From Myxococcales bacterium 68-20 (GTDB lineage: Bacteria; Myxococcota_A; Polyangia; Polyangiales; Polyangiaceae): 64,000 nt of DNA. This document shows positions 1 to 64,000 of the stretch, piece by piece. Location: positions 124,001-188,000 of the forward strand of contig MKVQ01000001.1 of the NCBI GenBank assembly GCA_001899635.1. The letters run 5' to 3'. The notes under the pieces are model-generated. The model was not told the DNA's origin. It saw nothing but the letters and a program-made list of their open reading frames with translations, and did not search any database. The position numbers were made by a program, and so were the translations under genes. Numbering within the stretch: position 1 is the first letter of the stretch; each line of letters starts with the position of its first letter.

Positions 1-622
1 CGGCCTGGTACACCGCCGCAGCGCCGCCTCGTCCGACCTCGCGCAGGAGATCGAAAGGGGCGTCGGGCTCGCGCGCGACCACCGTGGCGCCGGCGGCGAT
101 CGGCTTGTGCTCGAGATCGAACCCGAGCTGAGCTCGCCATCGTCGATGGCGCTCGCGGGCGCCGGGATGATCGAGGTCCCGAAGGAGGACGCGCTCGATG
201 AACGAGAGCGCGGTCGGGAGATCACCGCGACGTTCGGCGAGATCCGCGAGCAAGACGAGCGCGGGCGAGCACGACGCCGCCGAGAGCACCCGGGTCGCGC
301 CCTCGGGCTCGCCGCGATCGAGCAGCGTCGCGCCGAGCGTGAGCAAGAGCTCATCGGGGAGCTTCCGCATCTGGGCGGAGCGAGCGAGCTCCTCGACGGC
401 GCGCCCTTCGTCCGGCGTCCCGCGCAGTGCGCCGAACGCGGCGACGGCCTCGCCGTCGGTCGGGCCGCCCGGAAGCCCCACGCGGAGGAGGCGCTCGAGC
501 TCCTTCGGCATCGGCGCCGGCTGAAGACCGGCGAGGTCGTGCGACGAGGGCATGCCGACGTCGCGCAGCGCGGACGTCCCGACATCGGGCTGCTTCTTCT
601 TGAAGAGATCCCAGAACCCCAT
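1..622 (-). CDS. Serine/threonine protein kinase, N-terminal part (runs off the left edge)
   Basis: Reading leftward from the ATG at 622, an open frame starts MGFWDLFKKKQPDVG and continues to the window edge. The first ~180 residues are helical and rich in Ala, Leu and Glu, like a TPR-type regulatory region. The last visible residues, LLREVGRGGAAAVYQA, match the glycine-rich ATP loop (GxGxxAxVY) of Hanks-type kinases, so the catalytic domain starts at about residue 190 and its body lies outside the window. An in-frame GTG two codons upstream is an alternative start. The next gene upstream on the same strand encodes an FHA protein, which usually reads phosphothreonine, so the pair may form a signalling unit. 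The kinase call rests on the loop motif alone. Confidence 0.75.
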   Translation of the reverse strand, partial: MGFWDLFKKKQPDVGTSALRDVGMPSSHDLAGLQPAPMPKELERLLRVGLPGGPTDGEAVAAFGALRGTPDEGRAVEELARSAQMRKLPDELLLTLGATLLDRGEPEGATRVLSAASCSPALVLLADLAERRGDLPTALSFIERVLLRDLDHPGARERHRRWRAQLGFDLEHKPIAAGATVVAREPDAPFDLLREVGRGGAAAVYQA

Positions 623-740
623 GCGCACGACTCTCGGGCGAGACGCCCAGCAAGACTCTCGCACGCGGGCGAGCCGCTTGGTAGCCGACATGCGCGCGCC
701 GGCGGGCGGAGGGGCCCAGCCCTCGGACGGAAGCGCTGCC

Positions 741-764
741 GCTCCCCATGTACTCATGGGGAGC
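741..764 (-). terminator. Perfect 10-bp hairpin after the FHA gene
   Basis: GCTCCCCATG and CATGGGGAGC are exact reverse complements separated by the loop TACT. The hairpin lies 31 bp beyond the stop of the minus-strand FHA gene and 119 bp before the start of the kinase gene. There is no T-run on either side, so it could instead be an operator for the kinase gene. Confidence 0.5.
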
Positions 765-794
765 GAGACAGGAGCTCGTGCGCGAGGCGCGGCG

Positions 795-2036
795 TCAGGT
801 GCTCACGATGCGGAGGAGCGGCTCGCTCCCCCGCAGCGTCGTGATCGCGTCGCCGACGAGGAGCGTCGCGCGCGGCACGAGCTCGAGGTCGGTTGCGGTG
901 AACGCTCGCGTGCCGCGCGACACGAGCTCGATCCAGCCATCGGGACCGGCGGCGAGGTCCAGCCCCGCCACCGGCGTGCGCGTCGGACCGAGGCACGCGT
1001 AGTACCTCTCGCCCGCGACCTCGATCTCGATCGCGCCGTCGAGGCGCTTGCTCGGCGCGATCCGGAGCGGGACCTCCTTGCCGAGCTTGAGCTCGATCCC
1101 GTCACCGACGGGGATCGGACCGGCGAGGTTGATCCCGCGAAGCTGGGTCCCGTTGCGGCTCTGGAGGTCGCGGACGACGATCGCCTCGCCCTCGCGGGCG
1201 ATGCGAAGGTGCTCGCGGCTCACGGCGTTCGAGGGGACCTTGATCGCGCCGTCCGTTCGACCGATGACGACCTCGTCTCCGGTGACGAGGACGTAGCGCT
1301 CGAGCTCGTCGCTCGCGGCTCCGCGCGCCTCGATCGCGACGATGGGCGCCAGGACACGCCGGGCGCGGAGACCGTTCGCGCGCTCGCGGACCGTGGCGTC
1401 GTCTTGGGGGCACCCCAACGGCCCCGATTGCAACGACTCCGATCGAGACGACCCCGAGCGAAGAAGCAGCTCGTCGAGCGCCTCGAGGGCCTCGCGGCGC
1501 CTGCCGCAACCGATCATCAGGTCGACGTCCTTGGTCCGCTCCTCGCGCGATCGCGAGATGCGCTCCTTGTACTGCTCCGTGGAGAGGAGGAACTCGAGTC
1601 GCTCGACGTCACCCGCGGCCTGGAGCGCACGCGCCTCGCCCTCCTTGTCGCCCGCACGCGCGAACGCCTCGGCGGCCTTGAGCGGCTCGCCGATCGCCTC
1701 GAGGTCCTTCGCGGCTTCGGTCACCTCATGACGCGCGACCGCGCTGACGGCGGTGTCGCCGGCGAGCGCGAGCAAGAGGTCGGCTCGTTTGAGGCGCGCG
1801 GCCTTGTTCGCCTCCGTGCCCTCGGGCGCGAGCTTGGCGGCCTGCGTGAAGAGCGGCAGCCGAGCGCGCGGATCGGCCTCCCCGTCGCCGCGAAGGAGCA
1901 GGATCCGTGCGACCTCCGCGAGATCTCCCGCTTCTCCGAACAGCTCGGTGGCCTTGATCAGGTCGCCGCGCAGCTCGGCGGCGCGGGCCTGGGCCGCCAG
2001 CCGCCCTTTGCCGAACCACCTGTCGTAGAACGCCAT
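795..2036 (-). CDS. FHA domain protein with helical-repeat N-terminus
   Basis: A 413-residue protein. Residues 1 to about 220 are Ala/Glu/Arg-rich helical repeats resembling TPRs (the start reads MAFYDRWFGKGRLAAQARAA). From about residue 245 an FHA domain is clear: VVIGRTDGAI, then SREHLRI, then LQSRNGTQLRG, which are the Gly-Arg, Ser-x-x-His and Asn-Gly signatures that bind phosphothreonine. The final ~80 residues look beta-rich and are unassigned. No signal peptide is seen, so it is probably cytoplasmic. It lies upstream of, and on the same strand as, the partial Ser/Thr kinase, fitting a phospho-reader and kinase pair. It is divergent from pilB across a 229-bp gap, so a link to pilus control is possible but only inferred. 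Confidence 0.88.
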   Translation of the reverse strand: MAFYDRWFGKGRLAAQARAAELRGDLIKATELFGEAGDLAEVARILLLRGDGEADPRARLPLFTQAAKLAPEGTEANKAARLKRADLLLALAGDTAVSAVARHEVTEAAKDLEAIGEPLKAAEAFARAGDKEGEARALQAAGDVERLEFLLSTEQYKERISRSREERTKDVDLMIGCGRRREALEALDELLLRSGSSRSESLQSGPLGCPQDDATVRERANGLRARRVLAPIVAIEARGAASDELERYVLVTGDEVVIGRTDGAIKVPSNAVSREHLRIAREGEAIVVRDLQSRNGTQLRGINLAGPIPVGDGIELKLGKEVPLRIAPSKRLDGAIEIEVAGERYYACLGPTRTPVAGLDLAAGPDGWIELVSRGTRAFTATDLELVPRATLLVGDAITTLRGSEPLLRIVST

Positions 2037-2265
2037 CGTCTCCTGGGATCCATCCGCGACTCTAACGATGCTCGGCGGTCGCCGCAGCGGATAAAACCGT
2101 CCGCCAGGGTGTCGGCCGGACGTCGGCCGCCATCCGCCACCGTCCCGTCACGGCCGCCGCGCGCGGCCGCCGGTCCTTGCGGGTCGGGGGATGTACGTCT
2201 TCCGTCCGGAGGCTCGTCAGGGAGTCGTTGACGTTTCATTTCGCATCACCGACGCTTGGGGTTCG

Positions 2266-3972
2266 ATGTCCAACACCAACAGGCTCGGTGAGCTGCTCGT
2301 TCGCGAGAAGTTGATCTCGCTCGCTCAGCTCCGGCAGGCTCAGGACGAGCAGAACCGTTCAGGCCAGAACCTCGGCTACACGCTCGCTCGGCTCGGGTTC
2401 ATCAGCGACCAGGAGATCACGAACTTCCTGTCGCAACAGTACCGCGTCCCGACCATCAACCTCGATGAGTACGAGATCGACGCGGAGATCCTGAAGCTCG
2501 TCTCGAAGGAGCAGTGCGAGAAGCATCGCGTCATCCCCGTGTCCCGCGCGGGAAGCTCGCTCATCGTCGCGATGGCGGATCCGACGAACCTCCACGCGAT
2601 CGACGACCTCAAGTTCCTCACCGGCTACAACATCGAGCCCGTCATCGCGAGCGAGACGTCGATCGCGAACGCCGTCGAGCGCTACTACTCCGCCGGCCCC
2701 TCGTACGACGAGGTGATGGCCGGCTTCGAGGAGTCGGAGATCGAGTTCACCGGCGACGAAGAGGAGCTGAACGTCCTCGAGCTCGAGAAGGCGAGCGAGG
2801 ATGCCCCCGTCGTCCGCCTCGTGAACATGATCCTGCTCAACGCCATCAAGAAGGGCGCGAGCGACATCCACATCGAGCCGTACGAGAAGAAGCTGCGGGT
2901 TCGTTATCGCGTCGACGGCGTGCTCGTGGAGGAGATGACGCCGCCGCTCAAGTTGAAGAACGCCATTTCGAGCCGTCTCAAGATCATGAGCCAGCTCGAC
3001 ATCGCCGAGCGGCGACTCCCGCAGGACGGGCGCATCAAGCTGAAGCTCGGCAAGGGGCGCGAGATGGACTTCCGCGTGAGCGTCCTGCCGACGCTCTGGG
3101 GCGAGAAGATCGTCATGCGTCTCCTCGACAAGGGGAACCTGCAGCTCGACATGACGAAGCTCGGGTTCGACAACAAGCCGCTCGAGGACTTCCTCTGGGC
3201 GATCCGTCAGCCCTGGGGAATGGTGCTCGTCACGGGACCCACCGGATCGGGCAAGACGACGACGCTCTACTCGGCGCTCAGCGAGCTCAACAAGGTCGTC
3301 TCGAACATCAGCACCGCGGAAGATCCCGTCGAGTACAACCTCGCCGGCATCAACCAGGTTCAGATGCACGACGAGATCGGCCTGAACTTCGCGATGGCTT
3401 TGAGGGCATTCCTCCGCCAGGACCCCGACATCATCATGGTCGGCGAGATCCGTGACTTCGAGACCGCGGAGATCGCGGTCAAGGCGGCGCTCACGGGCCA
3501 CCTCGTGCTCTCGACGCTCCACACCAACGACGCCCCGGCGACGATCTCGCGCCTTCTCAACATGGGCGTCGAGCCGTTCCTCATCACCGCGTCGGTCAAC
3601 CTCGTCCTTGCCCAGCGTCTCGCGCGCAAGGTCTGCTCCGACTGCCGCCAGCCGATCCAGATCGAGCCGCAGGCGCTCGAGGAGCTCGGCTTCACGCCGG
3701 AGCAGGTGAGCATCGCGCAGGGCCGGCTCGTGAAGGGCTTCGGCTGCCGAACGTGCAACGGCACCGGGTACAAGGGCCGCGTCGCGCTCTACGAAGTCAT
3801 GCGCTTCACCGACAGCCTGAAGGAGATGGTCCTCCAGGGCTCCTCGACCGCCGAGCTGAAGGCCGCGGCGATCAAGGGTGGAATGGTGACCCTCCGCATG
3901 GCGGGTATCGGCAAGGTGCTCGACGGCGTCACGACGACCGAGGAGATCCTCCGCGTGACGATGTCCGACTGA
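2266..3972 (+). CDS. pilB: Type IV pilus assembly (extension) ATPase PilB
   Basis: A 568-residue cytoplasmic hexameric ATPase that powers pilin polymerisation. The N-terminal MshEN/GspE-like domain begins MSNTNRLGELLVREKLIS. The ATPase core shows Walker A GPTGSGKTT (Lys at about residue 330), an Asp box (AEDPVEYNL), Walker B (RQDPDIIMVGEIRD) and a His box (LSTLHTND). A tetracysteine zinc motif follows: CSDC at about 463-466, then CRTCNGTGYKGR. The length equals that of typical PilB proteins. The frame is open upstream to 2191, but the ATG at 2266 gives the conventional PilB N-terminus. pilT follows 223 bp downstream; pilC is not in the window. In myxobacteria this motor drives twitching (S-)motility. 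Confidence 0.96.
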   Translation: MSNTNRLGELLVREKLISLAQLRQAQDEQNRSGQNLGYTLARLGFISDQEITNFLSQQYRVPTINLDEYEIDAEILKLVSKEQCEKHRVIPVSRAGSSLIVAMADPTNLHAIDDLKFLTGYNIEPVIASETSIANAVERYYSAGPSYDEVMAGFEESEIEFTGDEEELNVLELEKASEDAPVVRLVNMILLNAIKKGASDIHIEPYEKKLRVRYRVDGVLVEEMTPPLKLKNAISSRLKIMSQLDIAERRLPQDGRIKLKLGKGREMDFRVSVLPTLWGEKIVMRLLDKGNLQLDMTKLGFDNKPLEDFLWAIRQPWGMVLVTGPTGSGKTTTLYSALSELNKVVSNISTAEDPVEYNLAGINQVQMHDEIGLNFAMALRAFLRQDPDIIMVGEIRDFETAEIAVKAALTGHLVLSTLHTNDAPATISRLLNMGVEPFLITASVNLVLAQRLARKVCSDCRQPIQIEPQALEELGFTPEQVSIAQGRLVKGFGCRTCNGTGYKGRVALYEVMRFTDSLKEMVLQGSSTAELKAAAIKGGMVTLRMAGIGKVLDGVTTTEEILRVTMSD

Positions 3973-4195
3973 GCAGGGCGGGCGATCGATCACTCACTAC
4001 TAGGGGGCGCGCGCGCGACGACGAAGAGGCCGCCGGCTCCTTGCAGCGCCGGTGCCCATGCGGACGCGCGGACGCGCGCCCGCGGCGCCCGCGGCGCCCA
4101 ATGGCTCGCGCTCGCGCTCGCGCTCGGGCGGCGGAGCCTGTTACGCTTCGAGTTTCGACGATTCGGGTCCCGCAGGGACGCAGGAAGGCATGGCG

Positions 4196-5332
<1,137 letters not shown>

Positions 5333-5350
5333 GGGGCGGCTCGGGTCGCG

Positions 5351-5430
5351 GCGGGCACACGGATCGAACCCGTGACGGGCACGGGACGCTCTCCCGTCTC
5401 GGGCCTGATCCATCGGACCATGCCGTGCGA
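5351..5430 (-). other. tRNA-like / hairpin-rich segment between convergent genes
   Basis: On the minus strand this stretch has a D-arm-like part (GGTC...GGCC around CGATGGATCA), an arm ACGGG-AGAGCGT-CCCGT with a 7-base loop, and an arm CACGG-GTTCGAT-CCGTG that resembles a T-arm shifted by one base. No 7-bp acceptor stem can be formed and the middle loop lacks the universal U33, so it is not a functional tRNA as read. It may be a decayed tRNA gene or simply the terminator of pilT and the ClC gene, which converge here; the stem ACGGGA/TCCCGT at 5381-5397 suits that role. Confidence 0.35.
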
Positions 5431-5439
5431 GCTCCCAGG

Positions 5440-7311
5440 TCAGGGGGATGCTGCGGCTCCGCCGTTGGCTCGCCGCCGGCGCGCCGAAGCTGCGTCGAGG
5501 CGATGCTCCTGGAGGCGCCGGACGTGCGCCTGCAGCAGATCGCTGCGTGTGATGATCCCGATCACGCGCTCCGGGCTCGCGCGGCTCACCACCGGCAAGC
5601 GGCCGATGCGCTCCCAGGCCATGCGGTCGGCGGCGTCCCGGAGCGAGCTGTCGTCGAAGATCGCCACCGGCGCGCGCTCGATCAGATCGCGTAGCCGGAT
5701 CGAGCCGTCGAGCGCGCGTCTCAGGTCACGTCGTGTCACCACGCCGGCGAGGCGACCGTCGTCGTCGAGGATGGGGAAGCCTTGGTGGCTCGTGCCCGGA
5801 CTGCCCGAATCGAGCCACGCGCGCACGGTGTCGACGGTGTCGCTCGCCTTCAGCGTGATGACGGACCTGAGGCCGCAGGCCCGCACCTCGATCTGATCGA
5901 GGAAGTCGGCCGAGTAGTCGCCGAGGGCACGGACGCCGCGTCGAGCGATCTTCTCCGTCATGATCGAGTTCTCCATCAGGAGACACGAGACCAGGAAGGC
6001 CGACGTGCAGCCGCCGAGCAGCGGGAGGAGACCGATCGGCTGACGCGTGATCTCGAAGGCGAAGACGATCGACGCGAGGAGAGCTCTCGATGCGCCCGCG
6101 AACATTGCTGCCATGCCCACGAGCGCGGCGATGCGGATGTCCACGCCGAGCCCAGGGGAAACAGCGTGCGCGAGCGCGCCGAGGACAGTGCCGAGGCCGC
6201 CTCCCAGTGTCAGCAGCGGCGCGAGGGTCCCGCCGGAGGTGCCGCTTCCGAGCGAGATCGCCCAGGAGACGAACTTGAAGGAGCAGAGGACGACGACGGC
6301 GTCGAGGGCCATCGTGCCGGAGACGATCTCCTCGATGTTGTCGTAGCCGACGCCGAGCGTGCGGGGCACGAAGTATCCGACGGTCCCGACGAGGAGGCCG
6401 CCGAGAGCGGGCCACCACATCCAGTGAACCGGCAACCTCTCGAAGCCGTCTTCGACGAAGTACACGGCGCGAGTGATCAAGGACGAGGCCACACCGATGA
6501 CGGCGCCGAGCGCGATGTAGGTCAGCAGTGCCGAGCCCGCAGGCTGCACGACGTCGTTCAGCGGAAAGACCGCCTCCGATCCGACGAAGGCGATCCGTAC
6601 TCCGTTCGCGATCGCCGCCGCGAGGGCGACGGGCACGAGCGAGCGTGCTCGATACTCGAAGAGCAGGAGCTCGATCGCGAGCAGGACGGCGGAGACAGGG
6701 CTGCCGAACGTCGCCGCCATCCCGGCCGCTGCGCCGGCGGCGAGTAGCGTCTTGCGCTCGACCGCCGTGGTGCGAAGGAGCTGCCCGACGAGCGAGCCGA
6801 GCGCTCCTCCGGTGGCGATGATCGGTCCCTCGGCGCCGAAGGGACCGCCGGTTCCGATCGAGATCGCGGCCGAGATCGGCTTCAGGAACGTCATCCGGGC
6901 AGGGATGCGGCTCTCGTTCGTCAGGACCTGCTCCATCGCCTCGGGAATGCCGTGCCCGCGGATGGCCTTGGACCCGTAGCGGGCCATGAGGCCGATGACG
7001 AGCCCACCGAGTGACGGGACGAGGATCACCCAGGGGCCGAGCCGATGTCCGCTCGGGGAGGCGCTCGCGAGCGAGAGACGCCCGCCGTGGAAGGCGATGT
7101 TCGTCACGAGGTTGATGAGCCTGGTGAGGAGCTGCGCGACGAGGCCTGCCGCTACTGCGACGAGCATGGCGACGCCGGAGATGAAGACCACACGGCGATC
7201 GACGACCGTGCCGGGCGCCGTCACCGCTGCGTCGGCCAACGCGGGGGCCATCGACGGTGCGACGGGAAGGCCCTCCGTGGTGGACGTCGAGCGTGCTTCG
7301 AGCTCAGGCAC
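5440..7311 (-). CDS. ClC-family chloride channel/transporter with CBS domains
   Basis: A 623-residue inner-membrane protein. After about 40 residues there are roughly ten hydrophobic helices carrying the ClC selectivity-filter motifs: GHGIPEAM (His replaces the Ser of classical GSGIP), GTGGPFGAEGP (the Glu of G-x-E-G-P is the gating glutamate) and GSGTSGGTLAP. A C-terminal pair of CBS domains (about 475-600) contains GFPILDDDGRLAGVVTRRDL and GRLPVV...VIGIITRSDLL, normally adenine-nucleotide sensors. The start overlaps the 3' end of the marR gene by 8 bp, so the two are likely cotranscribed and coupled. Whether it is a channel or a Cl-/H+ exchanger cannot be told from sequence. Confidence 0.93.
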   Translation of the reverse strand: MPELEARSTSTTEGLPVAPSMAPALADAAVTAPGTVVDRRVVFISGVAMLVAVAAGLVAQLLTRLINLVTNIAFHGGRLSLASASPSGHRLGPWVILVPSLGGLVIGLMARYGSKAIRGHGIPEAMEQVLTNESRIPARMTFLKPISAAISIGTGGPFGAEGPIIATGGALGSLVGQLLRTTAVERKTLLAAGAAAGMAATFGSPVSAVLLAIELLLFEYRARSLVPVALAAAIANGVRIAFVGSEAVFPLNDVVQPAGSALLTYIALGAVIGVASSLITRAVYFVEDGFERLPVHWMWWPALGGLLVGTVGYFVPRTLGVGYDNIEEIVSGTMALDAVVVLCSFKFVSWAISLGSGTSGGTLAPLLTLGGGLGTVLGALAHAVSPGLGVDIRIAALVGMAAMFAGASRALLASIVFAFEITRQPIGLLPLLGGCTSAFLVSCLLMENSIMTEKIARRGVRALGDYSADFLDQIEVRACGLRSVITLKASDTVDTVRAWLDSGSPGTSHQGFPILDDDGRLAGVVTRRDLRRALDGSIRLRDLIERAPVAIFDDSSLRDAADRMAWERIGRLPVVSRASPERVIGIITRSDLLQAHVRRLQEHRLDAASARRRRANGGAAASP

Positions 7312-7843
7312 GGCGGCTTCGCTCCGGGACGCGTGCGCGCCGGCGAGAGCCTCGGCTCGCCGGCACAGTGTCGTCTTCGAAGAACATGACCGGCGCCTCT
7401 TCGTCGAGCTGCATGGCGACGACGAGCCGGTGGAGCGACGTTGCGAGCAGCTCGCCGTGCTTGCGCGGGAGCTGCTCGATGCCCTCGATGAGACGCTCCT
7501 GCGCAGCGAGCGGCGCCTTCGCGAGGAGCGCGCGTCCCTTGGCCGTAGCGGCGAGCTCGACCCGGCGCCCGTCGCTGGTGGAGGTCACGCGGCTCACGAG
7601 TCTTGCGGCGATGAGGCGCTTCACGACGACCGAGACGGTGCTCTGGTGCGTGCGCGTGCGGTTCGCGAGCTCGCTCAGTGAGACCCCCGGCGACTGAGCG
7701 ATCGTCTTCAGTGCAAAGAGCTGAGCGCCGGTCACACCGAGCGCGCGTTCCGAGGCACGCGATGACTCGCGCAGCACTCGGACGATGCGCCGGAGATCGT
7801 CGAGGATGCGCGCCACGGCGGCAGGGCCAAGGCCGGATTGCAT
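7304..7843 (-). CDS. MarR-family transcriptional regulator
   Basis: A 179-residue protein starting MQSGLGPAAVARILDDLRR. The central winged helix-turn-helix reads GVSLSELANRTRTHQSTVSV followed by the wing VTSTSDGRRVEL, the DGR-containing MarR signature. The C-terminus has a dimerisation helix and ends in a basic tail (SRGSRRRARVPERSRR). The frame is open to 8071, but the ATG at 7843 gives a normal MarR length. This start lies inside one of two matching palindromes (7840-7855 and 7870-7885), which suggests autorepression. The ClC gene overlaps its 3' end, so the regulator probably controls the transporter together with itself. The inducing ligand is unknown. Confidence 0.88.
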   Translation of the reverse strand: MQSGLGPAAVARILDDLRRIVRVLRESSRASERALGVTGAQLFALKTIAQSPGVSLSELANRTRTHQSTVSVVVKRLIAARLVSRVTSTSDGRRVELAATAKGRALLAKAPLAAQERLIEGIEQLPRKHGELLATSLHRLVVAMQLDEEAPVMFFEDDTVPASRGSRRRARVPERSRRA

Positions 7844-7885
7844 GGGTACCCATGCTTTACTCCCGAGAAGCATGGGGGCCAATGC
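7840..7885. promoter_or_regulatory. Tandem palindromic operator at the MarR start
   Basis: GCATGGGTACCCATGC at 7840-7855 is a perfect 16-bp palindrome. GCATGGGGGCCAATGC at 7870-7885 is the same site with two changes in its symmetry. Their starts are 30 bp apart, close to three helical turns, so two dimers could bind one face. The sites cover the likely start and leader of the marR-ClC unit and sit about 185 bp before the divergent methyltransferase gene. Binding by this MarR protein is inferred. Confidence 0.7.
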
Positions 7886-8069
7886 AAATTGATGCTCGGC
7901 GCCGGACCCGGCGCGGCGCTGGCGTCGATCCCCCGGTCGTACTGCTGCCGCGGGCGATCCGCGTTCGTGCTCGAGCTCGACTCGAATGCCCGGGGGGGCG
8001 GACCGACCGATCCGTGCTCGTGAGGCTTCGTGCCCTGCGCCGTATCGCGCTAGTGTTCGCGAGGAACCC

Positions 8070-8900
8070 ATGGCGACGCACGACTACGACACGACTCGAC
8101 GCAGCTGGAACGTGGCGACGCGCAACCACAACGCGCACAAGGGCGATCAGGCGGCGGCCTTTCGCGCCGGGGCGGACCCGCTCTTTCCCGAAGAGCTCGA
8201 GCTGCTCGGCGACCTTCGTGATCGCTCGCTCGTCCACTTGCAATGCAACGCCGGACAGGACTCGCTCGCCCTCGCGCGTCGCGGCGCGCGCGTGACCGGG
8301 ATCGACTTCTCCGACGAGGCGATCGCGTTCGCGCAATCGCTCTCGCACGACTCCGGGATCGGGGCGAGCTTCGAGCAGGCCGAGGTCGTGAGCTGGATGC
8401 AGTCGACCGAGCGCCGCTTCGATCTCGCCTTCTCGAGCTACGGCGCGGTCGGCTGGCTGCCGAACCTGTCGGAGTGGGCGTGCGGCATTGCGCGGATCCT
8501 CTCACCGTCGGGGCGATTCGTGTACGTCGAGTTCCATCCCGTCCGCTGGAGCATCGCAAACGACCTGAGGCTGACCGGCGACGACTACTTTTCGGAGCGC
8601 CCGTTCATCGAGCCGGTGAGCGACTACGTCGCGAGCTCGGGCGCGGGGCTCGGTGGCATCGAAGGCGCGCTGCCCGGAAAGAACGACGTCCCCGCCACCG
8701 GCTACCAGTACGGGCTCGCCCAGATCGTCGACGCGCTCCTCCGCGCGGGCCTCGTGCTGGAGACGCTGCGCGAGTACCCGTACGCCAACGGCTGCCGACT
8801 CCACGAGGCGCTCGTGGCGGCCTCCGGCCGTCGCTGGGTATGGCCCGAGGGCGTCGCCCGGACCCCGCTCATGTTCGGGCTCTCCGTGCGTCGCCCCTGA
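8070..8900 (+). CDS. Class I SAM-dependent methyltransferase
   Basis: A 276-residue cytoplasmic protein starting MATHDYDTTRRSWNVATRNH, with GAGGA at 8061-8065 as ribosome site. Motif I is LVHLQCNAGQDSLALARRGA followed by VTGIDFSDEAIAFA, whose acidic residue would bind the ribose of AdoMet. The post-motif strand reads FDLAFSSYGAVGWLPNL and the substrate region is Trp/Tyr-rich (EFHPVRWSIAND). The order of motifs fits the small-molecule methyltransferases of the UbiE/TehB type; the substrate is not evident. It is divergent from the marR-ClC pair and converges with the SDR gene. The longer frame back to 7986 has no ribosome site. Confidence 0.85.
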   Translation: MATHDYDTTRRSWNVATRNHNAHKGDQAAAFRAGADPLFPEELELLGDLRDRSLVHLQCNAGQDSLALARRGARVTGIDFSDEAIAFAQSLSHDSGIGASFEQAEVVSWMQSTERRFDLAFSSYGAVGWLPNLSEWACGIARILSPSGRFVYVEFHPVRWSIANDLRLTGDDYFSERPFIEPVSDYVASSGAGLGGIEGALPGKNDVPATGYQYGLAQIVDALLRAGLVLETLREYPYANGCRLHEALVAASGRRWVWPEGVARTPLMFGLSVRRP

Positions 8901-8963
8901 GAGAGGCCCCGGCACTCCCGCACGAGGCGCTCCTTCGCCCGCTTCGCCCTGCGGTGAGTCGAG

Positions 8964-9746
8964 TCAGGTGAGCAGATAGCCGCCGTCGACGACGAGGTTC
9001 GTGCCGGTCACGTAGCTCGCCGCGTCGCTCGCGAGGAACACGATCGTGGTAGCGATGTCATCCGGCTGTCCCGTGCGCCGGAGCGGGACACGCTGGACGA
9101 ACGACTGCGCGACCTCCGCCGGCGCGCCCGACGTCGCCGCGCGCGCGCCTGGCGTGTCGATCGAGCCCGGAGAGACGGTGTTGACCCGGATGCCTCGGGG
9201 GCCGAGCTCGAGGGCGAGCGAGCGCGTCATCATCACCATGCCACCCTTCGAGGTGTCGTAGTGCGTGAGGCCGCCGGAGGGGTGGAGCGCGTCGATCGAT
9301 GCGACGTTCACGATGCTGCCTCGCTCCTGCTTCACCATCTGTCGGGCGGCGGCTTGCGCGAGGAAGAACGCGCTCGAGAGGTTCGTCTCGATCACGCGCC
9401 TCCAGAGCTCGGGGGTCACCTCGAGCACCGACGCGAAGGGGAAGATCCCGGCGTTGTTCACGAGCACGTCGAGCCGACCGAGCGTGCCGACGGCTCGTTC
9501 GACCAGCGCGTCGGCCGAGCCCGGACTCGCGACGTCGGCGGTCATCGTCTCGACGCGGTGACCGCGCGCACGCAGTTCCTGCGCGGCGGAGTCGATTCCT
9601 GCGCCGTCGAGATCCGTGAGAAGCAGCGATGCGCCCGCTTCGGCGAGGCGATTCGCGGTGGCGAGGCCGATACCCTTGGCGGCGCCGGTCACGAGGGCAA
9701 CGCGGTCCTGGAGGCCGAAGCGATCGGAGAGCGAGGACTTGGTCAT
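8964..9746 (-). CDS. SDR-family NAD(P)-dependent oxidoreductase
   Basis: A 260-residue classical short-chain dehydrogenase/reductase. The cofactor loop is VTGAAKGIGLA (TGxxxGxG) and the conserved NNAG motif appears as VLVNNAGIF. The catalytic Ser lies in IVNVASIDAL, with Tyr and Lys in HYDTSKGG (YxxxK). The C-terminus ends in the family pattern ASYVTGTNLVVDGGY. An Asp after the second strand (LLLTDLDG) suggests NAD(H) preference. The substrate is unknown. The ATG at 9746 is chosen because it places MTKSSLSDRFGLQDRVALVTG at a normal distance from the first strand; the open frame upstream is unsupported. Confidence 0.92.
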   Translation of the reverse strand: MTKSSLSDRFGLQDRVALVTGAAKGIGLATANRLAEAGASLLLTDLDGAGIDSAAQELRARGHRVETMTADVASPGSADALVERAVGTLGRLDVLVNNAGIFPFASVLEVTPELWRRVIETNLSSAFFLAQAAARQMVKQERGSIVNVASIDALHPSGGLTHYDTSKGGMVMMTRSLALELGPRGIRVNTVSPGSIDTPGARAATSGAPAEVAQSFVQRVPLRRTGQPDDIATTIVFLASDAASYVTGTNLVVDGGYLLT

Positions 9747-9868
9747 GACGCCGCGTCGAGCACATCGCGTGCCGCGACCCTGGCGCGAAGGACGATGGGG
9801 ACCCTTCGTACTGGAAGGACTCTCGAAACCACCGGATTTCCCGAGCCTGCCTGCGCCGCCAGCGCGTT

Positions 9869-9886
9869 GCTTACGGCGCCGTAAGC
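9869..9886. promoter_or_regulatory. Palindrome upstream of the RND pump (site 1 of a pair)
   Basis: GCTTACGGCGCCGTAAGC is a perfect 18-bp palindrome 131 bp before the pump start. Its 14-bp core TTACGGCGCCGTAA recurs exactly at 15188-15201, in front of the response regulator gene of the neighbouring two-component system. This supports a shared regulator, most simply that response regulator. Confidence 0.75.
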
Positions 9887-10017
9887 ACAACACGGCCGAT
9901 TGCGAGCATGCTGCTGGCCGCGCGCGGGAGACTCCCGGGCCGGCGCGCGCCCGTGTTCGGCCCCGTTGGTCGCTCCTCCTGCAACGTCATCGTGTACCTC
10001 CCCGGACATCCTGAACA

Positions 10018-13000
10018 ATGAAGTCTCTGGTTCGCTGGGCTGCCGGCAATCCCGCCATCGCCCTCCTCGTGGCGGCGCTCATCGTGATGAGCGGCATCCT
10101 CGCGTACCGCCAGCTTCCCATCGACGCCGTCCCCGACGTCACGAACATCCAGGTTCAGGTGGTGACGCGTGCAGACGCCCTGAGCGCTCCCGAGGTCGAG
10201 GCGCAGATCACGCAGCCCATCGAGCGTGCGATGGCCGGCGTACCCGGTCTCGTCCAGACCCGCAGCGTCTCGAGGCTCGGGATCTCCCTCATCACGCTCG
10301 TCTTCTCGGACGAGGTCGATCTCTATTTCGCGCGCACGCAGGTCAACGAACGACTGGGCCTGCTGCGGGACACCATTCCACCTGATGTCGGGCAGCCCGA
10401 GCTCGGACCCATCTCGACGGGCCTGGGCGAGATCTACATGTTCGAGCTGACGAGCTCGACGTCGCGGTCGCCGGAGGAGCTTCGCACGATCATCGAGTGG
10501 CAGATCGGTCCGCGGCTGCGACAGGTCCCGGGCGTGGTGGAGGTGATCGGCTTCGGCGGAACGCTCAAGCAGTACCACGTGACGATGGATCCGAAACGCC
10601 TCTCCGCGTACCAGGTGTCCGTCGAGGAGGTCCGCGCAGCGCTCGAACGAGACAACGCCGTCTCGGGAGGCGGGTACGCCGATTGGCACGGAGAGCAGCT
10701 CGTCTTCCGTGCTGACGGTCGCTTCCGGTCGCTCGAGGACATTCAAGAAACGGTGATCCGCACGATCGACGGGATCCCTGTCCGCGTCGGCGATCTCGGG
10801 ATGGTCGATACCGGTCCGGCCATCCGCTACGGCGCGATGAGTCGCGACGGGCGCGGCGAGATCGTCGGCGGCAGCGTCTTGATGCTCAAGGGGCAGAACA
10901 GCCGCGAAGTCGTCGCGCGCGTTCAGGCGGCCATCACCGCGATGACGCCGACGTTGCCGGCGGGGACGCGGATCGTGCCGTACTACGATCGCGCAGAGTT
11001 CATCGATCGTGTCCTTGCGACCGTCGCCAAGAACCTCGGGGAAGGGGCGCTGATCACGATCGCCTGCCTGCTCCTGACGCTCGGGAGCCTGCGCGCCGGC
11101 TTGCTCGTCGCCGGAGCGATCCCGTTCTCGATGCTGGTCGGCTTCATCGGCCTCCGAGCGATCGGCTACTCCGGCAACGTGATGTCGCTCGGCGCCATCG
11201 ACTTCGGGATCATCGTGGAGGGGGCCGTCCTCTCCGTCGAGCACTCGCTCTCCCACGGCGGTTCGAGCAACGATCCGGCGACGCGACGCCACGCGCTCGT
11301 GCATGCGATGGAGCAGGTGACGCGGCCCGCCACGTTCGGCGTCGTCATCACGCTTCTCGTCTTCTTGCCGCTCGCGACGCTCGAGGACGTGGAAGGGCGG
11401 ATGTTCAAGCCCGTCGTGTACTCGCTCTGCTTCATGCTCGGAGGAGCGCTCGCGTACGCGTTCATCGTGCTTCCGGCGATCGGGCCCGCCGTGCTGGCCA
11501 AGGAGGCGCACGGCAAGGACCCCTGGCTCTCACGCAACGCGAAGAAGCTCTACGCTCCGCTGCTCGACAGCGTCCTCGCCCGTCCGTATGTGACACTCGC
11601 GGCGTCAGTCGCCGTCCTGGTCGGGATGCTGGTTCTGGGAGGGCGGATCGGTGCGGACTTCCTGCCGCGCGTGTTCGAAGGGACCGTTGCGATCGACGCC
11701 CAGCGCGTACCGACGATCTCGCTCGACAAGGCGCTGCTCATGGCGCACGAGAGCGAGCTGGCGCTCGTCAAGACGCCTGAAGTGACCGGCGTGGTCAGCC
11801 GCATCGGTCGCCCGGAGAACTCCATCGATCCGGCTGGTCCCGAGGCCGCGGACATCTTCGTTCTCTTGAAGGAGCGCTCCGAATGGAGAAAGGGGCTCAC
11901 CGTCGAGAAGCTCGTCGAAGAGCTGGCGGCGAACGTCGACGCCGTGACCCCTGCGACCGTCAACGCCTTCAGTCAGCCGATCGAGATGCGCGTCAACGAT
12001 CTCGTCGCCGGGGCGAAGGGTGACGTCGTCGTGAAGGTGTTCGGCGACGACCTGACCGCGATGAGCGAGACCGCGGATCGCATACGCCGGGTCATCCAGC
12101 AGATCGACGGCGCCGCCGACGTGAAGATGGAGATGCCGTTCGGCCTGCCGTCGGTCAACGTCACCGCCGATCGCGGTCGTGCTGCGCGTCTCGGCATCTC
12201 GACGCGATCGATCCTGGATGCCGTCGCCATGACTCGAGCCGGCGAGCGCGTCGGCGTCGTGCGCGAGGGAGAACGTGTGTTCGACCTCGTGCTCCGCCTG
12301 GGTGGAGACAACGTGACGGACAGCAAGGCCGTCGAGCGGCTGCCCATCGCCTCCCAGGACGGCCTGCTCGTTCCACTGTCGACGGTCGCAGACGTCACAG
12401 AGGAGCGCGACATCCACCAGATCGGACGCGATCAGATGCGGCGCCGAATCTTGGTGCAAGCCAACGTCCGCGGGCGCGACGTCGTCAGCTTCGTCAAGGA
12501 CGCGCAGCAAGCGGTCGCGAAGGTCCAGCTCGAGGCGGGTACCGAGGTCGTGTGGGGAGGCCAGTTCGAGAACTTCCTCCGCGCCCGCGATCAGCTTCTC
12601 ATCCTCGTGCCGATCGCGATCTGCGGCATCGCCATCATGCTCTTCATCACGTTCCGGCGCCTCAAGTATGTCGTCGTGACGCTGCTCAACCTGCCGTTCG
12701 CGCTCGCAGGTGGCCTCTTCTCGTTGTGGGCTCGTGGGTTGTCCTTCAGCATCCCCGCGGGTGTCGGGTTCATCGCTCTCTGCGGCGTTTCGGTGATCAC
12801 CGGCATCGTGATGACCACGAACCTGGTCGAGCTCCCGGAGGACCTCGAGCCTCGAGAGCGGGTCAAGCAGGCCGCGCTCGCCTCGCTCCGCGCGCGCATC
12901 AGCACGGCACTCGTCGCGGCCGTCGGGTTCGTTCCTGCGGCTACCGCGACCGGAACGGGAGCGGAGGTCCAGCGTCCGCTCGCTACCGTGGTCATCGGCG

Positions 13001-13140
13001 GGCTCATCGCCTCGCTCGTCCTCTCGCTCCCCGCGCTGCCGGCCATGCTGTACGTGGCGACCCGGCGAGATGGTCGGAAGGCGTCGGCGGGCGCGGCGGC
13101 AGATACGTCGGATACCGCGTCGCCCTTGGCCGCGGAGTAG
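10018..13140 (+). CDS. CzcA/CusA-family heavy-metal efflux RND transporter
   Basis: A 1040-residue proton-driven inner-membrane pump. It begins MKSLVRWAAGNPAIALLVAA (TM1) followed by YRQLPIDAVPDVTNIQVQV, the signature of the heavy-metal RND subfamily. Two large periplasmic loops are flanked by twelve predicted helices. The proton-relay helix reads AIDFGIIVEGAVLSVEHS, with acidic residues at the D-x5-D-x6-E positions, the second being Glu instead of Asp. The metal is not predictable. No membrane-fusion protein or outer-membrane factor gene is adjacent, so partners must be encoded elsewhere. It converges on a two-component system, and both carry the same palindrome upstream. No convincing ribosome site was seen at the ATG at 10018. 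Confidence 0.94.
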   Translation: MKSLVRWAAGNPAIALLVAALIVMSGILAYRQLPIDAVPDVTNIQVQVVTRADALSAPEVEAQITQPIERAMAGVPGLVQTRSVSRLGISLITLVFSDEVDLYFARTQVNERLGLLRDTIPPDVGQPELGPISTGLGEIYMFELTSSTSRSPEELRTIIEWQIGPRLRQVPGVVEVIGFGGTLKQYHVTMDPKRLSAYQVSVEEVRAALERDNAVSGGGYADWHGEQLVFRADGRFRSLEDIQETVIRTIDGIPVRVGDLGMVDTGPAIRYGAMSRDGRGEIVGGSVLMLKGQNSREVVARVQAAITAMTPTLPAGTRIVPYYDRAEFIDRVLATVAKNLGEGALITIACLLLTLGSLRAGLLVAGAIPFSMLVGFIGLRAIGYSGNVMSLGAIDFGIIVEGAVLSVEHSLSHGGSSNDPATRRHALVHAMEQVTRPATFGVVITLLVFLPLATLEDVEGRMFKPVVYSLCFMLGGALAYAFIVLPAIGPAVLAKEAHGKDPWLSRNAKKLYAPLLDSVLARPYVTLAASVAVLVGMLVLGGRIGADFLPRVFEGTVAIDAQRVPTISLDKALLMAHESELALVKTPEVTGVVSRIGRPENSIDPAGPEAADIFVLLKERSEWRKGLTVEKLVEELAANVDAVTPATVNAFSQPIEMRVNDLVAGAKGDVVVKVFGDDLTAMSETADRIRRVIQQIDGAADVKMEMPFGLPSVNVTADRGRAARLGISTRSILDAVAMTRAGERVGVVREGERVFDLVLRLGGDNVTDSKAVERLPIASQDGLLVPLSTVADVTEERDIHQIGRDQMRRRILVQANVRGRDVVSFVKDAQQAVAKVQLEAGTEVVWGGQFENFLRARDQLLILVPIAICGIAIMLFITFRRLKYVVVTLLNLPFALAGGLFSLWARGLSFSIPAGVGFIALCGVSVITGIVMTTNLVELPEDLEPRERVKQAALASLRARISTALVAAVGFVPAATATGTGAEVQRPLATVVIGGLIASLVLSLPALPAMLYVATRRDGRKASAGAAADTSDTASPLAAE

Positions 13141-13147
13141 GATGCCG

Positions 13148-14494
13148 TCAGGACCTCGGTGCAGTAACCGAGGTCGGAAGACGGATCACGAAGCGGCCCC
13201 GGGGGCCGGGCACGACCGAGACGTCACCGCCGTAGGAACGGGCGAGCTCGCGCGCGATCGGAAGTCCGAGCCCGGTTCCTTCCGTTCCGTCGCGGCGCAG
13301 CCCGCTCGTGAACGGCTCGAAGATTCCCTCCGCGTCCGGTGCCGGCACACCGGGCCCTTCGTCGAGCACGGTCACGACGATCTGCTCGTCCTGGAGCGCA
13401 GCGTCGACGCGAACGGACCCGTCGGGAGGGGAGAATCGAACCGCGTTGTCGAGCACGTTGCGGAGGATGCGAGCGACGCTCCGCTGGTCGCCGCGTGCTC
13501 TCGCAGAAATGGGGGTCGCGATGATCGATATCCTGCGATGTCGTCCGATCGGTGTGACGTCCGCGATGGCATCCGCGAGGCTCGCCTCGAACTCCGAGAG
13601 ACCATCGGCGGCGGGTTTCGCCCTCAGCCGCGCAAGTCGAAGCAGGTCCTCCGTCAGATCCGTCAGGCGCTCGCAAGAGGCGAGTGCACCACGGAGGCCG
13701 CTGTCGTAATCGTCGGGCCCGCGTGCCGTCTCGAGCGTGTGCTCGAGCTCGACGCGGAGCGAGGTGAGCGGTGTTCGCAGCTCGTGAGCGGCGTGCGCGA
13801 TGAAGCGGTCCTGGACCGCGACGAGGCCGACGAGGCGCTCGATCATGACGTTGAGATCGTCGGCGAGCTGCTGCAGGTCGACGTCCAGTGATTGAAAGCG
13901 AACGCGTGCGCTCGTGTCGCCGCGCGCGACCTGGCGAGCCACCTCCGCGACGGCTCGGTGGTTGCGCGTGAGGATCGTCGCCACGCCATAGGCCACCAGC
14001 GCCGCCCAGAGGCAGCCGACGCCGAAGGCCGTCGCCATCGCACCAGCGAGCATCGATGCGTCTTCTTCGAAGTCCTCTCGTGACGTTGCGAGAAGGATCC
14101 GGTGCGACGAGCCTGGCATGCGGACCACGACGGCGCGCATGCGCAGGCCGTCGTGCTCCATGTCGAAACCCTCGTCCAGGCCTACGTGGCGCGGCATGGG
14201 CGGCACGCTCGAGAAGTTGCTCGTCGTGGCGAGCGTCTGGCCGTCCGCCGTGTAGAGGACGCCGTACTTCGGCAGCGGTCCGACGGCGTCCGCGGAAGGG
14301 CCTGGAGCATCCGTGAACTCCATGATCCCCCGAGCCGTCTCGGCGGCCTCGCGGTGAGCGACCACGAGCAGCGCGTCGTCGAGCCGGTGTCGCTGCGATG
14401 CGACGAACCGCTCCCAGACCACCGTGAACGCCACCCCCATCGTGAGCGTCGTGAGGACGAGGACGACGAGCGCCGTCCTCACACGGAACGTCAC
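13148..14494 (-). CDS. Sensor histidine kinase (HAMP type)
   Basis: A 448-residue inner-membrane sensor. TM1 (about 7-27, TALVVLVLTTLTMGVAFTVV) and TM2 (about 149-175) enclose a periplasmic domain of about 120 residues, then come a HAMP linker and the HisKA box HAAHELRTPLTSLR (phospho-His at about residue 237). The HATPase domain has NVLDNAVRFS (N box), DEGPGV (G1) and GTGLGLPIA (G2). The start is a GTG at 14494 that shares one base with the TAG stop of the response regulator (TAGTG), so translation is coupled. This layout matches CusS/CzcS-type metal sensors, and the convergent RND pump supports a metal-sensing role; the signal itself is inferred. Confidence 0.93.
   Translation of the reverse strand: MTFRVRTALVVLVLTTLTMGVAFTVVWERFVASQRHRLDDALLVVAHREAAETARGIMEFTDAPGPSADAVGPLPKYGVLYTADGQTLATTSNFSSVPPMPRHVGLDEGFDMEHDGLRMRAVVVRMPGSSHRILLATSREDFEEDASMLAGAMATAFGVGCLWAALVAYGVATILTRNHRAVAEVARQVARGDTSARVRFQSLDVDLQQLADDLNVMIERLVGLVAVQDRFIAHAAHELRTPLTSLRVELEHTLETARGPDDYDSGLRGALASCERLTDLTEDLLRLARLRAKPAADGLSEFEASLADAIADVTPIGRHRRISIIATPISARARGDQRSVARILRNVLDNAVRFSPPDGSVRVDAALQDEQIVVTVLDEGPGVPAPDAEGIFEPFTSGLRRDGTEGTGLGLPIARELARSYGGDVSVVPGPRGRFVIRLPTSVTAPRS
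13152..13175. terminator. Hairpin at the convergent ends of pump and sensor kinase
   Basis: GACCTCGGT and ACCGAGGTC form a perfect 9-bp stem with a 6-base loop. It lies just past the pump stop (13140) and within the last codons of the convergent sensor kinase gene, so it could stop transcription from either side. There is no strong T-run. Confidence 0.5.
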
Positions 14495-15162
14495 TACTTC
14501 ACCTCCGTGCGAGCGCGATAGCCCGCGCCACGTACGGTCTCGACCAGGGAGGCATTCTTGCCGAGCTTGTCGCGGAGGCGGCTCACGTGGACCTCGACGA
14601 CGTTGGGGACGATCTCGTCGGAGTCCCACACGTTCTCGATGAGCTCGACCTTGCTGACGGTCTCGCCCGAACGGCGGACCAGGTAGAGCAGGAGATCGAA
14701 CTCGCGGGTCGTGACCTCGAGCAAGCGCCCGTCGGCGAAGACGTGGCGCCGAAGCAGGTCGAAGTGAAGAGGGCCCACGTCCATCGCTCCCAGTCGAGGC
14801 GGGCGGCGGAGAAGAGCTCGGAGTCGGGCGAGGAGCTCGGACACGGCGAACGGCTTCGAGAGGTAGTCGTCGACGCCGAGGTCGAGCGCCTGGACTCGAT
14901 CCTTCGTCTGATCCCGGGCGGTGAGCATCAGCATCGGCCCTTCGAAGCCCGCGCGCCGGAGCCGAACGGCGACGTCGAGCCCGTCGCCGTCGGGGAGCAT
15001 CCAGTCGACGATGACGAGCTCGAGTTGAGTGGTCTGGGCCGCCCGGGCCTCGGCTGCGTTCCGGGCCAGCGTCACCGCATACCCGTGACTCGATAGGACG
15101 CGAGCCAACAGGTCCCCGAGCTTCGGGTCGTCTTCGACAAGCAGAACACGCACGCGCTGCAT
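14494..15162 (-). CDS. OmpR/PhoB-family response regulator
   Basis: A 222-residue DNA-binding response regulator. The receiver domain starts MQRVRVLLVEDDPKLGDLL, with the acidic pair at 11-12, the phospho-acceptor Asp at about 53 (VIVDWMLPDGDG) and the conserved Lys in DYLSKPFAV. The C-terminal winged helix contains LTTREFDLLL-like spacing (EVTTREFDLLLYL) and ends VSRLRDKLGKNASLVETVRG, typical of OmpR/CusR. It heads the regulator-kinase operon, overlapping the kinase start by one base. The palindrome 15186-15203 is 24 bp upstream and matches the one before the RND pump, so this protein probably activates both. The frame upstream of 15162 has no support. Confidence 0.93.
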   Translation of the reverse strand: MQRVRVLLVEDDPKLGDLLARVLSSHGYAVTLARNAAEARAAQTTQLELVIVDWMLPDGDGLDVAVRLRRAGFEGPMLMLTARDQTKDRVQALDLGVDDYLSKPFAVSELLARLRALLRRPPRLGAMDVGPLHFDLLRRHVFADGRLLEVTTREFDLLLYLVRRSGETVSKVELIENVWDSDEIVPNVVEVHVSRLRDKLGKNASLVETVRGAGYRARTEVK

Positions 15163-15185
15163 TCTAGGCGTGGAGCGTGGCCGAA

Positions 15186-15203
15186 CCTTACGGCGCCGTA
15201 AGG
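15186..15203. promoter_or_regulatory. Palindrome upstream of the two-component operon (site 2 of a pair)
   Basis: CCTTACGGCGCCGTAAGG is a perfect 18-bp palindrome, 24 bp before the response regulator start. Its inner 14 bases are identical to the site at 9871-9884 before the RND pump gene. Confidence 0.75.
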
Positions 15204-15341
15204 AACAGCTCGTCGGTTCTTGCAATCAAGCGCAGCCGGACCTCTTCCAGCGCCTCTCCGCAGCCGTCTTCGTGGGTTCTTTTTCGCGTCCCCGTGTGGC
15301 GGCGCAACGCGAGCCGGTGAGGGCGCTTCGCCGGGCGGAGA

Positions 15342-16109
15342 CTATCGGCCGTGACCGGGACGACGGGCTTCGAACGTGATGTTCTGGTCGCCCTTTCTCG
15401 GTGGGCGCCGATGTTCGTAGTTGCCCGAGACGACGATGTCGACAAACCCCGTCTCCCGGAGCGCACTCGCGAACTCCTCGACTCCCCACCAGCGCAGGCT
15501 GAAGAGCTCGAGCTCGCTCGCGGTCAGCCGGCCCTTCGTCCAGCGATCGTAGCGAAGGTGAGAGACCGTGGTCTGCGCCACGAAATCGGTCTCGATTCGA
15601 TCGGCGGTCAGCGTCAGCCAATCGCCGTCCTCTGCCTGCCACTTCCGGATGCTCCTGCTCTCTCCCAGGAAGCTGTCGATCGGGTCGAGGTCCACGATCA
15701 ATCGTCCATTCGGCGCGAGGTGATCGACGAAGCGCTCCAGTGTGCACATCGCCGCGGAACGATCGGCGATCAACTGCAGCGATCCGGCCGGGACGATGAT
15801 CGCTTCGAAGCGTTCGTCGTACGCGAAGCTCTCGAACGTCTGCCGCGTCAGCTTGGGGGTGAGTGATCTCGCTTCGCATTCACGCCGGCAGTGGCGCAGC
15901 ATGTCCTCGGAGGCATCGAAGCCCTCGATCTGAAGCCCGGCTTCGAGGAGAGGGATCAGCATTCGCCCATTTCCGACCGCCGGCTCGAGGATGGCCCCTT
16001 TGCAATCCTGGAGTCGGTCCCGGTAATGCTCGACGTCTCCGAACGACCTGCCGATGTACTTGTCCAAGTTGTAGACGTGCGATGCGAGCGTTCCGTAAGC
16101 GTTGTTCAC
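15342..16109 (-). CDS. Class I SAM-dependent methyltransferase
   Basis: A 255-residue protein starting MNNAYGTLASHVYNLDKYIG. Motif I reads ILEPAVGNGRMLIPLLEAG, followed by the AdoMet-ribose acidic residue in IEGFDASEDMLRHC. The later strand is EAIIVPAGSLQLI, and LAPNGRLIVDLDP is the post-II loop. The overall pattern matches small-molecule methyltransferases of the Methyltransf_25 type. The substrate is unknown. It is the only gene in its transcription unit, reading away from the gap at 16110-16667 towards the response regulator. Confidence 0.88.
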   Translation of the reverse strand: MNNAYGTLASHVYNLDKYIGRSFGDVEHYRDRLQDCKGAILEPAVGNGRMLIPLLEAGLQIEGFDASEDMLRHCRRECEARSLTPKLTRQTFESFAYDERFEAIIVPAGSLQLIADRSAAMCTLERFVDHLAPNGRLIVDLDPIDSFLGESRSIRKWQAEDGDWLTLTADRIETDFVAQTTVSHLRYDRWTKGRLTASELELFSLRWWGVEEFASALRETGFVDIVVSGNYEHRRPPRKGDQNITFEARRPGHGR

Positions 16110-16667
16110 CGGCTCTCCCGTTGGCGGTCAGCGCGTGGTCGACGACCCCGCAGCTGAACGCGCATGGCGTGCTCGCTCCGCGCCGTAGTCGAAACGGCCC
16201 CCGCCAAGCACGGCGACGAGAGACTCGATCCACGACAGGGCGCTCAACATGAGCATCATCACGGTGATGGCAAGTGTTGGAGGGCGCGCGCTGGTGCACG
16301 AAGCTCGCTCGGGCGAAGAGGTCACGGCGCGACGCAACGACTCACTTACTGGAAGCGTCTCGAAGTACGCCATTCGCGGTTGCGCGGTGGGCATCCGGGT
16401 GGCAGTCTTCCGGCCATGAAGTTCATCCGGCTTCGCTGAGCTCGACAGCCCGCGTCCGATTCGCCTTCTCCTGAGCGAGAGCGCGTGATGCGTGAGGCTG
16501 TCAGCCGTGCCCCCGCTTTCCGTTTCACGGAAGGCCCGCGCGCGTCTGCTCATCGGAAGCTGTGAGTCATGATGGTGCTGCTCGGGCAATGCCTGAAGCG
16601 CCCCGTTTCCACGGCATTCGCGCGCGGGTCTTCCCAGCGCTCGTTCGCGAGCGAGGGAGATCTCTTC
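16110..16667. other. 558-bp intergenic region, no convincing gene
   Basis: It separates a minus-strand methyltransferase from a plus-strand phosphotransferase, so it should hold two promoters. A minus-strand frame at 16128-16589 encodes a short hydrophobic stretch (LAITVMMLMLSALSW) but lacks a ribosome site and the rest looks random, so a small membrane protein is only a remote possibility. No repeat or RNA structure was recognised. Confidence 0.4.
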
Positions 16668-17615
16668 ATGTCGTCGATTCGTGAATCTCGGTCGTGTGGT
16701 CTCGCATCCGTGACGGAGCTCGTCGGAGCTGCTCGTGCCCGTGGGTTACAGCTCGCCACCAACCAGGCGGAGCTCGATCAGACCGGTCTCGACTTCCACG
16801 TCGTCCACGGCGCTGACGAGCACGGGACGCGCTGGATCGTCCGAACGCCGCGCCGTTCCGACGTCGTCGCGGCCGCTCGCGTCGAAGCACGCGTGCTCTC
16901 GCTGGTGGCGCCTCGTCTTCCGGTCGAGGTGCCGATCTGGCGCGTGCACGACGACGACGTGATCGCCTACCGACGGCTCGAAGGAACGCCGGCGGTCACG
17001 CTCGATGAGAACGGCCCCAAGTGGAACGTGATCGACCCGGCGGCGCCCTGCGAAGCGTTTCTCGATTCCTTCGCGACGATGCTGGCCTCGCTCCAGTCGA
17101 TCACCGTCGAGGAGGCTGAGAGGGCGGGCGTACCGATCCGTCCGATCGCAAGGTCACGCGCGACGATCGCCGGCGCGATGGAAGCGACGCGGAAGGTGCT
17201 CGCCCCGAGCGATGCCGTTTGGAGCCGGTGGCAACGCTGGCTCTCGAACGACGACCTCTGGCCGACGCACATCGCGCTCGTCCACGGAGACCTTCATCCT
17301 GGACACATGCTACTCGCGCCCGACGGCACGCTCACCGGCGTGCTCGACTGGACCGAGGCGCAGTTCACCGACCCATCGCTCGACCTCGCGATGTTCTTCG
17401 GCTGCTTCGGAGCGAAGGCGCTCGAGGCGCTTCTTTCCCGCTTCGAACGAGCAGGCGGCAAGGTCTGGCCGGGGCTCGTCGCGCACGCCGTCGAGCGGTG
17501 GGCGGCGTTCCCGGCGCTCGGCGCAGAGTGGGCGCTCCGGACGAACAACGACGGCGTTCTCGAGCACGTCCGCGCCCAGCTCGCCGCGCTGCCGCCGCCG
17601 ATCGGCGTCGACTGA
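16668..17615 (+). CDS. Macrolide 2'-phosphotransferase-like (Mph/APH family) kinase
   Basis: A 315-residue phosphotransferase of the APH/choline kinase fold. The catalytic Brenner motif is HGDLHPGHMLL and the metal-binding loop follows as GVLDWTEAQFTDPSLDLA. The HGDLHPGH plus DWTEA pair is characteristic of macrolide 2'-phosphotransferases rather than aminoglycoside kinases. The N-terminal lobe has the ATP strand TRWIVRTPRRSDV. The start at 16668 is favoured by GAGGGAG ten bases upstream. Resistance to a macrolide is a reasonable inference, but related enzymes act on other hydroxylated metabolites. It stands alone and ends at a strong hairpin. Confidence 0.85.
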   Translation: MSSIRESRSCGLASVTELVGAARARGLQLATNQAELDQTGLDFHVVHGADEHGTRWIVRTPRRSDVVAAARVEARVLSLVAPRLPVEVPIWRVHDDDVIAYRRLEGTPAVTLDENGPKWNVIDPAAPCEAFLDSFATMLASLQSITVEEAERAGVPIRPIARSRATIAGAMEATRKVLAPSDAVWSRWQRWLSNDDLWPTHIALVHGDLHPGHMLLAPDGTLTGVLDWTEAQFTDPSLDLAMFFGCFGAKALEALLSRFERAGGKVWPGLVAHAVERWAAFPALGAEWALRTNNDGVLEHVRAQLAALPPPIGVD

Positions 17616-17624
17616 CCAACCAAG

Positions 17625-17664
17625 GACGCGGCGCGAGGCTACCGCGTGAGCCTCGCACCGCGTC
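17625..17664. terminator. Strong hairpin after the phosphotransferase gene
   Basis: GACGCGG-C-GCGAGGCT pairs with AGCCTCGC-A-CCGCGTC: 15 base pairs with one C/A mismatch and an 8-base loop. It begins 10 bp after the stop at 17615. The convergent response regulator gene ends at 17797, so it may serve both directions. There is no T-run. Confidence 0.65.
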
Positions 17665-17796
17665 GACGTCGGGGCGTGCTTTCGCCATCGCGGCACTCAT
17701 CCCGTCCGTTCGAGCGCGCCAGCAAGGCCGCGTTCGGCGAGGTTCGTTCCTGGACCAGAGGGCGGGCTCGAGTCATAGCCGAAGCGCGAACGGGGG

Positions 17797-18147
17797 CTAC
17801 CGTTGTGATTGTGAAGCAGCCGCGCGGATCCAGGCGACGACATGCGGCAGGCCGCCGACCTTGGCGAAGGAGCGCTCGTGGATGCTGCTCTCGTTCAGCA
17901 CGAGCTCGTCGGCCGACATGAGGATGCGTCGGCAATGCAGTTGCAGTCGGCTCGCCTGAGCAAGGAGAGCTCGCCCGCTCCCATCCGGCATGTGCTCGTC
18001 CGTGAGCACGATGTCGAACGGAATCGTACGAAGCTTCGCAAGCGCCTCGGTGACGCCTGACGCCTCCTCGACCTCGACGTGTCGTCGGAGGGTTCGGACG
18101 AAGTAGTGGCGGATGATGATGTCATCGTCGACGACCAGCACTCGCAT
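17797..18147 (-). CDS. Single-domain response regulator (CheY-like)
   Basis: A 116-residue protein consisting only of a receiver domain. It has MRVLVVDDDI (acidic triad), the phospho-acceptor Asp at about 50 in IVLTDEHMPDGSG, the Thr/Ser switch in ILMSADEL and a late Lys (SFAKVGGLP), in which the usual K-P is not followed by Pro. No output domain is present, so it must act by protein contact or phosphotransfer. It is divergent from a LexA/CI-like repressor across 89 bp containing a near-palindrome. No histidine kinase is adjacent; the partner is unknown. Confidence 0.87.
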   Translation of the reverse strand: MRVLVVDDDIIIRHYFVRTLRRHVEVEEASGVTEALAKLRTIPFDIVLTDEHMPDGSGRALLAQASRLQLHCRRILMSADELVLNESSIHERSFAKVGGLPHVVAWIRAAASQSQR

Positions 18148-18181
18148 CGGACACTCGCACCGAGAAAATCGATGAAGATTG

Positions 18182-18204
18182 GACCATCATATAGGATGGT
18201 GGTC
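18182..18204. promoter_or_regulatory. Near-palindromic operator over a -10-like box
   Basis: GACCATCAT and ATGGTGGTC form a 9+9 inverted repeat with one mismatch around ATAGG. The centre (CATATAGGAT) resembles a -10 element and lies in the 89-bp gap between the divergent response regulator and LexA/CI-like genes. Autoregulation by the repressor is the likeliest use. Confidence 0.5.
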
Positions 18205-18236
18205 AATACCGTCGGGGCGGGCGACGTACCACTCCC

Positions 18237-18992
18237 GTGGCAGCGTCTCGCTCAACCCTCGCGTACCGCGTTGCACGGCGAATCGCGGCGCGTCGGGTCG
18301 AACGCGGTCTCTCTCAGGAAGGTCTCGCGGTGCTCCTCGACATCGCGGTGAAAAACGTCCAGCGCATCGAGTCTGGCCGGCAGAACCTCTCGCTCGCGAC
18401 GATCGAGCGGATCGCTTCGGCGCTTACGATTGCCCCGGAGCAGCTCATCGCTGGCTCCACCCGCTCGTCGGAGCCGGCTTCCAAGACAGAGCAGAGTCCA
18501 CTGGGACGACTCGAACAAGCCGGCTTCCTGGTGCGCCGCGCAACCGTTCGTGGTCGGCGGTCGGCTACCGCGACTCCAGTTACGACTCTGCGGGCTGCGG
18601 CCGGTCAGCTGACGGGGGCTGCGCGCGCGATCGAGGTGCTCGGGTGGGTCGTCATTCCGCGACGAGGCGAACCTCCCGAGGGCCAGTTCGTCGCCCAGGT
18701 CCTTGGAACCTCGATGGAGCCGGCGATCCCATCCGGTGCATTCTGCCTGTTCGGCCCGCCTGGCCCGCTACCACTCATTGGGCGTACGTTGCTCGTCGCT
18801 CACGAGACGCTCTCCGACCCCGACCTCGGCGGACCTTATGCCCTGAAGCGCGTGCGGTCAGTGCGTCGACGACGCGGCGGCGGCGTCCGTGTCATCCTCG
18901 AGTCGATCAACCCCGCGTTTGCGCCGATCGAGATCGACGCGGCGGAAGGCGAGCTACGTATCGTTGCTGAGCTCGTGAAGGTCCTCGTGTAG
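18237..18992 (+). CDS. XRE-type repressor with S24 (LexA/CI-like) peptidase domain
   Basis: A 251-residue regulator. The N-terminal helix-turn-helix (about 15-65) reads RRVERGLSQEGLAVLLDIAV then NVQRIESGRQNLS, typical of XRE/Cro-CI. The C-terminal S24 domain has the catalytic Ser in VLGTSMEPAIPSGAF and the Lys in GPYALKRVRSV, the dyad used for RecA-stimulated self-cleavage. A possible Ala-Gly cleavage site lies in the linker (LRAAAGQLTG). No phage genes surround it, so it is more likely a chromosomal stress or SOS-type regulator than a live prophage repressor. It is divergent from a single-domain response regulator, and a near-palindrome lies upstream. Confidence 0.88.
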   Translation: MAASRSTLAYRVARRIAARRVERGLSQEGLAVLLDIAVKNVQRIESGRQNLSLATIERIASALTIAPEQLIAGSTRSSEPASKTEQSPLGRLEQAGFLVRRATVRGRRSATATPVTTLRAAAGQLTGAARAIEVLGWVVIPRRGEPPEGQFVAQVLGTSMEPAIPSGAFCLFGPPGPLPLIGRTLLVAHETLSDPDLGGPYALKRVRSVRRRRGGGVRVILESINPAFAPIEIDAAEGELRIVAELVKVLV

Positions 18993-19047
18993 GGCCGCTC
19001 GAGGCTGCCACGTCGAGCGTGCCCATCGGTGGCACATGAGCGGCCCT
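18991..19047. terminator. Branched hairpin between convergent genes
   Basis: AGGGCCGCTC (18991-19000) pairs perfectly with GAGCGGCCCT (19038-19047); the loop holds a smaller stem GTGCC/GGCAC. It lies between the S24 repressor stop and the stop of the convergent TPR protein gene, so it probably terminates both. Confidence 0.55.
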
Positions 19048-19078
19048 CGAATCCGCCGTGTCCATCGCGCTGCGCGAT

Positions 19079-22042
19079 TCACTTCACGCGGCGGGGGACC
19101 TTGCCGGCGCCGAGCTTCTCGGCGGCGAACACGACGTCGGGGTTCGCGAAGCCGGCTTGTGCAATCGGCTTCACGTAGTCGGTGCCGTGGCGTGCGTCTT
19201 TCATCATGGCGTACGCCGAAGCGGCGATGATCCTCGCGGGCATCGCGGCGGCGGAAGGCGGCGGATCTTCCTGCGAGACGATCGCGCGCGCGTCGTCGAT
19301 CTTGCCGTGCGCGGCGGTCGCGTAGGCGCGGAGCCATTTCGCGAGCGGGCCGCCGATGTTCGGGTACGTCTTGAAGAGGGCGAGGGCATCGGCGTCGCGC
19401 TTGAGGGCGACGAGCGTGAAGACGCGCTCGGTGAGGGCGCGCATCGTGACCGTACCGGTCTCGAGCGCGACGCGACTCAGCTTGTCGGCTTCCTCGAGCC
19501 GCCCGTCGTAGCGAGCGAGACGCGCGAGCCGGACCGCGTGCATGGCGCGAGGTTCGCCACGCCACTGCTCGGCGATCTTCTTCGCGAGATCGAGCTCGCC
19601 TGCATCGAGCGCCCAGTCCATCGCGACGAGGTCGGCCCACGGCGCCTCGTCGCCGGCCATGGCCTTCACCTTGTCGCTCGTGAGCGCGCCGAGGTTGCCG
19701 GCGAGGAGCGCCTGCCCACGGGTCAGCGGCGCGGCGAAGGGAAGCTTCCTCGCATCGTCGGGGATCGCGTCGAACGAGCGCGCCATGCGCTCGCCGTCGA
19801 GCTTCTCGTACGAGACCGCCGCGGTGACGATCGCGACGTCCGACGAGGTCGGAGGCAGGTCCTCGGCAGCCTTGAGCGCTTCGTCGAGGCGGGCGCCGAG
19901 GAGCGCGACGCGTGCAGCGAGGACGCGCGCCGGCGGATAGACGGCGGAGAACGACACCGCGGTGAGCGCGGCCTTCCTCGCGAGCTCTTCGTCGCCGGTC
20001 GTGAGCGCGATGCTCCCGAGCCACGCCGCGATGCCCGGCGTATCGGCGACGGCGAGCCCTTTCTGGAGCGAGGGCTTGGCCTCGTCGAGCGCGCGCGCGT
20101 CTTGTGCTCCCGTGCGGAGCGCGCGGATGGCGCGCGCCGCATGCGGGACGGAGCGGAGCGAGACGGGGAGGGAATCGCCTTTGGTGGTGACCTCCTCGAT
20201 CTCGGGCGGCTCGTCGGCGCGGAACGGATCACGCATCCACGCGAGCGCGACGAGTGCGAAGCCCTCGGCGCGATCGGGGTAACGGAGCCGGAACTCCTTC
20301 GCGAGCTCGGCGGCGCGTTGCGGATCGCCGTCGACCGCCATGGCGCGGGTGAGGAGGACCTGCGCCACGATGAGCTCGGGATCGAGCTTCACCGCCGCGC
20401 TGTAGCGCTCGAGCGCGCGAGGGTCGCCGGCCCGCTCGAACGTCGCGCCCGCGAGGAGATGGAACCAGGCGTCGTCCTGGGCTGCCGAGTCCCACTTGGC
20501 GACCATCGCAGCCGCGCCTGCGGTGTCGCTCTGAAAGAGGAAGGACGCGACGTACGCGAACGCGATCTTCTTCTCCTCGATCCCCACCGCCTTCGCGCGC
20601 TGGGCACCGTCCTCGAACGCGAGGTCCTGGCCGCCCTTGAGGAGACCGACGAGCGCGCGCTCGTGGAGCCAGGTCAACGCGGCGTGCGGGGAGCGCGACT
20701 CGAGCTCGAACGTCCTCGAGATCGACTTCTCTGCGGGCTCGAGGAGCGTCGCGTTGCTCGCGCGAAGGTCCTTGTCGACCTGTGCAAGGAGCTGCTCGGC
20801 CTCGAGGTGCTGCTTCGCGCGCTTGTCGGTCACGTAGTAGTACGTGCCGACGCCACCGCCGATCAGGACGACGGCGAGCGCGATCAAGGTCACCGTGCTG
20901 AAGAGCTGGCGGACGCGCTCGGGCTTGGACCACGTGAACGCTTGCGGAGCAACGGCGCCGTCAGGCTCGTAGACGCCCGCGATCTGCAACGCATCGAGCA
21001 CGTCGCGGGCCTCGGGGATCGCTGCTCCACCGAGCCGAGGTGCGGGGCGTGCCATGGCCTCGAGCAGCGGGTTGCCCGGAGGCTCGACCCTCCCGCCTCG
21101 CTCGTTCGGAGCCATGCCCGGCGCCAAGAACGGGTTTGCGGCAGCGAGAGGGAGCGAGGAGTCGGGGCCCGCCGCGGGACCGCCGAACGCCGCGGTCGAC
21201 GCGCTCGCGTGCGGCGAAGGCCCCTCCGCTCCAGGTGGTTGCGGCCCGAGCCCCAAGCTGCGGGACGAGAGCTGGCCCGCCTGGTTGTCGCGTGTTTGGG
21301 GCTTCTGCTGGGCACCGAAGCCGATCCCGAGCGTCGGCGCGGAGTAGGCGAGATCGTCGCTCGGCGGTGCCGGTGGCACGTACCCGAACGGAGGAGGTGC
21401 TGGAGCAGGCCTGCCGGCGGCGGGCATCGGTGCCGCGATCGGGGCGAGCGCGGCCTCGATCGCGGCGCGGACCTCGTCGTTCTTCCGGATCTGCGTTTCG
21501 ATGTCTTCGTCCGACTCTGCGGGGACGAGCCGCGCAGACTGATGGTGGTGGTGGTGCTGGTGCTGCTGCTGCTGCCAGGCGGGAGCGGGAGCGCCCGCGC
21601 GGGCGACCGCCTCGGCGACGGCGGGCTGTCCCGCAGTGCGCTGCATGGGGACGAGGGCGCGCGCACGTTCGAGCTGGGAGCGCGCGCCGAGGTCGGTCCC
21701 GAACTGGAGGGCCTTCTCGAGCACCTTCTCCGCGCGCTCGGCGTCGCCTCGACGGAGCAGCACCTCCCCGAGCCAGCGGTACACGTCACCATCACGGGGC
21801 GCGAGACGGCCGGCTGCCAGTAGCACGCTCTGAGCATCGTCGAGCCGGCCGGAGTCGCTGTACATCCGCGCGGCCGCGAGCAGCGTCCCGACGTCGAGCT
21901 GGCGGGACGCGTGGCTGCCCACGATCTCCACGAGGTCAGGCCGCCGGCCGCCACGCAACGCCTCGCACAGCGCCGTGGTCACCACGACGTCCGGGGTCCG
22001 CTGCCAGCGCGCGTAGAGCTCGTCGATCGACTCGTGACTCAT
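19079..22042 (-). CDS. Large TPR-repeat protein with one membrane helix and a His/Gln tract
   Basis: A 987-residue protein. Residues 1 to about 150 are TPR-like (LDDAQSVLLAAGRLAPRDGD, RGDAERAEKVLEKALQFG). A short Gln/His tract of 12 residues is then followed by a ~200-residue Pro/Ala/Gly-rich linker. One transmembrane helix (LFSTVTLIALAVVLIGGGVG) lies at about residues 375-400. The C-terminal 580 residues are again TPR-like helical repeats. It is therefore probably anchored in the inner membrane with repeats on both sides. No enzymatic motif was seen. The ATG at 22042 (MSHESIDELYARWQ) is preferred over the frame start 13 codons upstream. It is divergent from another group-specific gene; together they could form a scaffold pair. 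Confidence 0.82.
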   Translation of the reverse strand: MSHESIDELYARWQRTPDVVVTTALCEALRGGRRPDLVEIVGSHASRQLDVGTLLAAARMYSDSGRLDDAQSVLLAAGRLAPRDGDVYRWLGEVLLRRGDAERAEKVLEKALQFGTDLGARSQLERARALVPMQRTAGQPAVAEAVARAGAPAPAWQQQQHQHHHHHQSARLVPAESDEDIETQIRKNDEVRAAIEAALAPIAAPMPAAGRPAPAPPPFGYVPPAPPSDDLAYSAPTLGIGFGAQQKPQTRDNQAGQLSSRSLGLGPQPPGAEGPSPHASASTAAFGGPAAGPDSSLPLAAANPFLAPGMAPNERGGRVEPPGNPLLEAMARPAPRLGGAAIPEARDVLDALQIAGVYEPDGAVAPQAFTWSKPERVRQLFSTVTLIALAVVLIGGGVGTYYYVTDKRAKQHLEAEQLLAQVDKDLRASNATLLEPAEKSISRTFELESRSPHAALTWLHERALVGLLKGGQDLAFEDGAQRAKAVGIEEKKIAFAYVASFLFQSDTAGAAAMVAKWDSAAQDDAWFHLLAGATFERAGDPRALERYSAAVKLDPELIVAQVLLTRAMAVDGDPQRAAELAKEFRLRYPDRAEGFALVALAWMRDPFRADEPPEIEEVTTKGDSLPVSLRSVPHAARAIRALRTGAQDARALDEAKPSLQKGLAVADTPGIAAWLGSIALTTGDEELARKAALTAVSFSAVYPPARVLAARVALLGARLDEALKAAEDLPPTSSDVAIVTAAVSYEKLDGERMARSFDAIPDDARKLPFAAPLTRGQALLAGNLGALTSDKVKAMAGDEAPWADLVAMDWALDAGELDLAKKIAEQWRGEPRAMHAVRLARLARYDGRLEEADKLSRVALETGTVTMRALTERVFTLVALKRDADALALFKTYPNIGGPLAKWLRAYATAAHGKIDDARAIVSQEDPPPSAAAMPARIIAASAYAMMKDARHGTDYVKPIAQAGFANPDVVFAAEKLGAGKVPRRVK

Positions 22043-22247
22043 GGAAGAGCGCGAAGTTGGGCGGGAGCCGGCAGAGCACACCAGCGTCGCCGGCAGCCCG
22101 AGCGTATCGAACTTTTGGGGCCACGAACCACTTCGATCGCACGTCCGCCGTTGTTTGCGGCTGGGATAGAGGGGACTATGGGCGCTCCGCGGTCGCGGCT
22201 ACGGGCGTCGAACGCGGCGACGACGAGAGAGAGGGAGAGAGGTCGGT

Positions 22248-23762
22248 ATGAGCGAGACAGAGGCCACGTTCACTCACCACACATCCTTCGAGGCGGGTGA
22301 GATCGCCGGCAACATGCGGCACGGCAAGCTCGAGGGGATGTACGAGGAGCTCTTCGCCGAGGTGATCGAGGACGGCATCATCACGCAGGAGGAGCGGAAC
22401 CGTCTCGACAAGATGGCCGACAACCTCGGCCTCGACCGCGTGCGCCTACGCAAGCTCGAGCAGGCGCTCCAGGCCGCCTACGAAGCGCGGCATCGCATCG
22501 TGATCAAGGATCTTTCCTTCGTCGATGAGCCGCCGCCCGCGACCATCGCACCGCTCGAGGTCGCCACGGATCACCGTACCCTCGCGCTCGAGCGCCGGGT
22601 CAAGTTCCTCGAGCAGCGCATCGTCGAGCTCGAGCGCGAGCTCGAGGACGCGAATGCGCGCGTCAGTGTCGAGGTCGACTTCTCCGACGTCGCCGCACCG
22701 AAGGCTTCGGTCCCCGACGACGATCCCGCGGAGCTCGCGCGCCGCGTTCGCCACGATCCGCGCGACGTCGACTCGCTCCACGCGCTCTTCCGCCTCTACA
22801 AGAAGGCGGGCGACACCGACCGGCAGTGGTGCGTCGCCCAGGTGCTCTCGTACCTCGACGGCGCGAACGACGAAGAGAAGGAGTGCTGGGGAACGTACCG
22901 CGAGGCGGCGCTCATCCGGCCGACCGCTTCGGTCACTCAGGAGGCGTGGAAGCGTCTGCTTTTCCACCCGGAAGAAGAGCCGATCGTCGGCGAGATCTTC
23001 TCCGTCGTCGTGTCGGCGGTGCTCATCGGGCGTCTCTCGGCGATGCGGCGCGACAAGCAGCTCGTCAAGCTCGACGCCGCGCAGAAACAGGACCCCGCGA
23101 CGACGACCGTGCAAGCCGTGCGCTGCTTCCACTGGGCGTCGGCGATCCTGGGGATGCACTCACCCGCGCTCTTCGCCGATCCCGACTACGCCGGCTTCGT
23201 CGAGATGGTGCCCGGCGTCCCCCCGGCCTCGCGCATCGGCGCCCAGGCGCTCTCGGGCCGCTCGGCCGCGGAGCTCGCATTCATCGCGGGCCGCCATCTC
23301 GCCAACTACCGCGAAGAGCACTTCGTGAAGATGCTCGTCCCGTCGGCGCGTGGTCTGGAGGACATCTTCCTCGCGGCGCTCTCGATCGGAAACCCGGGGC
23401 TCCCGCTCAGTGCTCAGGTGAAGCAGCTCGTCGTCCCGATCGCCAACGCGATCGAGCCGATCCTCGAGCCCGCCGCGGTGGACCGCCTCCGCGGTCATTT
23501 CCTCCGGTTCGTCGAGGAGGGAGGGCGCACGAACCTCCAGCGCTGGGCGGTCGCGACCGACCGCACGATGGCACGCGCGGGACTGCTCCTCGCGAACGAC
23601 CTCCGCTCGGCGCACAACGTCCTGTCGCTCGAGGCGGCGACGGCCAAGACCGCGCAGGGCGAGACCGCGCCGCTCGAAGCGAAGATGGACGACCTCATGA
23701 GCTTCGTCGTCTCGGATCGCTACGCGAAGCTCCGGAGGCAGCTCGGGATCGCGATCGCGTGA
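22248..23762 (+). CDS. Conserved myxobacterial-type protein of unknown function, coiled coil
   Basis: A 504-residue soluble protein starting MSETEATFTHHTSFEAGEIA, with GAGAGAGGT just upstream as ribosome site. Residues 30-80 are charged helices (GIITQEERNRLDKMADNLGL, resembling a TerB-like or EF-hand-like segment). Residues ~110-145 form a heptad coiled coil (ERRVKFLEQRIVELERELED). The rest is helical with no recognised catalytic motif. It is divergent from the large TPR protein and converges with cobC across an 84-bp gap holding a hairpin. I do not recognise the family; the layout suggests a structural or adaptor role, which is inference. Confidence 0.75.
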   Translation: MSETEATFTHHTSFEAGEIAGNMRHGKLEGMYEELFAEVIEDGIITQEERNRLDKMADNLGLDRVRLRKLEQALQAAYEARHRIVIKDLSFVDEPPPATIAPLEVATDHRTLALERRVKFLEQRIVELERELEDANARVSVEVDFSDVAAPKASVPDDDPAELARRVRHDPRDVDSLHALFRLYKKAGDTDRQWCVAQVLSYLDGANDEEKECWGTYREAALIRPTASVTQEAWKRLLFHPEEEPIVGEIFSVVVSAVLIGRLSAMRRDKQLVKLDAAQKQDPATTTVQAVRCFHWASAILGMHSPALFADPDYAGFVEMVPGVPPASRIGAQALSGRSAAELAFIAGRHLANYREEHFVKMLVPSARGLEDIFLAALSIGNPGLPLSAQVKQLVVPIANAIEPILEPAAVDRLRGHFLRFVEEGGRTNLQRWAVATDRTMARAGLLLANDLRSAHNVLSLEAATAKTAQGETAPLEAKMDDLMSFVVSDRYAKLRRQLGIAIA

Positions 23763-23770
23763 GCCGAGCT

Positions 23771-23805
23771 GGGCCGCGTCCGGCGTGGGACGTCGAACGC
23801 GGCCC
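23771..23805. terminator. Hairpin between convergent genes before cobC
   Basis: GGGCCGCGT (23771-23779) and ACGCGGCCC (23797-23805) form a perfect 9-bp stem with a 17-base loop. It sits between the plus-strand gene ending at 23762 and cobC ending at 23847, so it can close both transcription units, including the five-gene B12 operon. Confidence 0.55.
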
Positions 23806-23846
23806 CGACCTCGGTGTCGATCCTGGAACCGGGTCGAGACTCGTCG

Positions 23847-24437
23847 TCAGAGGGCGGCCTTGCGTGGGCGGTGGCACTCTCCCGTCAGTGGCTCCACCGA
23901 GAGGTGCGGGACATCTTCGCTCCAGACGTCACCGAGCGTTCGCTTCTGGATCAGCGCGCGGAGCACGCGGATCGGCCCCGCGTGGGTCACGAGCAAGCAC
24001 GGCGTTCGAGTCTCGTCGAGGAGGCCCTGGATACGGAGCATCAGGTCTCCGACTCCCTCGCCGCCGGGAGCTCGCGCGTGTTGCCAGCTCGTCATCCACT
24101 CGCTGAACGCCGGGCCGTCGTCGCGCTCGAGCTCCTCCCACGTCCGCCCCTCCCATCGACCGAAATCGAGCTCGCGGAGTCGTGCGTCGATCCGAGGCGC
24201 CGGCAGGCCGAGCGCCCGGGCCATCGCCTCGGCGAGCGTGCGTGTTCGCGCGCTCGGAGACGTGACGATCGATGCGAACGGGAGCGCCTGCGACGAGGCG
24301 GGGCCGAGCACGTCGATGCTCGCGATGGCCACGCGCGCCGCTTCCTCCGCGGCAGGCGCGACCGGGACGTCGAGCTGACCGTAACAGAGCCCGCTCACCT
24401 GTGCCGGTGCGTGCCGGACCACGAACAGATGCATCAT
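23847..24437 (-). CDS. cobC: Histidine phosphatase, probable alpha-ribazole phosphatase CobC
   Basis: A 196-residue histidine phosphatase family protein that would remove the 5'-phosphate from alpha-ribazole-5'-phosphate or adenosylcobalamin-5'-phosphate, the last step of B12 assembly. The phosphohistidine motif is MMHLFVVRHAPAQ; the second catalytic His is in LLVTHAGPIRVL; the acidic residue lies in LRELDFGRWEG, which is typical of CobC. The start at 24437 gives a classic ATGA overlap with the stop of cobS; an ATG nine bases upstream is the alternative. The position as last gene of the riboswitch operon supports CobC over general phosphoglycerate mutases. Confidence 0.9.
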   Translation of the reverse strand: MMHLFVVRHAPAQVSGLCYGQLDVPVAPAAEEAARVAIASIDVLGPASSQALPFASIVTSPSARTRTLAEAMARALGLPAPRIDARLRELDFGRWEGRTWEELERDDGPAFSEWMTSWQHARAPGGEGVGDLMLRIQGLLDETRTPCLLVTHAGPIRVLRALIQKRTLGDVWSEDVPHLSVEPLTGECHRPRKAAL

Positions 24438-25333
24438 CGCCTCCATGCGAGCGCGGCAAGCACCGCGATCTCGCAGAGCTGCTCCGTCGTTCCGAGAAAG
24501 TCGCCCGTGATGCCGCCCACGCGCTTTCGGTAGCGCCACTCCGTCAGCGCGCCGATGACGAAACACGAGAGCGCAGCTGCGAGCAGGCGGAGCCACGACA
24601 CGGCGCCGGTCGACGCGAGCGCTGCTGCTAGAGCGAGCGGATAGCCGCTCCCGACGGCGGCCTGCAATCGCCCCGCGCGAACGACGTCCCGACTCTTGCT
24701 GCCTTGCTCGGTCGCGTACGGTGAGCGCAGCATCTGCCAGAGCGGCACCGCGCGAGCGAGCGAGCCGACGAAGGCGACGGCCCCGATGGTCTCGAGCGAC
24801 GGCGGCAGCGCGGAGAGGAGCGCAGCTCGACTGACGAAGCTGAAACAGAGCGCGATCGCTCCGAACGATCCGACGCGACTGTCCTTGAGGATGTGAAGGA
24901 CCTTCTCTCGGTCGTAGGCGCCGCCGAGCGCATCGCTCGTGTCCGCGAGACCGTCCTCGTGAAACGCACCCGTCGCGAGAAGCGACAGACCCAGCGTGAG
25001 GGCGGCCGAGGCGAGGGCGCCGAGCGGATGGAGCAACACGTACACTGCACCGAGGACCCCGCCGAGCACGAGGCCGACGAGGGGGAAGTGCGCCGTCGCC
25101 CACCGCCAGTCCGTCCGCGCATACGGGAACCCGCCGACCGGCACTCGTGTCAGGAAGACGAACGCGGCACGCATCCCGCGGAAGAAGCTCGGCGCCGGGA
25201 CGACTCTCGGAGCGACCTCGTCGGCGCGCGACGGCAGCGCCGCCTCGGAGCTCGACCCCAACACCGTGCGAGGAGCGGATCGCGGCGAGGCGTCGACATG
25301 GACGTCGTCGTCGGCTCGGTCACGGTTCTCCAT
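24434..25333 (-). CDS. cobS: Adenosylcobinamide-GDP ribazoletransferase (cobalamin synthase) CobS
   Basis: A 299-residue integral membrane enzyme joining adenosylcobinamide-GDP and alpha-ribazole to give adenosylcobalamin. The family motif GAFHEDGLADTSDALGG (acidic, Mg-binding) is intact, as is the C-terminal GDFLGTTEQLCEIAVL. Around six hydrophobic helices are present. It has an unusual ~50-residue hydrophilic N-terminal extension, beyond which FFRGMRAAFVFLTRVPVGG matches the normal CobS start; a later start is possible. Its 5' end overlaps cobT by 14 bp and its 3' end overlaps cobC by 4 bp, so the three are coupled. Confidence 0.94.
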   Translation of the reverse strand: MENRDRADDDVHVDASPRSAPRTVLGSSSEAALPSRADEVAPRVVPAPSFFRGMRAAFVFLTRVPVGGFPYARTDWRWATAHFPLVGLVLGGVLGAVYVLLHPLGALASAALTLGLSLLATGAFHEDGLADTSDALGGAYDREKVLHILKDSRVGSFGAIALCFSFVSRAALLSALPPSLETIGAVAFVGSLARAVPLWQMLRSPYATEQGSKSRDVVRAGRLQAAVGSGYPLALAAALASTGAVSWLRLLAAALSCFVIGALTEWRYRKRVGGITGDFLGTTEQLCEIAVLAALAWRR

Positions 25334-26438
25334 GCGAGTCCTCCATCGAGAGCACCGTCGTCAACGTGGCGACTTCCCGTTCCACGGCGAGAGCGGAGCG
25401 AAGAAGCGACAGTCCGAGCGCAGCCCCCGTGCCTTCGCCGACTCCGAGACCGAGCGTCATCAGGGCCTCGAGGCCGAGAGCGCGGAGCGCGACCTCTGCT
25501 CCCTTCTCCGTCGAGTGATGGCTCGCGACGAGGTACGAGCCGACGTTGGGATCCATCTCGCGCGCCACGAGCGCCGACGCGGATGCGAGGAAGCCGTCGA
25601 GGACGACGAGCCGGCGCGCACGGGCGGCGCCGACGATGAACCCCGCCATCGCAGCGAGCTCGAGACCGCCTACCTCGCCGAGGAGATGGATCGGGTCTCG
25701 ACTCACCACGCGACGAAGCGCCTCGCGGACGACCTCGATCTTGCGCGCGAGGCCTTCGTCGCTGAGGCCTGCGCCGCGGCCGACGACGTCGCGAGGGTCG
25801 AGGTCGGTGAGCGCGCAGACGAGCGCGGCTGCGCTCGTGGTGTTTCCGATGCCGACCTCACCGACCCCGAGCGCGTCGAACCCATCGAGCTCGGTCGCCG
25901 CGTGCATCCCGACGGCCACGGCGGCCTCTGCTTCCGCCGCGGACATCGCCGCCTCGCGCCGCAGGTTGTTCGTTCCCGCTCGCACCCTACGCCGGGCGAT
26001 TCGGACCTCGGGATCGTCCGGGAACGGGTCATGACCGTCATGGAGCCCGACGTCGAACACGCGGAGCTCGACGCCTGCTGCGCGCGCGAGCGCGTTGACC
26101 GTGGCGCGTCCGCGAGCGATCGTCGCGACGACGGCGGCAGTGACGCTCGACGGATAGGAGCTGACTCCCTCCGCCACGACCCCGTGATCGGCGGCGAAGA
26201 CGGCGATGCACGTCGTGGGCGTGCCCTGCCTGAGCGGCACCGGAAACGTGCCGCGGGCCTCGGCGAACCGAGTCGCGAGCCGCTCGAGGACGCCGAGCGA
26301 GCCCTTCGGGGCTGCGAGCGTCGCCCAGTGCGCTCGGCACATGTCTCCCGCGAGCCGCGAGACCTCCGGCACCCGGGGAGGGGATGGCGCGTTCAGCGCG
26401 AGCTCGGCACGCCGCGCGTCGGGCGGAGCTTCGGTCAT
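25320..26438 (-). CDS. cobT: Nicotinate-nucleotide-dimethylbenzimidazole phosphoribosyltransferase CobT
   Basis: A 372-residue cytoplasmic enzyme that makes alpha-ribazole-5'-phosphate, activating the lower ligand of B12. Conserved blocks are PKGSLGVLERLA near the N-terminus, VFAADHGVVAEGVS, EVGIGNTTSAAALVCALT, VGRGAGLSDEGLARK and LGVGEGTGAAL, whose Glu is the catalytic base in the family. The start at 26438 forms an ATGA overlap with the stop of the upstream propeller lipoprotein gene. Length and motifs are normal for CobT. Confidence 0.95.
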   Translation of the reverse strand: MTEAPPDARRAELALNAPSPPRVPEVSRLAGDMCRAHWATLAAPKGSLGVLERLATRFAEARGTFPVPLRQGTPTTCIAVFAADHGVVAEGVSSYPSSVTAAVVATIARGRATVNALARAAGVELRVFDVGLHDGHDPFPDDPEVRIARRRVRAGTNNLRREAAMSAAEAEAAVAVGMHAATELDGFDALGVGEVGIGNTTSAAALVCALTDLDPRDVVGRGAGLSDEGLARKIEVVREALRRVVSRDPIHLLGEVGGLELAAMAGFIVGAARARRLVVLDGFLASASALVAREMDPNVGSYLVASHHSTEKGAEVALRALGLEALMTLGLGVGEGTGAALGLSLLRSALAVEREVATLTTVLSMEDSHGEP

Positions 26439-27670
26439 GGCGCGCTCGAGCGAGCCGTCATCGGTCCGATGGCCCCGACGGATCGCGGTGGGAGGCTCGA
26501 GCCTTCGAGCGGTGCCAGCGGTCGCGCGCTCGTCGCGTCGACCGCGAGGAGCGACGCTTCTTCCGCGCTCGGCACGAGGCATCGATCGCCACAACCGCAG
26601 GCGATCTCACCGAGCGTGAACGACGCTGGCGCGGTGTGGAGCGTGGTCGCGCGGCCGGTGCCGACGTCGATGCTCGTCAGCTTGTCGCCGGGATCGCCGA
26701 ACACGACGACGATGAGCGCGTCGTTCGTCGCGAAGCCGATGGATGACGCGACAGCTCCGCCCAGCATCGAGGCCGTCGCCCGCACTCGCTCCGTCTTCGA
26801 CTCGAGATCCATGACGACCACGCCGCTCGTCGCGACCTGCGCGGGGCCCGGGACCTTGAAGATGCCGCTGCACGTGACCGCGAGGGAGCGAGCGTCCGGA
26901 GAGAGGGCGAGGTTGGTGCAGTTCTTCAGCCCCGGGATCGGCAGGGTGTCGACGACGCGATCCGAGTCGACGTCGATCACGACGACGAGCCCGTCCTCCG
27001 CACGCTCGAACGACGCGTCTAGCCGGCTGAGCGTCACGTACGCGCGCCCGTTGGCCAGCGTCATGCGGTCCGGCCGCGGGTCGACGGCGCCGCCGTAGGC
27101 CGAGAGCTCGATGCGCTTCGAGAGCGATCGCTGGGAGGGGTCGATCACGAGGATGTCTCCGCCCTCGTCGAAGGGCACTCGACCCGGCGCCCGATTGGTC
27201 TCGAACCGCGTCACGTAGGCCTTGTTCGGCGTGATCTCGAGGTAGTCGTGCGGATTCGACCCAAACCCCGGGGTGACGTTGAGCTGACCTTCGACCGCGC
27301 CGCTCTCGGCGTCGAGCCACGTGACGATGCCGTTCGGATAGCGGTCGATGAGGACCAGAGCCCCCGACGCCGGTGGATCGTGCGGCAGCACCACGTCGCT
27401 GGAGAGCGCCGACGTGGCCCCAGGCGCTCGTGTCCCGCTCGAGACGATGCTGGCCGAGGTCACCGCGCCGCCGTCGTTCACGAGCGAGACCTGCGTCGAC
27501 TGGTAGTCCGAGCGAACGAGCGCGAAGCGTTCGCACGTGTCGCCGCGCGAGCCTCCGGTGGAGCTCTGCGGGGCGTCGACGTTGCATGCGCCGAGGAGCG
27601 CAAGCGCCGCCAACGTCGGACCGAAGCTGATTCGAAACGTGCCCGGCGACAGCCGGATTCCGCAGTTCAT
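26435..27670 (-). CDS. Beta-propeller lipoprotein next to BtuB (BtuG-like candidate)
   Basis: A 411-residue exported lipoprotein. The signal peptide ends in the lipobox ALLGAC (Cys at about 29). The mature part is made of repeated beta blades in YncE style (GALVLIDRYPNGIVTWLDAE, DILVIDPSQRSLSKRIELS, LVVVIDVDSDRVVDTLPIPG, NLALSPDARSLAVTC). It also has several Cys residues (CGCGDRC) that may form disulphides. Its ATG overlaps the btuB stop (ATGA) and its stop overlaps cobT, placing it in a B12-riboswitch operon. In Bacteroides, BtuG is a propeller lipoprotein that caps BtuB and captures cobalamin; the same arrangement here makes a cobalamin-binding role likely but unproven. Confidence 0.82.
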   Translation of the reverse strand: MNCGIRLSPGTFRISFGPTLAALALLGACNVDAPQSSTGGSRGDTCERFALVRSDYQSTQVSLVNDGGAVTSASIVSSGTRAPGATSALSSDVVLPHDPPASGALVLIDRYPNGIVTWLDAESGAVEGQLNVTPGFGSNPHDYLEITPNKAYVTRFETNRAPGRVPFDEGGDILVIDPSQRSLSKRIELSAYGGAVDPRPDRMTLANGRAYVTLSRLDASFERAEDGLVVVIDVDSDRVVDTLPIPGLKNCTNLALSPDARSLAVTCSGIFKVPGPAQVATSGVVVMDLESKTERVRATASMLGGAVASSIGFATNDALIVVVFGDPGDKLTSIDVGTGRATTLHTAPASFTLGEIACGCGDRCLVPSAEEASLLAVDATSARPLAPLEGSSLPPRSVGAIGPMTARSSAP

Positions 27671-29703
27671 AGAAAGACCTCCATGCTGGCGAAGATGGCG
27701 CGGCCGGGGAGCACGAAGCCCACGGTGTCGAACCGAGTGACTCCGAGCAGGTTCCTGACCCGAACATCGAAGGCGGTGTGGTCGCCGAGGCAGGCGACCG
27801 TGATCGCTGCATCGAGCGTGGATTGGGCAGGGATCACGATCAGCCCTTCGGGATCCGCGTAGCGGCTCGACTCGTGGACGTGAGCCATCGACAGCGTGCT
27901 CGTCTTCGCGCCGAGGACATGCGGTCCGTCGAAGCGCAGCTCGGCGACGAGCGACGACTTGAGCCTCGACCGGAAGGGCAACAGATCGTTGCCGGTCGTG
28001 CGCTCCGTGTCCCGTCCGTCGAAGAGGGTCAGCCCCGCGCCCAGCGACAGCCGCCAGAGCTCCGCGCGTGCGTCGAGCTCGGCGCCGAGCACACGAGCGG
28101 AGCCGAGGTTGTACGGCGTCACGTATCCGAGCGAGGACCGCCGGAAGGCGACCAGATCGCTGGCCTCTCGCGCAAAGAGGGAGCCCGCGAGCTCCCAGCG
28201 GAGCACGGCAGCCCCCGTCGTCGAGGTGATCGACGGGAGCTTGGTCAGGCGGACGCCGGTGTCGACGAGCAGCCCGCGCTCGGCGCGAAGCGCGCCGTTC
28301 CCGCGCACGACGCCCGAGAAGCCGTAGAGCTCGCCCAGCGTCGGCGCGCGATAGTACGAGCCCGCATTCAGCGCGACGACGCCGGCGTCGAACGGACGCG
28401 AGAGGGCGAGCCTGAGAGCGCCGTACGTGCGAGTGTCGTCAGCGAGACCGTCGGTCGTGGCCTGCTTCTCGAGCGCGCCCATCAACACGGCGCGCCCGAG
28501 GCGCTCGTGTCGAACGCCACCGCTCGCGGCGAGCCTGACCCCGTCCCGGTGGCGGCGCTCCTCGCTTCGATCGACGGTCACGGTCGCCGTGGACAGCGCT
28601 TCGCGGCTCACTCGCCCGTGCACGCTCCCCTCGAAGATCCCGCGGCGAAGGGCGAGCCGACTGGATGCCTCGGCACGCAGGCCTTCGAGCAGCGCGCGCC
28701 GCCTCCCACCCGCAAGCTCGAGGAGCGGGTCGTCGTACGCCGACGACGTCATGACGAGGCCGGTGGCTCCCGTGAGCACGCAGCCCGCACCGCACTCGTG
28801 GACGAGCTCGAGACCATGAAGCGAGCGACGCGTCTTCGCTCGAGTGGCCTTCGCTCCAGCGACCGCCAGTCCCGGCACACCCTGCTCTCGCGCGAGCTCG
28901 TTCCACGTCAACGACGCGCGGGTGGTGGTCCCCAGTCGAACCCGTCCCAATGCCCACATGTCGATGTCGTCGACGTCGGCGTTCTCCCGGCGCTGCTCGC
29001 GGTCGTCGGACGCGTCGAAGCGGGTCCCGCGGTCGTCCACGAACGTGTAGTCGTTGCGCGCGCCGGCGGCGCGAACGCCGACGAGAGCGGCCGCTCGCTC
29101 GTCGCCGAGGCCGACGCGTCCCTCGAGGGCGCGCATCCCGAAGCTGCCTCGCGTCGCCACCGCCTTCGCCTCGGTGCGCGTGGGGACACGAGGCTCGAAG
29201 AAGATGGCTCCGCCGATGCCCCACGGATCGGCCTCGAGCGGCACCGCACCGCGATAGACCTCGATGCGTCCGATCATCCAGAGCGGAACGCGGGAGAGGT
29301 CGGCGTCGCCGGTGAGGTCGTCGTTGAGCCGAAGCCCAGCGAGGAAGACGCTCGTCTGCGCTGCGGTCGCGCCTCGGATCGCCGCGGTCGAGAGCGCCCC
29401 GTACCCACCGGTCTCGGTGACGTTGACCCCGGTCTCGCGGCGGAGGACGTCGGACGTCGACACGCCCGCGCCCTCCAGCGCGGACCCGCGGAGCTGCGAT
29501 GAAGTGGCCGCCTCGTCGCGCGACCCTGCGGCGAGCCGAGCGCCACGGACGGTGACCGCCTCCTCGCCCCTCGCTGCCGCGGGCCATCCAGCGACGAGAA
29601 GCCCGCCGAGGACCACGCCTCGAAGTCGAGGCCTGGCCGAATGCCGAAGACCGTTTCCCACGCCGACCCGAAGGGACGAGACGAAGGCGCTCTCCGCCGG
29701 CAC
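27667..29703 (-). CDS. btuB: TonB-dependent cobalamin receptor BtuB
   Basis: A 678-residue outer-membrane receptor. An N-terminal signal peptide (VVLGGLLVAGWPAAARG) is followed by a TonB-box-like EEAVTVRGA and the plug domain (STSDVLRRETGVNVTETGGY, AIRGATAAQTSVFLAGLRLN, RIEVYRGAVPLEADPWGIGG). The barrel then runs to a C-terminus with the beta-signal IFASMEVFL. It is the first gene after a cobalamin riboswitch and is followed by a propeller lipoprotein and cobT-cobS-cobC, which identifies the substrate as a corrinoid. The start used is the GTG at 29703; an internal GTG about 15 codons in would also give a signal peptide. Confidence 0.93.
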   Translation of the reverse strand: MPAESAFVSSLRVGVGNGLRHSARPRLRGVVLGGLLVAGWPAAARGEEAVTVRGARLAAGSRDEAATSSQLRGSALEGAGVSTSDVLRRETGVNVTETGGYGALSTAAIRGATAAQTSVFLAGLRLNDDLTGDADLSRVPLWMIGRIEVYRGAVPLEADPWGIGGAIFFEPRVPTRTEAKAVATRGSFGMRALEGRVGLGDERAAALVGVRAAGARNDYTFVDDRGTRFDASDDREQRRENADVDDIDMWALGRVRLGTTTRASLTWNELAREQGVPGLAVAGAKATRAKTRRSLHGLELVHECGAGCVLTGATGLVMTSSAYDDPLLELAGGRRRALLEGLRAEASSRLALRRGIFEGSVHGRVSREALSTATVTVDRSEERRHRDGVRLAASGGVRHERLGRAVLMGALEKQATTDGLADDTRTYGALRLALSRPFDAGVVALNAGSYYRAPTLGELYGFSGVVRGNGALRAERGLLVDTGVRLTKLPSITSTTGAAVLRWELAGSLFAREASDLVAFRRSSLGYVTPYNLGSARVLGAELDARAELWRLSLGAGLTLFDGRDTERTTGNDLLPFRSRLKSSLVAELRFDGPHVLGAKTSTLSMAHVHESSRYADPEGLIVIPAQSTLDAAITVACLGDHTAFDVRVRNLLGVTRFDTVGFVLPGRAIFASMEVFL

Positions 29704-29787
29704 CGGATGTGTCGGGCGAAGAGCTCTTGCGTGCCGGCGTCTCTCCCTCGGAGACGAACGGCGGAACCACCAGGCATGTGCGTGGTG

Positions 29788-29980
29788 GGTGAAGGTCGGT
29801 CTTCGGGCTCATGGGCACTTCGCGGCTAACGGAGCTAGCGCGACTTCCTCGCTTCAACTCTTCCCGGTCCGGAGACCAGTGACTCGGTGAAGCTCGTTCC
29901 CAACTACCGCTGCGGGGCAGCTCCGCTTTGCTTGCGCTGCGGATTCCCAGTACCACCCATCACCGGGTGGCTACCTTCAC
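29788..29980 (-). promoter_or_regulatory. Cobalamin riboswitch upstream of btuB
   Basis: On the minus strand the leader contains GGGAATCCGC, the core GCCCCGCAGCGGTAGTTGGG and the B12 box GAGCCCGAAGACCGACC. The ends pair as P1, GTGAAGGT (29980-29973) with ACCTTCAC (29796-29789). Downstream, a stem from CCACCA and TGGTGG lies between the aptamer and the btuB start and could be the expression platform. It controls the five-gene btuB-cobC operon and is expected to switch it off when adenosylcobalamin binds. Confidence 0.93.
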
Positions 29981-30288
29981 GAGGTCGTCGATACCCTACC
30001 CCATGCAGGTCGTCAAACGCCGGCGCCGGGCACGCGCCTGCGGTCGCGGCCGGCCATCGGCGTCGAAGGTTCCTCGTTCGTCGCTTCGGACGGCGAGAGC
30101 GCTCGTTTGCCCCGCGAGCACGGGCCCATTGCTCGTGTGGGTATCGACCCGCACGCCGGTTCCTCCTCGCGCGGCAGCATGAACATGCGATGCGCGCGAG
30201 CTCGCTCTTTCCCCGATATTTGGGGTTCGGGATGATGCGATCGACGAACGACTCGATCGCGCATCGTCGACGACCACAAGAGGAGCTC

Positions 30289-32100
30289 ATGGACTTCATG
30301 GCACGGGCGGCCATCGCCACGACGATTCTCGGTCTCGTCTCTTCGGTCTCGGCGTGTGGTGGGGATCCCGGCAAGCAAGGACCGGCGCCGATGCCGTCGT
30401 CCCCGCAGTTCATCACCGGCAACCTCGAGCCGATGATCGTCGACTGGCTGCCGGAGCAGCGAGGCGACCTCGAGGTGTCGATGCGCGACGGGCTCGTCGT
30501 CGTCGGGTACGACACGCAGGGCTTCCGCCTGCTCCGAGATTGTCACGTCAACGGTACGTACGGCTTCATGGGGATGACCCGACGTGAGCGTGTCGTCCGG
30601 CTCGAGTCTGCCGACGACGTGCGGGCGAACCTCCCGCTCGGCGGCATCGGTCTCGCCGCGAAGCTCGGTGGCGAGCTCGAGAGGGGCGCGACGGTCGACA
30701 TCGCGATGGTGATGATCGGCAAGCTCCGGACGACCTGGCGGAGCGTCGGCACCGAAGACCTCGTCGGTCAGTGCACGGGCGCGACCCACGTCGTCCGCGG
30801 CGCGACCGTCGGCGCTTTCGCGGTCGACAAGGGCGACCGCGCGAAGATGCGCGCGGTCGCGGAGATCTTCGGCGCCGGAATGGGCGGCGGATCCGCATCG
30901 AGCTCGATGGTCCGCGTCGTCGACGGCCAGCTCGCCGACTGCTCGAGCGCGGAGCCCGACAGCCCGAAGGCTCCGAAGCAATGCGGAGCGCTCATGCGGG
31001 TCGAGCTCCTGCCGATCGCGGCGACCAAAGACGTGGCTGCTGCGGCTTCGCAGGGACGCGACGCCGAGCTCGCCGACGTCTGCCCTTCGGGGCTCGTCAT
31101 GGTCGACGGCAAGTGCACCCGCGCTCACGCGAGCATGTCGGCGCGGGACGTCGAGTGCACCTACGGCAACGGCCGGCAGTGCCTCGACCAGTGCAGGGCG
31201 GGAAATGCGAAGAGCTGCGCGAAGCTCTCGCTGATGCTGGTAAAGGGCGAGGGCGCCCCGCAGGCGGTCGAGCAGGCCGTGCCGCTCGCGACGATGGCTT
31301 GCAGGAACGGCGATGCCGCCGGGTGCACGCTCCTCGGGAGCTACCTGCAGAACGGCGTCGGCACCACGAAGAACATGAAGGACGCCGCGCAGGCCTACGC
31401 CAAGGGCTGCGACGACGGCGATGCCGAGGGGTGCCAGTGGGTCGGCACGATGCTCCTCACCGGCATCGGGATCCCCCGCGACACGAAGCTCGCGGCGCAG
31501 GCGCTCTCGAAGGGTTGCAAGGGCGGCGCGCATGGCGCGTGCAGCGACCTCGGACTTCTCGCGCTCGGCGGACAGGGCTTCGACAAAGACCTCCCGATGG
31601 CCGCGGGGCTCTTCAAGCGCGCGTGTGACGGCGACAACGGCACGGGCTGTTCGAACCTCGGGTACATGTACGAGTTCGGGGCGGGGACCCCGCAGGACAT
31701 CAAGGCGAGCCTCCAGGCGTACGCGAAGGCGTGCAAGCTCGACGAGGGGTCGTGCACGCAGCTCGGCGCCATGCTCCACGTCGGCAAGGGGATCGCCCGC
31801 GACGATGGCAAGGCCGTCGCGCTCTACAAGGCTGCGTGTGCCAAGGGCGACACCGTCGGCTGCGCGCTGATCCGCGGCTACATCGACCCGAGCCAGAAGT
31901 TCGACGTCGAGCGAGCGACGGGGGAGATGAACGTGTGGAAGGCAACCTGCGAGAACGGCATCGCGCGCGACTGCACCGGTATCGGGATCATCGCCGTCAG
32001 CGTCGGCCGCAAGGACGACGGGCGGAAGCTCCTCGAGACGGCCTGCAAGCTCGGCGACGAGTGGGGCTGCGTCATGGCGAAGATTCAACCCCGCCTGTGA
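30289..32100 (+). CDS. Sel1-like repeat lipoprotein
   Basis: A 603-residue exported lipoprotein. The signal peptide ends in VSACGG (lipobox Cys at about 23). Residues ~30-270 form a domain of unknown type containing Cys residues. From about residue 300 there are six or more Sel1-like repeats of ~36 residues, each with a Cys pair (GDAAGCTLLGSYLQNGVGT, GDAEGCQWVGTMLLTGIGI, NGTGCSNLGYMYEFGAGT), as in the disulphide-bridged HcpA-type proteins. These usually mediate protein contacts in the periplasm or at the surface. The ATG at 30289 is preceded by AGGAG. It is divergent from the B12 operon, but its own leader shows no riboswitch. Confidence 0.85.
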   Translation: MDFMARAAIATTILGLVSSVSACGGDPGKQGPAPMPSSPQFITGNLEPMIVDWLPEQRGDLEVSMRDGLVVVGYDTQGFRLLRDCHVNGTYGFMGMTRRERVVRLESADDVRANLPLGGIGLAAKLGGELERGATVDIAMVMIGKLRTTWRSVGTEDLVGQCTGATHVVRGATVGAFAVDKGDRAKMRAVAEIFGAGMGGGSASSSMVRVVDGQLADCSSAEPDSPKAPKQCGALMRVELLPIAATKDVAAAASQGRDAELADVCPSGLVMVDGKCTRAHASMSARDVECTYGNGRQCLDQCRAGNAKSCAKLSLMLVKGEGAPQAVEQAVPLATMACRNGDAAGCTLLGSYLQNGVGTTKNMKDAAQAYAKGCDDGDAEGCQWVGTMLLTGIGIPRDTKLAAQALSKGCKGGAHGACSDLGLLALGGQGFDKDLPMAAGLFKRACDGDNGTGCSNLGYMYEFGAGTPQDIKASLQAYAKACKLDEGSCTQLGAMLHVGKGIARDDGKAVALYKAACAKGDTVGCALIRGYIDPSQKFDVERATGEMNVWKATCENGIARDCTGIGIIAVSVGRKDDGRKLLETACKLGDEWGCVMAKIQPRL

Positions 32101-32104
32101 GAGC

Positions 32105-32127
32105 GAGGCTCGCACCCCAACGACCCG
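32105..32127 (+). repeat. Dispersed intergenic repeat, copy A
   Basis: GAGGCTCGCACCCCAACGAC is the start of a sequence shared with 57233-57255 (minus strand) and 63249-63271 (plus strand), and in part with 39358-39377. It begins four bases after the stop of the Sel1-like gene. GGTCGG follows further downstream in three copies. It may be a REP-like or terminator element. Confidence 0.5.
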
Positions 32128-32301
32128 TAGCGGTCGCCCCAACCGCTAGCGCTCCGGCACCCGAGACCCGCAGAGGTCGGCCTTCGGCCGGGCTGCGCTC
32201 CTACGCTCGAGGTAGGAACCGCCGCCGCATCGTCAAACGGTCACGCAACCGGGGCAGTTCCTGGTAGCGTGCGCCCCGGTGTGCCCGCGGTGGCGAAGAA
32301 C

Positions 32302-33636
32302 ATGCATCGCCCGGGCGCTGCAGAGGAACCGGTGCCTAGACGAACGGTGAGTGAGAAGAAGGCCTCGGAGCAGCGCAAAGCCGCCGCTCCGGTCGACCCG
32401 CGTCAGCTCGAGCTGATGCTCGCGAACGGTGTGGAGCGCGCAAACGGCGCTGCGACCGCCGAGCCCCAAGGCGTCGATGCGGACCGGGCGCGCGAGATCC
32501 TCTCCTCACTCGACCGACTGTCGAGCGAGGAGGTCTTTGCGGCCTTCGAGGAGCTCGACGCGCTCCCCCGTGACGTGGTCCGCGCCGTTCTCGCCGTCTC
32601 GACGGGACCGGTCCCCGATCCCGAGCTGCTCGACGATGCCATCCGTCGTGCGCATGGGTTCCCGCCGCGCGCGCTCCGTCTCCAGACGATCGCGATCGTG
32701 AAGGATGCCGACATCTTCGACATCGGTCCCATCGGCGAGGAGCAGGTCCGGCTCGCGGGCAAGTCGTGGGACGGCCGCGACCTCGCCGCCGAGGAGCGGC
32801 TCGACGAGGAGATCGAAGGCTCGTTTGCTGGCACGCTCGAGCACCACACCCTCGCGGAGGCGGGCAAGCCGCTCTTCGACGTCCTCCGCTACGCCGGCGA
32901 TGCCGGGGCGATCTTCCGAGCAGGGACCGCCGAGCTCGTCGGCGCCATCGCGTACGATACGGTCGAGATGAAGGACCGGCGAGCGCGCGTCGCCATTCAG
33001 GATGCGCTCGCGCACGGGCTCGTGCCCGAGGCGATGCAGGCGGCAGAGCCCACGCCGGTGGAGGTACCGGAGGCGGCCGCGAGCGAGGCGACCACGGCGC
33101 TCGAGCCGGTCGCGAAGAAGCCGGCCAAGGCGGGCGCCGCGAAGGCGGCTGCCGAGAAGGTGCCCGCGAAGAAGCCCGCAGCCAAGGCGGTGGCGGCGAA
33201 GGCGGCTGCCGAGAAGGCGCCCGCGAAGAAGGTCACGCCCAAGCCCGCGGCAAGGGCGGCTGCCGAGAAGGTGCCCGCGAAGAAGGTCACGACCAAGCCC
33301 GCGGCAAAGGCGGCTGCCGAGAAGGCGCCCGCGAAGAAGGCTCCGGTCAAGGCGAGCGCAACGAAGCCGAGCGGGAAGCAGACGACGGCGGAGAAGCCGG
33401 CGGCGACGAAGGCGACTTCGAAGAAGGCGGCGGCGGAGAAGCCGGCGGCGACGAAGGTGACTTCGAAGAAGGCGGCGGCAGAGAAGCCGGCCGCGAAGAA
33501 GGCGGGTGCCGCGGCCACCGCGAAGAAGCCGAGCGCCACGGCGACGGCGAAAAAGCCGACGTCGAAGAGCGCGCCTGCGAAAAAGACGACCGCGAAGAAG
33601 GCGACGGCGAAGAAGCCGACGTCGAAGAAGGGCTGA
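32302..33636 (+). CDS. Protein with histone-H1-like Lys/Ala/Pro-rich tail
   Basis: The N-terminal ~250 residues form an acidic, helical domain of unknown family (EILSSLDRLSSEEVFAAFEE, EIEGSFAGTLEHHTLAEAGK). The remaining ~170 residues are almost only Ala, Lys, Pro and Thr in repeats such as AAAEKAPAKKVTPKP and AAAEKPAATKVTSKKA, very like eukaryotic histone H1 tails and the H1-like proteins of some bacteria. Binding of DNA through the tail is the natural inference. Starts at 32269 (GTG), 32302 (ATG) and 32332 (GTG, with AGAGGA upstream) are all possible. It converges with the second RND pump gene. Confidence 0.8.
   Translation: MHRPGAAEEPVPRRTVSEKKASEQRKAAAPVDPRQLELMLANGVERANGAATAEPQGVDADRAREILSSLDRLSSEEVFAAFEELDALPRDVVRAVLAVSTGPVPDPELLDDAIRRAHGFPPRALRLQTIAIVKDADIFDIGPIGEEQVRLAGKSWDGRDLAAEERLDEEIEGSFAGTLEHHTLAEAGKPLFDVLRYAGDAGAIFRAGTAELVGAIAYDTVEMKDRRARVAIQDALAHGLVPEAMQAAEPTPVEVPEAAASEATTALEPVAKKPAKAGAAKAAAEKVPAKKPAAKAVAAKAAAEKAPAKKVTPKPAARAAAEKVPAKKVTTKPAAKAAAEKAPAKKAPVKASATKPSGKQTTAEKPAATKATSKKAAAEKPAATKVTSKKAAAEKPAAKKAGAAATAKKPSATATAKKPTSKSAPAKKTTAKKATAKKPTSKKG
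33120..33633 (+). repeat. Imperfect tandem repeats encoding the H1-like tail
   Basis: The coding sequence repeats units of about 45-60 bp containing AAGGCGGCTGCCGAGAAG and CCCGCGAAGAAG. From 33385 a ~36-48-bp unit containing GAGAAGCCGGCGGCGACGAA repeats about three times. Near-identical adjacent copies suggest recent expansion by slippage or recombination. Confidence 0.7.
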
Positions 33637-33664
33637 GCGCTCCGAGCTCGCGCGGCGTCCGACG

Positions 33665-36600
33665 TCACTCTCCAGGAGCGGGCGTCGGACGCGGAGCGGG
33701 CGCCTCCTGCCGAGCGGGCTCGTCGTCCGACGCCTCGGGATCCGTCAGCTCCCATCCCTTCAGCAGGGTCGCGAGGAGCCCGGGCAAGACGAGGAGCGTG
33801 AGCGCGGTGCTGAAGAAGATCCCGACGATGACGACGGTCGCGAGCGGCCGCTGCACCTCGGAGCCCGCGCTGGTCGAGAGCGCCATCGGGAGGAAGCCGA
33901 GCCCAGCGACAGCGGCCGTCGTGAGGACCGCGCGGACCGAGCTCGCCGATCCCTTCTGGACGGCGGCCTCGAGCGAGAGGCCTTCGAGCATCGCCTGACG
34001 CGTTGCCGTCGTGATGACGACTCCGTTGAGCACCGACACGCCACCGAGCGCGATGAAGCCGACGGCGGCGGGGAGGCTGAACGGCATGCCGCGCGCGAGG
34101 AGGCCGATCATGCCGCCGGTGGCGGCGAACGGTACGAGGAGGAAGACAGCGAATGCCGGCTTGAGGCTCCGGAACATCCAGAACAGCATGCCGAGGATCA
34201 CCGCGACCACCGCCGGGATCACGAGCGCGAGCCGAGCCGATGCGCGCTCGAAGTTCTCGAACTGGCCGCCCCACTCGATCCGGTACCCGGACGGGAGGTT
34301 TGCCGCCTTCGCCACCTTGCTCTTGGCCTCGTCGACCCACGAGACGAGGTCGCGACCGCGAAGGTTTACGTCGACACGAATGAGGCGCTCGCGGTCGAGT
34401 CGCTTCACGACCGACGGGCCGTCTCCCTCTTCGAAGGTGACGACCTCTGCGAGCGGTACGGTGTCGCCGCGCTCGGTCTCGACGAACAGGTCCGCGAGCC
34501 CGTCGGCGTTCGGCTCCGGAGGCGGGAGGAAGACACGGAGGTCGAAGCGCCGCTCCTCCTCGTACACCTGCCCGACGCCGACTCCCTCACGAGAGGCGGC
34601 GAGGACGTCGAACGCATGCTGGACCTTCACTCCGTATCGGGCCATCCGCGCGCGATCGGCGGTCGCCGTGATGCTCGGCTGGCCGAGGATCCGCTCGATC
34701 TTCAGGTCTCCGGTCCCGCGGATGTCGCGCACGATGTCGCCTACGAGGTTCGAGAGGTCGACGAGCTTCTCGAGATCGGCGCCGACGATCTTGATCGACA
34801 CGTCGGCGCGGGAGCCGGCGATGAGCTGGTTCGTGAGGTCTTCGATCGGCTGCGAGACGGAGACGAACGTGGACGGGACCTCGGTCTCGATCTTGTCCTT
34901 CAGCTTCTCGCTCAGCTCCTCGAAGCTCTGCGCGCTCGTCCAGGTCTTGCGAGGCTTCAGCGGGACGAGGATGTCGGTGTTGTTGTTGCCGACGGCATCG
35001 AGCGCCATCTCGGCGCGGCCGCTCTGGCCGAGCGCCTTGGCGGCCTCCGGGAAGGAGAGCACCACCTTCTCGGCGAGGAGGTCGAGACGACGCGCCTCCT
35101 CGAGCGACACGCTCGGGGCGCGTTGCATCGCGAGGACGCAGTCGCCCTCGAAGATACGCGGGATGAACTCCGCGCCCGCGCCGGCGAAGAGGACGCTGGT
35201 GCCCACGAGCGCGGCCACGCTGGCCCCGACGAGCGGCCAGCGGAGCTTCACCGCTCGCGCGACGAGGCCCTCGTAGGCGTGCGCGAGCCGCTCGAGCCAC
35301 ATCGGACCGTGTCCCTTCGCGGGCGGAACCACGAGCACGAGGAGGGCAGGGAAGAAGACCACCGAATAGACGAGCGCCCCGAAGAGCGCGCACGCCATCG
35401 TGATCGCCATCGGTCGGAACATCTTGCCCTCGACGCCCTCGAGCGTGAGGAGCGGGATGTATACGAGCATGATGATCGCGACCGCGAAGGCGACCGGCTT
35501 GACGACGACCTTCGCGACATCTCCGTAAGCCCGCGCGCGCGCCTTGCCGACGAGCTTCCGGCCGGCGGTCGCCGCGATGACCGCCTCGAGCACCACGATC
35601 GGACCGTCGACGAGGAAGCCGAAGTCGATGGCGCCGAGGCTCATCAGGTCGCCGGTGACGCCGAAGAGGTGCATCCCGAAGAGCGCGATCGCCATCGACA
35701 CCGGGATGCCGATCGCGGTGACGAGCGCGCCGCGGATCGTCCCGAGCATGATCGCGAGGACGACCGTGACGATGAGGAGTCCCTCGGCGAGGTTGGTCGC
35801 CACCGTGGTGAGCGTTCGCTCGACGAAGTCTGCGCGGTCGTAAATGACGTCGATCGTGACGCCGGGCGGGAGATCCTTCTCGATCTCCTTCATCCGCTCC
35901 TTCACGGCGTAGATCACGTCGCGGCTGTTCGCGTGGGCGAGCATCATGACGAGGCCCGACACCGCCTCGCGCTCGCCGTCGAGGGTGACGACGCCATAGC
36001 GGAGCGCCGCGCCGATCTCCACGTCGGCGACGTGGCGGACGAGCACCGACGGCCCGCCTTTGACGCTCCGGACGACGATGTCGCCGATCTCGTCCTCGTT
36101 GTGGACCATGCCGCGGCCGCGGATCGTGAACGACTCCCCGCCGCGCTCGACGTAGCCGCCGCCGACGTTGAGGCTCGCGGTCGAGAGCGCCTCTACGACG
36201 TCGTTCAGCGCCAGCCCGCGGGCGCGGAGGCGCTGCGGATCGACCTGCACCTGGTACTGCTTCAGCTCGCCGCCGAACGGGTTGACCTCGACGACACCGG
36301 GCACGCTCCGGAGGCGCGGGCCGATCTCCCAGTCGAGCATCGTCCGGAGCTGCATCGACGAGTGCTGCTCCGAGCGGACGACGAACTTGTAGATCGTGCC
36401 GAGGCCGGTGGACGGCGGCGCGAGCTCGGGGAGCGAGGTCGAGGGTGGGAGATCTCCCTGCGCCTGACGGATCCGCTCGAGGACCATCTGGCGGGCCCAC
36501 CAGATGTCCGTGCCGTCCTGGAAGACGACGGTCACCGACGAGAGGCCGAAGCGGGAGACGCTCCGGAGCTGGGCGCTACGCGGGAGGCCGTTGAGCGCCT

Positions 36601-36811
36601 TCTCGATGGGGACGGTCACCGTGCGTTCGACCTCGACGGGGGAGAGCCCTCCGCACTTGGTCAAGATGTCGACCTGCACGCTCGAGACGTCCGGCAGCGC
36701 GTCGATGGGAAGTCTGCGCGCGGCGATGACGCCGAGCGCGAGGACGAGCACGAGGAGCCCAGCAACGACCTTGCGGCTCTTGATCGAGATGGCGACGAGC
36801 GACTCGAGCAT
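33665..36811 (-). CDS. CzcA/CusA-family heavy-metal efflux RND transporter (second copy)
   Basis: A 1048-residue inner-membrane pump starting MLESLVAISIKSRKVVAGLL, with RRLPIDALPDVSSVQVDILT after TM1 as in CzcA. The proton-relay helix is AIDFGFLVDGPIVVLEAV, carrying Asp, Asp and Glu at the expected spacing. RIEWGGQFENFERA and LAVFLLVPFA-type segments precede the last helices. The adaptor gene lies 6 bp upstream, so the pair is an operon. It differs clearly from the pump at 10018 (for instance GPIVV in place of GAVLS), so the two are paralogues, not a duplication. Metal specificity is not deducible. Confidence 0.94.
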   Translation of the reverse strand: MLESLVAISIKSRKVVAGLLVLVLALGVIAARRLPIDALPDVSSVQVDILTKCGGLSPVEVERTVTVPIEKALNGLPRSAQLRSVSRFGLSSVTVVFQDGTDIWWARQMVLERIRQAQGDLPPSTSLPELAPPSTGLGTIYKFVVRSEQHSSMQLRTMLDWEIGPRLRSVPGVVEVNPFGGELKQYQVQVDPQRLRARGLALNDVVEALSTASLNVGGGYVERGGESFTIRGRGMVHNEDEIGDIVVRSVKGGPSVLVRHVADVEIGAALRYGVVTLDGEREAVSGLVMMLAHANSRDVIYAVKERMKEIEKDLPPGVTIDVIYDRADFVERTLTTVATNLAEGLLIVTVVLAIMLGTIRGALVTAIGIPVSMAIALFGMHLFGVTGDLMSLGAIDFGFLVDGPIVVLEAVIAATAGRKLVGKARARAYGDVAKVVVKPVAFAVAIIMLVYIPLLTLEGVEGKMFRPMAITMACALFGALVYSVVFFPALLVLVVPPAKGHGPMWLERLAHAYEGLVARAVKLRWPLVGASVAALVGTSVLFAGAGAEFIPRIFEGDCVLAMQRAPSVSLEEARRLDLLAEKVVLSFPEAAKALGQSGRAEMALDAVGNNNTDILVPLKPRKTWTSAQSFEELSEKLKDKIETEVPSTFVSVSQPIEDLTNQLIAGSRADVSIKIVGADLEKLVDLSNLVGDIVRDIRGTGDLKIERILGQPSITATADRARMARYGVKVQHAFDVLAASREGVGVGQVYEEERRFDLRVFLPPPEPNADGLADLFVETERGDTVPLAEVVTFEEGDGPSVVKRLDRERLIRVDVNLRGRDLVSWVDEAKSKVAKAANLPSGYRIEWGGQFENFERASARLALVIPAVVAVILGMLFWMFRSLKPAFAVFLLVPFAATGGMIGLLARGMPFSLPAAVGFIALGGVSVLNGVVITTATRQAMLEGLSLEAAVQKGSASSVRAVLTTAAVAGLGFLPMALSTSAGSEVQRPLATVVIVGIFFSTALTLLVLPGLLATLLKGWELTDPEASDDEPARQEAPAPRPTPAPGE

Positions 36812-36817
36812 GTTTCC

Positions 36818-37969
36818 TCAGCGGAAGAGCTCGCTCTTCAGCGCGAACACGCCGGCCGAAGCGACCTGCTGACCTGCCTCGACGCCCTCGAGGATCTCGT
36901 GATGCGTTCCGTCCGTTCCGCCGAGGCGAACCGTCACCGCGCGCGCGCGGTTGTCTCCCTCGGCGACGAACACTGTGGGCTTGCCGTCGACGTAGATGAC
37001 GGCGCTCTGCGGGACCAGGAGCGCATCGCGCTCGGCGGCCGCGCTGCGGATCGTCGCCTGCACGGACTGCCCGACACGAAGGTGGTACTTGGGGTGATCG
37101 ACGGCAACACGGACCTGCGTGCTCCGGGTCGTCGGATCGATGAGCTCTCCCACGTGTGCGACGCGCCCGCCGATCTGTTGGTCCGGCTGCGCGAGAGGCG
37201 TCACGTCGGCGTCGTCGCCCACGTGAACGGAGCCGACGTCGCGCTCGAACACCGAGAGCTCGATCCAGAGGTGAGCGAGGTCGGCGACCTTGTAGCCGAC
37301 GACATTGCTGTCGACGGACTGCCCCGGTGAGATGTGGCGCTCCACGATGTGACCGCCGATCGGTGTCCGGAGGACGAACAGACCGAAGGCGCCGTTGCCG
37401 CCGAACGCCTTCACGCGCTGCTGTGCCGCCAACAGGCTGGCTCGGGAGGTCGCGAGCTCGCTGCTCGCCACCTCGGCTTCGCGCGCGGTCGTGAGGCCCT
37501 TGTCGAGGAGCTCCTGCTCCCGGCGAGCGTGCATCTCGGCGGCCTTCTGCGTCGCCTCGGCCTGCGCGATCGTTGCCTGCGCCTCGCCGAGCTCGGCACT
37601 CTCGACCTCGGCGAGCGCCTCGTTCGGCGCGACCCGGTCTCCTTCGTACTTGAAGGTGCGCCGGACGGTGCCGCGGAGACGCGTCCCGATCGCCGCGACG
37701 TAGCTCGGGTTGAACGACACCGTGCCGACGACACGGACCATCGGCTTGAAGGGAACGCGCTCCGCCTTCGCGAAGGCGATCGCGGCACGATCGCGAAACG
37801 CTGGAGAGAACACGATCGTGTTTCCCTCGAGGTGCGGGACGTCGCGGTGCACCTCCACACCGGGACTCGGCTTGGCGCTCCTCGTCTTGTAGGCGGCGGC
37901 GGCGCCGATGAGGAGAGTCAGACCGAGCCCGCCGACGATCCAGCGCGTGGGCGAGGGGCGTTTCGTCAC
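36818..37969 (-). CDS. CzcB/CusB-type periplasmic adaptor subunit
   Basis: A 383-residue membrane-fusion protein linking the RND pump to an outer-membrane channel. It has one N-terminal membrane anchor (WIVGGLGLTLLIGAAAA), a first barrel half-motif (VRVVGTVSFNPSYVAAIGTR), an alpha-helical hairpin (about 120-190, EAQATIAQAEATQKAAEM), the lipoyl return (GLFVLRTPIGGHIVERHISP) and a beta-barrel domain (LWIELSVFERDVGSVHVGD). No His- or Met-rich metal-binding extension was seen. It is the first gene of the adaptor-pump operon; the outer-membrane factor is not in the window. Confidence 0.92.
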   Translation of the reverse strand: MTKRPSPTRWIVGGLGLTLLIGAAAAYKTRSAKPSPGVEVHRDVPHLEGNTIVFSPAFRDRAAIAFAKAERVPFKPMVRVVGTVSFNPSYVAAIGTRLRGTVRRTFKYEGDRVAPNEALAEVESAELGEAQATIAQAEATQKAAEMHARREQELLDKGLTTAREAEVASSELATSRASLLAAQQRVKAFGGNGAFGLFVLRTPIGGHIVERHISPGQSVDSNVVGYKVADLAHLWIELSVFERDVGSVHVGDDADVTPLAQPDQQIGGRVAHVGELIDPTTRSTQVRVAVDHPKYHLRVGQSVQATIRSAAAERDALLVPQSAVIYVDGKPTVFVAEGDNRARAVTVRLGGTDGTHHEILEGVEAGQQVASAGVFALKSELFR

Positions 37970-38214
37970 GCGCCGAGCCTACTTCACGGACCTCGAGCTT
38001 TGCCTGAAGTCTTGTTCATATTCACGGCGAGGAGAGTTTTGGAAGCAGGGCCCTGCCCGCCTCCTGCTCGTCGAACGCGAGCCGAAGCTCGGCCACTCGG
38101 CGGCCCCGACCGGATCGCGATGGTCCGGGGCCCGTGCGAGTGGAGAGCACAGGACGAGCTTTGGCGTGCGAGCGGCGATCGTGGTCTCCGCTCGAGCTCG
38201 CGGGCGTGAGCGGG

Positions 38215-39120
38215 TTAGCTCCCCGTCGTGAGCCAGCCCGTCGGCGTCGGTTCCGCACCGCAGAACGCGCACTGCGGCGTCGTCTCGTAGAGCGGCGTGT
38301 GGCAGCTCCAGCATGCGCGATCGGGGGCCTGCGCCCGCGCGTGCGATGCGTAGGTGAAGAAGGACGTCGTGTGCGGCGGTGGCGGCGTTGTGTCCCGGCG
38401 TTCGATGAGTGCCTCTTCCAGCTCGTCCAGGTCCAACGTGAGCTCGGCGGCGCTGCCCGTTCGAGGCAAGCGGCCGCGCTCTCCGGCGTTCTCGGGAGCC
38501 GGACGGATGTCGTGCGCCGGTGCCCTGCCCGACGCGACGGGACGCGGCGGCAGCCCTGACAGCGCGAGGACGTGGAACGCGTTCGCGCACGCATCCTGGA
38601 GCTCCGTTGCCGTGAGCACGATCGCGTCGTCACCGAGGAAGAGACGACGCCCGTCGAGGTACAGCCGATCGGCGTCGAGGTCTCTCCACTCGATCGAGCG
38701 TGCGGGCTCGCCCGGGTTCTTCCAGCAGACGCGCATCGCCGTGACGACGAAGCCTTCATGGATCGTGGCGTCGAGCACGCTCGTCTCGTAGAGAGCGAGG
38801 ATGCGCTCGTGCGGCGGGAGGTGAGCGACGTGCGCGCGCCGGGCGGCGTGCTCCGTGTTCGTCGGGACGTGCGGGTAGACGCAGATCGAATCCACGTCGG
38901 CGAAATCCTGACGGACGAGATCGAGCACGGCGTCCTCGGTCAGGGGAATCCGCGCGGCGTCCTCCCCGTCGTGCCAGCTCGGGCGCGCGACTGCGAGGAC
39001 CTTGCTCGAGGGACCCGAGCGGTGCTCCGCCCCGCAGTGGACGCACGCCGAGGTATCGGAGACCCCGGGGAGGGCGAGTGCCTCTCCGCATCGTCCGCAA
39101 GCGAGCGCGCGTTCCACCAT
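38215..39120 (-). CDS. Protein with two zinc ribbons flanking an unknown central domain
   Basis: A 301-residue protein. The N-terminus has CGRCGEAL...CVHCGAEH (zinc ribbon 1, about 8-33). The C-terminus has CWSCHTPLYETTPQCAFCGA (zinc ribbon 2, about 273-292). The centre (LPPHERILALYETSVLDATI, GFVVTAMRVCWKN, LYLDGRRLFLGDDAIVLTA) looks like a PH-like or DUF domain in which an activity is set by a beta barrel; I do not recognise it. No signal peptide is seen. The start at 39120 brings ribbon 1 close to the N-terminus. Confidence 0.75.
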   Translation of the reverse strand: MVERALACGRCGEALALPGVSDTSACVHCGAEHRSGPSSKVLAVARPSWHDGEDAARIPLTEDAVLDLVRQDFADVDSICVYPHVPTNTEHAARRAHVAHLPPHERILALYETSVLDATIHEGFVVTAMRVCWKNPGEPARSIEWRDLDADRLYLDGRRLFLGDDAIVLTATELQDACANAFHVLALSGLPPRPVASGRAPAHDIRPAPENAGERGRLPRTGSAAELTLDLDELEEALIERRDTTPPPPHTTSFFTYASHARAQAPDRACWSCHTPLYETTPQCAFCGAEPTPTGWLTTGS

Positions 39121-39357
39121 TACTCGAGCCTCCGTCCCGTGGCGTCGTCGACGGCGAGCTCCCCGAAGAGGAAGGCTCGCCTTTGCGACCACGAGGATTC
39201 ACAGCCGGGCTTTCGGCCGCAAGCCTCAATCGAGGATCGTCCTGATGCCGCGCGAACGATCCGGCCACACTCGCCGACACGTGTCGACGATGTGCGGGTC
39301 TCATCAGCGCTTCATCGCGACCAACTCGTCCCCGCCGCTCTGCTCTTCGGGGGGGAG

Positions 39358-39377
39358 CGACGCTCGCGCCCCAACGC
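39358..39377 (+). repeat. Dispersed intergenic repeat, partial copy D
   Basis: CGACGCTCGCGCCCCAACGC matches the core of the repeat seen at 32105, 57233 and 63249 but lacks the following ACCCG. It lies 12 bp past the stop of the CAP-domain gene, in the opposite orientation to that gene. Confidence 0.35.
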
Positions 39378-39389
39378 ATGAGCTCACGC

Positions 39390-40034
39390 TCAGTCGGAGA
39401 AGTCGTTCGTCATGTAGAGTTTTCCGCCGGCATAGAAGAGGCCGATGCCGATGCGGCGGAAGTGAGGGTTCATCATGTTGTCGTAGTGCCCGCCGCCCGG
39501 GCCCTCGTCCATCATGAGCTTGAGCATGATGTCGATCTGCTTCTTGCCGTTCTGCGTCGTGTCTCCGTCGAGCGCGGGCACGCCCCTGGGGTCGCCCTGG
39601 TTCTCCGCTGATCGCGATCCGAAGCCGGGCGCTCCCTTCGCGTTCGCGGCGAAGTATGCGTGTGCGGTGTGATCGCGTGAGAGTTGCTCCGAGCCGCGCC
39701 GGGCGAACGCGCTGATCTTCGCGTCGTAGCGCAGCGCGGGAAGGCCCTTCTGCGCGCGATACGCGTTCACCCGATCGACGTTGTATTTGACGAGCGGATC
39801 GGAGGGAAACGGATCGGCGGGGCGAGCCGGCGGGGGAGGCGCGGGAACGACGCGCCGAGTGGTACGGATCGTCGTCTTCTTGATGCTGCCGTCCGCTTGC
39901 TTCTCGATGATGACGCGCTCCTCGACCTGATCGCCGCCTGCCGACGGACGTCCCGGGCTCGTCGTGGTCGACGACGAGCCTCCGCATGCGAGCAGCGAGC
40001 ACGCGACGAGCACCGTGAACCTCGATGACGACAT
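39390..40034 (-). CDS. CAP (SCP/PR1-like) domain lipoprotein
   Basis: A 214-residue lipoprotein with lipobox SLLACGG (Cys at about 17) and a Pro-rich linker. The CAP domain (about 85-214) has VNAYRAQKGLPALRYDAKIS, a His in RDHTAHAY, ENQGDP and MNPHFRRIGIGLFYAGG, the CAP signature pattern. Bacterial CAP proteins are extracytoplasmic and mostly of unknown activity; some bind lipids. The ATG at 40034 gives the normal short signal peptide. It lies downstream of the three-helix membrane protein on the same strand (38 bp). Confidence 0.88.
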   Translation of the reverse strand: MSSSRFTVLVACSLLACGGSSSTTTSPGRPSAGGDQVEERVIIEKQADGSIKKTTIRTTRRVVPAPPPPARPADPFPSDPLVKYNVDRVNAYRAQKGLPALRYDAKISAFARRGSEQLSRDHTAHAYFAANAKGAPGFGSRSAENQGDPRGVPALDGDTTQNGKKQIDIMLKLMMDEGPGGGHYDNMMNPHFRRIGIGLFYAGGKLYMTNDFSD

Positions 40035-40072
40035 CGAGCGAATCCTAGCAGCCTGCCGCCTGCGCAACCTCG

Positions 40073-40534
40073 TCAGCGATCGGGCAAGTTCGTCAGCAGC
40101 AGGAGCGAGACGCTGCCGATGTAGAGGGCGAGCCCGACGATCAGGAGGACGAGCGATTGCGAGAACGCTCGCGTCTTGTGGTCGCGCATCCGGATGGCTT
40201 CAAGGATCGCCTCTCGCGGCGAGCATGGCGCGAGCTGCGTCGTCCAGCGAATCCGGAGAATGCCCCCGAGCGAGTGCGAGGCGCCGAGCAGGACCACGAC
40301 GAGACCGGAGACGACGAGGATGGCGGCGAGACGCCCGCTTCGCGCGATGCTCGCGCCACTGAATCCGGTGACGGTGATCGTGAGGCCCGCGAGCTGGAGG
40401 AGCGTCTGCGCGCGCGCCGCCACGTTGGTGAACTGGGACTGGATGACGTCGAGGATCTTGGGGACGTCGTTTTCGTAGAGACGGAGGAGATGGTCGGTCT
40501 CTTCCTCGGCGCTCCGCGCGCGCCGCGCGGTCAT
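40073..40534 (-). CDS. Small membrane protein of unknown function
   Basis: A 153-residue protein with a soluble N-terminal helix (RLYENDVPKILDVIQSQFTN) and three hydrophobic segments (LLQLAGLTITVTGF, LAAILVVSGLVVVLLGA, SLVLLIVGLALYIGSVSLLL). Its ATG overlaps the stop of the upstream CitE-like gene (ATGA), so the two are translated together. The shape resembles the PycTM-type effector membrane domains of Pycsar systems, but no cyclase gene is near, so I do not assign that function. Confidence 0.72.
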   Translation of the reverse strand: MTARRARSAEEETDHLLRLYENDVPKILDVIQSQFTNVAARAQTLLQLAGLTITVTGFSGASIARSGRLAAILVVSGLVVVLLGASHSLGGILRIRWTTQLAPCSPREAILEAIRMRDHKTRAFSQSLVLLIVGLALYIGSVSLLLLTNLPDR

Positions 40535-41826
40535 GGCATCTTACCGCTGCGTGCCGCGACGATCTCGGCGAACGAATGCGAGAGCTCCTCGGTGGTGAGC
40601 GTCGTCGAGCGGAGATCGTCCTCGTCGAGCGCTCCGCACGCGAGCCCGCGCACGAAGAAGCCCACGACCCCGTGGGCCGTCGCGGCATCGTCGAAGACCT
40701 GTCCCACGCGCGAGGCCTGCGTGGCGTGGGCGACGAAGGACCGGAGGCGCGCGGTCATCTCGTCCTTCCGCGCGAGGAAATACGCGAAGAGCGCGCCGTA
40801 GCGCGCCGGGAGCTGGGCGGGATGGAGGTCCCAACCCTGGAAGATGCCCACGTCGATGGCGCGTCGGACGTTCGACGCGTGGAGCGCCCAGGCGCGACGA
40901 ACGGCGAGCGCGCTCTCCTCGTGGGAGGCGTCCTTCGGCGGGATGGGGAGGAGCGTCGTCGCGCCGTCGGAGGCGCTCACCGACGTGCTGGCGCTCCCGA
41001 TCTGGAGCAGCATCCGCGCGAGATCGCAGAACGGATGGTCGAGGCGCTGGTCGCCCGCCGTGACGCCGAGCTCGGAGGTGAGGTCGTACGCGCCGAGGTG
41101 TACGGCGACCGCGCGTCCGCGCGCGGCCTCGATGAGCCTCGGGATCTCGAGCACGCCGGTGCCGAGGAGCGCGCCGGGCGTCTCGATCATGAGCTCGACG
41201 TCGATGGGGCGGACGACGCCGAGCGAGGCCTCGAGCTGCTCGAGGAGATCGACGAGCGCGCCGACCTGCTCGGTGCCCGTGACCTTCGGAAGCGTCACCG
41301 AGAAGCCGTCGCGCAGCTCCCCACGGGTGGCCTTCGCGAACGCGGTGACGAAGAGGTCGAGCGTGCGGATGGCGCGCCGGGCGGTCGCGCCCGAGAGCGC
41401 CTTCACGCGCAGGCCGACGAGCGTCTCGGGCGCGCTCGTCCGTGCGAGCTCTCCCGCCGCGCGGACCGCCTCGGCGTCTTCTTCATCGTCGGGTCGAGGC
41501 CCGTATCCGTCCTCGAAGTCGATGCACATCGCCTCGACGGGCCGGCGCGCGAGCTTGGCGCGGACGCGATCCACCACCTGCCGCGCGAGCTCGTCGTCCG
41601 AGACCCCGATCGCACGTCCGAACGTCGGAGCATCTCCGGCCCACGTATCCATCGCGGCTCGCGCGCGCTCACCGAGCTTGTCGATCGTGCCGCTCTTGTA
41701 GAGGTGGGCACCTCCGTACACCACGTGGACGGGACGAGGGCGAGCGGGGGACGTCGGGCGCGTAACGCCGAAGCGCTCCACGACTGCGTCGACGAGGGAA
41801 GCGGGGAGGGAAAGATCCGTGATCAT
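40531..41826 (-). CDS. HpcH/HpaI (CitE-like) aldolase-family protein (DUF6986-like)
   Basis: A 431-residue protein with the TIM-barrel motifs of the citrate lyase beta/malyl-CoA family: EAMCIDFEDGYGPR (metal-binding Asp/Glu), LVGLRVKAL, DVELMIETPGALL (metal-binding Glu) and HLGAYDLTSELG. The presence of the FEDGYG and ETPGA motifs makes an active, metal-dependent C-C lyase plausible. The substrate is unknown. It is longer than typical CitE (about 290 residues) because of a C-terminal helical region. It is divergent from the DNA methyltransferase and coupled by ATGA to the small membrane protein. Confidence 0.82.
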   Translation of the reverse strand: MITDLSLPASLVDAVVERFGVTRPTSPARPRPVHVVYGGAHLYKSGTIDKLGERARAAMDTWAGDAPTFGRAIGVSDDELARQVVDRVRAKLARRPVEAMCIDFEDGYGPRPDDEEDAEAVRAAGELARTSAPETLVGLRVKALSGATARRAIRTLDLFVTAFAKATRGELRDGFSVTLPKVTGTEQVGALVDLLEQLEASLGVVRPIDVELMIETPGALLGTGVLEIPRLIEAARGRAVAVHLGAYDLTSELGVTAGDQRLDHPFCDLARMLLQIGSASTSVSASDGATTLLPIPPKDASHEESALAVRRAWALHASNVRRAIDVGIFQGWDLHPAQLPARYGALFAYFLARKDEMTARLRSFVAHATQASRVGQVFDDAATAHGVVGFFVRGLACGALDEDDLRSTTLTTEELSHSFAEIVAARSGKMP

Positions 41827-42103
41827 CGAAGCTCGGCGTTTCTCTCTACTCGGTGTGCTGCGCGAGACAAATCCGGACGGCGGGTGGATGGGAGGCTGCC
41901 GGCCGTCGAACGCAACACAGCTCTACCGCAGATTGCCTCGGACGGACGCCGACGCCGTAACGGGAGGGCGGCGGCGTCCGGAGCGACGCGCGCGAAGCGC
42001 TACGAGCGCGCACCATGCCGACTTCCCGGCAGGATGGAGAGCGGCCTTCGGAGGCGATTGGCGGCGTTCCCCCGCGCGAATCGCTATAGAGTCGGCTCTG
42101 CGC

Positions 42104-43269
42104 GTGAAGAGCCGGATCATTCACGGAGAATGTCTCGAGGTCTTGCGGTCGATGCCCGACGCGTCGATCGACCTCGTCTACGTCGATCCGCCGTTCAACA
42201 CCGGTCGTATCCAGAAGCGGGAGCGCGTCCGCACCGTGCGCGACGATGACGGTGGCGATCGCAAGGGCTTTGCCGGGCGCCGCTACCGGACCGAACGTCT
42301 CGGTGTCGATTCGGGCTACGCCGACAGCTTCGACGACTACCTCGCGTTCCTCGAGCCGCGGCTCCGGGAGGCTCATCGTGTGCTCACGCCCTCGGGCAGC
42401 CTCTACTTCCACATCGACTACCGCGAGGTGCACTACTGCAAGATCCTGCTCGATCGGATCTTCGGGCGCGCCTCGTTCATCAACGAGATCATCTGGGCCT
42501 ACGACTACGGCGCACGGACAAAGAAGCGCTGGCCTGCCAAGCACGACAACATCCTCTTCTTCGCGAAGAACCCGCGGAAGTACCACTTCGACGTCTCCGA
42601 GGTCGATCGCATCCCGTACATGGCGCCCGGGCTCGTCGGACCGGAGAAGGCGGCGCGCGGCAAGCTCCCGACCGACACCTGGTGGCACACCATCGTGAGC
42701 CCCACGGGCAAGGAGAAGCTCGGCTATCCGACGCAGAAGCCGCTCGGCATCCTTCGGCGCATCGTGCGTGCCTCGGTGCCGAAGGGCGGCGTCGTGCTCG
42801 ACTTCTTCGCCGGCAGCGGCACGACGGGTCAGGCCGCGCTCGAGCACGGTGCCAGCTTCATCCTCGTCGACCGGAACGAGGTGGCGATCGAGACGATGAA
42901 GCGCCGCTTCGCGGCCCATGACGATGTCGTGTTCGAGACGGCTGCGATGACCCTTCCGGGTGAAGGAGCGTCACTGGCAGAAGGAGTCGAAGGCGCTTCG
43001 CTGATCGACGGCTCCGAGTCGACGGGGGCCCCGACGCGGAGCAAGAGCCCCAAGCGGGCCAAGACCTCGACGCGAGCCAAGACTTTGACGCGAGCCAAGA
43101 CCTCGACGCGAGCCAAGACCTCGGCGCGAGCGAAGGCCTCGACGAACGGCTCGGTGCCCGACGAACGGCTCGACTCGGCCGAGGATGCGGTGACCACGGT
43201 GAGCGGGTCGGCGGCGGCCGAAGGCTCGACGAAGCCGCGTACGCGGCGCGCTCGCCCGAGTGCTCGACC

Positions 43270-43273
<4 letters not shown>
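42104..43273 (+). CDS. Beta-class site-specific DNA methyltransferase (N4/N6)
   Basis: A 389-residue DNA adenine-N6 or cytosine-N4 methyltransferase. The catalytic motif IV VYVDPPFNTG (about 25-34) precedes motif I FAGSGTTGQAAL (about 230), the order of the beta class. Typical pieces include SLYFHIDYREVHYCK and GYPTQKPLGILRRIV. The C-terminal ~100 residues are basic and low in complexity, with five TRAKTS-type repeats. A GTG at 42104 gives the usual start (KSRIIHGECLEVLRSMPD), but the frame is open back to 41819. No endonuclease is adjacent. Its stop overlaps the topoisomerase III-RecQ ATG (ATGA), so the proteins are made together. Confidence 0.9.
43052..43141 (+). repeat. 18-bp tandem repeat in the methyltransferase tail, five copies
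   Basis: Units of 18 bp, consensus ACGCGAGCCAAGACCTCG, encode KRAKTS-TRAKTL-TRAKTS-TRAKTS and ARAKAS. It makes a basic tail like those of the H1-like protein at 32302 and the linker in the adjacent fusion protein. Confidence 0.85.
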
Positions 43274-47439
<4,166 letters not shown>

Positions 47440-47486
47440 AGGACTTCACGCGCGGCTCGCCCTGAGCTACGCGTTCGGCAACGAGA

Positions 47487-47861
47487 ATGACGCGCGCGGC
47501 GATCAAACACGGTGAACAGCGCCTCCGGGGCGCGATGCTCGCGAGCGACGTCGACGAGCTCGACGCTCTGCTCGACGATGCCCTCGTCTTCAGCACGCCC
47601 GACGGGCAGCTCCTACGGAAAGAGGACGATCTCGAGGTGCACCGCTCGGGCGCCCAGAAGCTCACCCGGCTCGATCCGCGTGAGCTCGTCATCGAGCTCC
47701 ACGGCGCCGACATCGGGATCGCCACCGCCCTCGTCGATCTCGCCGGCACCTTCCGCGACCAGCCCGTCGCCGGCACCTATCGCTACGTGCGCACCTGGCG
47801 ACGGGACGAAGACGGCGCGTGGCGAGTCATCGCCGGCGCCGTCGTTCCCGTTTCGAGCTGA
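47487..47861 (+). CDS. NTF2-like (SnoaL/DUF4440-type) protein
   Basis: A 124-residue single-domain protein. It starts MTRAAIKHGEQRLRGAMLAS, has the LDALLDDALVFSTPDGQLLRKED segment at the cone opening, and ends TYRYVRTWRRDEDGAWRVIA, the pattern of DUF4440 nuclear-transport-factor-2-like proteins. These bind or modify small molecules; no catalytic residue can be assigned. It lies 47 bp after the topoisomerase-RecQ gene on the same strand. Confidence 0.82.
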   Translation: MTRAAIKHGEQRLRGAMLASDVDELDALLDDALVFSTPDGQLLRKEDDLEVHRSGAQKLTRLDPRELVIELHGADIGIATALVDLAGTFRDQPVAGTYRYVRTWRRDEDGAWRVIAGAVVPVSS

Positions 47862-47936
47862 TCGTTCGAGACGAGAGCTAGCGTCGCAGCACGAGAGGAA
47901 CGCCACCCGAGCTCGGCGCAACGACCGGTACTGCCG

Positions 47937-48725
47937 TCACGGGCATTCCGCGTTCACGATCGCCACCGCGTCGAGGTCGAAGACGGTGTCGAGGTCGGGG
48001 CGATCCGTGATGCGCACGTATCGAGCGCGGGCGACCCCGATGTCGCGCAGGTCGTAGGTGTCGCCGCCGGAGACGCTCGGATCGAGCGGATCGACGCCGT
48101 TGTCCGGACGAGAGAGGACCGGCTCGACCCCCGCGCAGTAGCCGAAGTCGGTCGCTTCGGGCCCGGCGGTGCACGGGAACTCGTGCCAGGTGACTCCGTC
48201 TTCGCTCACGGCGACGGTCGCGAGCTCCCTGAAGGTCCCGAACGGGTTCTCGAACACGGTGAAGTCGACGCCGGGACCGTCGACGATCGCATTGCCTGCG
48301 AACTCGACGACGACGTAGCCGCCGTTCCCGAGCGAGACGACCGATGACGGGTCGCCCGCGTGAGGAGGTCCGTAAAGGGCTGCGGGGAAGCCGCCGACCT
48401 GATTGTGGTCCTGGCCGCTGCCAAAGCGATGATCGACGACGCCGGTGATGAAGCGCGCGCCCGGTCCGGCTTCGCACGTGCCAGCCTCGTACGAGCTGCC
48501 GCCATCGCGGTCGCTGCCGTCGATGGCGGCCCCGCCGTCCCTCGTGCGGGGGCGTGAGCTCGCCCCGTCCGGGCAGTCGTCGTCGCTGCACCAGCCGATG
48601 CCCTGGCCGCTCGGCTCGTCGAGGAGCTTGCCTCCGCAGGCCCCGAGGGCGAGCGCAGCGATCGAATTGATCGCGATGGCTGCGCTCGCGCCGAAGCCTC
48701 GAAGCGATCTGGGAGTGAACCGCAT
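47937..48725 (-). CDS. Exported lipoprotein of the B12-regulated operon (third gene)
   Basis: A 262-residue lipoprotein: signal with lipobox ALALGACGG (Cys at about 30), a ~60-residue acidic, Ser/Asp/Gly-rich linker, then a beta-rich domain with VVVEFAGNAIVDGPG, DFTVFENPFGTFRELATVAV, SEDGVTWHEFPC and RYVRITDRPDLDTVFDLDAV. The pattern recalls discoidin-like or carbohydrate/ligand-binding modules of surface proteins. It is the third gene behind the riboswitch at 50976-51167, 17 bp after the propeller gene. A corrinoid-binding surface function is inferred from position only. Confidence 0.78.
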   Translation of the reverse strand: MRFTPRSLRGFGASAAIAINSIAALALGACGGKLLDEPSGQGIGWCSDDDCPDGASSRPRTRDGGAAIDGSDRDGGSSYEAGTCEAGPGARFITGVVDHRFGSGQDHNQVGGFPAALYGPPHAGDPSSVVSLGNGGYVVVEFAGNAIVDGPGVDFTVFENPFGTFRELATVAVSEDGVTWHEFPCTAGPEATDFGYCAGVEPVLSRPDNGVDPLDPSVSGGDTYDLRDIGVARARYVRITDRPDLDTVFDLDAVAIVNAECP

Positions 48726-48742
48726 CGTCGGTCGTCCAGCGA

Positions 48743-50164
48743 TCAGTAGAACGGCGCGGTCGTCGCCCAGCGGGCCTTGAAGAGCGCGTAGTCGGTCCAG
48801 TCGATCTTTCCGTCGCGGTTCAGGTCGCAACGAGCGTCGTAGTTCGAGCCGCCCGTCGCCGCGTCGAAGGCGTCGACGAAGACCGAGAAGTCCTTGCCCG
48901 ACACGATGCCGTCGTTGTCGAAGTCGACATCGGCGACGTCACCGAAGCCGTCGCCGTCGCTGTCGGTCTGATCGGGATTGGGCGTGAGATACGCGTTGTC
49001 GGCGCCGTCGGGGATGCCGTCGCCGTCCGTGTCGGGGGCGTCGGGGGGGAAGTAGAGCTGCACGGTGGCGCTCCCGCTCGCGGCGCCGTTGTCCATCGGC
49101 GCGCAGTTCGGCGGCTTCGACGCGAGGTTGGCGCTGACGACGAGCATCTTGAGCGAGGAGACGTACTGCACGTTCGTGAAGTCGTCGTTCTTGCAGGGAT
49201 CCGGCGCCATCACGGTGAACTCGCCGGGCATCGATCTGTCGAGTGGGTCGCCACCGGCGAGGACGCGCGTGAGGACGTCGCCGTGAATCAGCGCGGCATA
49301 GCCGTAGTCACCAGACCCACCGAACGCGTCGCCGCCGCCGACGTAGAGGTTGTTGTCGGCGTCGAAGCCGAGCGACGCTGCGCTGAGGACCCCCGCTGCC
49401 AGCACGTGCCCCGTGCTCGAGTAGGCAAGGGGAGCGCCGTCCGGAGCGAGCGCCGTTGCGACGTCGCCGGCCGGCCAGATCTTGAGCTCCCCCGTATTCG
49501 TGCCGTAACCGATGCCGGTCACGAGGTTTCCGAAGCGGTCGACCGTGATGCCGGCGGAGGCTCCCGGCACGTTCTCGATGAGGGGGATGAAGGCGGAGGC
49601 CGGGTTGGCGAGGTACGTGTCGATCGCGTAGACCCGGCTTCCGGTGGGCCCCTCGCTGTTGATGAGGAGGTAGCGCGCGTCCCGCCAGACGGCGTCGTAG
49701 TAGTTCGCGTTGAACCGCTTCACCTGGGCATGCGTGCTCAGGTTCGGAGGGGCGTTGACGCTGAGTAGGTTCGACCCGACGAGGTAGAGCGGCTGGAAGT
49801 ACCCGATGCCGAGCGCGATCGTCGCGCCGTCGGGCGAGATCTTCACGAAGCTCGGGTCCATGTTCGAGGCGACCTTCGCCACGGGGAGCCACACGCTCGA
49901 GCCGAAGTTCTTCTGGAGGTAGATGGTGCTGTCGTTGGCCGCGATGAGCCGCCCCTTCAGCGCATAGCCGTCGATGACCGCCGACGTGCCGGGCCCGAAC
50001 GAGTCCATGAGCGTCGCGTAGCTCGTCGTCCGGGGCGGGAGCGTGATCGAATAGCTGCCCTTCGTGTCGTACTCGCCGAAGGCCTCGGCGGCGGCGCGGC
50101 GTGCAGGGAGAACGATGCTCGCCGTGGCAACGCAGGCGACGATCGTGCGGGTCAAGGCGTTCAT
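48743..50164 (-). CDS. Exported beta-propeller protein with TSP3/dockerin-like calcium repeats
   Basis: A 473-residue secreted protein. A signal peptide ([23 protein letters not shown]) precedes a propeller-like domain with blades such as [40 protein letters not shown] and [18 protein letters not shown]. Residues ~370-420 contain thrombospondin type 3-like [13 protein letters not shown] and [16 protein letters not shown]. The C-terminus has two dockerin-like loops, [16 protein letters not shown] and [16 protein letters not shown]. It has no lipobox, so it may be released or tethered through the dockerin-like part. Its ATG overlaps the upstream lipoprotein stop (ATGA). Being B12-regulated, it is a second candidate corrinoid-capture propeller. 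Confidence 0.82.
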
Positions 50165-50799
50165 CGGCCACCATCCTTTGCGGTCGTGAGGGTCATCCAC
50201 GGCCCGCCCTTGCAGCCCGCACCGAGCGCATTCGCGTTCGACTTCGGCGCAGCGAAGGCGGCGGCTACGTCCGCCATCTCTTCGGCGGCGACGCACAGGT
50301 GGAGGCGCGAACCGTCCTGGAGCGCGTCCGTCGTCCAGTCGACGCGCGCGTAGGTCGCGTTCTCGGAGGTGGCGACGAAGGTCTTCTGATCGGGGCACGT
50401 CTCGACGACGCGCCAGAGCGTGGGCGGCTTCGCCGGCACCGGAGCGCCGCCGGGCACTCGCGTGTACGTCGTCGCGCTCGCCGTCTTTCGCAGCCAGTGC
50501 TCCGTGCCGCTGCCGTCGACGTAGTCGCCGGTCACGGGCAGCACCGTTCCGCCGGTGCACGCCTGCGCGGGGACGGACGCGTCGCCGCCGTCGTCATCGC
50601 TGCCGCTGTCCGCCGGGCTGCCCGCGTCTTCCGGTCGCTCGCGTCCCGCATCGTGATCTCCGCTCGGAGCGCTCGCGCCTGAGTCTTCGCCTCCGCCTCG
50701 GTGCGTGTCGTTCGTCTTGCCATCGCAGCCCGTGGCCGCGAGGGCGCACGCGAGCAGCGCCGCGCCGACGTGCAGCTTCCTTCCGTCGATGAGCCTCAT
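50161..50799 (-). CDS. Exported lipoprotein, first gene of the B12-regulated operon
   Basis: A 212-residue lipoprotein. The signal peptide [19 protein letters not shown] has the lipobox Cys at about 25. An acidic Asp/Ser/Gly/Glu linker (~26-80) is followed by a ~130-residue domain containing [36 protein letters not shown] and [18 protein letters not shown], with several Cys residues. I do not recognise the domain. It is the first gene downstream (minus strand) of a cobalamin riboswitch and overlaps the propeller gene. The frame upstream of 50799 lacks a ribosome site. Confidence 0.8.
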
Positions 50800-50975
50800 C
50801 CGCTGTCTCCAGTTCCCGCGATGTCCCGCGATGCGAGGGGAGAGCCGCGTGGAGGCGTCGAGAGGCGGAGAGGGCGGCGGTGCGACGTTCGTGGAGGAGA
50901 ACGCTTGCCCTCGTGGCCTGCCGGCCTTCCCCACGAAGGCTCGTCAGAAGCGCTCGTCCGTCACCGGGCGGGCGC

Positions 50976-51167
50976 GCTCTCGGCAGGTCTTCGGACTCAC
51001 GAGCGCTGCGATCGTCACCGATCGCTTTCCTACCGGTCATCGCTTCCCAGGCGCAGGCGCCCAGTGCTTCGTGATGACTTTCGTTCTCGATTACCGCTGC
51101 GGGGCAGTCCCGGATTCACACCGGGTTCCCTTTTCAGCCCGTGGGACAGCAGCCCAACGAGCACCGA
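50976..51167 (-). promoter_or_regulatory. Cobalamin riboswitch, left-facing
   Basis: Minus-strand sequence shows AAGGGAACCCGGTGTGAATC, then GGGACTGCCCCGCAGCGGTA, a long P-arm region, and the B12 box GTGAGTCCGAAGACCTGCC. These are the full cobalamin aptamer landmarks in order; the exact P1 ends are approximate. It precedes the three-gene operon 50799-47937 and is expected to repress it when corrinoid is plentiful. Confidence 0.95.
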
Positions 51168-51228
51168 TAGCGAGCGACCGGATACTGCGGAGGGTCGAGG
51201 GTGTCAATCGGAGCGCGCGTCCTCTCGC

Positions 51229-51352
51229 GCACGCTGTTCGCTCGACGCTTCGTGCACGCTGTTCGCTCGACGTCGCGTGCTCGCTCATCGCTCGACGCTG
51301 CGAGCTCGTTCGTCGCGCGCATTCCTCGCTCATTCGTCGCTCGACGCATCGC
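51229..51352. repeat. 25-bp imperfect tandem repeat, five copies
   Basis: Copies start at 51229, 51254, 51279, 51304 and 51328; the shared core is TTCGCTCGACG or TCGCTCGACG, and copies 1 and 2 are identical over their first 19 bases. It lies in the 287-bp strip between the two divergent riboswitches, where both promoters must be. It does not look like protein-coding sequence. Confidence 0.75.
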
Positions 51353-51454
51353 CGCGGAGTCACACCGAGATCGTCGCGCTTCACGGCCGCGCGGTGCGTC
51401 GCTTCGCGACGTGTTCCTTGACGGACTTGCATCGTGCCTGTTACGGCACCGATC

Positions 51455-51598
51455 GCCATATGCCGTCGGTCCCGGTGGACTGACATTATGGGAATCCGGT
51501 GTGAATCCGGAGCTGCCCCGCAGCGGTAATGGTGAATGAGGCTGATTCTCTTTCGAGGATCGGTCGATTCCACCGAAGCCCGAAGACCTGGTGATGGC
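51455..51598 (+). promoter_or_regulatory. Cobalamin riboswitch, right-facing
   Basis: The leader has GGGAATCCGGTGTGAATCCG, GAGCTGCCCCGCAGCGGTAA, and the B12 box GAAGCCCGAAGACCTGG at 51574-51590. Outer ends GCCAT (51455-51459) and ATGGC (51594-51598) can pair in P1. It precedes the lipoprotein gene at 51786 with a further ~190-nt leader. Back to back with the riboswitch at 50976-51167. Confidence 0.95.
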
Positions 51599-51785
51599 CC
51601 GAGCCGACGTCTCTTCGACCGCTGGCTCGTGTTGTCTGGCTCTGCCTCGAGGGTAGGCATCCGGTCACCGAAGCGTGGTCGTACTTCGTGCACCACCGCC
51701 TGATCGCGGCGGACGCGTGGCTCTTCAGCCTCATCCGTAGAGAGCCGTCGCGCAGCAGGTCTCATCAACGATTGCGAGCGTTCTC

Positions 51786-53390
51786 ATGCGTGTTTCCCGA
51801 GGTGTTCTCGCGGCCTTCTCGTGCGTCGCGCTGCTTGCTTACGTGGGGTGTGGCGCGGCCGACGATGGCCAGCCCGGGGCGGACGGCGCCAATGGAGCGA
51901 ATGGAGCGAACGGGACGAACGGAGCAGACGGAACGAACGGAACGAACGGAACGAATGGAAAGAACGGGACGGACGGGACGAGCGGAACGAACGGAAAGAC
52001 GTCACTGATCGCGACGTCGGACGAGCCGGCGGGCGCGAATTGCCGCGAAGGCGGCAAGCGGATCGACACGGGGATCGACGCCAACGGAAACGGCGTCCTC
52101 GATCCGCAGGAGAAGGGCACGCCGACGTACGTCTGCAACGGAGCGGCGGGAGAGGCCGCAGAGGACGGCCTTTCGGCGCGCATCCGGACTTCGGCAGAGC
52201 TCGCGGGCAACCACTGCGCCTTCGGTGGCATCGCGATCGAGGTCGGCGTCGATGCGAACGGCAACGGCGTCCTCGACGACGGCGAGGTCGATGCCGGCGC
52301 GACCAAGTACATCTGCAACACCGCGCCGGCCTGGTCGGAGCTTGCCGCCCTCCCGTCCGTGACGACGGCCTACAGCTTCGCGCTCGCCGTCAACGAGGTC
52401 GACGATGGTGCGCGTCTCGGGTTCATGTTCGGCGACCCGGCCTACCGCCAGGCATTGACGGACGAAGGGCAGATCTGGGACGGCGGTGGCGTCTACAGCG
52501 GCCCGAACGTGTTCGCGGTCTACAACCTCCAAGGGTTCGGCGCTCAGTCGCGCTGGAAGGCGTACCAAGGCCGCTACACGCCGCAGTTCTACTCGTACTC
52601 GGAGCTCTCGTTCGACAACGGAAGCTCGTACTACACGACCAACTACTCGGCGTTCGGAGGTCTCGTCTCGGTCGTCAAGGACGGCGGCACGGGAACCTAC
52701 GCGCTCACGCCGGCCTACACAGGAAGCCGCGCGCACAGCGTCGCGTTCGTCGATCACGTCCTCTACGCGCTGATCGCGCAGAGGAACGTGGGACTGACGC
52801 TGTCGAGGTTCCCGGTCGCGAGCTTCGGCCAACTCTCGAATCTCTGGACCAACCTCGCGACGGTCGAAGCCGCGGCGACGAACGCGACCGCGCCGAAGCT
52901 GATCCGCGCGGGCAATACGCTCGTCGGCGCCTATCTCGCCGGTGGAAGGGCGAGCGTCCGGGCGACGTCCACGCCCGGCAGCGTCGCCCAGGCGTCGGAC
53001 TTCGTGGAGATCGGCAGCTGCGCAGACGCCACGCGCGTCGACGTCGCGTGGGCGGACTCGAAGCTCTACGTCGCCTGCGTCGCAGCGGACGGCGAGCTCA
53101 CCGTTCGCAGCGCCGCCATCGCCGACCTGAACGCGGTCGCGTGGACGCCGGTCGTCACCGGCGTCGTCGGTCCGGTGAGCGATCTCGATCTGTCGGGGCT
53201 CGGCACGCGTGTCTCGCTCGCCGTTCGTCAGGGCACCGCGGTGCGCGCGTACGCGTCGATTTCGGATGCTACGCCCTCGTTCGACGCCGTTCTCCCCGGG
53301 GCGTTCGATCTCCAGGTCGCCAAGGAGGGGCTCGTCCTCTCGGTGTGCGATCTGGCCGGCAACAAGACCGTTCGCACCTTCCTCCACTGA
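51786..53390 (+). CDS. B12-regulated lipoprotein with collagen-like repeat
   Basis: A 534-residue exported lipoprotein with lipobox LLAYVGCG (Cys at about 22). Next is a collagen-like Gly-x-x stretch (about 30-75) of GAN/GTN/GTD triplets. Two short repeats follow, TGIDANGNGVLDPQEKG and VGVDANGNGVLDDGEVDAG, which look like calcium-binding loops. The remaining ~380 residues form a beta-rich, propeller-like domain (SRAHSVAFVDHVLYALIAQR, TRVDVAWADSKLYVACVAAD) in which the blades lack catalytic residues. It follows a cobalamin riboswitch and ends at a strong terminator. Surface corrinoid capture is a reasonable but untested inference. Confidence 0.82.
   Translation: MRVSRGVLAAFSCVALLAYVGCGAADDGQPGADGANGANGANGTNGADGTNGTNGTNGKNGTDGTSGTNGKTSLIATSDEPAGANCREGGKRIDTGIDANGNGVLDPQEKGTPTYVCNGAAGEAAEDGLSARIRTSAELAGNHCAFGGIAIEVGVDANGNGVLDDGEVDAGATKYICNTAPAWSELAALPSVTTAYSFALAVNEVDDGARLGFMFGDPAYRQALTDEGQIWDGGGVYSGPNVFAVYNLQGFGAQSRWKAYQGRYTPQFYSYSELSFDNGSSYYTTNYSAFGGLVSVVKDGGTGTYALTPAYTGSRAHSVAFVDHVLYALIAQRNVGLTLSRFPVASFGQLSNLWTNLATVEAAATNATAPKLIRAGNTLVGAYLAGGRASVRATSTPGSVAQASDFVEIGSCADATRVDVAWADSKLYVACVAADGELTVRSAAIADLNAVAWTPVVTGVVGPVSDLDLSGLGTRVSLAVRQGTAVRAYASISDATPSFDAVLPGAFDLQVAKEGLVLSVCDLAGNKTVRTFLH
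51891..51998 (+). repeat. 9-bp tandem repeat encoding collagen-like triplets, 12 copies
   Basis: Twelve 9-bp units (consensus AACGGAACG, with variants AATGGAGCG, GACGGGACG) encode Gly-Thr-Asn/Gly-Ala-Asn/Gly-Thr-Asp triplets. Such stretches often vary in copy number between strains and would form a stalk on a surface protein. Confidence 0.9.
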
Positions 53391-53402
53391 GCCAGAAGCG
53401 CG

Positions 53403-53433
53403 AGCGCGTCCCCGGTCGACCTGGGGACGCGCT
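53403..53433 (+). terminator. Rho-independent-like terminator after the B12 lipoprotein gene
   Basis: GCGCGTCCCC pairs perfectly with GGGGACGCGC around GGTCGACCT, extended by an A-T pair, and is followed by TTCGTTTCG. It starts 13 bp after the stop at 53390. The DUF6580 gene 131 bp further on would then depend on read-through or its own promoter. Confidence 0.75.
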
Positions 53434-53563
53434 TCGTTTCGCTGTTCGCGTCATCGTCGATGCCTTGGCGTAGCGACGATGAACCGAGACCCGTGCTGCG
53501 CCGCCGAGCGGTGATGGCCCCGAACGAATCGACGAGCGATCGTCCCAACCACCTCAGGAATCC

Positions 53564-54109
53564 GTGATGCTCCCGACACTCCTCATCGCGCTCTGCGTCG
53601 TCCTTCGCATCGTCCCCCATCCGCCGAACTTCGCGCCCGTCGGCGCTACCGCGGTCTTTGCGGGTCGAACGATGAAGCCGGTGGCGGCGATCGCCGTGGT
53701 CCTCGTCGCGATGTTCGTCGGCGACGTCGCCCTCGCGTGGCTCCGGGGATATCCCGCCGTGAGCGCGGTCACACCCTTCGTCTACGCAGGGTTCATCGTC
53801 CAGGCGCTCCTTGGAATGGCGCTCCGAAAGCGACGTGGAGGCGCGCTCGCCGCTGCCGCGCTCGGCTCGTGCGCGTTCTTCCTGCTCTCGAACCTCGGAG
53901 TCTGGATCGGCGGAGCGATGTACTCCCACGACGCGAGCGGGCTCGCCGCTTGTTTCGTGGCAGCGATCCCGTTCTTCGGGGGCACGCTCCTCGGTGACAT
54001 CGTCTGGACCGCGATCTTGTCGCTCGCGTACCGACCGCTGGCCAGGCGGCTGGCAGCGCGCCCGGGCTGGGTGCCGGTTGCGGGCCGGGCGCTCGAGCCT
54101 GTCGTCTGA
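53564..54109 (+). CDS. DUF6580-type integral membrane protein, candidate B12-linked transporter
   Basis: A 181-residue polytopic membrane protein with about five helices. It starts LLIALCVVLRIVPHPPNFAP, followed by VGATAVFAGRTMKPVAAIAV, with helices such as FVYAGFIVQALLGMAL and SCAFFLLSNLGVWIGGAMY. The N-PPNFAPVGA motif and size match the DUF6580 family as I recall it. That family resembles ECF S-components and often lies near B12-regulated genes. No ECF A/T components are in the window. The distance to the riboswitch (over 1.9 kb, with a terminator between) leaves B12 control uncertain. Confidence 0.78.
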   Translation: MMLPTLLIALCVVLRIVPHPPNFAPVGATAVFAGRTMKPVAAIAVVLVAMFVGDVALAWLRGYPAVSAVTPFVYAGFIVQALLGMALRKRRGGALAAAALGSCAFFLLSNLGVWIGGAMYSHDASGLAACFVAAIPFFGGTLLGDIVWTAILSLAYRPLARRLAARPGWVPVAGRALEPVV

Positions 54110-54129
54110 GAGAGGTCGGCGTTGGCAGT

Positions 54130-54166
54130 CACGTGCTCGAGGGGCTCCTTCGCCCTCGAGCACGTG
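54130..54166. terminator. Bidirectional hairpin between convergent genes
   Basis: CACGTGCTCGAGGG and CCCTCGAGCACGTG form a perfect 14-bp stem with a 9-base loop in the 80-bp gap between the DUF6580 gene (ends 54109) and the enoyl-CoA hydratase gene (ends 54190). It is the strongest terminator-like structure in this part of the window. Confidence 0.75.
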
Positions 54167-54189
54167 CGAGATGACCCTGCGCCGACGTT

Positions 54190-54981
54190 TCAGCGCCCGG
54201 TGAAGCGCGGCGCGCGCTTCTCGGTCGCCGCGCGCAGGCCCTCGCCGAGATCGGCGCTTGCGTAGCTGAGCGCCTGTTCCCGAGCCTCGTGCGCGAGCGC
54301 GCGTGCGAGCGCAGCGCGGTCGATCCCGAGGGTGCGGTGCAGTCCGCGGATCGCCAGAGGCGCGGCGGACGCGATCTCGCGCGCGAGCAGGGCGGCGCGG
54401 CCACGCACCTCGCTCGTCGGCACCGCCTCGAGGGCGAGGCCGAGTCGCTGCGCCTCGCGTCCGTCGAAGCGTCGACCCGAGTAGAGCAGCTCCGCACCAC
54501 GCATCGCGCCAGCGCGTAGGGGCGCCAGGTATGTCGCGCCCATGCCGGGATGCAACCCGAGCTTCGCGAAGTTGAGCGCGAGCTTCGCGTCCTCGTCCAC
54601 CACGCAGAGGTCGCATGCCATCGCGACGCAGAGCCCGGCGCCGATCGCGGGCCCGTCGAGCGCGGCGATCGTCGGCACTGAGAGCGACGTGATCGACAGG
54701 TAGCGAGCGTAGAAGTCGAGCATGAACGACTCGGCCTCCGCCGCGCTCACGGTGCGCAGCCGCTCGAGCATCGCGAGATCGCCGCCGCCCGAAAACGCGC
54801 CACCCGCGCCGGTGAGCACCACCGCGCGTACCGTCTCGTCCTTCACCAGCTCGCGTACGCGTGCAGCGAGCGCGTCGCCGAGCTCCGGCGTCATCGCATT
54901 GCGGCGCCGCGCGTCGTCGAGGATCAGCGTGACGACGCCGTGCTCGTCGCGCTCGAGGTGGACCGTGGGCTCGTGGCTCAT
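54190..54981 (-). CDS. Enoyl-CoA hydratase/isomerase family (crotonase fold) protein
   Basis: A 263-residue protein starting MSHEPTVHLERDEHGVVTLI. The oxyanion-hole segments are LTGAGGAFSGGGDLAML and IAALDGPAIGAGLCVAMACD. In the region that carries the first catalytic Glu of true hydratases (FGxPE), this protein reads ALNFAKLGLHPGMG, with no acidic residue at that spot. A second Glu (AELLYSG) is present. The missing residue suggests another crotonase reaction, such as isomerase or hydrolase chemistry. It converges with the DUF6580 gene and reads away from the 21-bp repeat region. Confidence 0.88.
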   Translation of the reverse strand: MSHEPTVHLERDEHGVVTLILDDARRRNAMTPELGDALAARVRELVKDETVRAVVLTGAGGAFSGGGDLAMLERLRTVSAAEAESFMLDFYARYLSITSLSVPTIAALDGPAIGAGLCVAMACDLCVVDEDAKLALNFAKLGLHPGMGATYLAPLRAGAMRGAELLYSGRRFDGREAQRLGLALEAVPTSEVRGRAALLAREIASAAPLAIRGLHRTLGIDRAALARALAHEAREQALSYASADLGEGLRAATEKRAPRFTGR

Positions 54982-55161
54982 GCCGCAGGAGATACCACGG
55001 GCCCTCGCTCCGCCGAACCCACGGATCGCTCGAATGTCGCACCTCGCCGCGTGGCGCTGCGGCGAGGTTGCTCGGGCCCGGCCGAGAGGAGGTCCGCCGA
55101 GATGCGCCCGAGCTCGGACGAGCCCTACCGGCGCTCCCGCTCGCCGAACCGACGCTCCCCG

Positions 55162-55312
55162 ACGATGCACCTCTGCTCTCGCGCGATGCACCGCGGCTCG
55201 TGTGCGATACACCTCTGGTCCGGCGCGATGTACCTGGGCATCCTGTGCGATGCACCTCTGCTCCCGCGAGGTGCACTCGCGGTCCGTCACGATGGACCTC
55301 CGCTCGGAGGTC
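55162..55312. repeat. 21-bp direct repeat array, seven degenerate copies
   Basis: Copies of a motif like GCGATGCACCTCTGCTC start with their ATG at 55165, 55186, 55207 (ATA), 55228, 55250, 55271 and 55292. The spacing of 21-22 bp is two helical turns. The array fills the centre of the 433-bp gap between the divergent enoyl-CoA hydratase gene and the large lipoprotein gene. The rest of the gap shows nothing recognisable. The frames through it give spurious 7-residue protein repeats. Confidence 0.75.
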
Positions 55313-55414
55313 CTTTTCCGGCCCAGGTCGGATGCACCCGACGCAGGTAAGTCCGTGACCGAGCGTCGGAACGATGAATCCGACCACATGCGGGTGCGAT
55401 GCTATGTACGAGCG

Positions 55415-57184
55415 ATGCGCGCGCCGCTCTTTTACCGCTCGCTCGCGGGGGTCATGTGGGCGACCGCGTTGGCGGCGTGCGGTGCCGAGCCGCGGGAGCG
55501 GTTCTCCAATGTGGATGAGGAGGCGGGCGTCGAGCCGAGTCCGACGGGGTACTCCGACGCCGGGGCCGCCGCCGACCCGTGTGATCCGAGCTCTCTCGCG
55601 GAGCGCGGAGGCAGCGCCGGATGCCGTTTCCTCATGACCGCATCGACCTGGATCCCCGGCGATAGCTGGGTGCCGAGAGGGTGCTACGCGCTCGTCGTCT
55701 CGAACCCGTCGGACACTCCGGCGCGTCTTCGTCTGAGATTCAAGAGTCGAACCGCGGCGGACGCTCGCGAGGAGGACGCCGCTCCATACGCGCGGCGCAC
55801 GGTGTTCAACGGGCGAGGCGTCGAGTACCTGCCGCTCGAGGACGGGCTCGTCTCGCCCGCCGAGACGGTGGTCGTCTCGGCGCTCTTCCTGCCATTCTTG
55901 CCGTCAGAGGCGTGGATCGACAGCAACTCACGATGCCCAACCGCCGGGTTCGTCGAGAGCACCGATCCGGCCGCGCGTGACGAGCTCGTCTCCGCTGCGA
56001 TCGAGCTCGTCTCCGACACGCCCATCCTGGTCACGCAGATCTCGGCGTACGCACCGGCCGCGCTGGAGCGCGACACAGCGCCGATCTCCGCGTTCTCGCT
56101 CTTCCCGGTCCATCTCTGGGAGGAGCAGCCCGTCGAGACGGGGATCTTCAAGCCTGGCCTCCCCGCGGCGCTCCCCGCGATCGACGCGCCGTCCGCCGTG
56201 TGGCCCGGGCGCACCTTCGCGCTCGCCGCGTTCGACGACACACACGTCCTTCTGCCGACGCTGGACGGGCCCGCGCGAGCGATCACGCTCCAGCGCGGCG
56301 AGGTGTTCTCTCACACGACCAACGACGCGCTCGCCGGCCGGCCGGTGATCGCCGACAAGCCAGTCGGCCTCGTCACGTTCGCTCCGATGACGCTCATCGA
56401 CTGGGAGTACAGTCAGCCCTTCTTGGGTCACGACATGTCGCGCTCCTATAGCGTGGCGCTCCCCTCGTCGCTCTGGGGCTCCGAATACGTGGCCGCGCGC
56501 CACGCGAACCGCTGGGAGGAGCTCGCAGAGGCGCCGCTCTGGCGGATCCTCGGCGGCGCTGACGGTACGCTTCTCGAGTACGACCCCTATCGACCGGAGG
56601 GAGCGCCCGAGCGCGTCGGGAGAGGCGAGCTCGTGGTCTTCTTCGCCGACGCTCCGTTCTCGGTGCGGAGTCAGGACGACGCGCACCCCTTCTACTTCAG
56701 CGAGAGCATGACCGGCCCCCTGCATCAGCTCGACGTCCACGGGGTCGACATCAGCGGCGAGCCGGACCTCCGCGGCGGCGCCCTCACCGTCCACCAGCTC
56801 CCGACGTCGCGATGGCATCGTCGCTATCCCTTCTTCGCGCCGCTGGACTTTCCCAGTCACAGCGTCGTCCTCGTCCGGCCGCGCGGAGGTCCCGACGTCG
56901 TCCTCGACTGCGCCGGAACCGTCACCGGCTGGACGCCGGTCGGCGAGCGCTTCGAATATGCGCGCGTCCCGCTCACCGGACACCTCTACGAGCCCGTCGT
57001 CTATCCGGCTGGCACCTGTGAGGCGGGGCCACACTGGATCGAGAGCGAAGGCCCGTTCTCGGGCACCCTTTGGGGCTGGGGGAATCAAGAGACCGCCGTC
57101 GTCCTCGACAAGCTCTCCCCGGCAGCGTACGCGCTGCCGCTCCTCGGCGCGGATCGCGTCCAGCCTCGATCTTCCGGGAATTAG
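55415..57184 (+). CDS. Large exported lipoprotein, distantly IgGFc-binding-protein-like
   Basis: A 589-residue lipoprotein with signal SLAGVMWATALAACG (lipobox Cys at about 22). A short linker precedes a beta-rich protein with CYALVVSNPSDTPARLRLRF, SDTPILVTQISAYAP and ALAGRPVIADKPVGLVTFAP. The last motif recalls the 'SADKPI' pattern of the IgGFc-binding domains common in myxobacterial surface proteins, but the match is weak. I do not assign a function. An ATG at 55388 is an alternative start. Its promoter region contains the 21-bp repeat array. Confidence 0.75.
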   Translation: MRAPLFYRSLAGVMWATALAACGAEPRERFSNVDEEAGVEPSPTGYSDAGAAADPCDPSSLAERGGSAGCRFLMTASTWIPGDSWVPRGCYALVVSNPSDTPARLRLRFKSRTAADAREEDAAPYARRTVFNGRGVEYLPLEDGLVSPAETVVVSALFLPFLPSEAWIDSNSRCPTAGFVESTDPAARDELVSAAIELVSDTPILVTQISAYAPAALERDTAPISAFSLFPVHLWEEQPVETGIFKPGLPAALPAIDAPSAVWPGRTFALAAFDDTHVLLPTLDGPARAITLQRGEVFSHTTNDALAGRPVIADKPVGLVTFAPMTLIDWEYSQPFLGHDMSRSYSVALPSSLWGSEYVAARHANRWEELAEAPLWRILGGADGTLLEYDPYRPEGAPERVGRGELVVFFADAPFSVRSQDDAHPFYFSESMTGPLHQLDVHGVDISGEPDLRGGALTVHQLPTSRWHRRYPFFAPLDFPSHSVVLVRPRGGPDVVLDCAGTVTGWTPVGERFEYARVPLTGHLYEPVVYPAGTCEAGPHWIESEGPFSGTLWGWGNQETAVVLDKLSPAAYALPLLGADRVQPRSSGN

Positions 57185-57232
57185 GGTGCGGATACAATCG
57201 ACGAATCCGACCAAATTCGACGCGTACATCTG

Positions 57233-57258
57233 CGGGTGGTTGGGGCGCGAGCCCCAAC
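57233..57258 (-). repeat. Dispersed intergenic repeat, copy B, with terminator-like hairpin
   Basis: On the minus strand it reads GGGGCTCGCGCCCCAACCAC, matching the copies at 32105 and 63249. Here it also forms an 8-bp hairpin, GTTGGGGC/GCCCCAAC with loop GCGA. It lies after the lipoprotein stop (57184) and just beyond the recX stop (57282, minus strand), so it may terminate both. Confidence 0.6.
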
Positions 57259-57281
57259 TTGCTTCAATGACGTAGCTGCGT

Positions 57282-57932
57282 TCAGTCGCGGAGCCGCGCT
57301 TCCGCGAGGCGCTCTTCGGCCTGTTCGCGGTCCATTCCGAGCGCGCGCTCGCACGTGCTCCAGCCGAAGCCCGCACGCGCCATGGCGGCGAGAGCCTTCT
57401 GCTTGCTCTTCTGGTCTTGCGTGTCCGTCTCTCTCGCGTACGGGCCGATTCGGCGCTTCCTCGCGAACGCGATCGCGGCATCGAGCTCGGTGCCGGCGTC
57501 GCTCGGTATGGCCTCGCGCGCGGTCTCGGCGTCGACCCCCTTCGCAGCAAGATGAGCGGAGATCGCGCGGCGGGAGCGGCCCGCGCGCGAGAGGCTCCGC
57601 GCGCGTGACTTCGCGTATGCGGCGTCGTTGATCAGGCCGACTTCGCGGAAGCGGGCGACGATCGCTTCGATCGACTCGCGGCAGCTCGCCAGATCGGCGG
57701 CGACGAGCTCGGGGTCTCGCTGGGCGCGGCCGGCCTTCCGCGCCCAGGTCGCGATCTTGCGATCGAGCACGCGTCCGAGCGTGGCGGCGGTCGCCGCGCT
57801 CCGCGCGAGGTAGGCGAGCGCGGCTTCGTGGAGGACGTCCCGCGTCGGCACCGGCCCGGGATCCGCGTTGCGGTCGCGCGAGCGTGCCTTCGCGGCTTCC
57901 TTCTTGGCAGCGCCGCTCCAGCCGGTCGTCAT
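57282..57932 (-). CDS. recX: RecX-family regulatory protein
   Basis: A 216-residue protein of tandem helical modules that in the family binds and inhibits RecA filaments. RecX landmarks are VGLINDAAYAKSRARSLSRA, GRSRRAISAHLAAKGVD and LAAMARAGFGWSTCERAL. A ~45-residue basic N-terminal extension (KKEAAKARSRDRN) precedes the core, longer than in E. coli RecX (166 residues). recA is not in the window, so this copy is away from the usual recA-recX pairing. It is divergent from the small exported protein at 58041. Confidence 0.88.
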   Translation of the reverse strand: MTTGWSGAAKKEAAKARSRDRNADPGPVPTRDVLHEAALAYLARSAATAATLGRVLDRKIATWARKAGRAQRDPELVAADLASCRESIEAIVARFREVGLINDAAYAKSRARSLSRAGRSRRAISAHLAAKGVDAETAREAIPSDAGTELDAAIAFARKRRIGPYARETDTQDQKSKQKALAAMARAGFGWSTCERALGMDREQAEERLAEARLRD

Positions 57933-58040
57933 CGAAGGATCCTCGTCGCCAGGCGTGACATCGAGTCCTCTGCTACTCTCGCGGCGAGCGCGCGAGAAGC
58001 CTCTTCGACCCGCGAAGCGCCGCTCACGAAGGAGTCCGTC

Positions 58041-58448
58041 ATGATCGAGATCCGCCTCCGTGCTGCTGCGTCGAACCCGGCGTCGCGCCCCTGGCGTCGG
58101 GGCATCTCGCTCGCCGCGCTCGCGCTTGGCGTCGTCGCGCCGGTCGCTACGAGCCGCGCGCAGGATGCCGCCCCGGCCCTGCGGTCGGCGACGCAGGAGC
58201 TCGCGGACGTGCGGGCGCTGAAGGTGGTGACCATCGACGGCGGCAAGGCGGTTGCGATCGACGGCGGCGAGTCGATCTCGATCACGTCGGGAGCGGCGAG
58301 CATCACGATGAAGAAGGACGGGACGATCGTCATCAAGGGGACCGACGTCGTCATCGACCGTGCGAACGAGGTGACGACGACCCCGGCGAACGGCGCGCCG
58401 CCGTGCACGCAGACGCCGCGTGGATCTCGGATGTCCGAGATCTTCTGA
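58041..58448 (+). CDS. Small exported protein resembling a VgrG/gp5 C-terminal tip
   Basis: A 135-residue protein with ribosome site GAAGGAG and a cleavable signal peptide (ISLAALALGVVAPVATSRAQ). The mature part contains GGKAVAIDGGESISITSG, then ITMKKDGTIVIKGTDVVIDR, the 8-residue beta-strand rhythm found in the triple-stranded needle at the C-terminus of T6SS VgrG and phage gp5. Here it is linked to a Sec signal, which is unusual for T6SS spikes; no other T6SS gene is near. It probably forms a trimeric beta-helix outside the cytoplasm. Function unknown. Confidence 0.72.
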   Translation: MIEIRLRAAASNPASRPWRRGISLAALALGVVAPVATSRAQDAAPALRSATQELADVRALKVVTIDGGKAVAIDGGESISITSGAASITMKKDGTIVIKGTDVVIDRANEVTTTPANGAPPCTQTPRGSRMSEIF

Positions 58449-58481
58449 GCGTCGAGGCGACGACCGGCAGCGCCTCGGCGC

Positions 58482-60218
58482 TCAGGCCGCCGCGTCGGTC
58501 TCGAGCTCTTTGAAGAGCGGTGCGAGCTCCGGCCGGGTGCGGAGGGGCTGGCAGAAGCGTGCGGTCAGCTCGAGCAGCTCGGCCTCGAGGCGGTCGGCGT
58601 CCGTCCCGTGACGGAGGATGAGCTCCTCGCTCTTGGTGCGCGCGTCGTCGTGCTCCTGCTCCCACGTGGTCAGCGCCGAGCGGAGCTCGCGGATCTGGAA
58701 GTCGAGATCGTTTGCGACGCGTTCCGCGGCGTCTGCGAGCTCCTGGGATCGACGCGTCTCCTGCTGGAGCGCGATCCACTCGTCGACCGTGTCGGCGATC
58801 GAACGGTATGCCTGCGCGAGATCGGCGGAGGGCTCGAGGAAGCCGCAGCGCCCCTCCCAGAACAAGGCCTCCTTGTGGGCAGCCGCGTAGCGCTCGCGGG
58901 CGCCTCGTGCTTCGTCCTCGGCTTTGCGGAGCGTGTCGCGAGCCGCGCGGAGATCTTCCTTTGCCTTCGATGCGTCGACGCCGAGCTGGTCGACCGCGAA
59001 GCCGAGCTGGGCCCGCTTCTCACGGCCTTTGCCGTCGAGGTGTTCGAGCGCGTCCTGCGCCTCGAACGTCCGGACGCGGCACGACACGACCTTTCGAACG
59101 AGGTCGTTCGCCTGCTCGAGCATGTTCGTGAGGTCGCCCGGAGCACGTGCTTTGGCGCCGAAGGCGGTCGCGAGCATCTGTTCCAGCACTGTCAGGCGCC
59201 GCGTCCACTGATCGGTCGGGCCGGCGGCGAGCGTCACCGGCGCGGCCTCGTTCACCGGCTCCTCCTCCGCGGCGGAGGGCGGGGCGATGGCCTCGCGGTC
59301 GTGGATGATCTCGAGGAGGTCCTGGTGAACGCGATGCGCGTCGACGGGTCGGTCGCCGGGCGCCTTCGCGAGCATGCGCAGGATGAGCTCGTCCAGCTTC
59401 GCGGGCACCTGTGCGTTCCGCGAACGCACGGGGAGCGGGGGCTCCTGCATGTGCTTGACGAAGAACGTCGCGATGTCGGGAGCGTTGAACGGCAGCTCGC
59501 CCGTCAACATCTCGAAGAAGACGATGCCGAGCGCGTAGATGTCGCCCGATCCACCGGAGTCCTTCCCGACGATGCGCTCCGGCGCCATGTACTGCGGCGT
59601 GCCGAACAGCTCGCCCTGAGTGGTGAGCCGTGAGTCCTGACGGCTCTTCGCGATCCCGAAGTCGAGCACCTTCACGAGGTCCGAGCCGTCCTCGCGGCGA
59701 CACAAGAAGATGTTCTCGGGCTTGATGTCGCGGTGGATGATCTCCAGATCGTGCGCGCGGGCGACGCCGCGGGCGATCTGGATCATGATGTGGATCGCGC
59801 GGTCGATCTCGAGCGGACGACGGCTGATGACGGTCGCGAGCGGCTCGCCCTGGAGCAGCTCCATCACGATGTACGCGGTGCCGTCCTCGGTGTCGCCCTG
59901 ATCGTAGATCTCGATGATGTTCGGGTGCGCCAGCTTCTGCGCCGAACGCGCCTCGCGGCGGAACCGCTCGCGCACGATCGGATCGCTGGCGAGCATCGGG
60001 TTCATGACCTTCACGGCGACCTGCTTCTCCGTGAGCTTGTTCCGCGCGCGGTAGACGGTCGCCATTCCCCCTTCGCCGATGACCTCCTCGATCACGTACC
60101 GCCCGGCGAGCAGCGTCCCGATTCGAGGGTCGGGCAGCATGACGAGCCCTTCGCCCTCGACGAAGCAATACGTCGCCTCGTTCGGGTAGCGCATCTTGCA
60201 CTGAGGGCAGGTCTTCAC
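58482..60218 (-). CDS. Serine/threonine protein kinase with N-terminal zinc ribbon and coiled-coil tail
   Basis: A 578-residue kinase. The N-terminus has a zinc-ribbon-like [16 protein letters not shown]. The kinase domain (about 40-310) is complete: [12 protein letters not shown] (glycine loop), VAVKVM (Lys), [11 protein letters not shown] (catalytic Asp), VLDFGIAKS (DFG), [11 protein letters not shown] (activation loop and APE). From ~330 to the end there are Ala/Glu/Arg-rich helices with coiled-coil character ([39 protein letters not shown]). No transmembrane helix is seen, so it is soluble. The GTG at 60218 is preferred because it follows AGGAG-containing sequence and starts at the zinc ribbon. 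It is divergent from the VanW gene. Confidence 0.93.
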
Positions 60219-60287
60219 GCCGCGGGCTCCTCGTCCTCGTCCACGAATCATACGGGAAGGAGCGGGACTCTTGGGATTTGAGCGTGG

Positions 60288-61997
60288 ATGACGGATACTC
60301 CGACGGGCGTTCAACGCTCAGCGATGCATTTTCCGCCTCCTCCCAGCAGCGCACATCCGCGCACGGCGCAGACCCCCTCGAGGCCGTCGGTTCACGGCCG
60401 CCACGCTCCGCCGCCGCCCCGTCCCCACCGCTGGGGCCTTCGGATCGGCGTTGCCGCCGGCCTCTTCGCGTTCCTCGGCGGCAGTGCGCTCGGGCTCAAG
60501 CTCCACTACCTGCCCACCGGAGCAGTGTTACCTGGTCTCACCATCGACGGTGAGCGTTTGCCCGAGGAGGCCACCGCCGCCTCCGTCCAGGCGCTCGCCG
60601 CCGACCGCGCGAAGTCGCTCCTCGGAAGACGGATCGCGTTCAACCTCGAGGGCCATGATCGCCCGGTCCTCGAGGCGACCCTCGAGGAGCTCGGCGTGCG
60701 GGTCGACGTCGAGCGCACCGCAGCCGTGGCGCTCCGCGTCGGTGAGGACGGGGACCTGATCACGCGCGCAGAGGCGGTTCGGGAGGCGCGCGAGGGGCGC
60801 ACGGACGTACCGCTCTTCACCTATGTCGATCGCGACGTCGCGATGGCGAAGCTCCTCGCGCTCAAGGAGATCGAAGACACGCAGCCCGTGTCGGCACGGC
60901 TCGATCTCGAGAAACACGAGACCGTCCCCGAGCGGGACGGGCGCTACATCGACGCCGACGAGACGATCGCTGCGCTCGAGCTTGCCGCCCGCGAGCGTCG
61001 CACGGAGAGCATCGCGCTGCCGCTGAAGACGTTCGCCCCGCGCATCTCGTCGGCGTTCCTGAAGAGCCTCGACATCTCGACGGTCATCGCCGAATACGAG
61101 ACGCACTTCTCACGCGGGGGAGAGGCGCGGCGGCGCGGCAAGAACATCGACACGGCCGCGCAGAAGCTCGACGGGATCGTCATCTCGCCGGGCGAAATGC
61201 TCAGCTTCAACGACATCGTCGGCGAGCGAAGCGAGGAGAACGGCTTCCACAAGAGCTGGGAGATCTTCAAAGGCGAGATGGTGGAGGGGATCGGCGGCGG
61301 TACCTGTCAGGTGTCGTCCACCTTCCACGCGGCGACGTTGTTCGCGGGCTTCGACGTGCTCGAGCGTCTCCCGCACTCGCGTCCGAGCGCGTACATCCCG
61401 ATGGGGCTCGACTCGACGGTCGTGTACCCCGCGGTGGATCTGAAGGTCCGCAATCCTCACCCGTTCCCGGTCGTCGTCCACGCGAAGTCGTCGGGCAACA
61501 CACTCCGTGTGGAGCTCCTCGGCAAGATGCGCCCGGTGCACGTCGGCTTCAACCGCGAGGTGGTGTCGACGCTCCCGTACAAGCGGAAGGTCGAGGAGGA
61601 CCCGACCCTCTCGGGCAAGAAGGTCGTCGTCAAACAGCACGGCATCCAAGGCTACAAGATCAAGCGGACCCGCCTCTTCACGTACCCCGATGGGACGAAG
61701 AAGAAGGAGGAGGAGACCGACACGTACCCGCCGACCACCGAGATCTACAAGGTGCCCGTCGGCTTCGACGTGGCGGCGCTCCCGTCGCTGCCGGGCGGGG
61801 AAGGCGAGGACTCGGAGCTCGGCGGGAATCCATCCCCCACGCCTCCGTCGGCTCGCGGCCCGTCCGCTGCGGGCACGGATGCGACCGCTGCGACCCAGAC
61901 TCCGGCCGACGATGTGGAGTTCGTCGATGCACCGGGGGCGCACGCGCCCAGCGCTTCTCAGCGCGACCCGGCGAAGATGCTCTGGCTGAGGCGCTGA
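60288..61997 (+). CDS. VanW-family protein with membrane anchor
   Basis: A 569-residue protein. A Pro-rich N-terminal stretch is followed by one transmembrane helix ([19 protein letters not shown]). A peptidoglycan-binding-like domain follows ([38 protein letters not shown]). The VanW domain (about 300-420) reads [40 protein letters not shown] and [20 protein letters not shown]. The C-terminus is acidic, low in complexity. VanW proteins are linked to the cell envelope and to glycopeptide-resistance clusters, but their reaction is unknown. A Ser/Thr kinase is divergent from it. Confidence 0.88.
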
Positions 61998-62067
61998 CGC
62001 ACGGCGCGTGCTCCGTCAGCGGATTGGACGTCGTTCGAGCGCGCGCGGCCGCGCACGGACCACCGTC

Positions 62068-62340
62068 TCAATGCTGCAGCGCCAGGACGAGGTACACGAG
62101 CGTGATGCCAGCGCCGACGGCGCCCGAGAGGTATGCCACGAGCCGGCTGTGGTGAAAGACGGCCACTGCGAGGAGCGTGGCTCCGAAGACCACCGCGATC
62201 GTGCCGATCGCCGCGAACGGTGGCCCATTGCCGCCGGTCATGCGCGGGACGGGGGCCCAGAGGCGTGATTTCGTCGCGAGGAGAAGACCCCAGACGAGCA
62301 GCGGAGCGCCCGGTACCCACGCCCGACCAAGTCCACCCAT
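62068..62340 (-). CDS. Small three-helix membrane protein
   Basis: A 90-residue protein with hydrophobic segments APLLVWGLLLATKSRLW, FAAIGTIAVVFGATLLAVAV and LVAYLSGAVGAGITLVYLVL. No family was recognised. It converges with the VanW gene, whose stop is 70 bp away. The longer open frame upstream of 62340 looks like a shadow of the next gene's opposite strand. Confidence 0.65.
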   Translation of the reverse strand: MGGLGRAWVPGAPLLVWGLLLATKSRLWAPVPRMTGGNGPPFAAIGTIAVVFGATLLAVAVFHHSRLVAYLSGAVGAGITLVYLVLALQH

Positions 62341-62688
62341 TCGCAACGTATAGGGAGCACGCTCACGTCCCGTCAACGCCGTGCTCCGCGCACACATCTT
62401 GGATGCTGGCCTGGAATCCAAGCTTGCCTCCACGTCGATCATGCACCTCGTTCGAATCGAGCGCGGCTGAAGGGGGGCTCGGCGCATCCTCGATGCCTGC
62501 CGTCCGGTCGAATGTGGTCGAGCTCGAAAAAAGTACCGGGGCATGTCGATCTGCCGGTCTGCCGATCGTCGTCCTGACGAAAGCCCGGGATGCTCGGGTC
62601 GAAAGGAAGGCCGGAGCTGCACGCTCAGGAAGAGCGCTCGCGTGCTGCGGTCTCGCGTCAGCGAGCGCCCTGAAGAAGGAGGATCGTC
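62341..62688. other. 348-bp intergenic region between divergent genes
   Basis: It should carry promoters for the small membrane protein (minus) and the VOC protein (plus). The last bases, AAGGAGGATCGTC before 62689, are the VOC ribosome site. I see no repeat, RNA structure or further gene. Confidence 0.4.
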
Positions 62689-63180
62689 ATGTCGAAGCCC
62701 CGCGCCAAAATCTACACCCACCTCTGGTACGCAAAGGAGGCCGAGGAAGCGGCGGCCTTCTACGCCTCGATCTTTCCGGACTCCCGCGTCGACCGCGTGA
62801 CGCCGCTGATGAGCGAGTCGCCGAGCGGCCCGCCCGGGTCGGTGAAGATCGTCGACTTCACGCTGCTCGGCCATCGCTTCCAGGCGATCACCGCGGGACC
62901 TCACCACGAATTCAACGATGCGATCTCGCTCGTCGTCGAGTGCGACGACCAGGCAGAGCTCGATCGGTACTGGGACGCGCTTCTCGCCGGGGGTGGCAAG
63001 CCTGCCGCGTGCGGATGGCTCGTCGACCGGTACGGTCTCCGCTGGCAGATCGTCCCCGCCAAGATGGACGAGTGGATGCGCGACACGAACCCGGCGCGAG
63101 CCAAGCGCATCTCCGATGCCTTCATGAAGATGGTGAAGCTCGATTTCGCGAAGCTCGAAGCGGCGGCCCGGGAGGGCTGA
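62689..63180 (+). CDS. VOC-family (PhnB/3-demethylubiquinone-methyltransferase-like) protein
   Basis: A 163-residue protein starting MSKPRAKIYTHLWYAKEAEE, with AAGGAGGATCG as a clear ribosome site. The two beta-alpha-beta-beta-beta modules of the VOC fold are visible, with AAAFYASIFPDSRVD, IVDFTLLGHRFQAITAG, DAISLVVECDDQAELDRYW and GWLVDRYGLRWQIVP. The pattern matches the PhnB-like proteins often annotated as 3-demethylubiquinone-9 methyltransferases; the reaction is unknown. It stands alone. Confidence 0.86.
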   Translation: MSKPRAKIYTHLWYAKEAEEAAAFYASIFPDSRVDRVTPLMSESPSGPPGSVKIVDFTLLGHRFQAITAGPHHEFNDAISLVVECDDQAELDRYWDALLAGGGKPAACGWLVDRYGLRWQIVPAKMDEWMRDTNPARAKRISDAFMKMVKLDFAKLEAAAREG

Positions 63181-63248
63181 AGCACTCGCGGCTGTCGACG
63201 CGCAGCCGGTAAAGATCCGTTCAGTGGTCTTCGGCCCGCGTTGAACTC

Positions 63249-63271
63249 GGGGCTCGCGCCCCCACGACCCG
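63249..63271 (+). repeat. Dispersed intergenic repeat, copy C
   Basis: GGGGCTCGCGCCCCCACGAC followed by CCG lies 69 bp after the VOC gene stop; it matches the copies at 32105 and 57233. Around it the motif GCCCGCGTTGAA occurs twice (63230-63246 and 63304-63316). Confidence 0.5.
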
Positions 63272-63352
63272 GTGCCCAACGCCCCGCGGTGGTCGGCCTT
63301 CCGCCCGCGTTGAATTTGACGCGCTGCTCGTCGCATGGGAATCATCGCGGGC

Positions 63353-64000
63353 ATGAGGTCGAGAAGCCGTCGCTTTGCTCTCCCGATCCTCGGGGCCATG
63401 TTCGTCGTGGCCCCGGCGACTGCTGCCCCGCCCTCGTCGGCGTCGAGCGGCAAGCCCGCATCGACCGCAGCGTCGACCGGAAAGCCGGCGGCCAGCGGCA
63501 AGCCGGCGGCCAGCGGCAAGCCGGCGTCGAAGAGCGCGCCGGCGCCTGGGGGAAAGCGTGCGGCGCCGGCTTCGAAGAACGCGTCGTCGAGCGCGTCGCC
63601 CAAGGCCCCACGGACGACCGACAACGGTATTCGCCGAACCGTCGCGGGCGGACCGACGTACGACGACACCGCGCTCGGAGCAGACACCCCGGAGCTCCGC
63701 GCCCTCGCGGCTGCCGAGCGCGAGCTCTTTCCGCCGTCGCAACGCGATCTGTCGTCGCCCTGGCCCCAGGAGCTGCCGTTCCCGGTCGCCGCAACGGCGG
63801 ACAAGCCGCGCGTGCACGCCTCCGGTCTTCCTCCGGTGCCCACGCCGAGCGTTCCGCCGGTGACGTCCGAGAGCGGCAAAGATCTCTCGTGGCTCGCGAA
63901 GCTCGAGATGCCGGATCTGCCGGTTCGCTGGGACGCGCGCGTCGTGCGCTATCTCGAGTTCTTCAAGGAAGACCCGCGCGGGCGCGCCACCTTCACGATC
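63353..64000 (+). CDS. Exported protein, probable cell-wall enzyme, 5' part (runs off the right edge)
   Basis: 216 codons are visible. The signal peptide is SRRFALPILGAMFVVAPATA. Residues ~27-85 are Ala/Lys/Pro/Ser-rich repeats (TGKPAASGKPAASGKPAS). A region around residue 190 reads LPDLPVRWDARVVRYLEFF, then KEDPRGRATFTI, which resembles the start of lytic transglycosylase domains of the MltD type, but the catalytic Glu region is beyond the window. An ATG at 63335 is an alternative start. The enzyme assignment is tentative. Confidence 0.7.
   Translation, partial: MRSRSRRFALPILGAMFVVAPATAAPPSSASSGKPASTAASTGKPAASGKPAASGKPASKSAPAPGGKRAAPASKNASSSASPKAPRTTDNGIRRTVAGGPTYDDTALGADTPELRALAAAERELFPPSQRDLSSPWPQELPFPVAATADKPRVHASGLPPVPTPSVPPVTSESGKDLSWLAKLEMPDLPVRWDARVVRYLEFFKEDPRGRATFTI

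Follow-up and report, generated by a model that had tools for sequence, protein, structure and literature searches.

The membrane proteins that take up vitamin B12 are unidentified in most prokaryotes, according to the abstract of PMC6072759. Among the closest described systems are the btu loci of Bacteroides (BtuB, BtuG, BtuH, BtuJ and BtuFCD), in which a TonB receptor, a propeller and extra binding lipoproteins are encoded under riboswitch control. BtuH, which uses calcium, is a riboswitch-linked surface lipoprotein encoded with a TonB receptor and a propeller; structures 7BIZ and 8BLW are taken from the literature to be BtuH2 and BtuG1 (BtuH domain) of Bacteroides thetaiotaomicron, respectively. 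DUF4465 (BtuJ) proteins are exported B12 binders. At the inner membrane, BtuM of Thiobacillus denitrificans (8C7P, 8OVV) is a cobalamin-linked protein with an S-component fold and no ECF module, and PMC6072759 gives an invariant cobalt-ligating cysteine as a feature of BtuM.

We analysed a window of 64,000 nucleotides from Myxococcales bacterium 68-20. The locus at 47937–54109 resembles the Bacteroides btu loci in placing candidate binding lipoproteins under riboswitch control, with a TonB receptor and a propeller behind a further switch. However, it differs in having divergent switches, no btuB within the pair, an S-component-like protein and a lipoprotein with an unnamed domain. The five genes of the locus are called A to E below, and the lipoprotein and export signals of A, B, C and D were read off their N-termini.

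47937–48725, minus strand: A, 262 aa gene call with a lipoprotein-type start; BtuH-like candidate corrinoid-binding lipoprotein
48743–50164, minus strand: B, 473 aa gene call; exported protein with a TSP3/dockerin calcium-type tail (TSP3 and Dockerin_1 in Pfam)
50161–50799, minus strand: C, 212 aa gene call with a lipoprotein-type start; unnamed domain of about 110 residues
50965–51183, minus strand: cobalamin aptamer upstream of C, B and A; RF00174, 111.6 bits, E 3.9e-27, full model (positions 1–189)
51466–51590, plus strand: cobalamin aptamer upstream of D and E; RF00174, 55.0 bits, E 6.2e-11, model positions 21–170
51786–53390, plus strand: D, 534 aa gene call with a lipoprotein-type start; collagen-like stretch and two DUF7151 repeats (Pfam Collagen and DUF7151)
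53404–53433, plus strand: GC-rich hairpin in the D–E gap, which may act in termination or processing; fold z −4.0
53567–54109, plus strand: E, 180 aa gene call (PF20221); inner-membrane protein of family DUF6580 and candidate corrinoid importer of a solitary, S-component-like kind

A search of the window with Rfam gave two RF00174 matches in the 50900–51650 region, both above the gathering score of 31.5 bits, confirming a back-to-back pair of cobalamin riboswitches. An earlier note on this DNA had described two full aptamers in this arrangement; both are present and divergent, but only the minus copy is complete, whereas the plus copy is weaker and its outer stem is absent from the Rfam alignment. 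In the minimum-energy fold of 51450–51605 that outer stem is closed by GCCAU/AUGGC (z −2.3, with equally good folds in 4 of 200 shuffles), and the plus range given earlier, 51455–51598, is wider than the Rfam match and takes in this possible stem. All riboswitch statements rest on Rfam; a regular expression with both misses and false matches was used just for the choice of loci.

Family A was present in 141 of 235 Myxococcota genomes. A same-strand RF00174 match lay within 7 kb upstream of at least 61 of 149 A copies, which is an unbiased lower bound for copies behind a riboswitch, and none of the 149 lay in front of one. Among 48 A loci, which were partly picked for a switch, 36 had an upstream switch and 17 a BtuB-like gene within 4.5 kb. 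Two operons, one in each of two genomes (L122 and L123), consist of a riboswitch followed by genes for a TonB receptor, a propeller, A, and BtuF-, BtuC- and BtuD-type proteins, and the TonB receptor, Peripla_BP_2, FecCD and ABC_tran families were confirmed in both. In another locus (L230) A is fused behind a riboswitch with the proven B12-binding domain DUF4465, and the two also co-occur in L231.

The best PDB sequence matches of A were BtuG1/BtuH (E 8e-4) and BtuH2 (E 2e-3), both weak and over about half of the domain. A profile built from 16 sequences matched 8BLW chain B at E 7.8e-4 and 7BIZ at E 0.058, and a profile from 47 sequences matched 7BIZ at E 0.0016 and did not match 8BLW; these were partial-domain alignments of about 110–125 residues. 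A has acidic residues (D154, D176 and D225) that are conserved in all 47 sequences; BtuH uses calcium. Unlike in BtuH, Pfam detects no PKD repeats in A, the alignment covers just half of the domain, and corrinoid binding by A is putative; the predicted structure of A, from three sequences, is of low confidence (pLDDT 44.6). The riboswitches, the btu-type operons, the DUF4465 fusion and the weak but specific BtuH similarity tie A to corrinoid capture, and A is a well-supported candidate corrinoid binder, putatively through a BtuH-like domain. Two other assignments were rejected: PF14717 (DUF4465/BtuJ) matched neither A nor 16 relatives at E values up to 1, and the LIC_13355 lipoprotein model scored 19.7 bits against a cut-off of 120. 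A plasmid search found no relatives of A or E, and none of 92 pattern matches for A in viral contigs was confirmed.

Searches of Pfam and NCBIfam assigned no family to C. A profile of the other C proteins scored it at 25.5 bits, compared with 11.1 bits for the best of 2000 shuffles. The C domain was found repeatedly between a riboswitch and A; it adjoins A in 16 of the 48 loci in which A was called and is fused to A in L103. Participation of C in corrinoid capture is moderately supported. Neither C nor the tail of D matched anything in the PDB below E 0.8.

Because full-length B mostly matched the calcium repeats of other proteins, its core was searched separately and was matched in 2 of 144 class genomes, its own included. 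The earlier description of B as an exported propeller was not borne out, as propeller families in Pfam gave no more than weak matches (best SBBP, E 0.35). A BtuG assignment was likewise unsupported: the propeller profile built from neighbours missed B, and the single PDB match of the core was a hydrazine synthase propeller at E 0.6. D is the collagen-like lipoprotein that had been described; its C-terminal part is an orphan, with the tail matched in 1 of 144 class genomes, again its own. We regard B and D as orphans without informative relatives, for which a role in corrinoid capture is unsupported. E occurs in just 4 of the 235 Myxococcota genomes.

Neither side of the divergent pair includes a btuB gene. 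An operon 21 kb away, in the order BtuB-like receptor, propeller and cobT-cobS, is headed by a third cobalamin riboswitch, absent from the earlier note.

24434–26372, minus strand: cobT and cobS, same operon as the receptor; Pfam DBI_PRT and CobS matches
26435–27670, minus strand: propeller lipoprotein, BtuG/YncE type; family match and profile of 15 relatives
27667–29616, minus strand: BtuB-like TonB-dependent receptor with TonB barrel and plug; best NCBIfam model TonB-B12, with 79 bits where the cut-off is 600
29777–29993, minus strand: third cobalamin riboswitch, at the head of this operon; RF00174, 80.3 bits

The profile of 15 relatives of the propeller matched YncE-type propellers, BtuG structures among them (E about 0.002), and the protein is closer to generic YncE-type propellers than to BtuG. 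The BtuB-like receptor is likely to be the outer-membrane partner of the divergent locus, which has no such gate.

E had been called a DUF6580-type membrane protein, and PF20221 matched it at 131.9 bits (cut-off 27); DUF6580 was not named in the literature searched. The predicted model (pLDDT 94.2) has the ECF S-component fold, and its top PDB structural rows were the cobalamin transporter BtuM (VIA Z 13.5; Foldseek TM 0.65, Foldseek E 0.04). E shares with BtuM this predicted fold and a link to cobalamin, and may likewise work without an ECF module. In contrast to BtuM, with which E is 13% identical over 158 residues, the family has no invariant cysteine column among 81 DUF6580 sequences (C129 is Cys in 63), whereas H18 is invariant. 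EcfT/CbiQ (PF02361) was not found in the genome of E, which is 98.4% complete, and was detected in 10 of 14 control genomes. From the riboswitch and operon evidence and the BtuM-like predicted fold, E is a well-supported candidate for the inner-membrane step.

Across phyla, the neighbours of DUF6580 include genes for TonB receptors, B12-dependent ribonucleotide reductase and cobalamin adenosyltransferase (named examples are AdoCbl-dependent ribonucleotide reductase, PduO and CobA). A B12-linked gene lay within 3 kb in 43 of 84 loci, compared with 5 matches among 348 distant genes; since the seed families were drawn from the same loci, this count shows recurrence and not an unbiased rate, and since L107 and L164 are one contig, it becomes 42 of 83 distinct loci. 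B12-linked families were absent nearby in 41 of the 84. Of the 31 named loci searched for RF00174, 20 contained it, and in 13 it lay on the same strand and upstream; it was absent from the examined stretch in the other 11 and in 4 of 4 further loci. Gene order in Labilithrix sp. is riboswitch, metE, DUF6580. In L182, and again in L154, a single operon behind a riboswitch contains both A and E. The two named Myxococcota with E (L127 and L128) are without A. Gene calls at L107–L109 and L127–L128 used a Myxococcota codon model, and genes without a family match (such as NrdR, HemS-like and, except in L108 and L182, PP-loop ATPases) were named from their N-termini.

We lean towards reading DUF6580 as a widespread and new family of corrinoid importers that have the S-component fold, stand alone, and are organised around an invariant R..PHP.N motif instead of the cysteine of BtuM. 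It would serve B12 scavengers in Myxococcota, Bacteroidota, Acidobacteriota, Gammaproteobacteria and CPR (Patescibacteria). In CPR, where it lies beside B12-dependent ribonucleotide reductase and adenosyltransferase, it may be the B12 importer; in the present genome, divergent riboswitches pair it with two candidate surface binders, the BtuH-like A and the unnamed C. DUF6580, a family without a function, now becomes a candidate vitamin transporter in many unrelated bacteria, and B12-dependent CPR bacteria would gain a candidate importer.

Several lines of evidence suggest that three uncharacterised families take part in corrinoid uptake. We consider it quite probable that the locus works as a module for scavenging corrinoids under repression by cobalamin. 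In this model, built on the computed aptamers, recurrent operons and predicted fold, both riboswitches would allow expression when B12 is scarce. A and C, presumably lipid-anchored on the cell surface, would bind corrinoids, A through its BtuH-like domain, and would hand them to the BtuB-like receptor encoded beside the propeller lipoprotein. E, whose nearest solved relative is BtuM, would then carry the corrinoid into the cytoplasm. The surface capture system with its own inner-membrane step that the earlier note suggested is well supported for A and E and moderately for C, but is unsupported for B and D. If correct, the BtuH-type surface binder reaches beyond gut Bacteroidetes into Myxococcota and other phyla.

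The capture half could hold with E being no partner at all but expressed independently, the inner-membrane step falling to an ordinary BtuCD-type ABC transporter encoded elsewhere, which we think possible though unlikely. The gap between D and E is 176 bp, and the strong hairpin in it leaves co-transcription of E with D only possible; a scan of the gap, however, found no U run and no terminator. Since the genome encodes two BtuC-like FecCD permeases (BtuC is the best model, with scores below cut-off), E is possibly not the sole inner-membrane route. Against their involvement, one FecCD gene is solitary, the other belongs to what we take, from its neighbours, to be a heme-type operon, and neither is at a listed riboswitch. 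BtuC- and BtuD-type genes, named from their N-termini, follow DUF6580 in L109, and in three genomes (G046, G076 and G143) the contig of DUF6580 is without any listed riboswitch, whereas in L199, L203 and L196 DUF6580 starts 163, 176 and 189 bp downstream of RF00174.

It is improbable that E transports a cofactor piece or precursor (cobinamide, lower-ligand base or cobalt) or another vitamin instead of complete corrinoids. The S-component fold serves many substrates, and folate, riboflavin, thiamin and biotin proteins (Z 11–12) scored near BtuM, with a cobalt transporter subunit at Z 10.0; cobyric acid synthase is also encoded near DUF6580 in L109. The recurrent neighbours, however, use or adenosylate the corrinoid or, as TonB receptors, import it whole. 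Slightly less probable still is that A, B, C and D have nothing but B12 control in common, as surface lipoproteins of an ordinary kind that, for example, replace B12-dependent functions and do not bind corrinoids. Class I ribonucleotide reductase is a typical replacement for a B12-dependent enzyme, and a riboswitch of this genome also controls one (L008); the orphan status of B and D fits the same explanation. What argues against it for A is its place within complete btu-type operons, its fusion or adjacency to DUF4465, and its resemblance to BtuH.

The earlier note on this region had reported two full cobalamin aptamers back to back. Rfam matched both to the cobalamin riboswitch family (RF00174); "full" holds for the minus-strand element (111.6 bits), whereas the plus-strand element scores lower (55 bits), and its outer stem has support from the predicted fold alone. 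A third match, absent from that note, lies elsewhere in the window.

29777-29993, minus strand: third RF00174 match (Rfam)
23847-29993, minus strand: operon of this third riboswitch, encoding a BtuB-like receptor, a propeller lipoprotein, cobT, cobS and a histidine phosphatase
50965-51183, minus strand: RF00174 match of the divergent pair
47937-48725, 48743-50164 and 50161-50799, minus strand: genes A, B and C
51466-51590, plus strand: RF00174 match of the divergent pair
51786-53390 and 53567-54109, plus strand: genes D and E (E, DUF6580, PF20221)

The gene order at the pair is C-B-A on the minus strand and, on the plus strand, D followed after 176 bp by E, with a strong predicted hairpin in the D-E gap. 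Imperfect direct repeats with a 25-base period (51214-51347) lie between both riboswitches. Divergent riboswitch pairs were also present in four comparison loci (L068, L110, L111 and L112), of which L110 and L112 have a TonB receptor to one side of the pair and an A-family protein to the opposite side.

The genome itself (11.9 Mb, 52 contigs) contains seven RF00174 matches. The first genes behind them are those for C, D and the BtuB-like receptor, one for a class I ribonucleotide reductase (L008), and three lipoprotein genes (L009, L010 and L011). Among the three lipoproteins, L011_259 shares 42% identity with A, and its gene begins 89 bp after the riboswitch. In L009 (6042-16973) the riboswitch is followed by a lipoprotein without known family, two small genes, IcmF, one more gene and methylmalonyl-CoA mutase. 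In L010 (8109-9681) a contig-end riboswitch precedes a propeller-type lipoprotein with distant similarity to the window propeller lipoprotein (26%, E 3e-6). A search of 5.39 million papers, with preprints and most subscription journals outside its scope, found none naming DUF6580 and, among the titles listed, none on riboswitch-controlled corrinoid lipoproteins of Myxococcota.

Protein A has no Pfam family, and its relatives occurred at 149 places in 141 of 235 Myxococcota genomes. A same-strand riboswitch lay upstream within 7 kb at at least 61 of the 149 places and downstream within 7 kb at none among the matches listed; opposite-strand riboswitches were found within that distance at at least 5 places upstream and at least 4 downstream. 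Positions were compared among the matches listed or within 40 genomes, and the linkage count is a lower bound because the riboswitch positions compared were incomplete. Among those 40 genomes, picked for showing no link at first, the count of same-strand upstream riboswitches was 22 of 40. Sixty regions were fetched, 3 on account of DUF6580 and many others since a switch was listed there, and an A gene was called in 48; these 48 loci included an upstream switch in 36, a BtuB-like gene in 17, a C gene in 16 and a propeller in 14. In L122 and L123 the riboswitch is followed by a TonB receptor, a propeller (identified by custom profile only), A, Peripla_BP_2, FecCD and ABC_tran, and in L228 by an exported protein, A, a TonB receptor and a DUF5074 propeller. 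A small Rieske-domain lipoprotein family lies directly or closely 3′ of A in L091 (7689-8126, where the Rieske match was found), L092, L094, L095 and L096.

When profiles of A were searched against 177,635 PDB sequences, the 16-sequence profile gave three matches at an E limit of 10, namely 8blw_B (residues 374-497, E 7.8e-4), 7biz_A (residues 190-315, E 0.058) and the unrelated 2hdw_A (E 0.45). With 47 sequences two matches were obtained, 7biz_A (E 0.0016) and 2hdw_A (E 0.16), and 8blw_B dropped out. 8BLW is described as BtuB1G1, with a C-terminal BtuH domain on BtuG1, and 7BIZ as BtuH2 with B12 bound (PMC10404256, PMC8941943). These sequence matches suggest that the similarity of A to BtuH is weak but specific. 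Structure prediction of A gave no reliable model. The BtuH literature that we found concerns Bacteroidetes and DUF4465, and DUF4465 proteins are reported to bind B12 in vitro and often to adjoin these transport genes (PMC13398666). L230 encodes a DUF4465-A fusion protein behind a riboswitch, and in L231 A adjoins a DUF4465 gene.

The C domain, of about 110 residues and in up to three copies, sits between riboswitch and A at many loci, and in L103_4 it precedes the A domain within one protein. Window C scored 25.5 bits against a profile of the other C proteins (E 4e-7 with 518 sequences searched), and the highest score from 2000 shuffles was 11.1; no relative of C was found in Pfam, NCBIfam or PDB. 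Among 144 class genomes, with the own genome counted, two had a match to the B core (the second spanning 86 residues at E 2e-4) and one had a match to the D tail.

Few Myxococcota genomes carry DUF6580 (4 of 235), which is frequent outside this group; the scan confirmed at least 573 relatives, of which the best 80 were used. By sequence alone E had no relative in the PDB, the one match (E 0.7) being unrelated. Its AlphaFold2 model (81 sequences) has six helices, with pLDDT 94.2 and pTM 0.88. Foldseek of this model against the PDB gave no match with E < 0.001; the two top rows were cobalamin-containing BtuM entries (E 0.04 and 0.07, probability 1.00, TM 0.65), followed by other S-components. 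VIA placed BtuM first (Z 13.5 and 13.4), ahead of 4huq_S (Z 12.4) and an S-component for folate (Z 12.3); with helical folds, a Z as high as about 13 may lack specificity. The main-text passages of a survey on S-component folds from 2024 contain neither "DUF" nor "PF20221" (PMC11109136). Nine residues of DUF6580 (R14, H18, N21, F104, N109, W113, Y119, G125 and P135) are invariant in 81 of 81 sequences, whereas C129 is cysteine in 63 of 81. Because BtuM proteins are reported to have an invariant cysteine (PMC6072759), E was not classed as a BtuM, although it may work like one. No CbiQ/EcfT was found in the own genome. This genome also has two FecCD permeases, one gene standing alone and the other within an operon that we take to be heme-type; since BtuC is the best model for both, below cut-off, a second corrinoid route besides E is possible.

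We sought seven families within 3 kb of DUF6580 at 84 loci (83 distinct). At least one was present at 43 of the 84: TonB receptor at 21, PduO at 13, NrdJ at 12, PP-loop ATPase at 11 (10 of 83 distinct, more by eye), BtuF-like at 6, CobA at 2 and NrdR at none. Comparison genes more than 4.5 kb from DUF6580 matched these families in 5 of 348 cases (NrdR 2, others 1 each). The PP-loop ATPase is diphthamide-synthase-like, with a PF01902 match in L108 and L182. NCBIfam models scored above cut-off for AdoCbl-dependent ribonucleotide reductase (L137, L142, L190), PduO (L139, L195), CobA (L137), MetE (L128) and cobyric acid synthase (L109). For the L163 TonB receptor, siderophore models outscored B12 models, all below cut-off. 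L106, an IMG/VR contig of cellular appearance, carries several tRNAs, a tmRNA and a TonB receptor overlapping the DUF6580 gene.

RF00174 occurred in 20 of 31 named DUF6580 loci (31 of 80, partly picked by motif scan, with CPR loci among the other 49). Thirteen of the 31 have it upstream in the same orientation, three of them at 163-189 bp; Rfam found it in none of four further DUF6580 loci. In Labilithrix sp. (L128), whose DUF6580 is 61% identical to E in the best segment, the order is riboswitch, metE, DUF6580 and a BtuF-like protein below every NCBIfam cut-off. The DUF6580 gene is frame-shifted in this ACE_MYX5 assembly (7900-8542), perhaps an assembly error.

A was present in 7 of 50 genomes reached via DUF6580 loci, that of L230 among them. 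It was not found in L127 and L128, both named Myxococcota with E, which counts against A-E pairing. The A and E families, on opposite sides of the window switches, nevertheless share single operons in other genomes. A Rokubacteria record (L182) has the order riboswitch, A, PF01902 ATPase, DUF6580 and Peripla_BP_2, and a Pedosphaera (Verrucomicrobia) record (L154) has riboswitch, A, PP-loop, DUF6580 and a BtuF-like protein.
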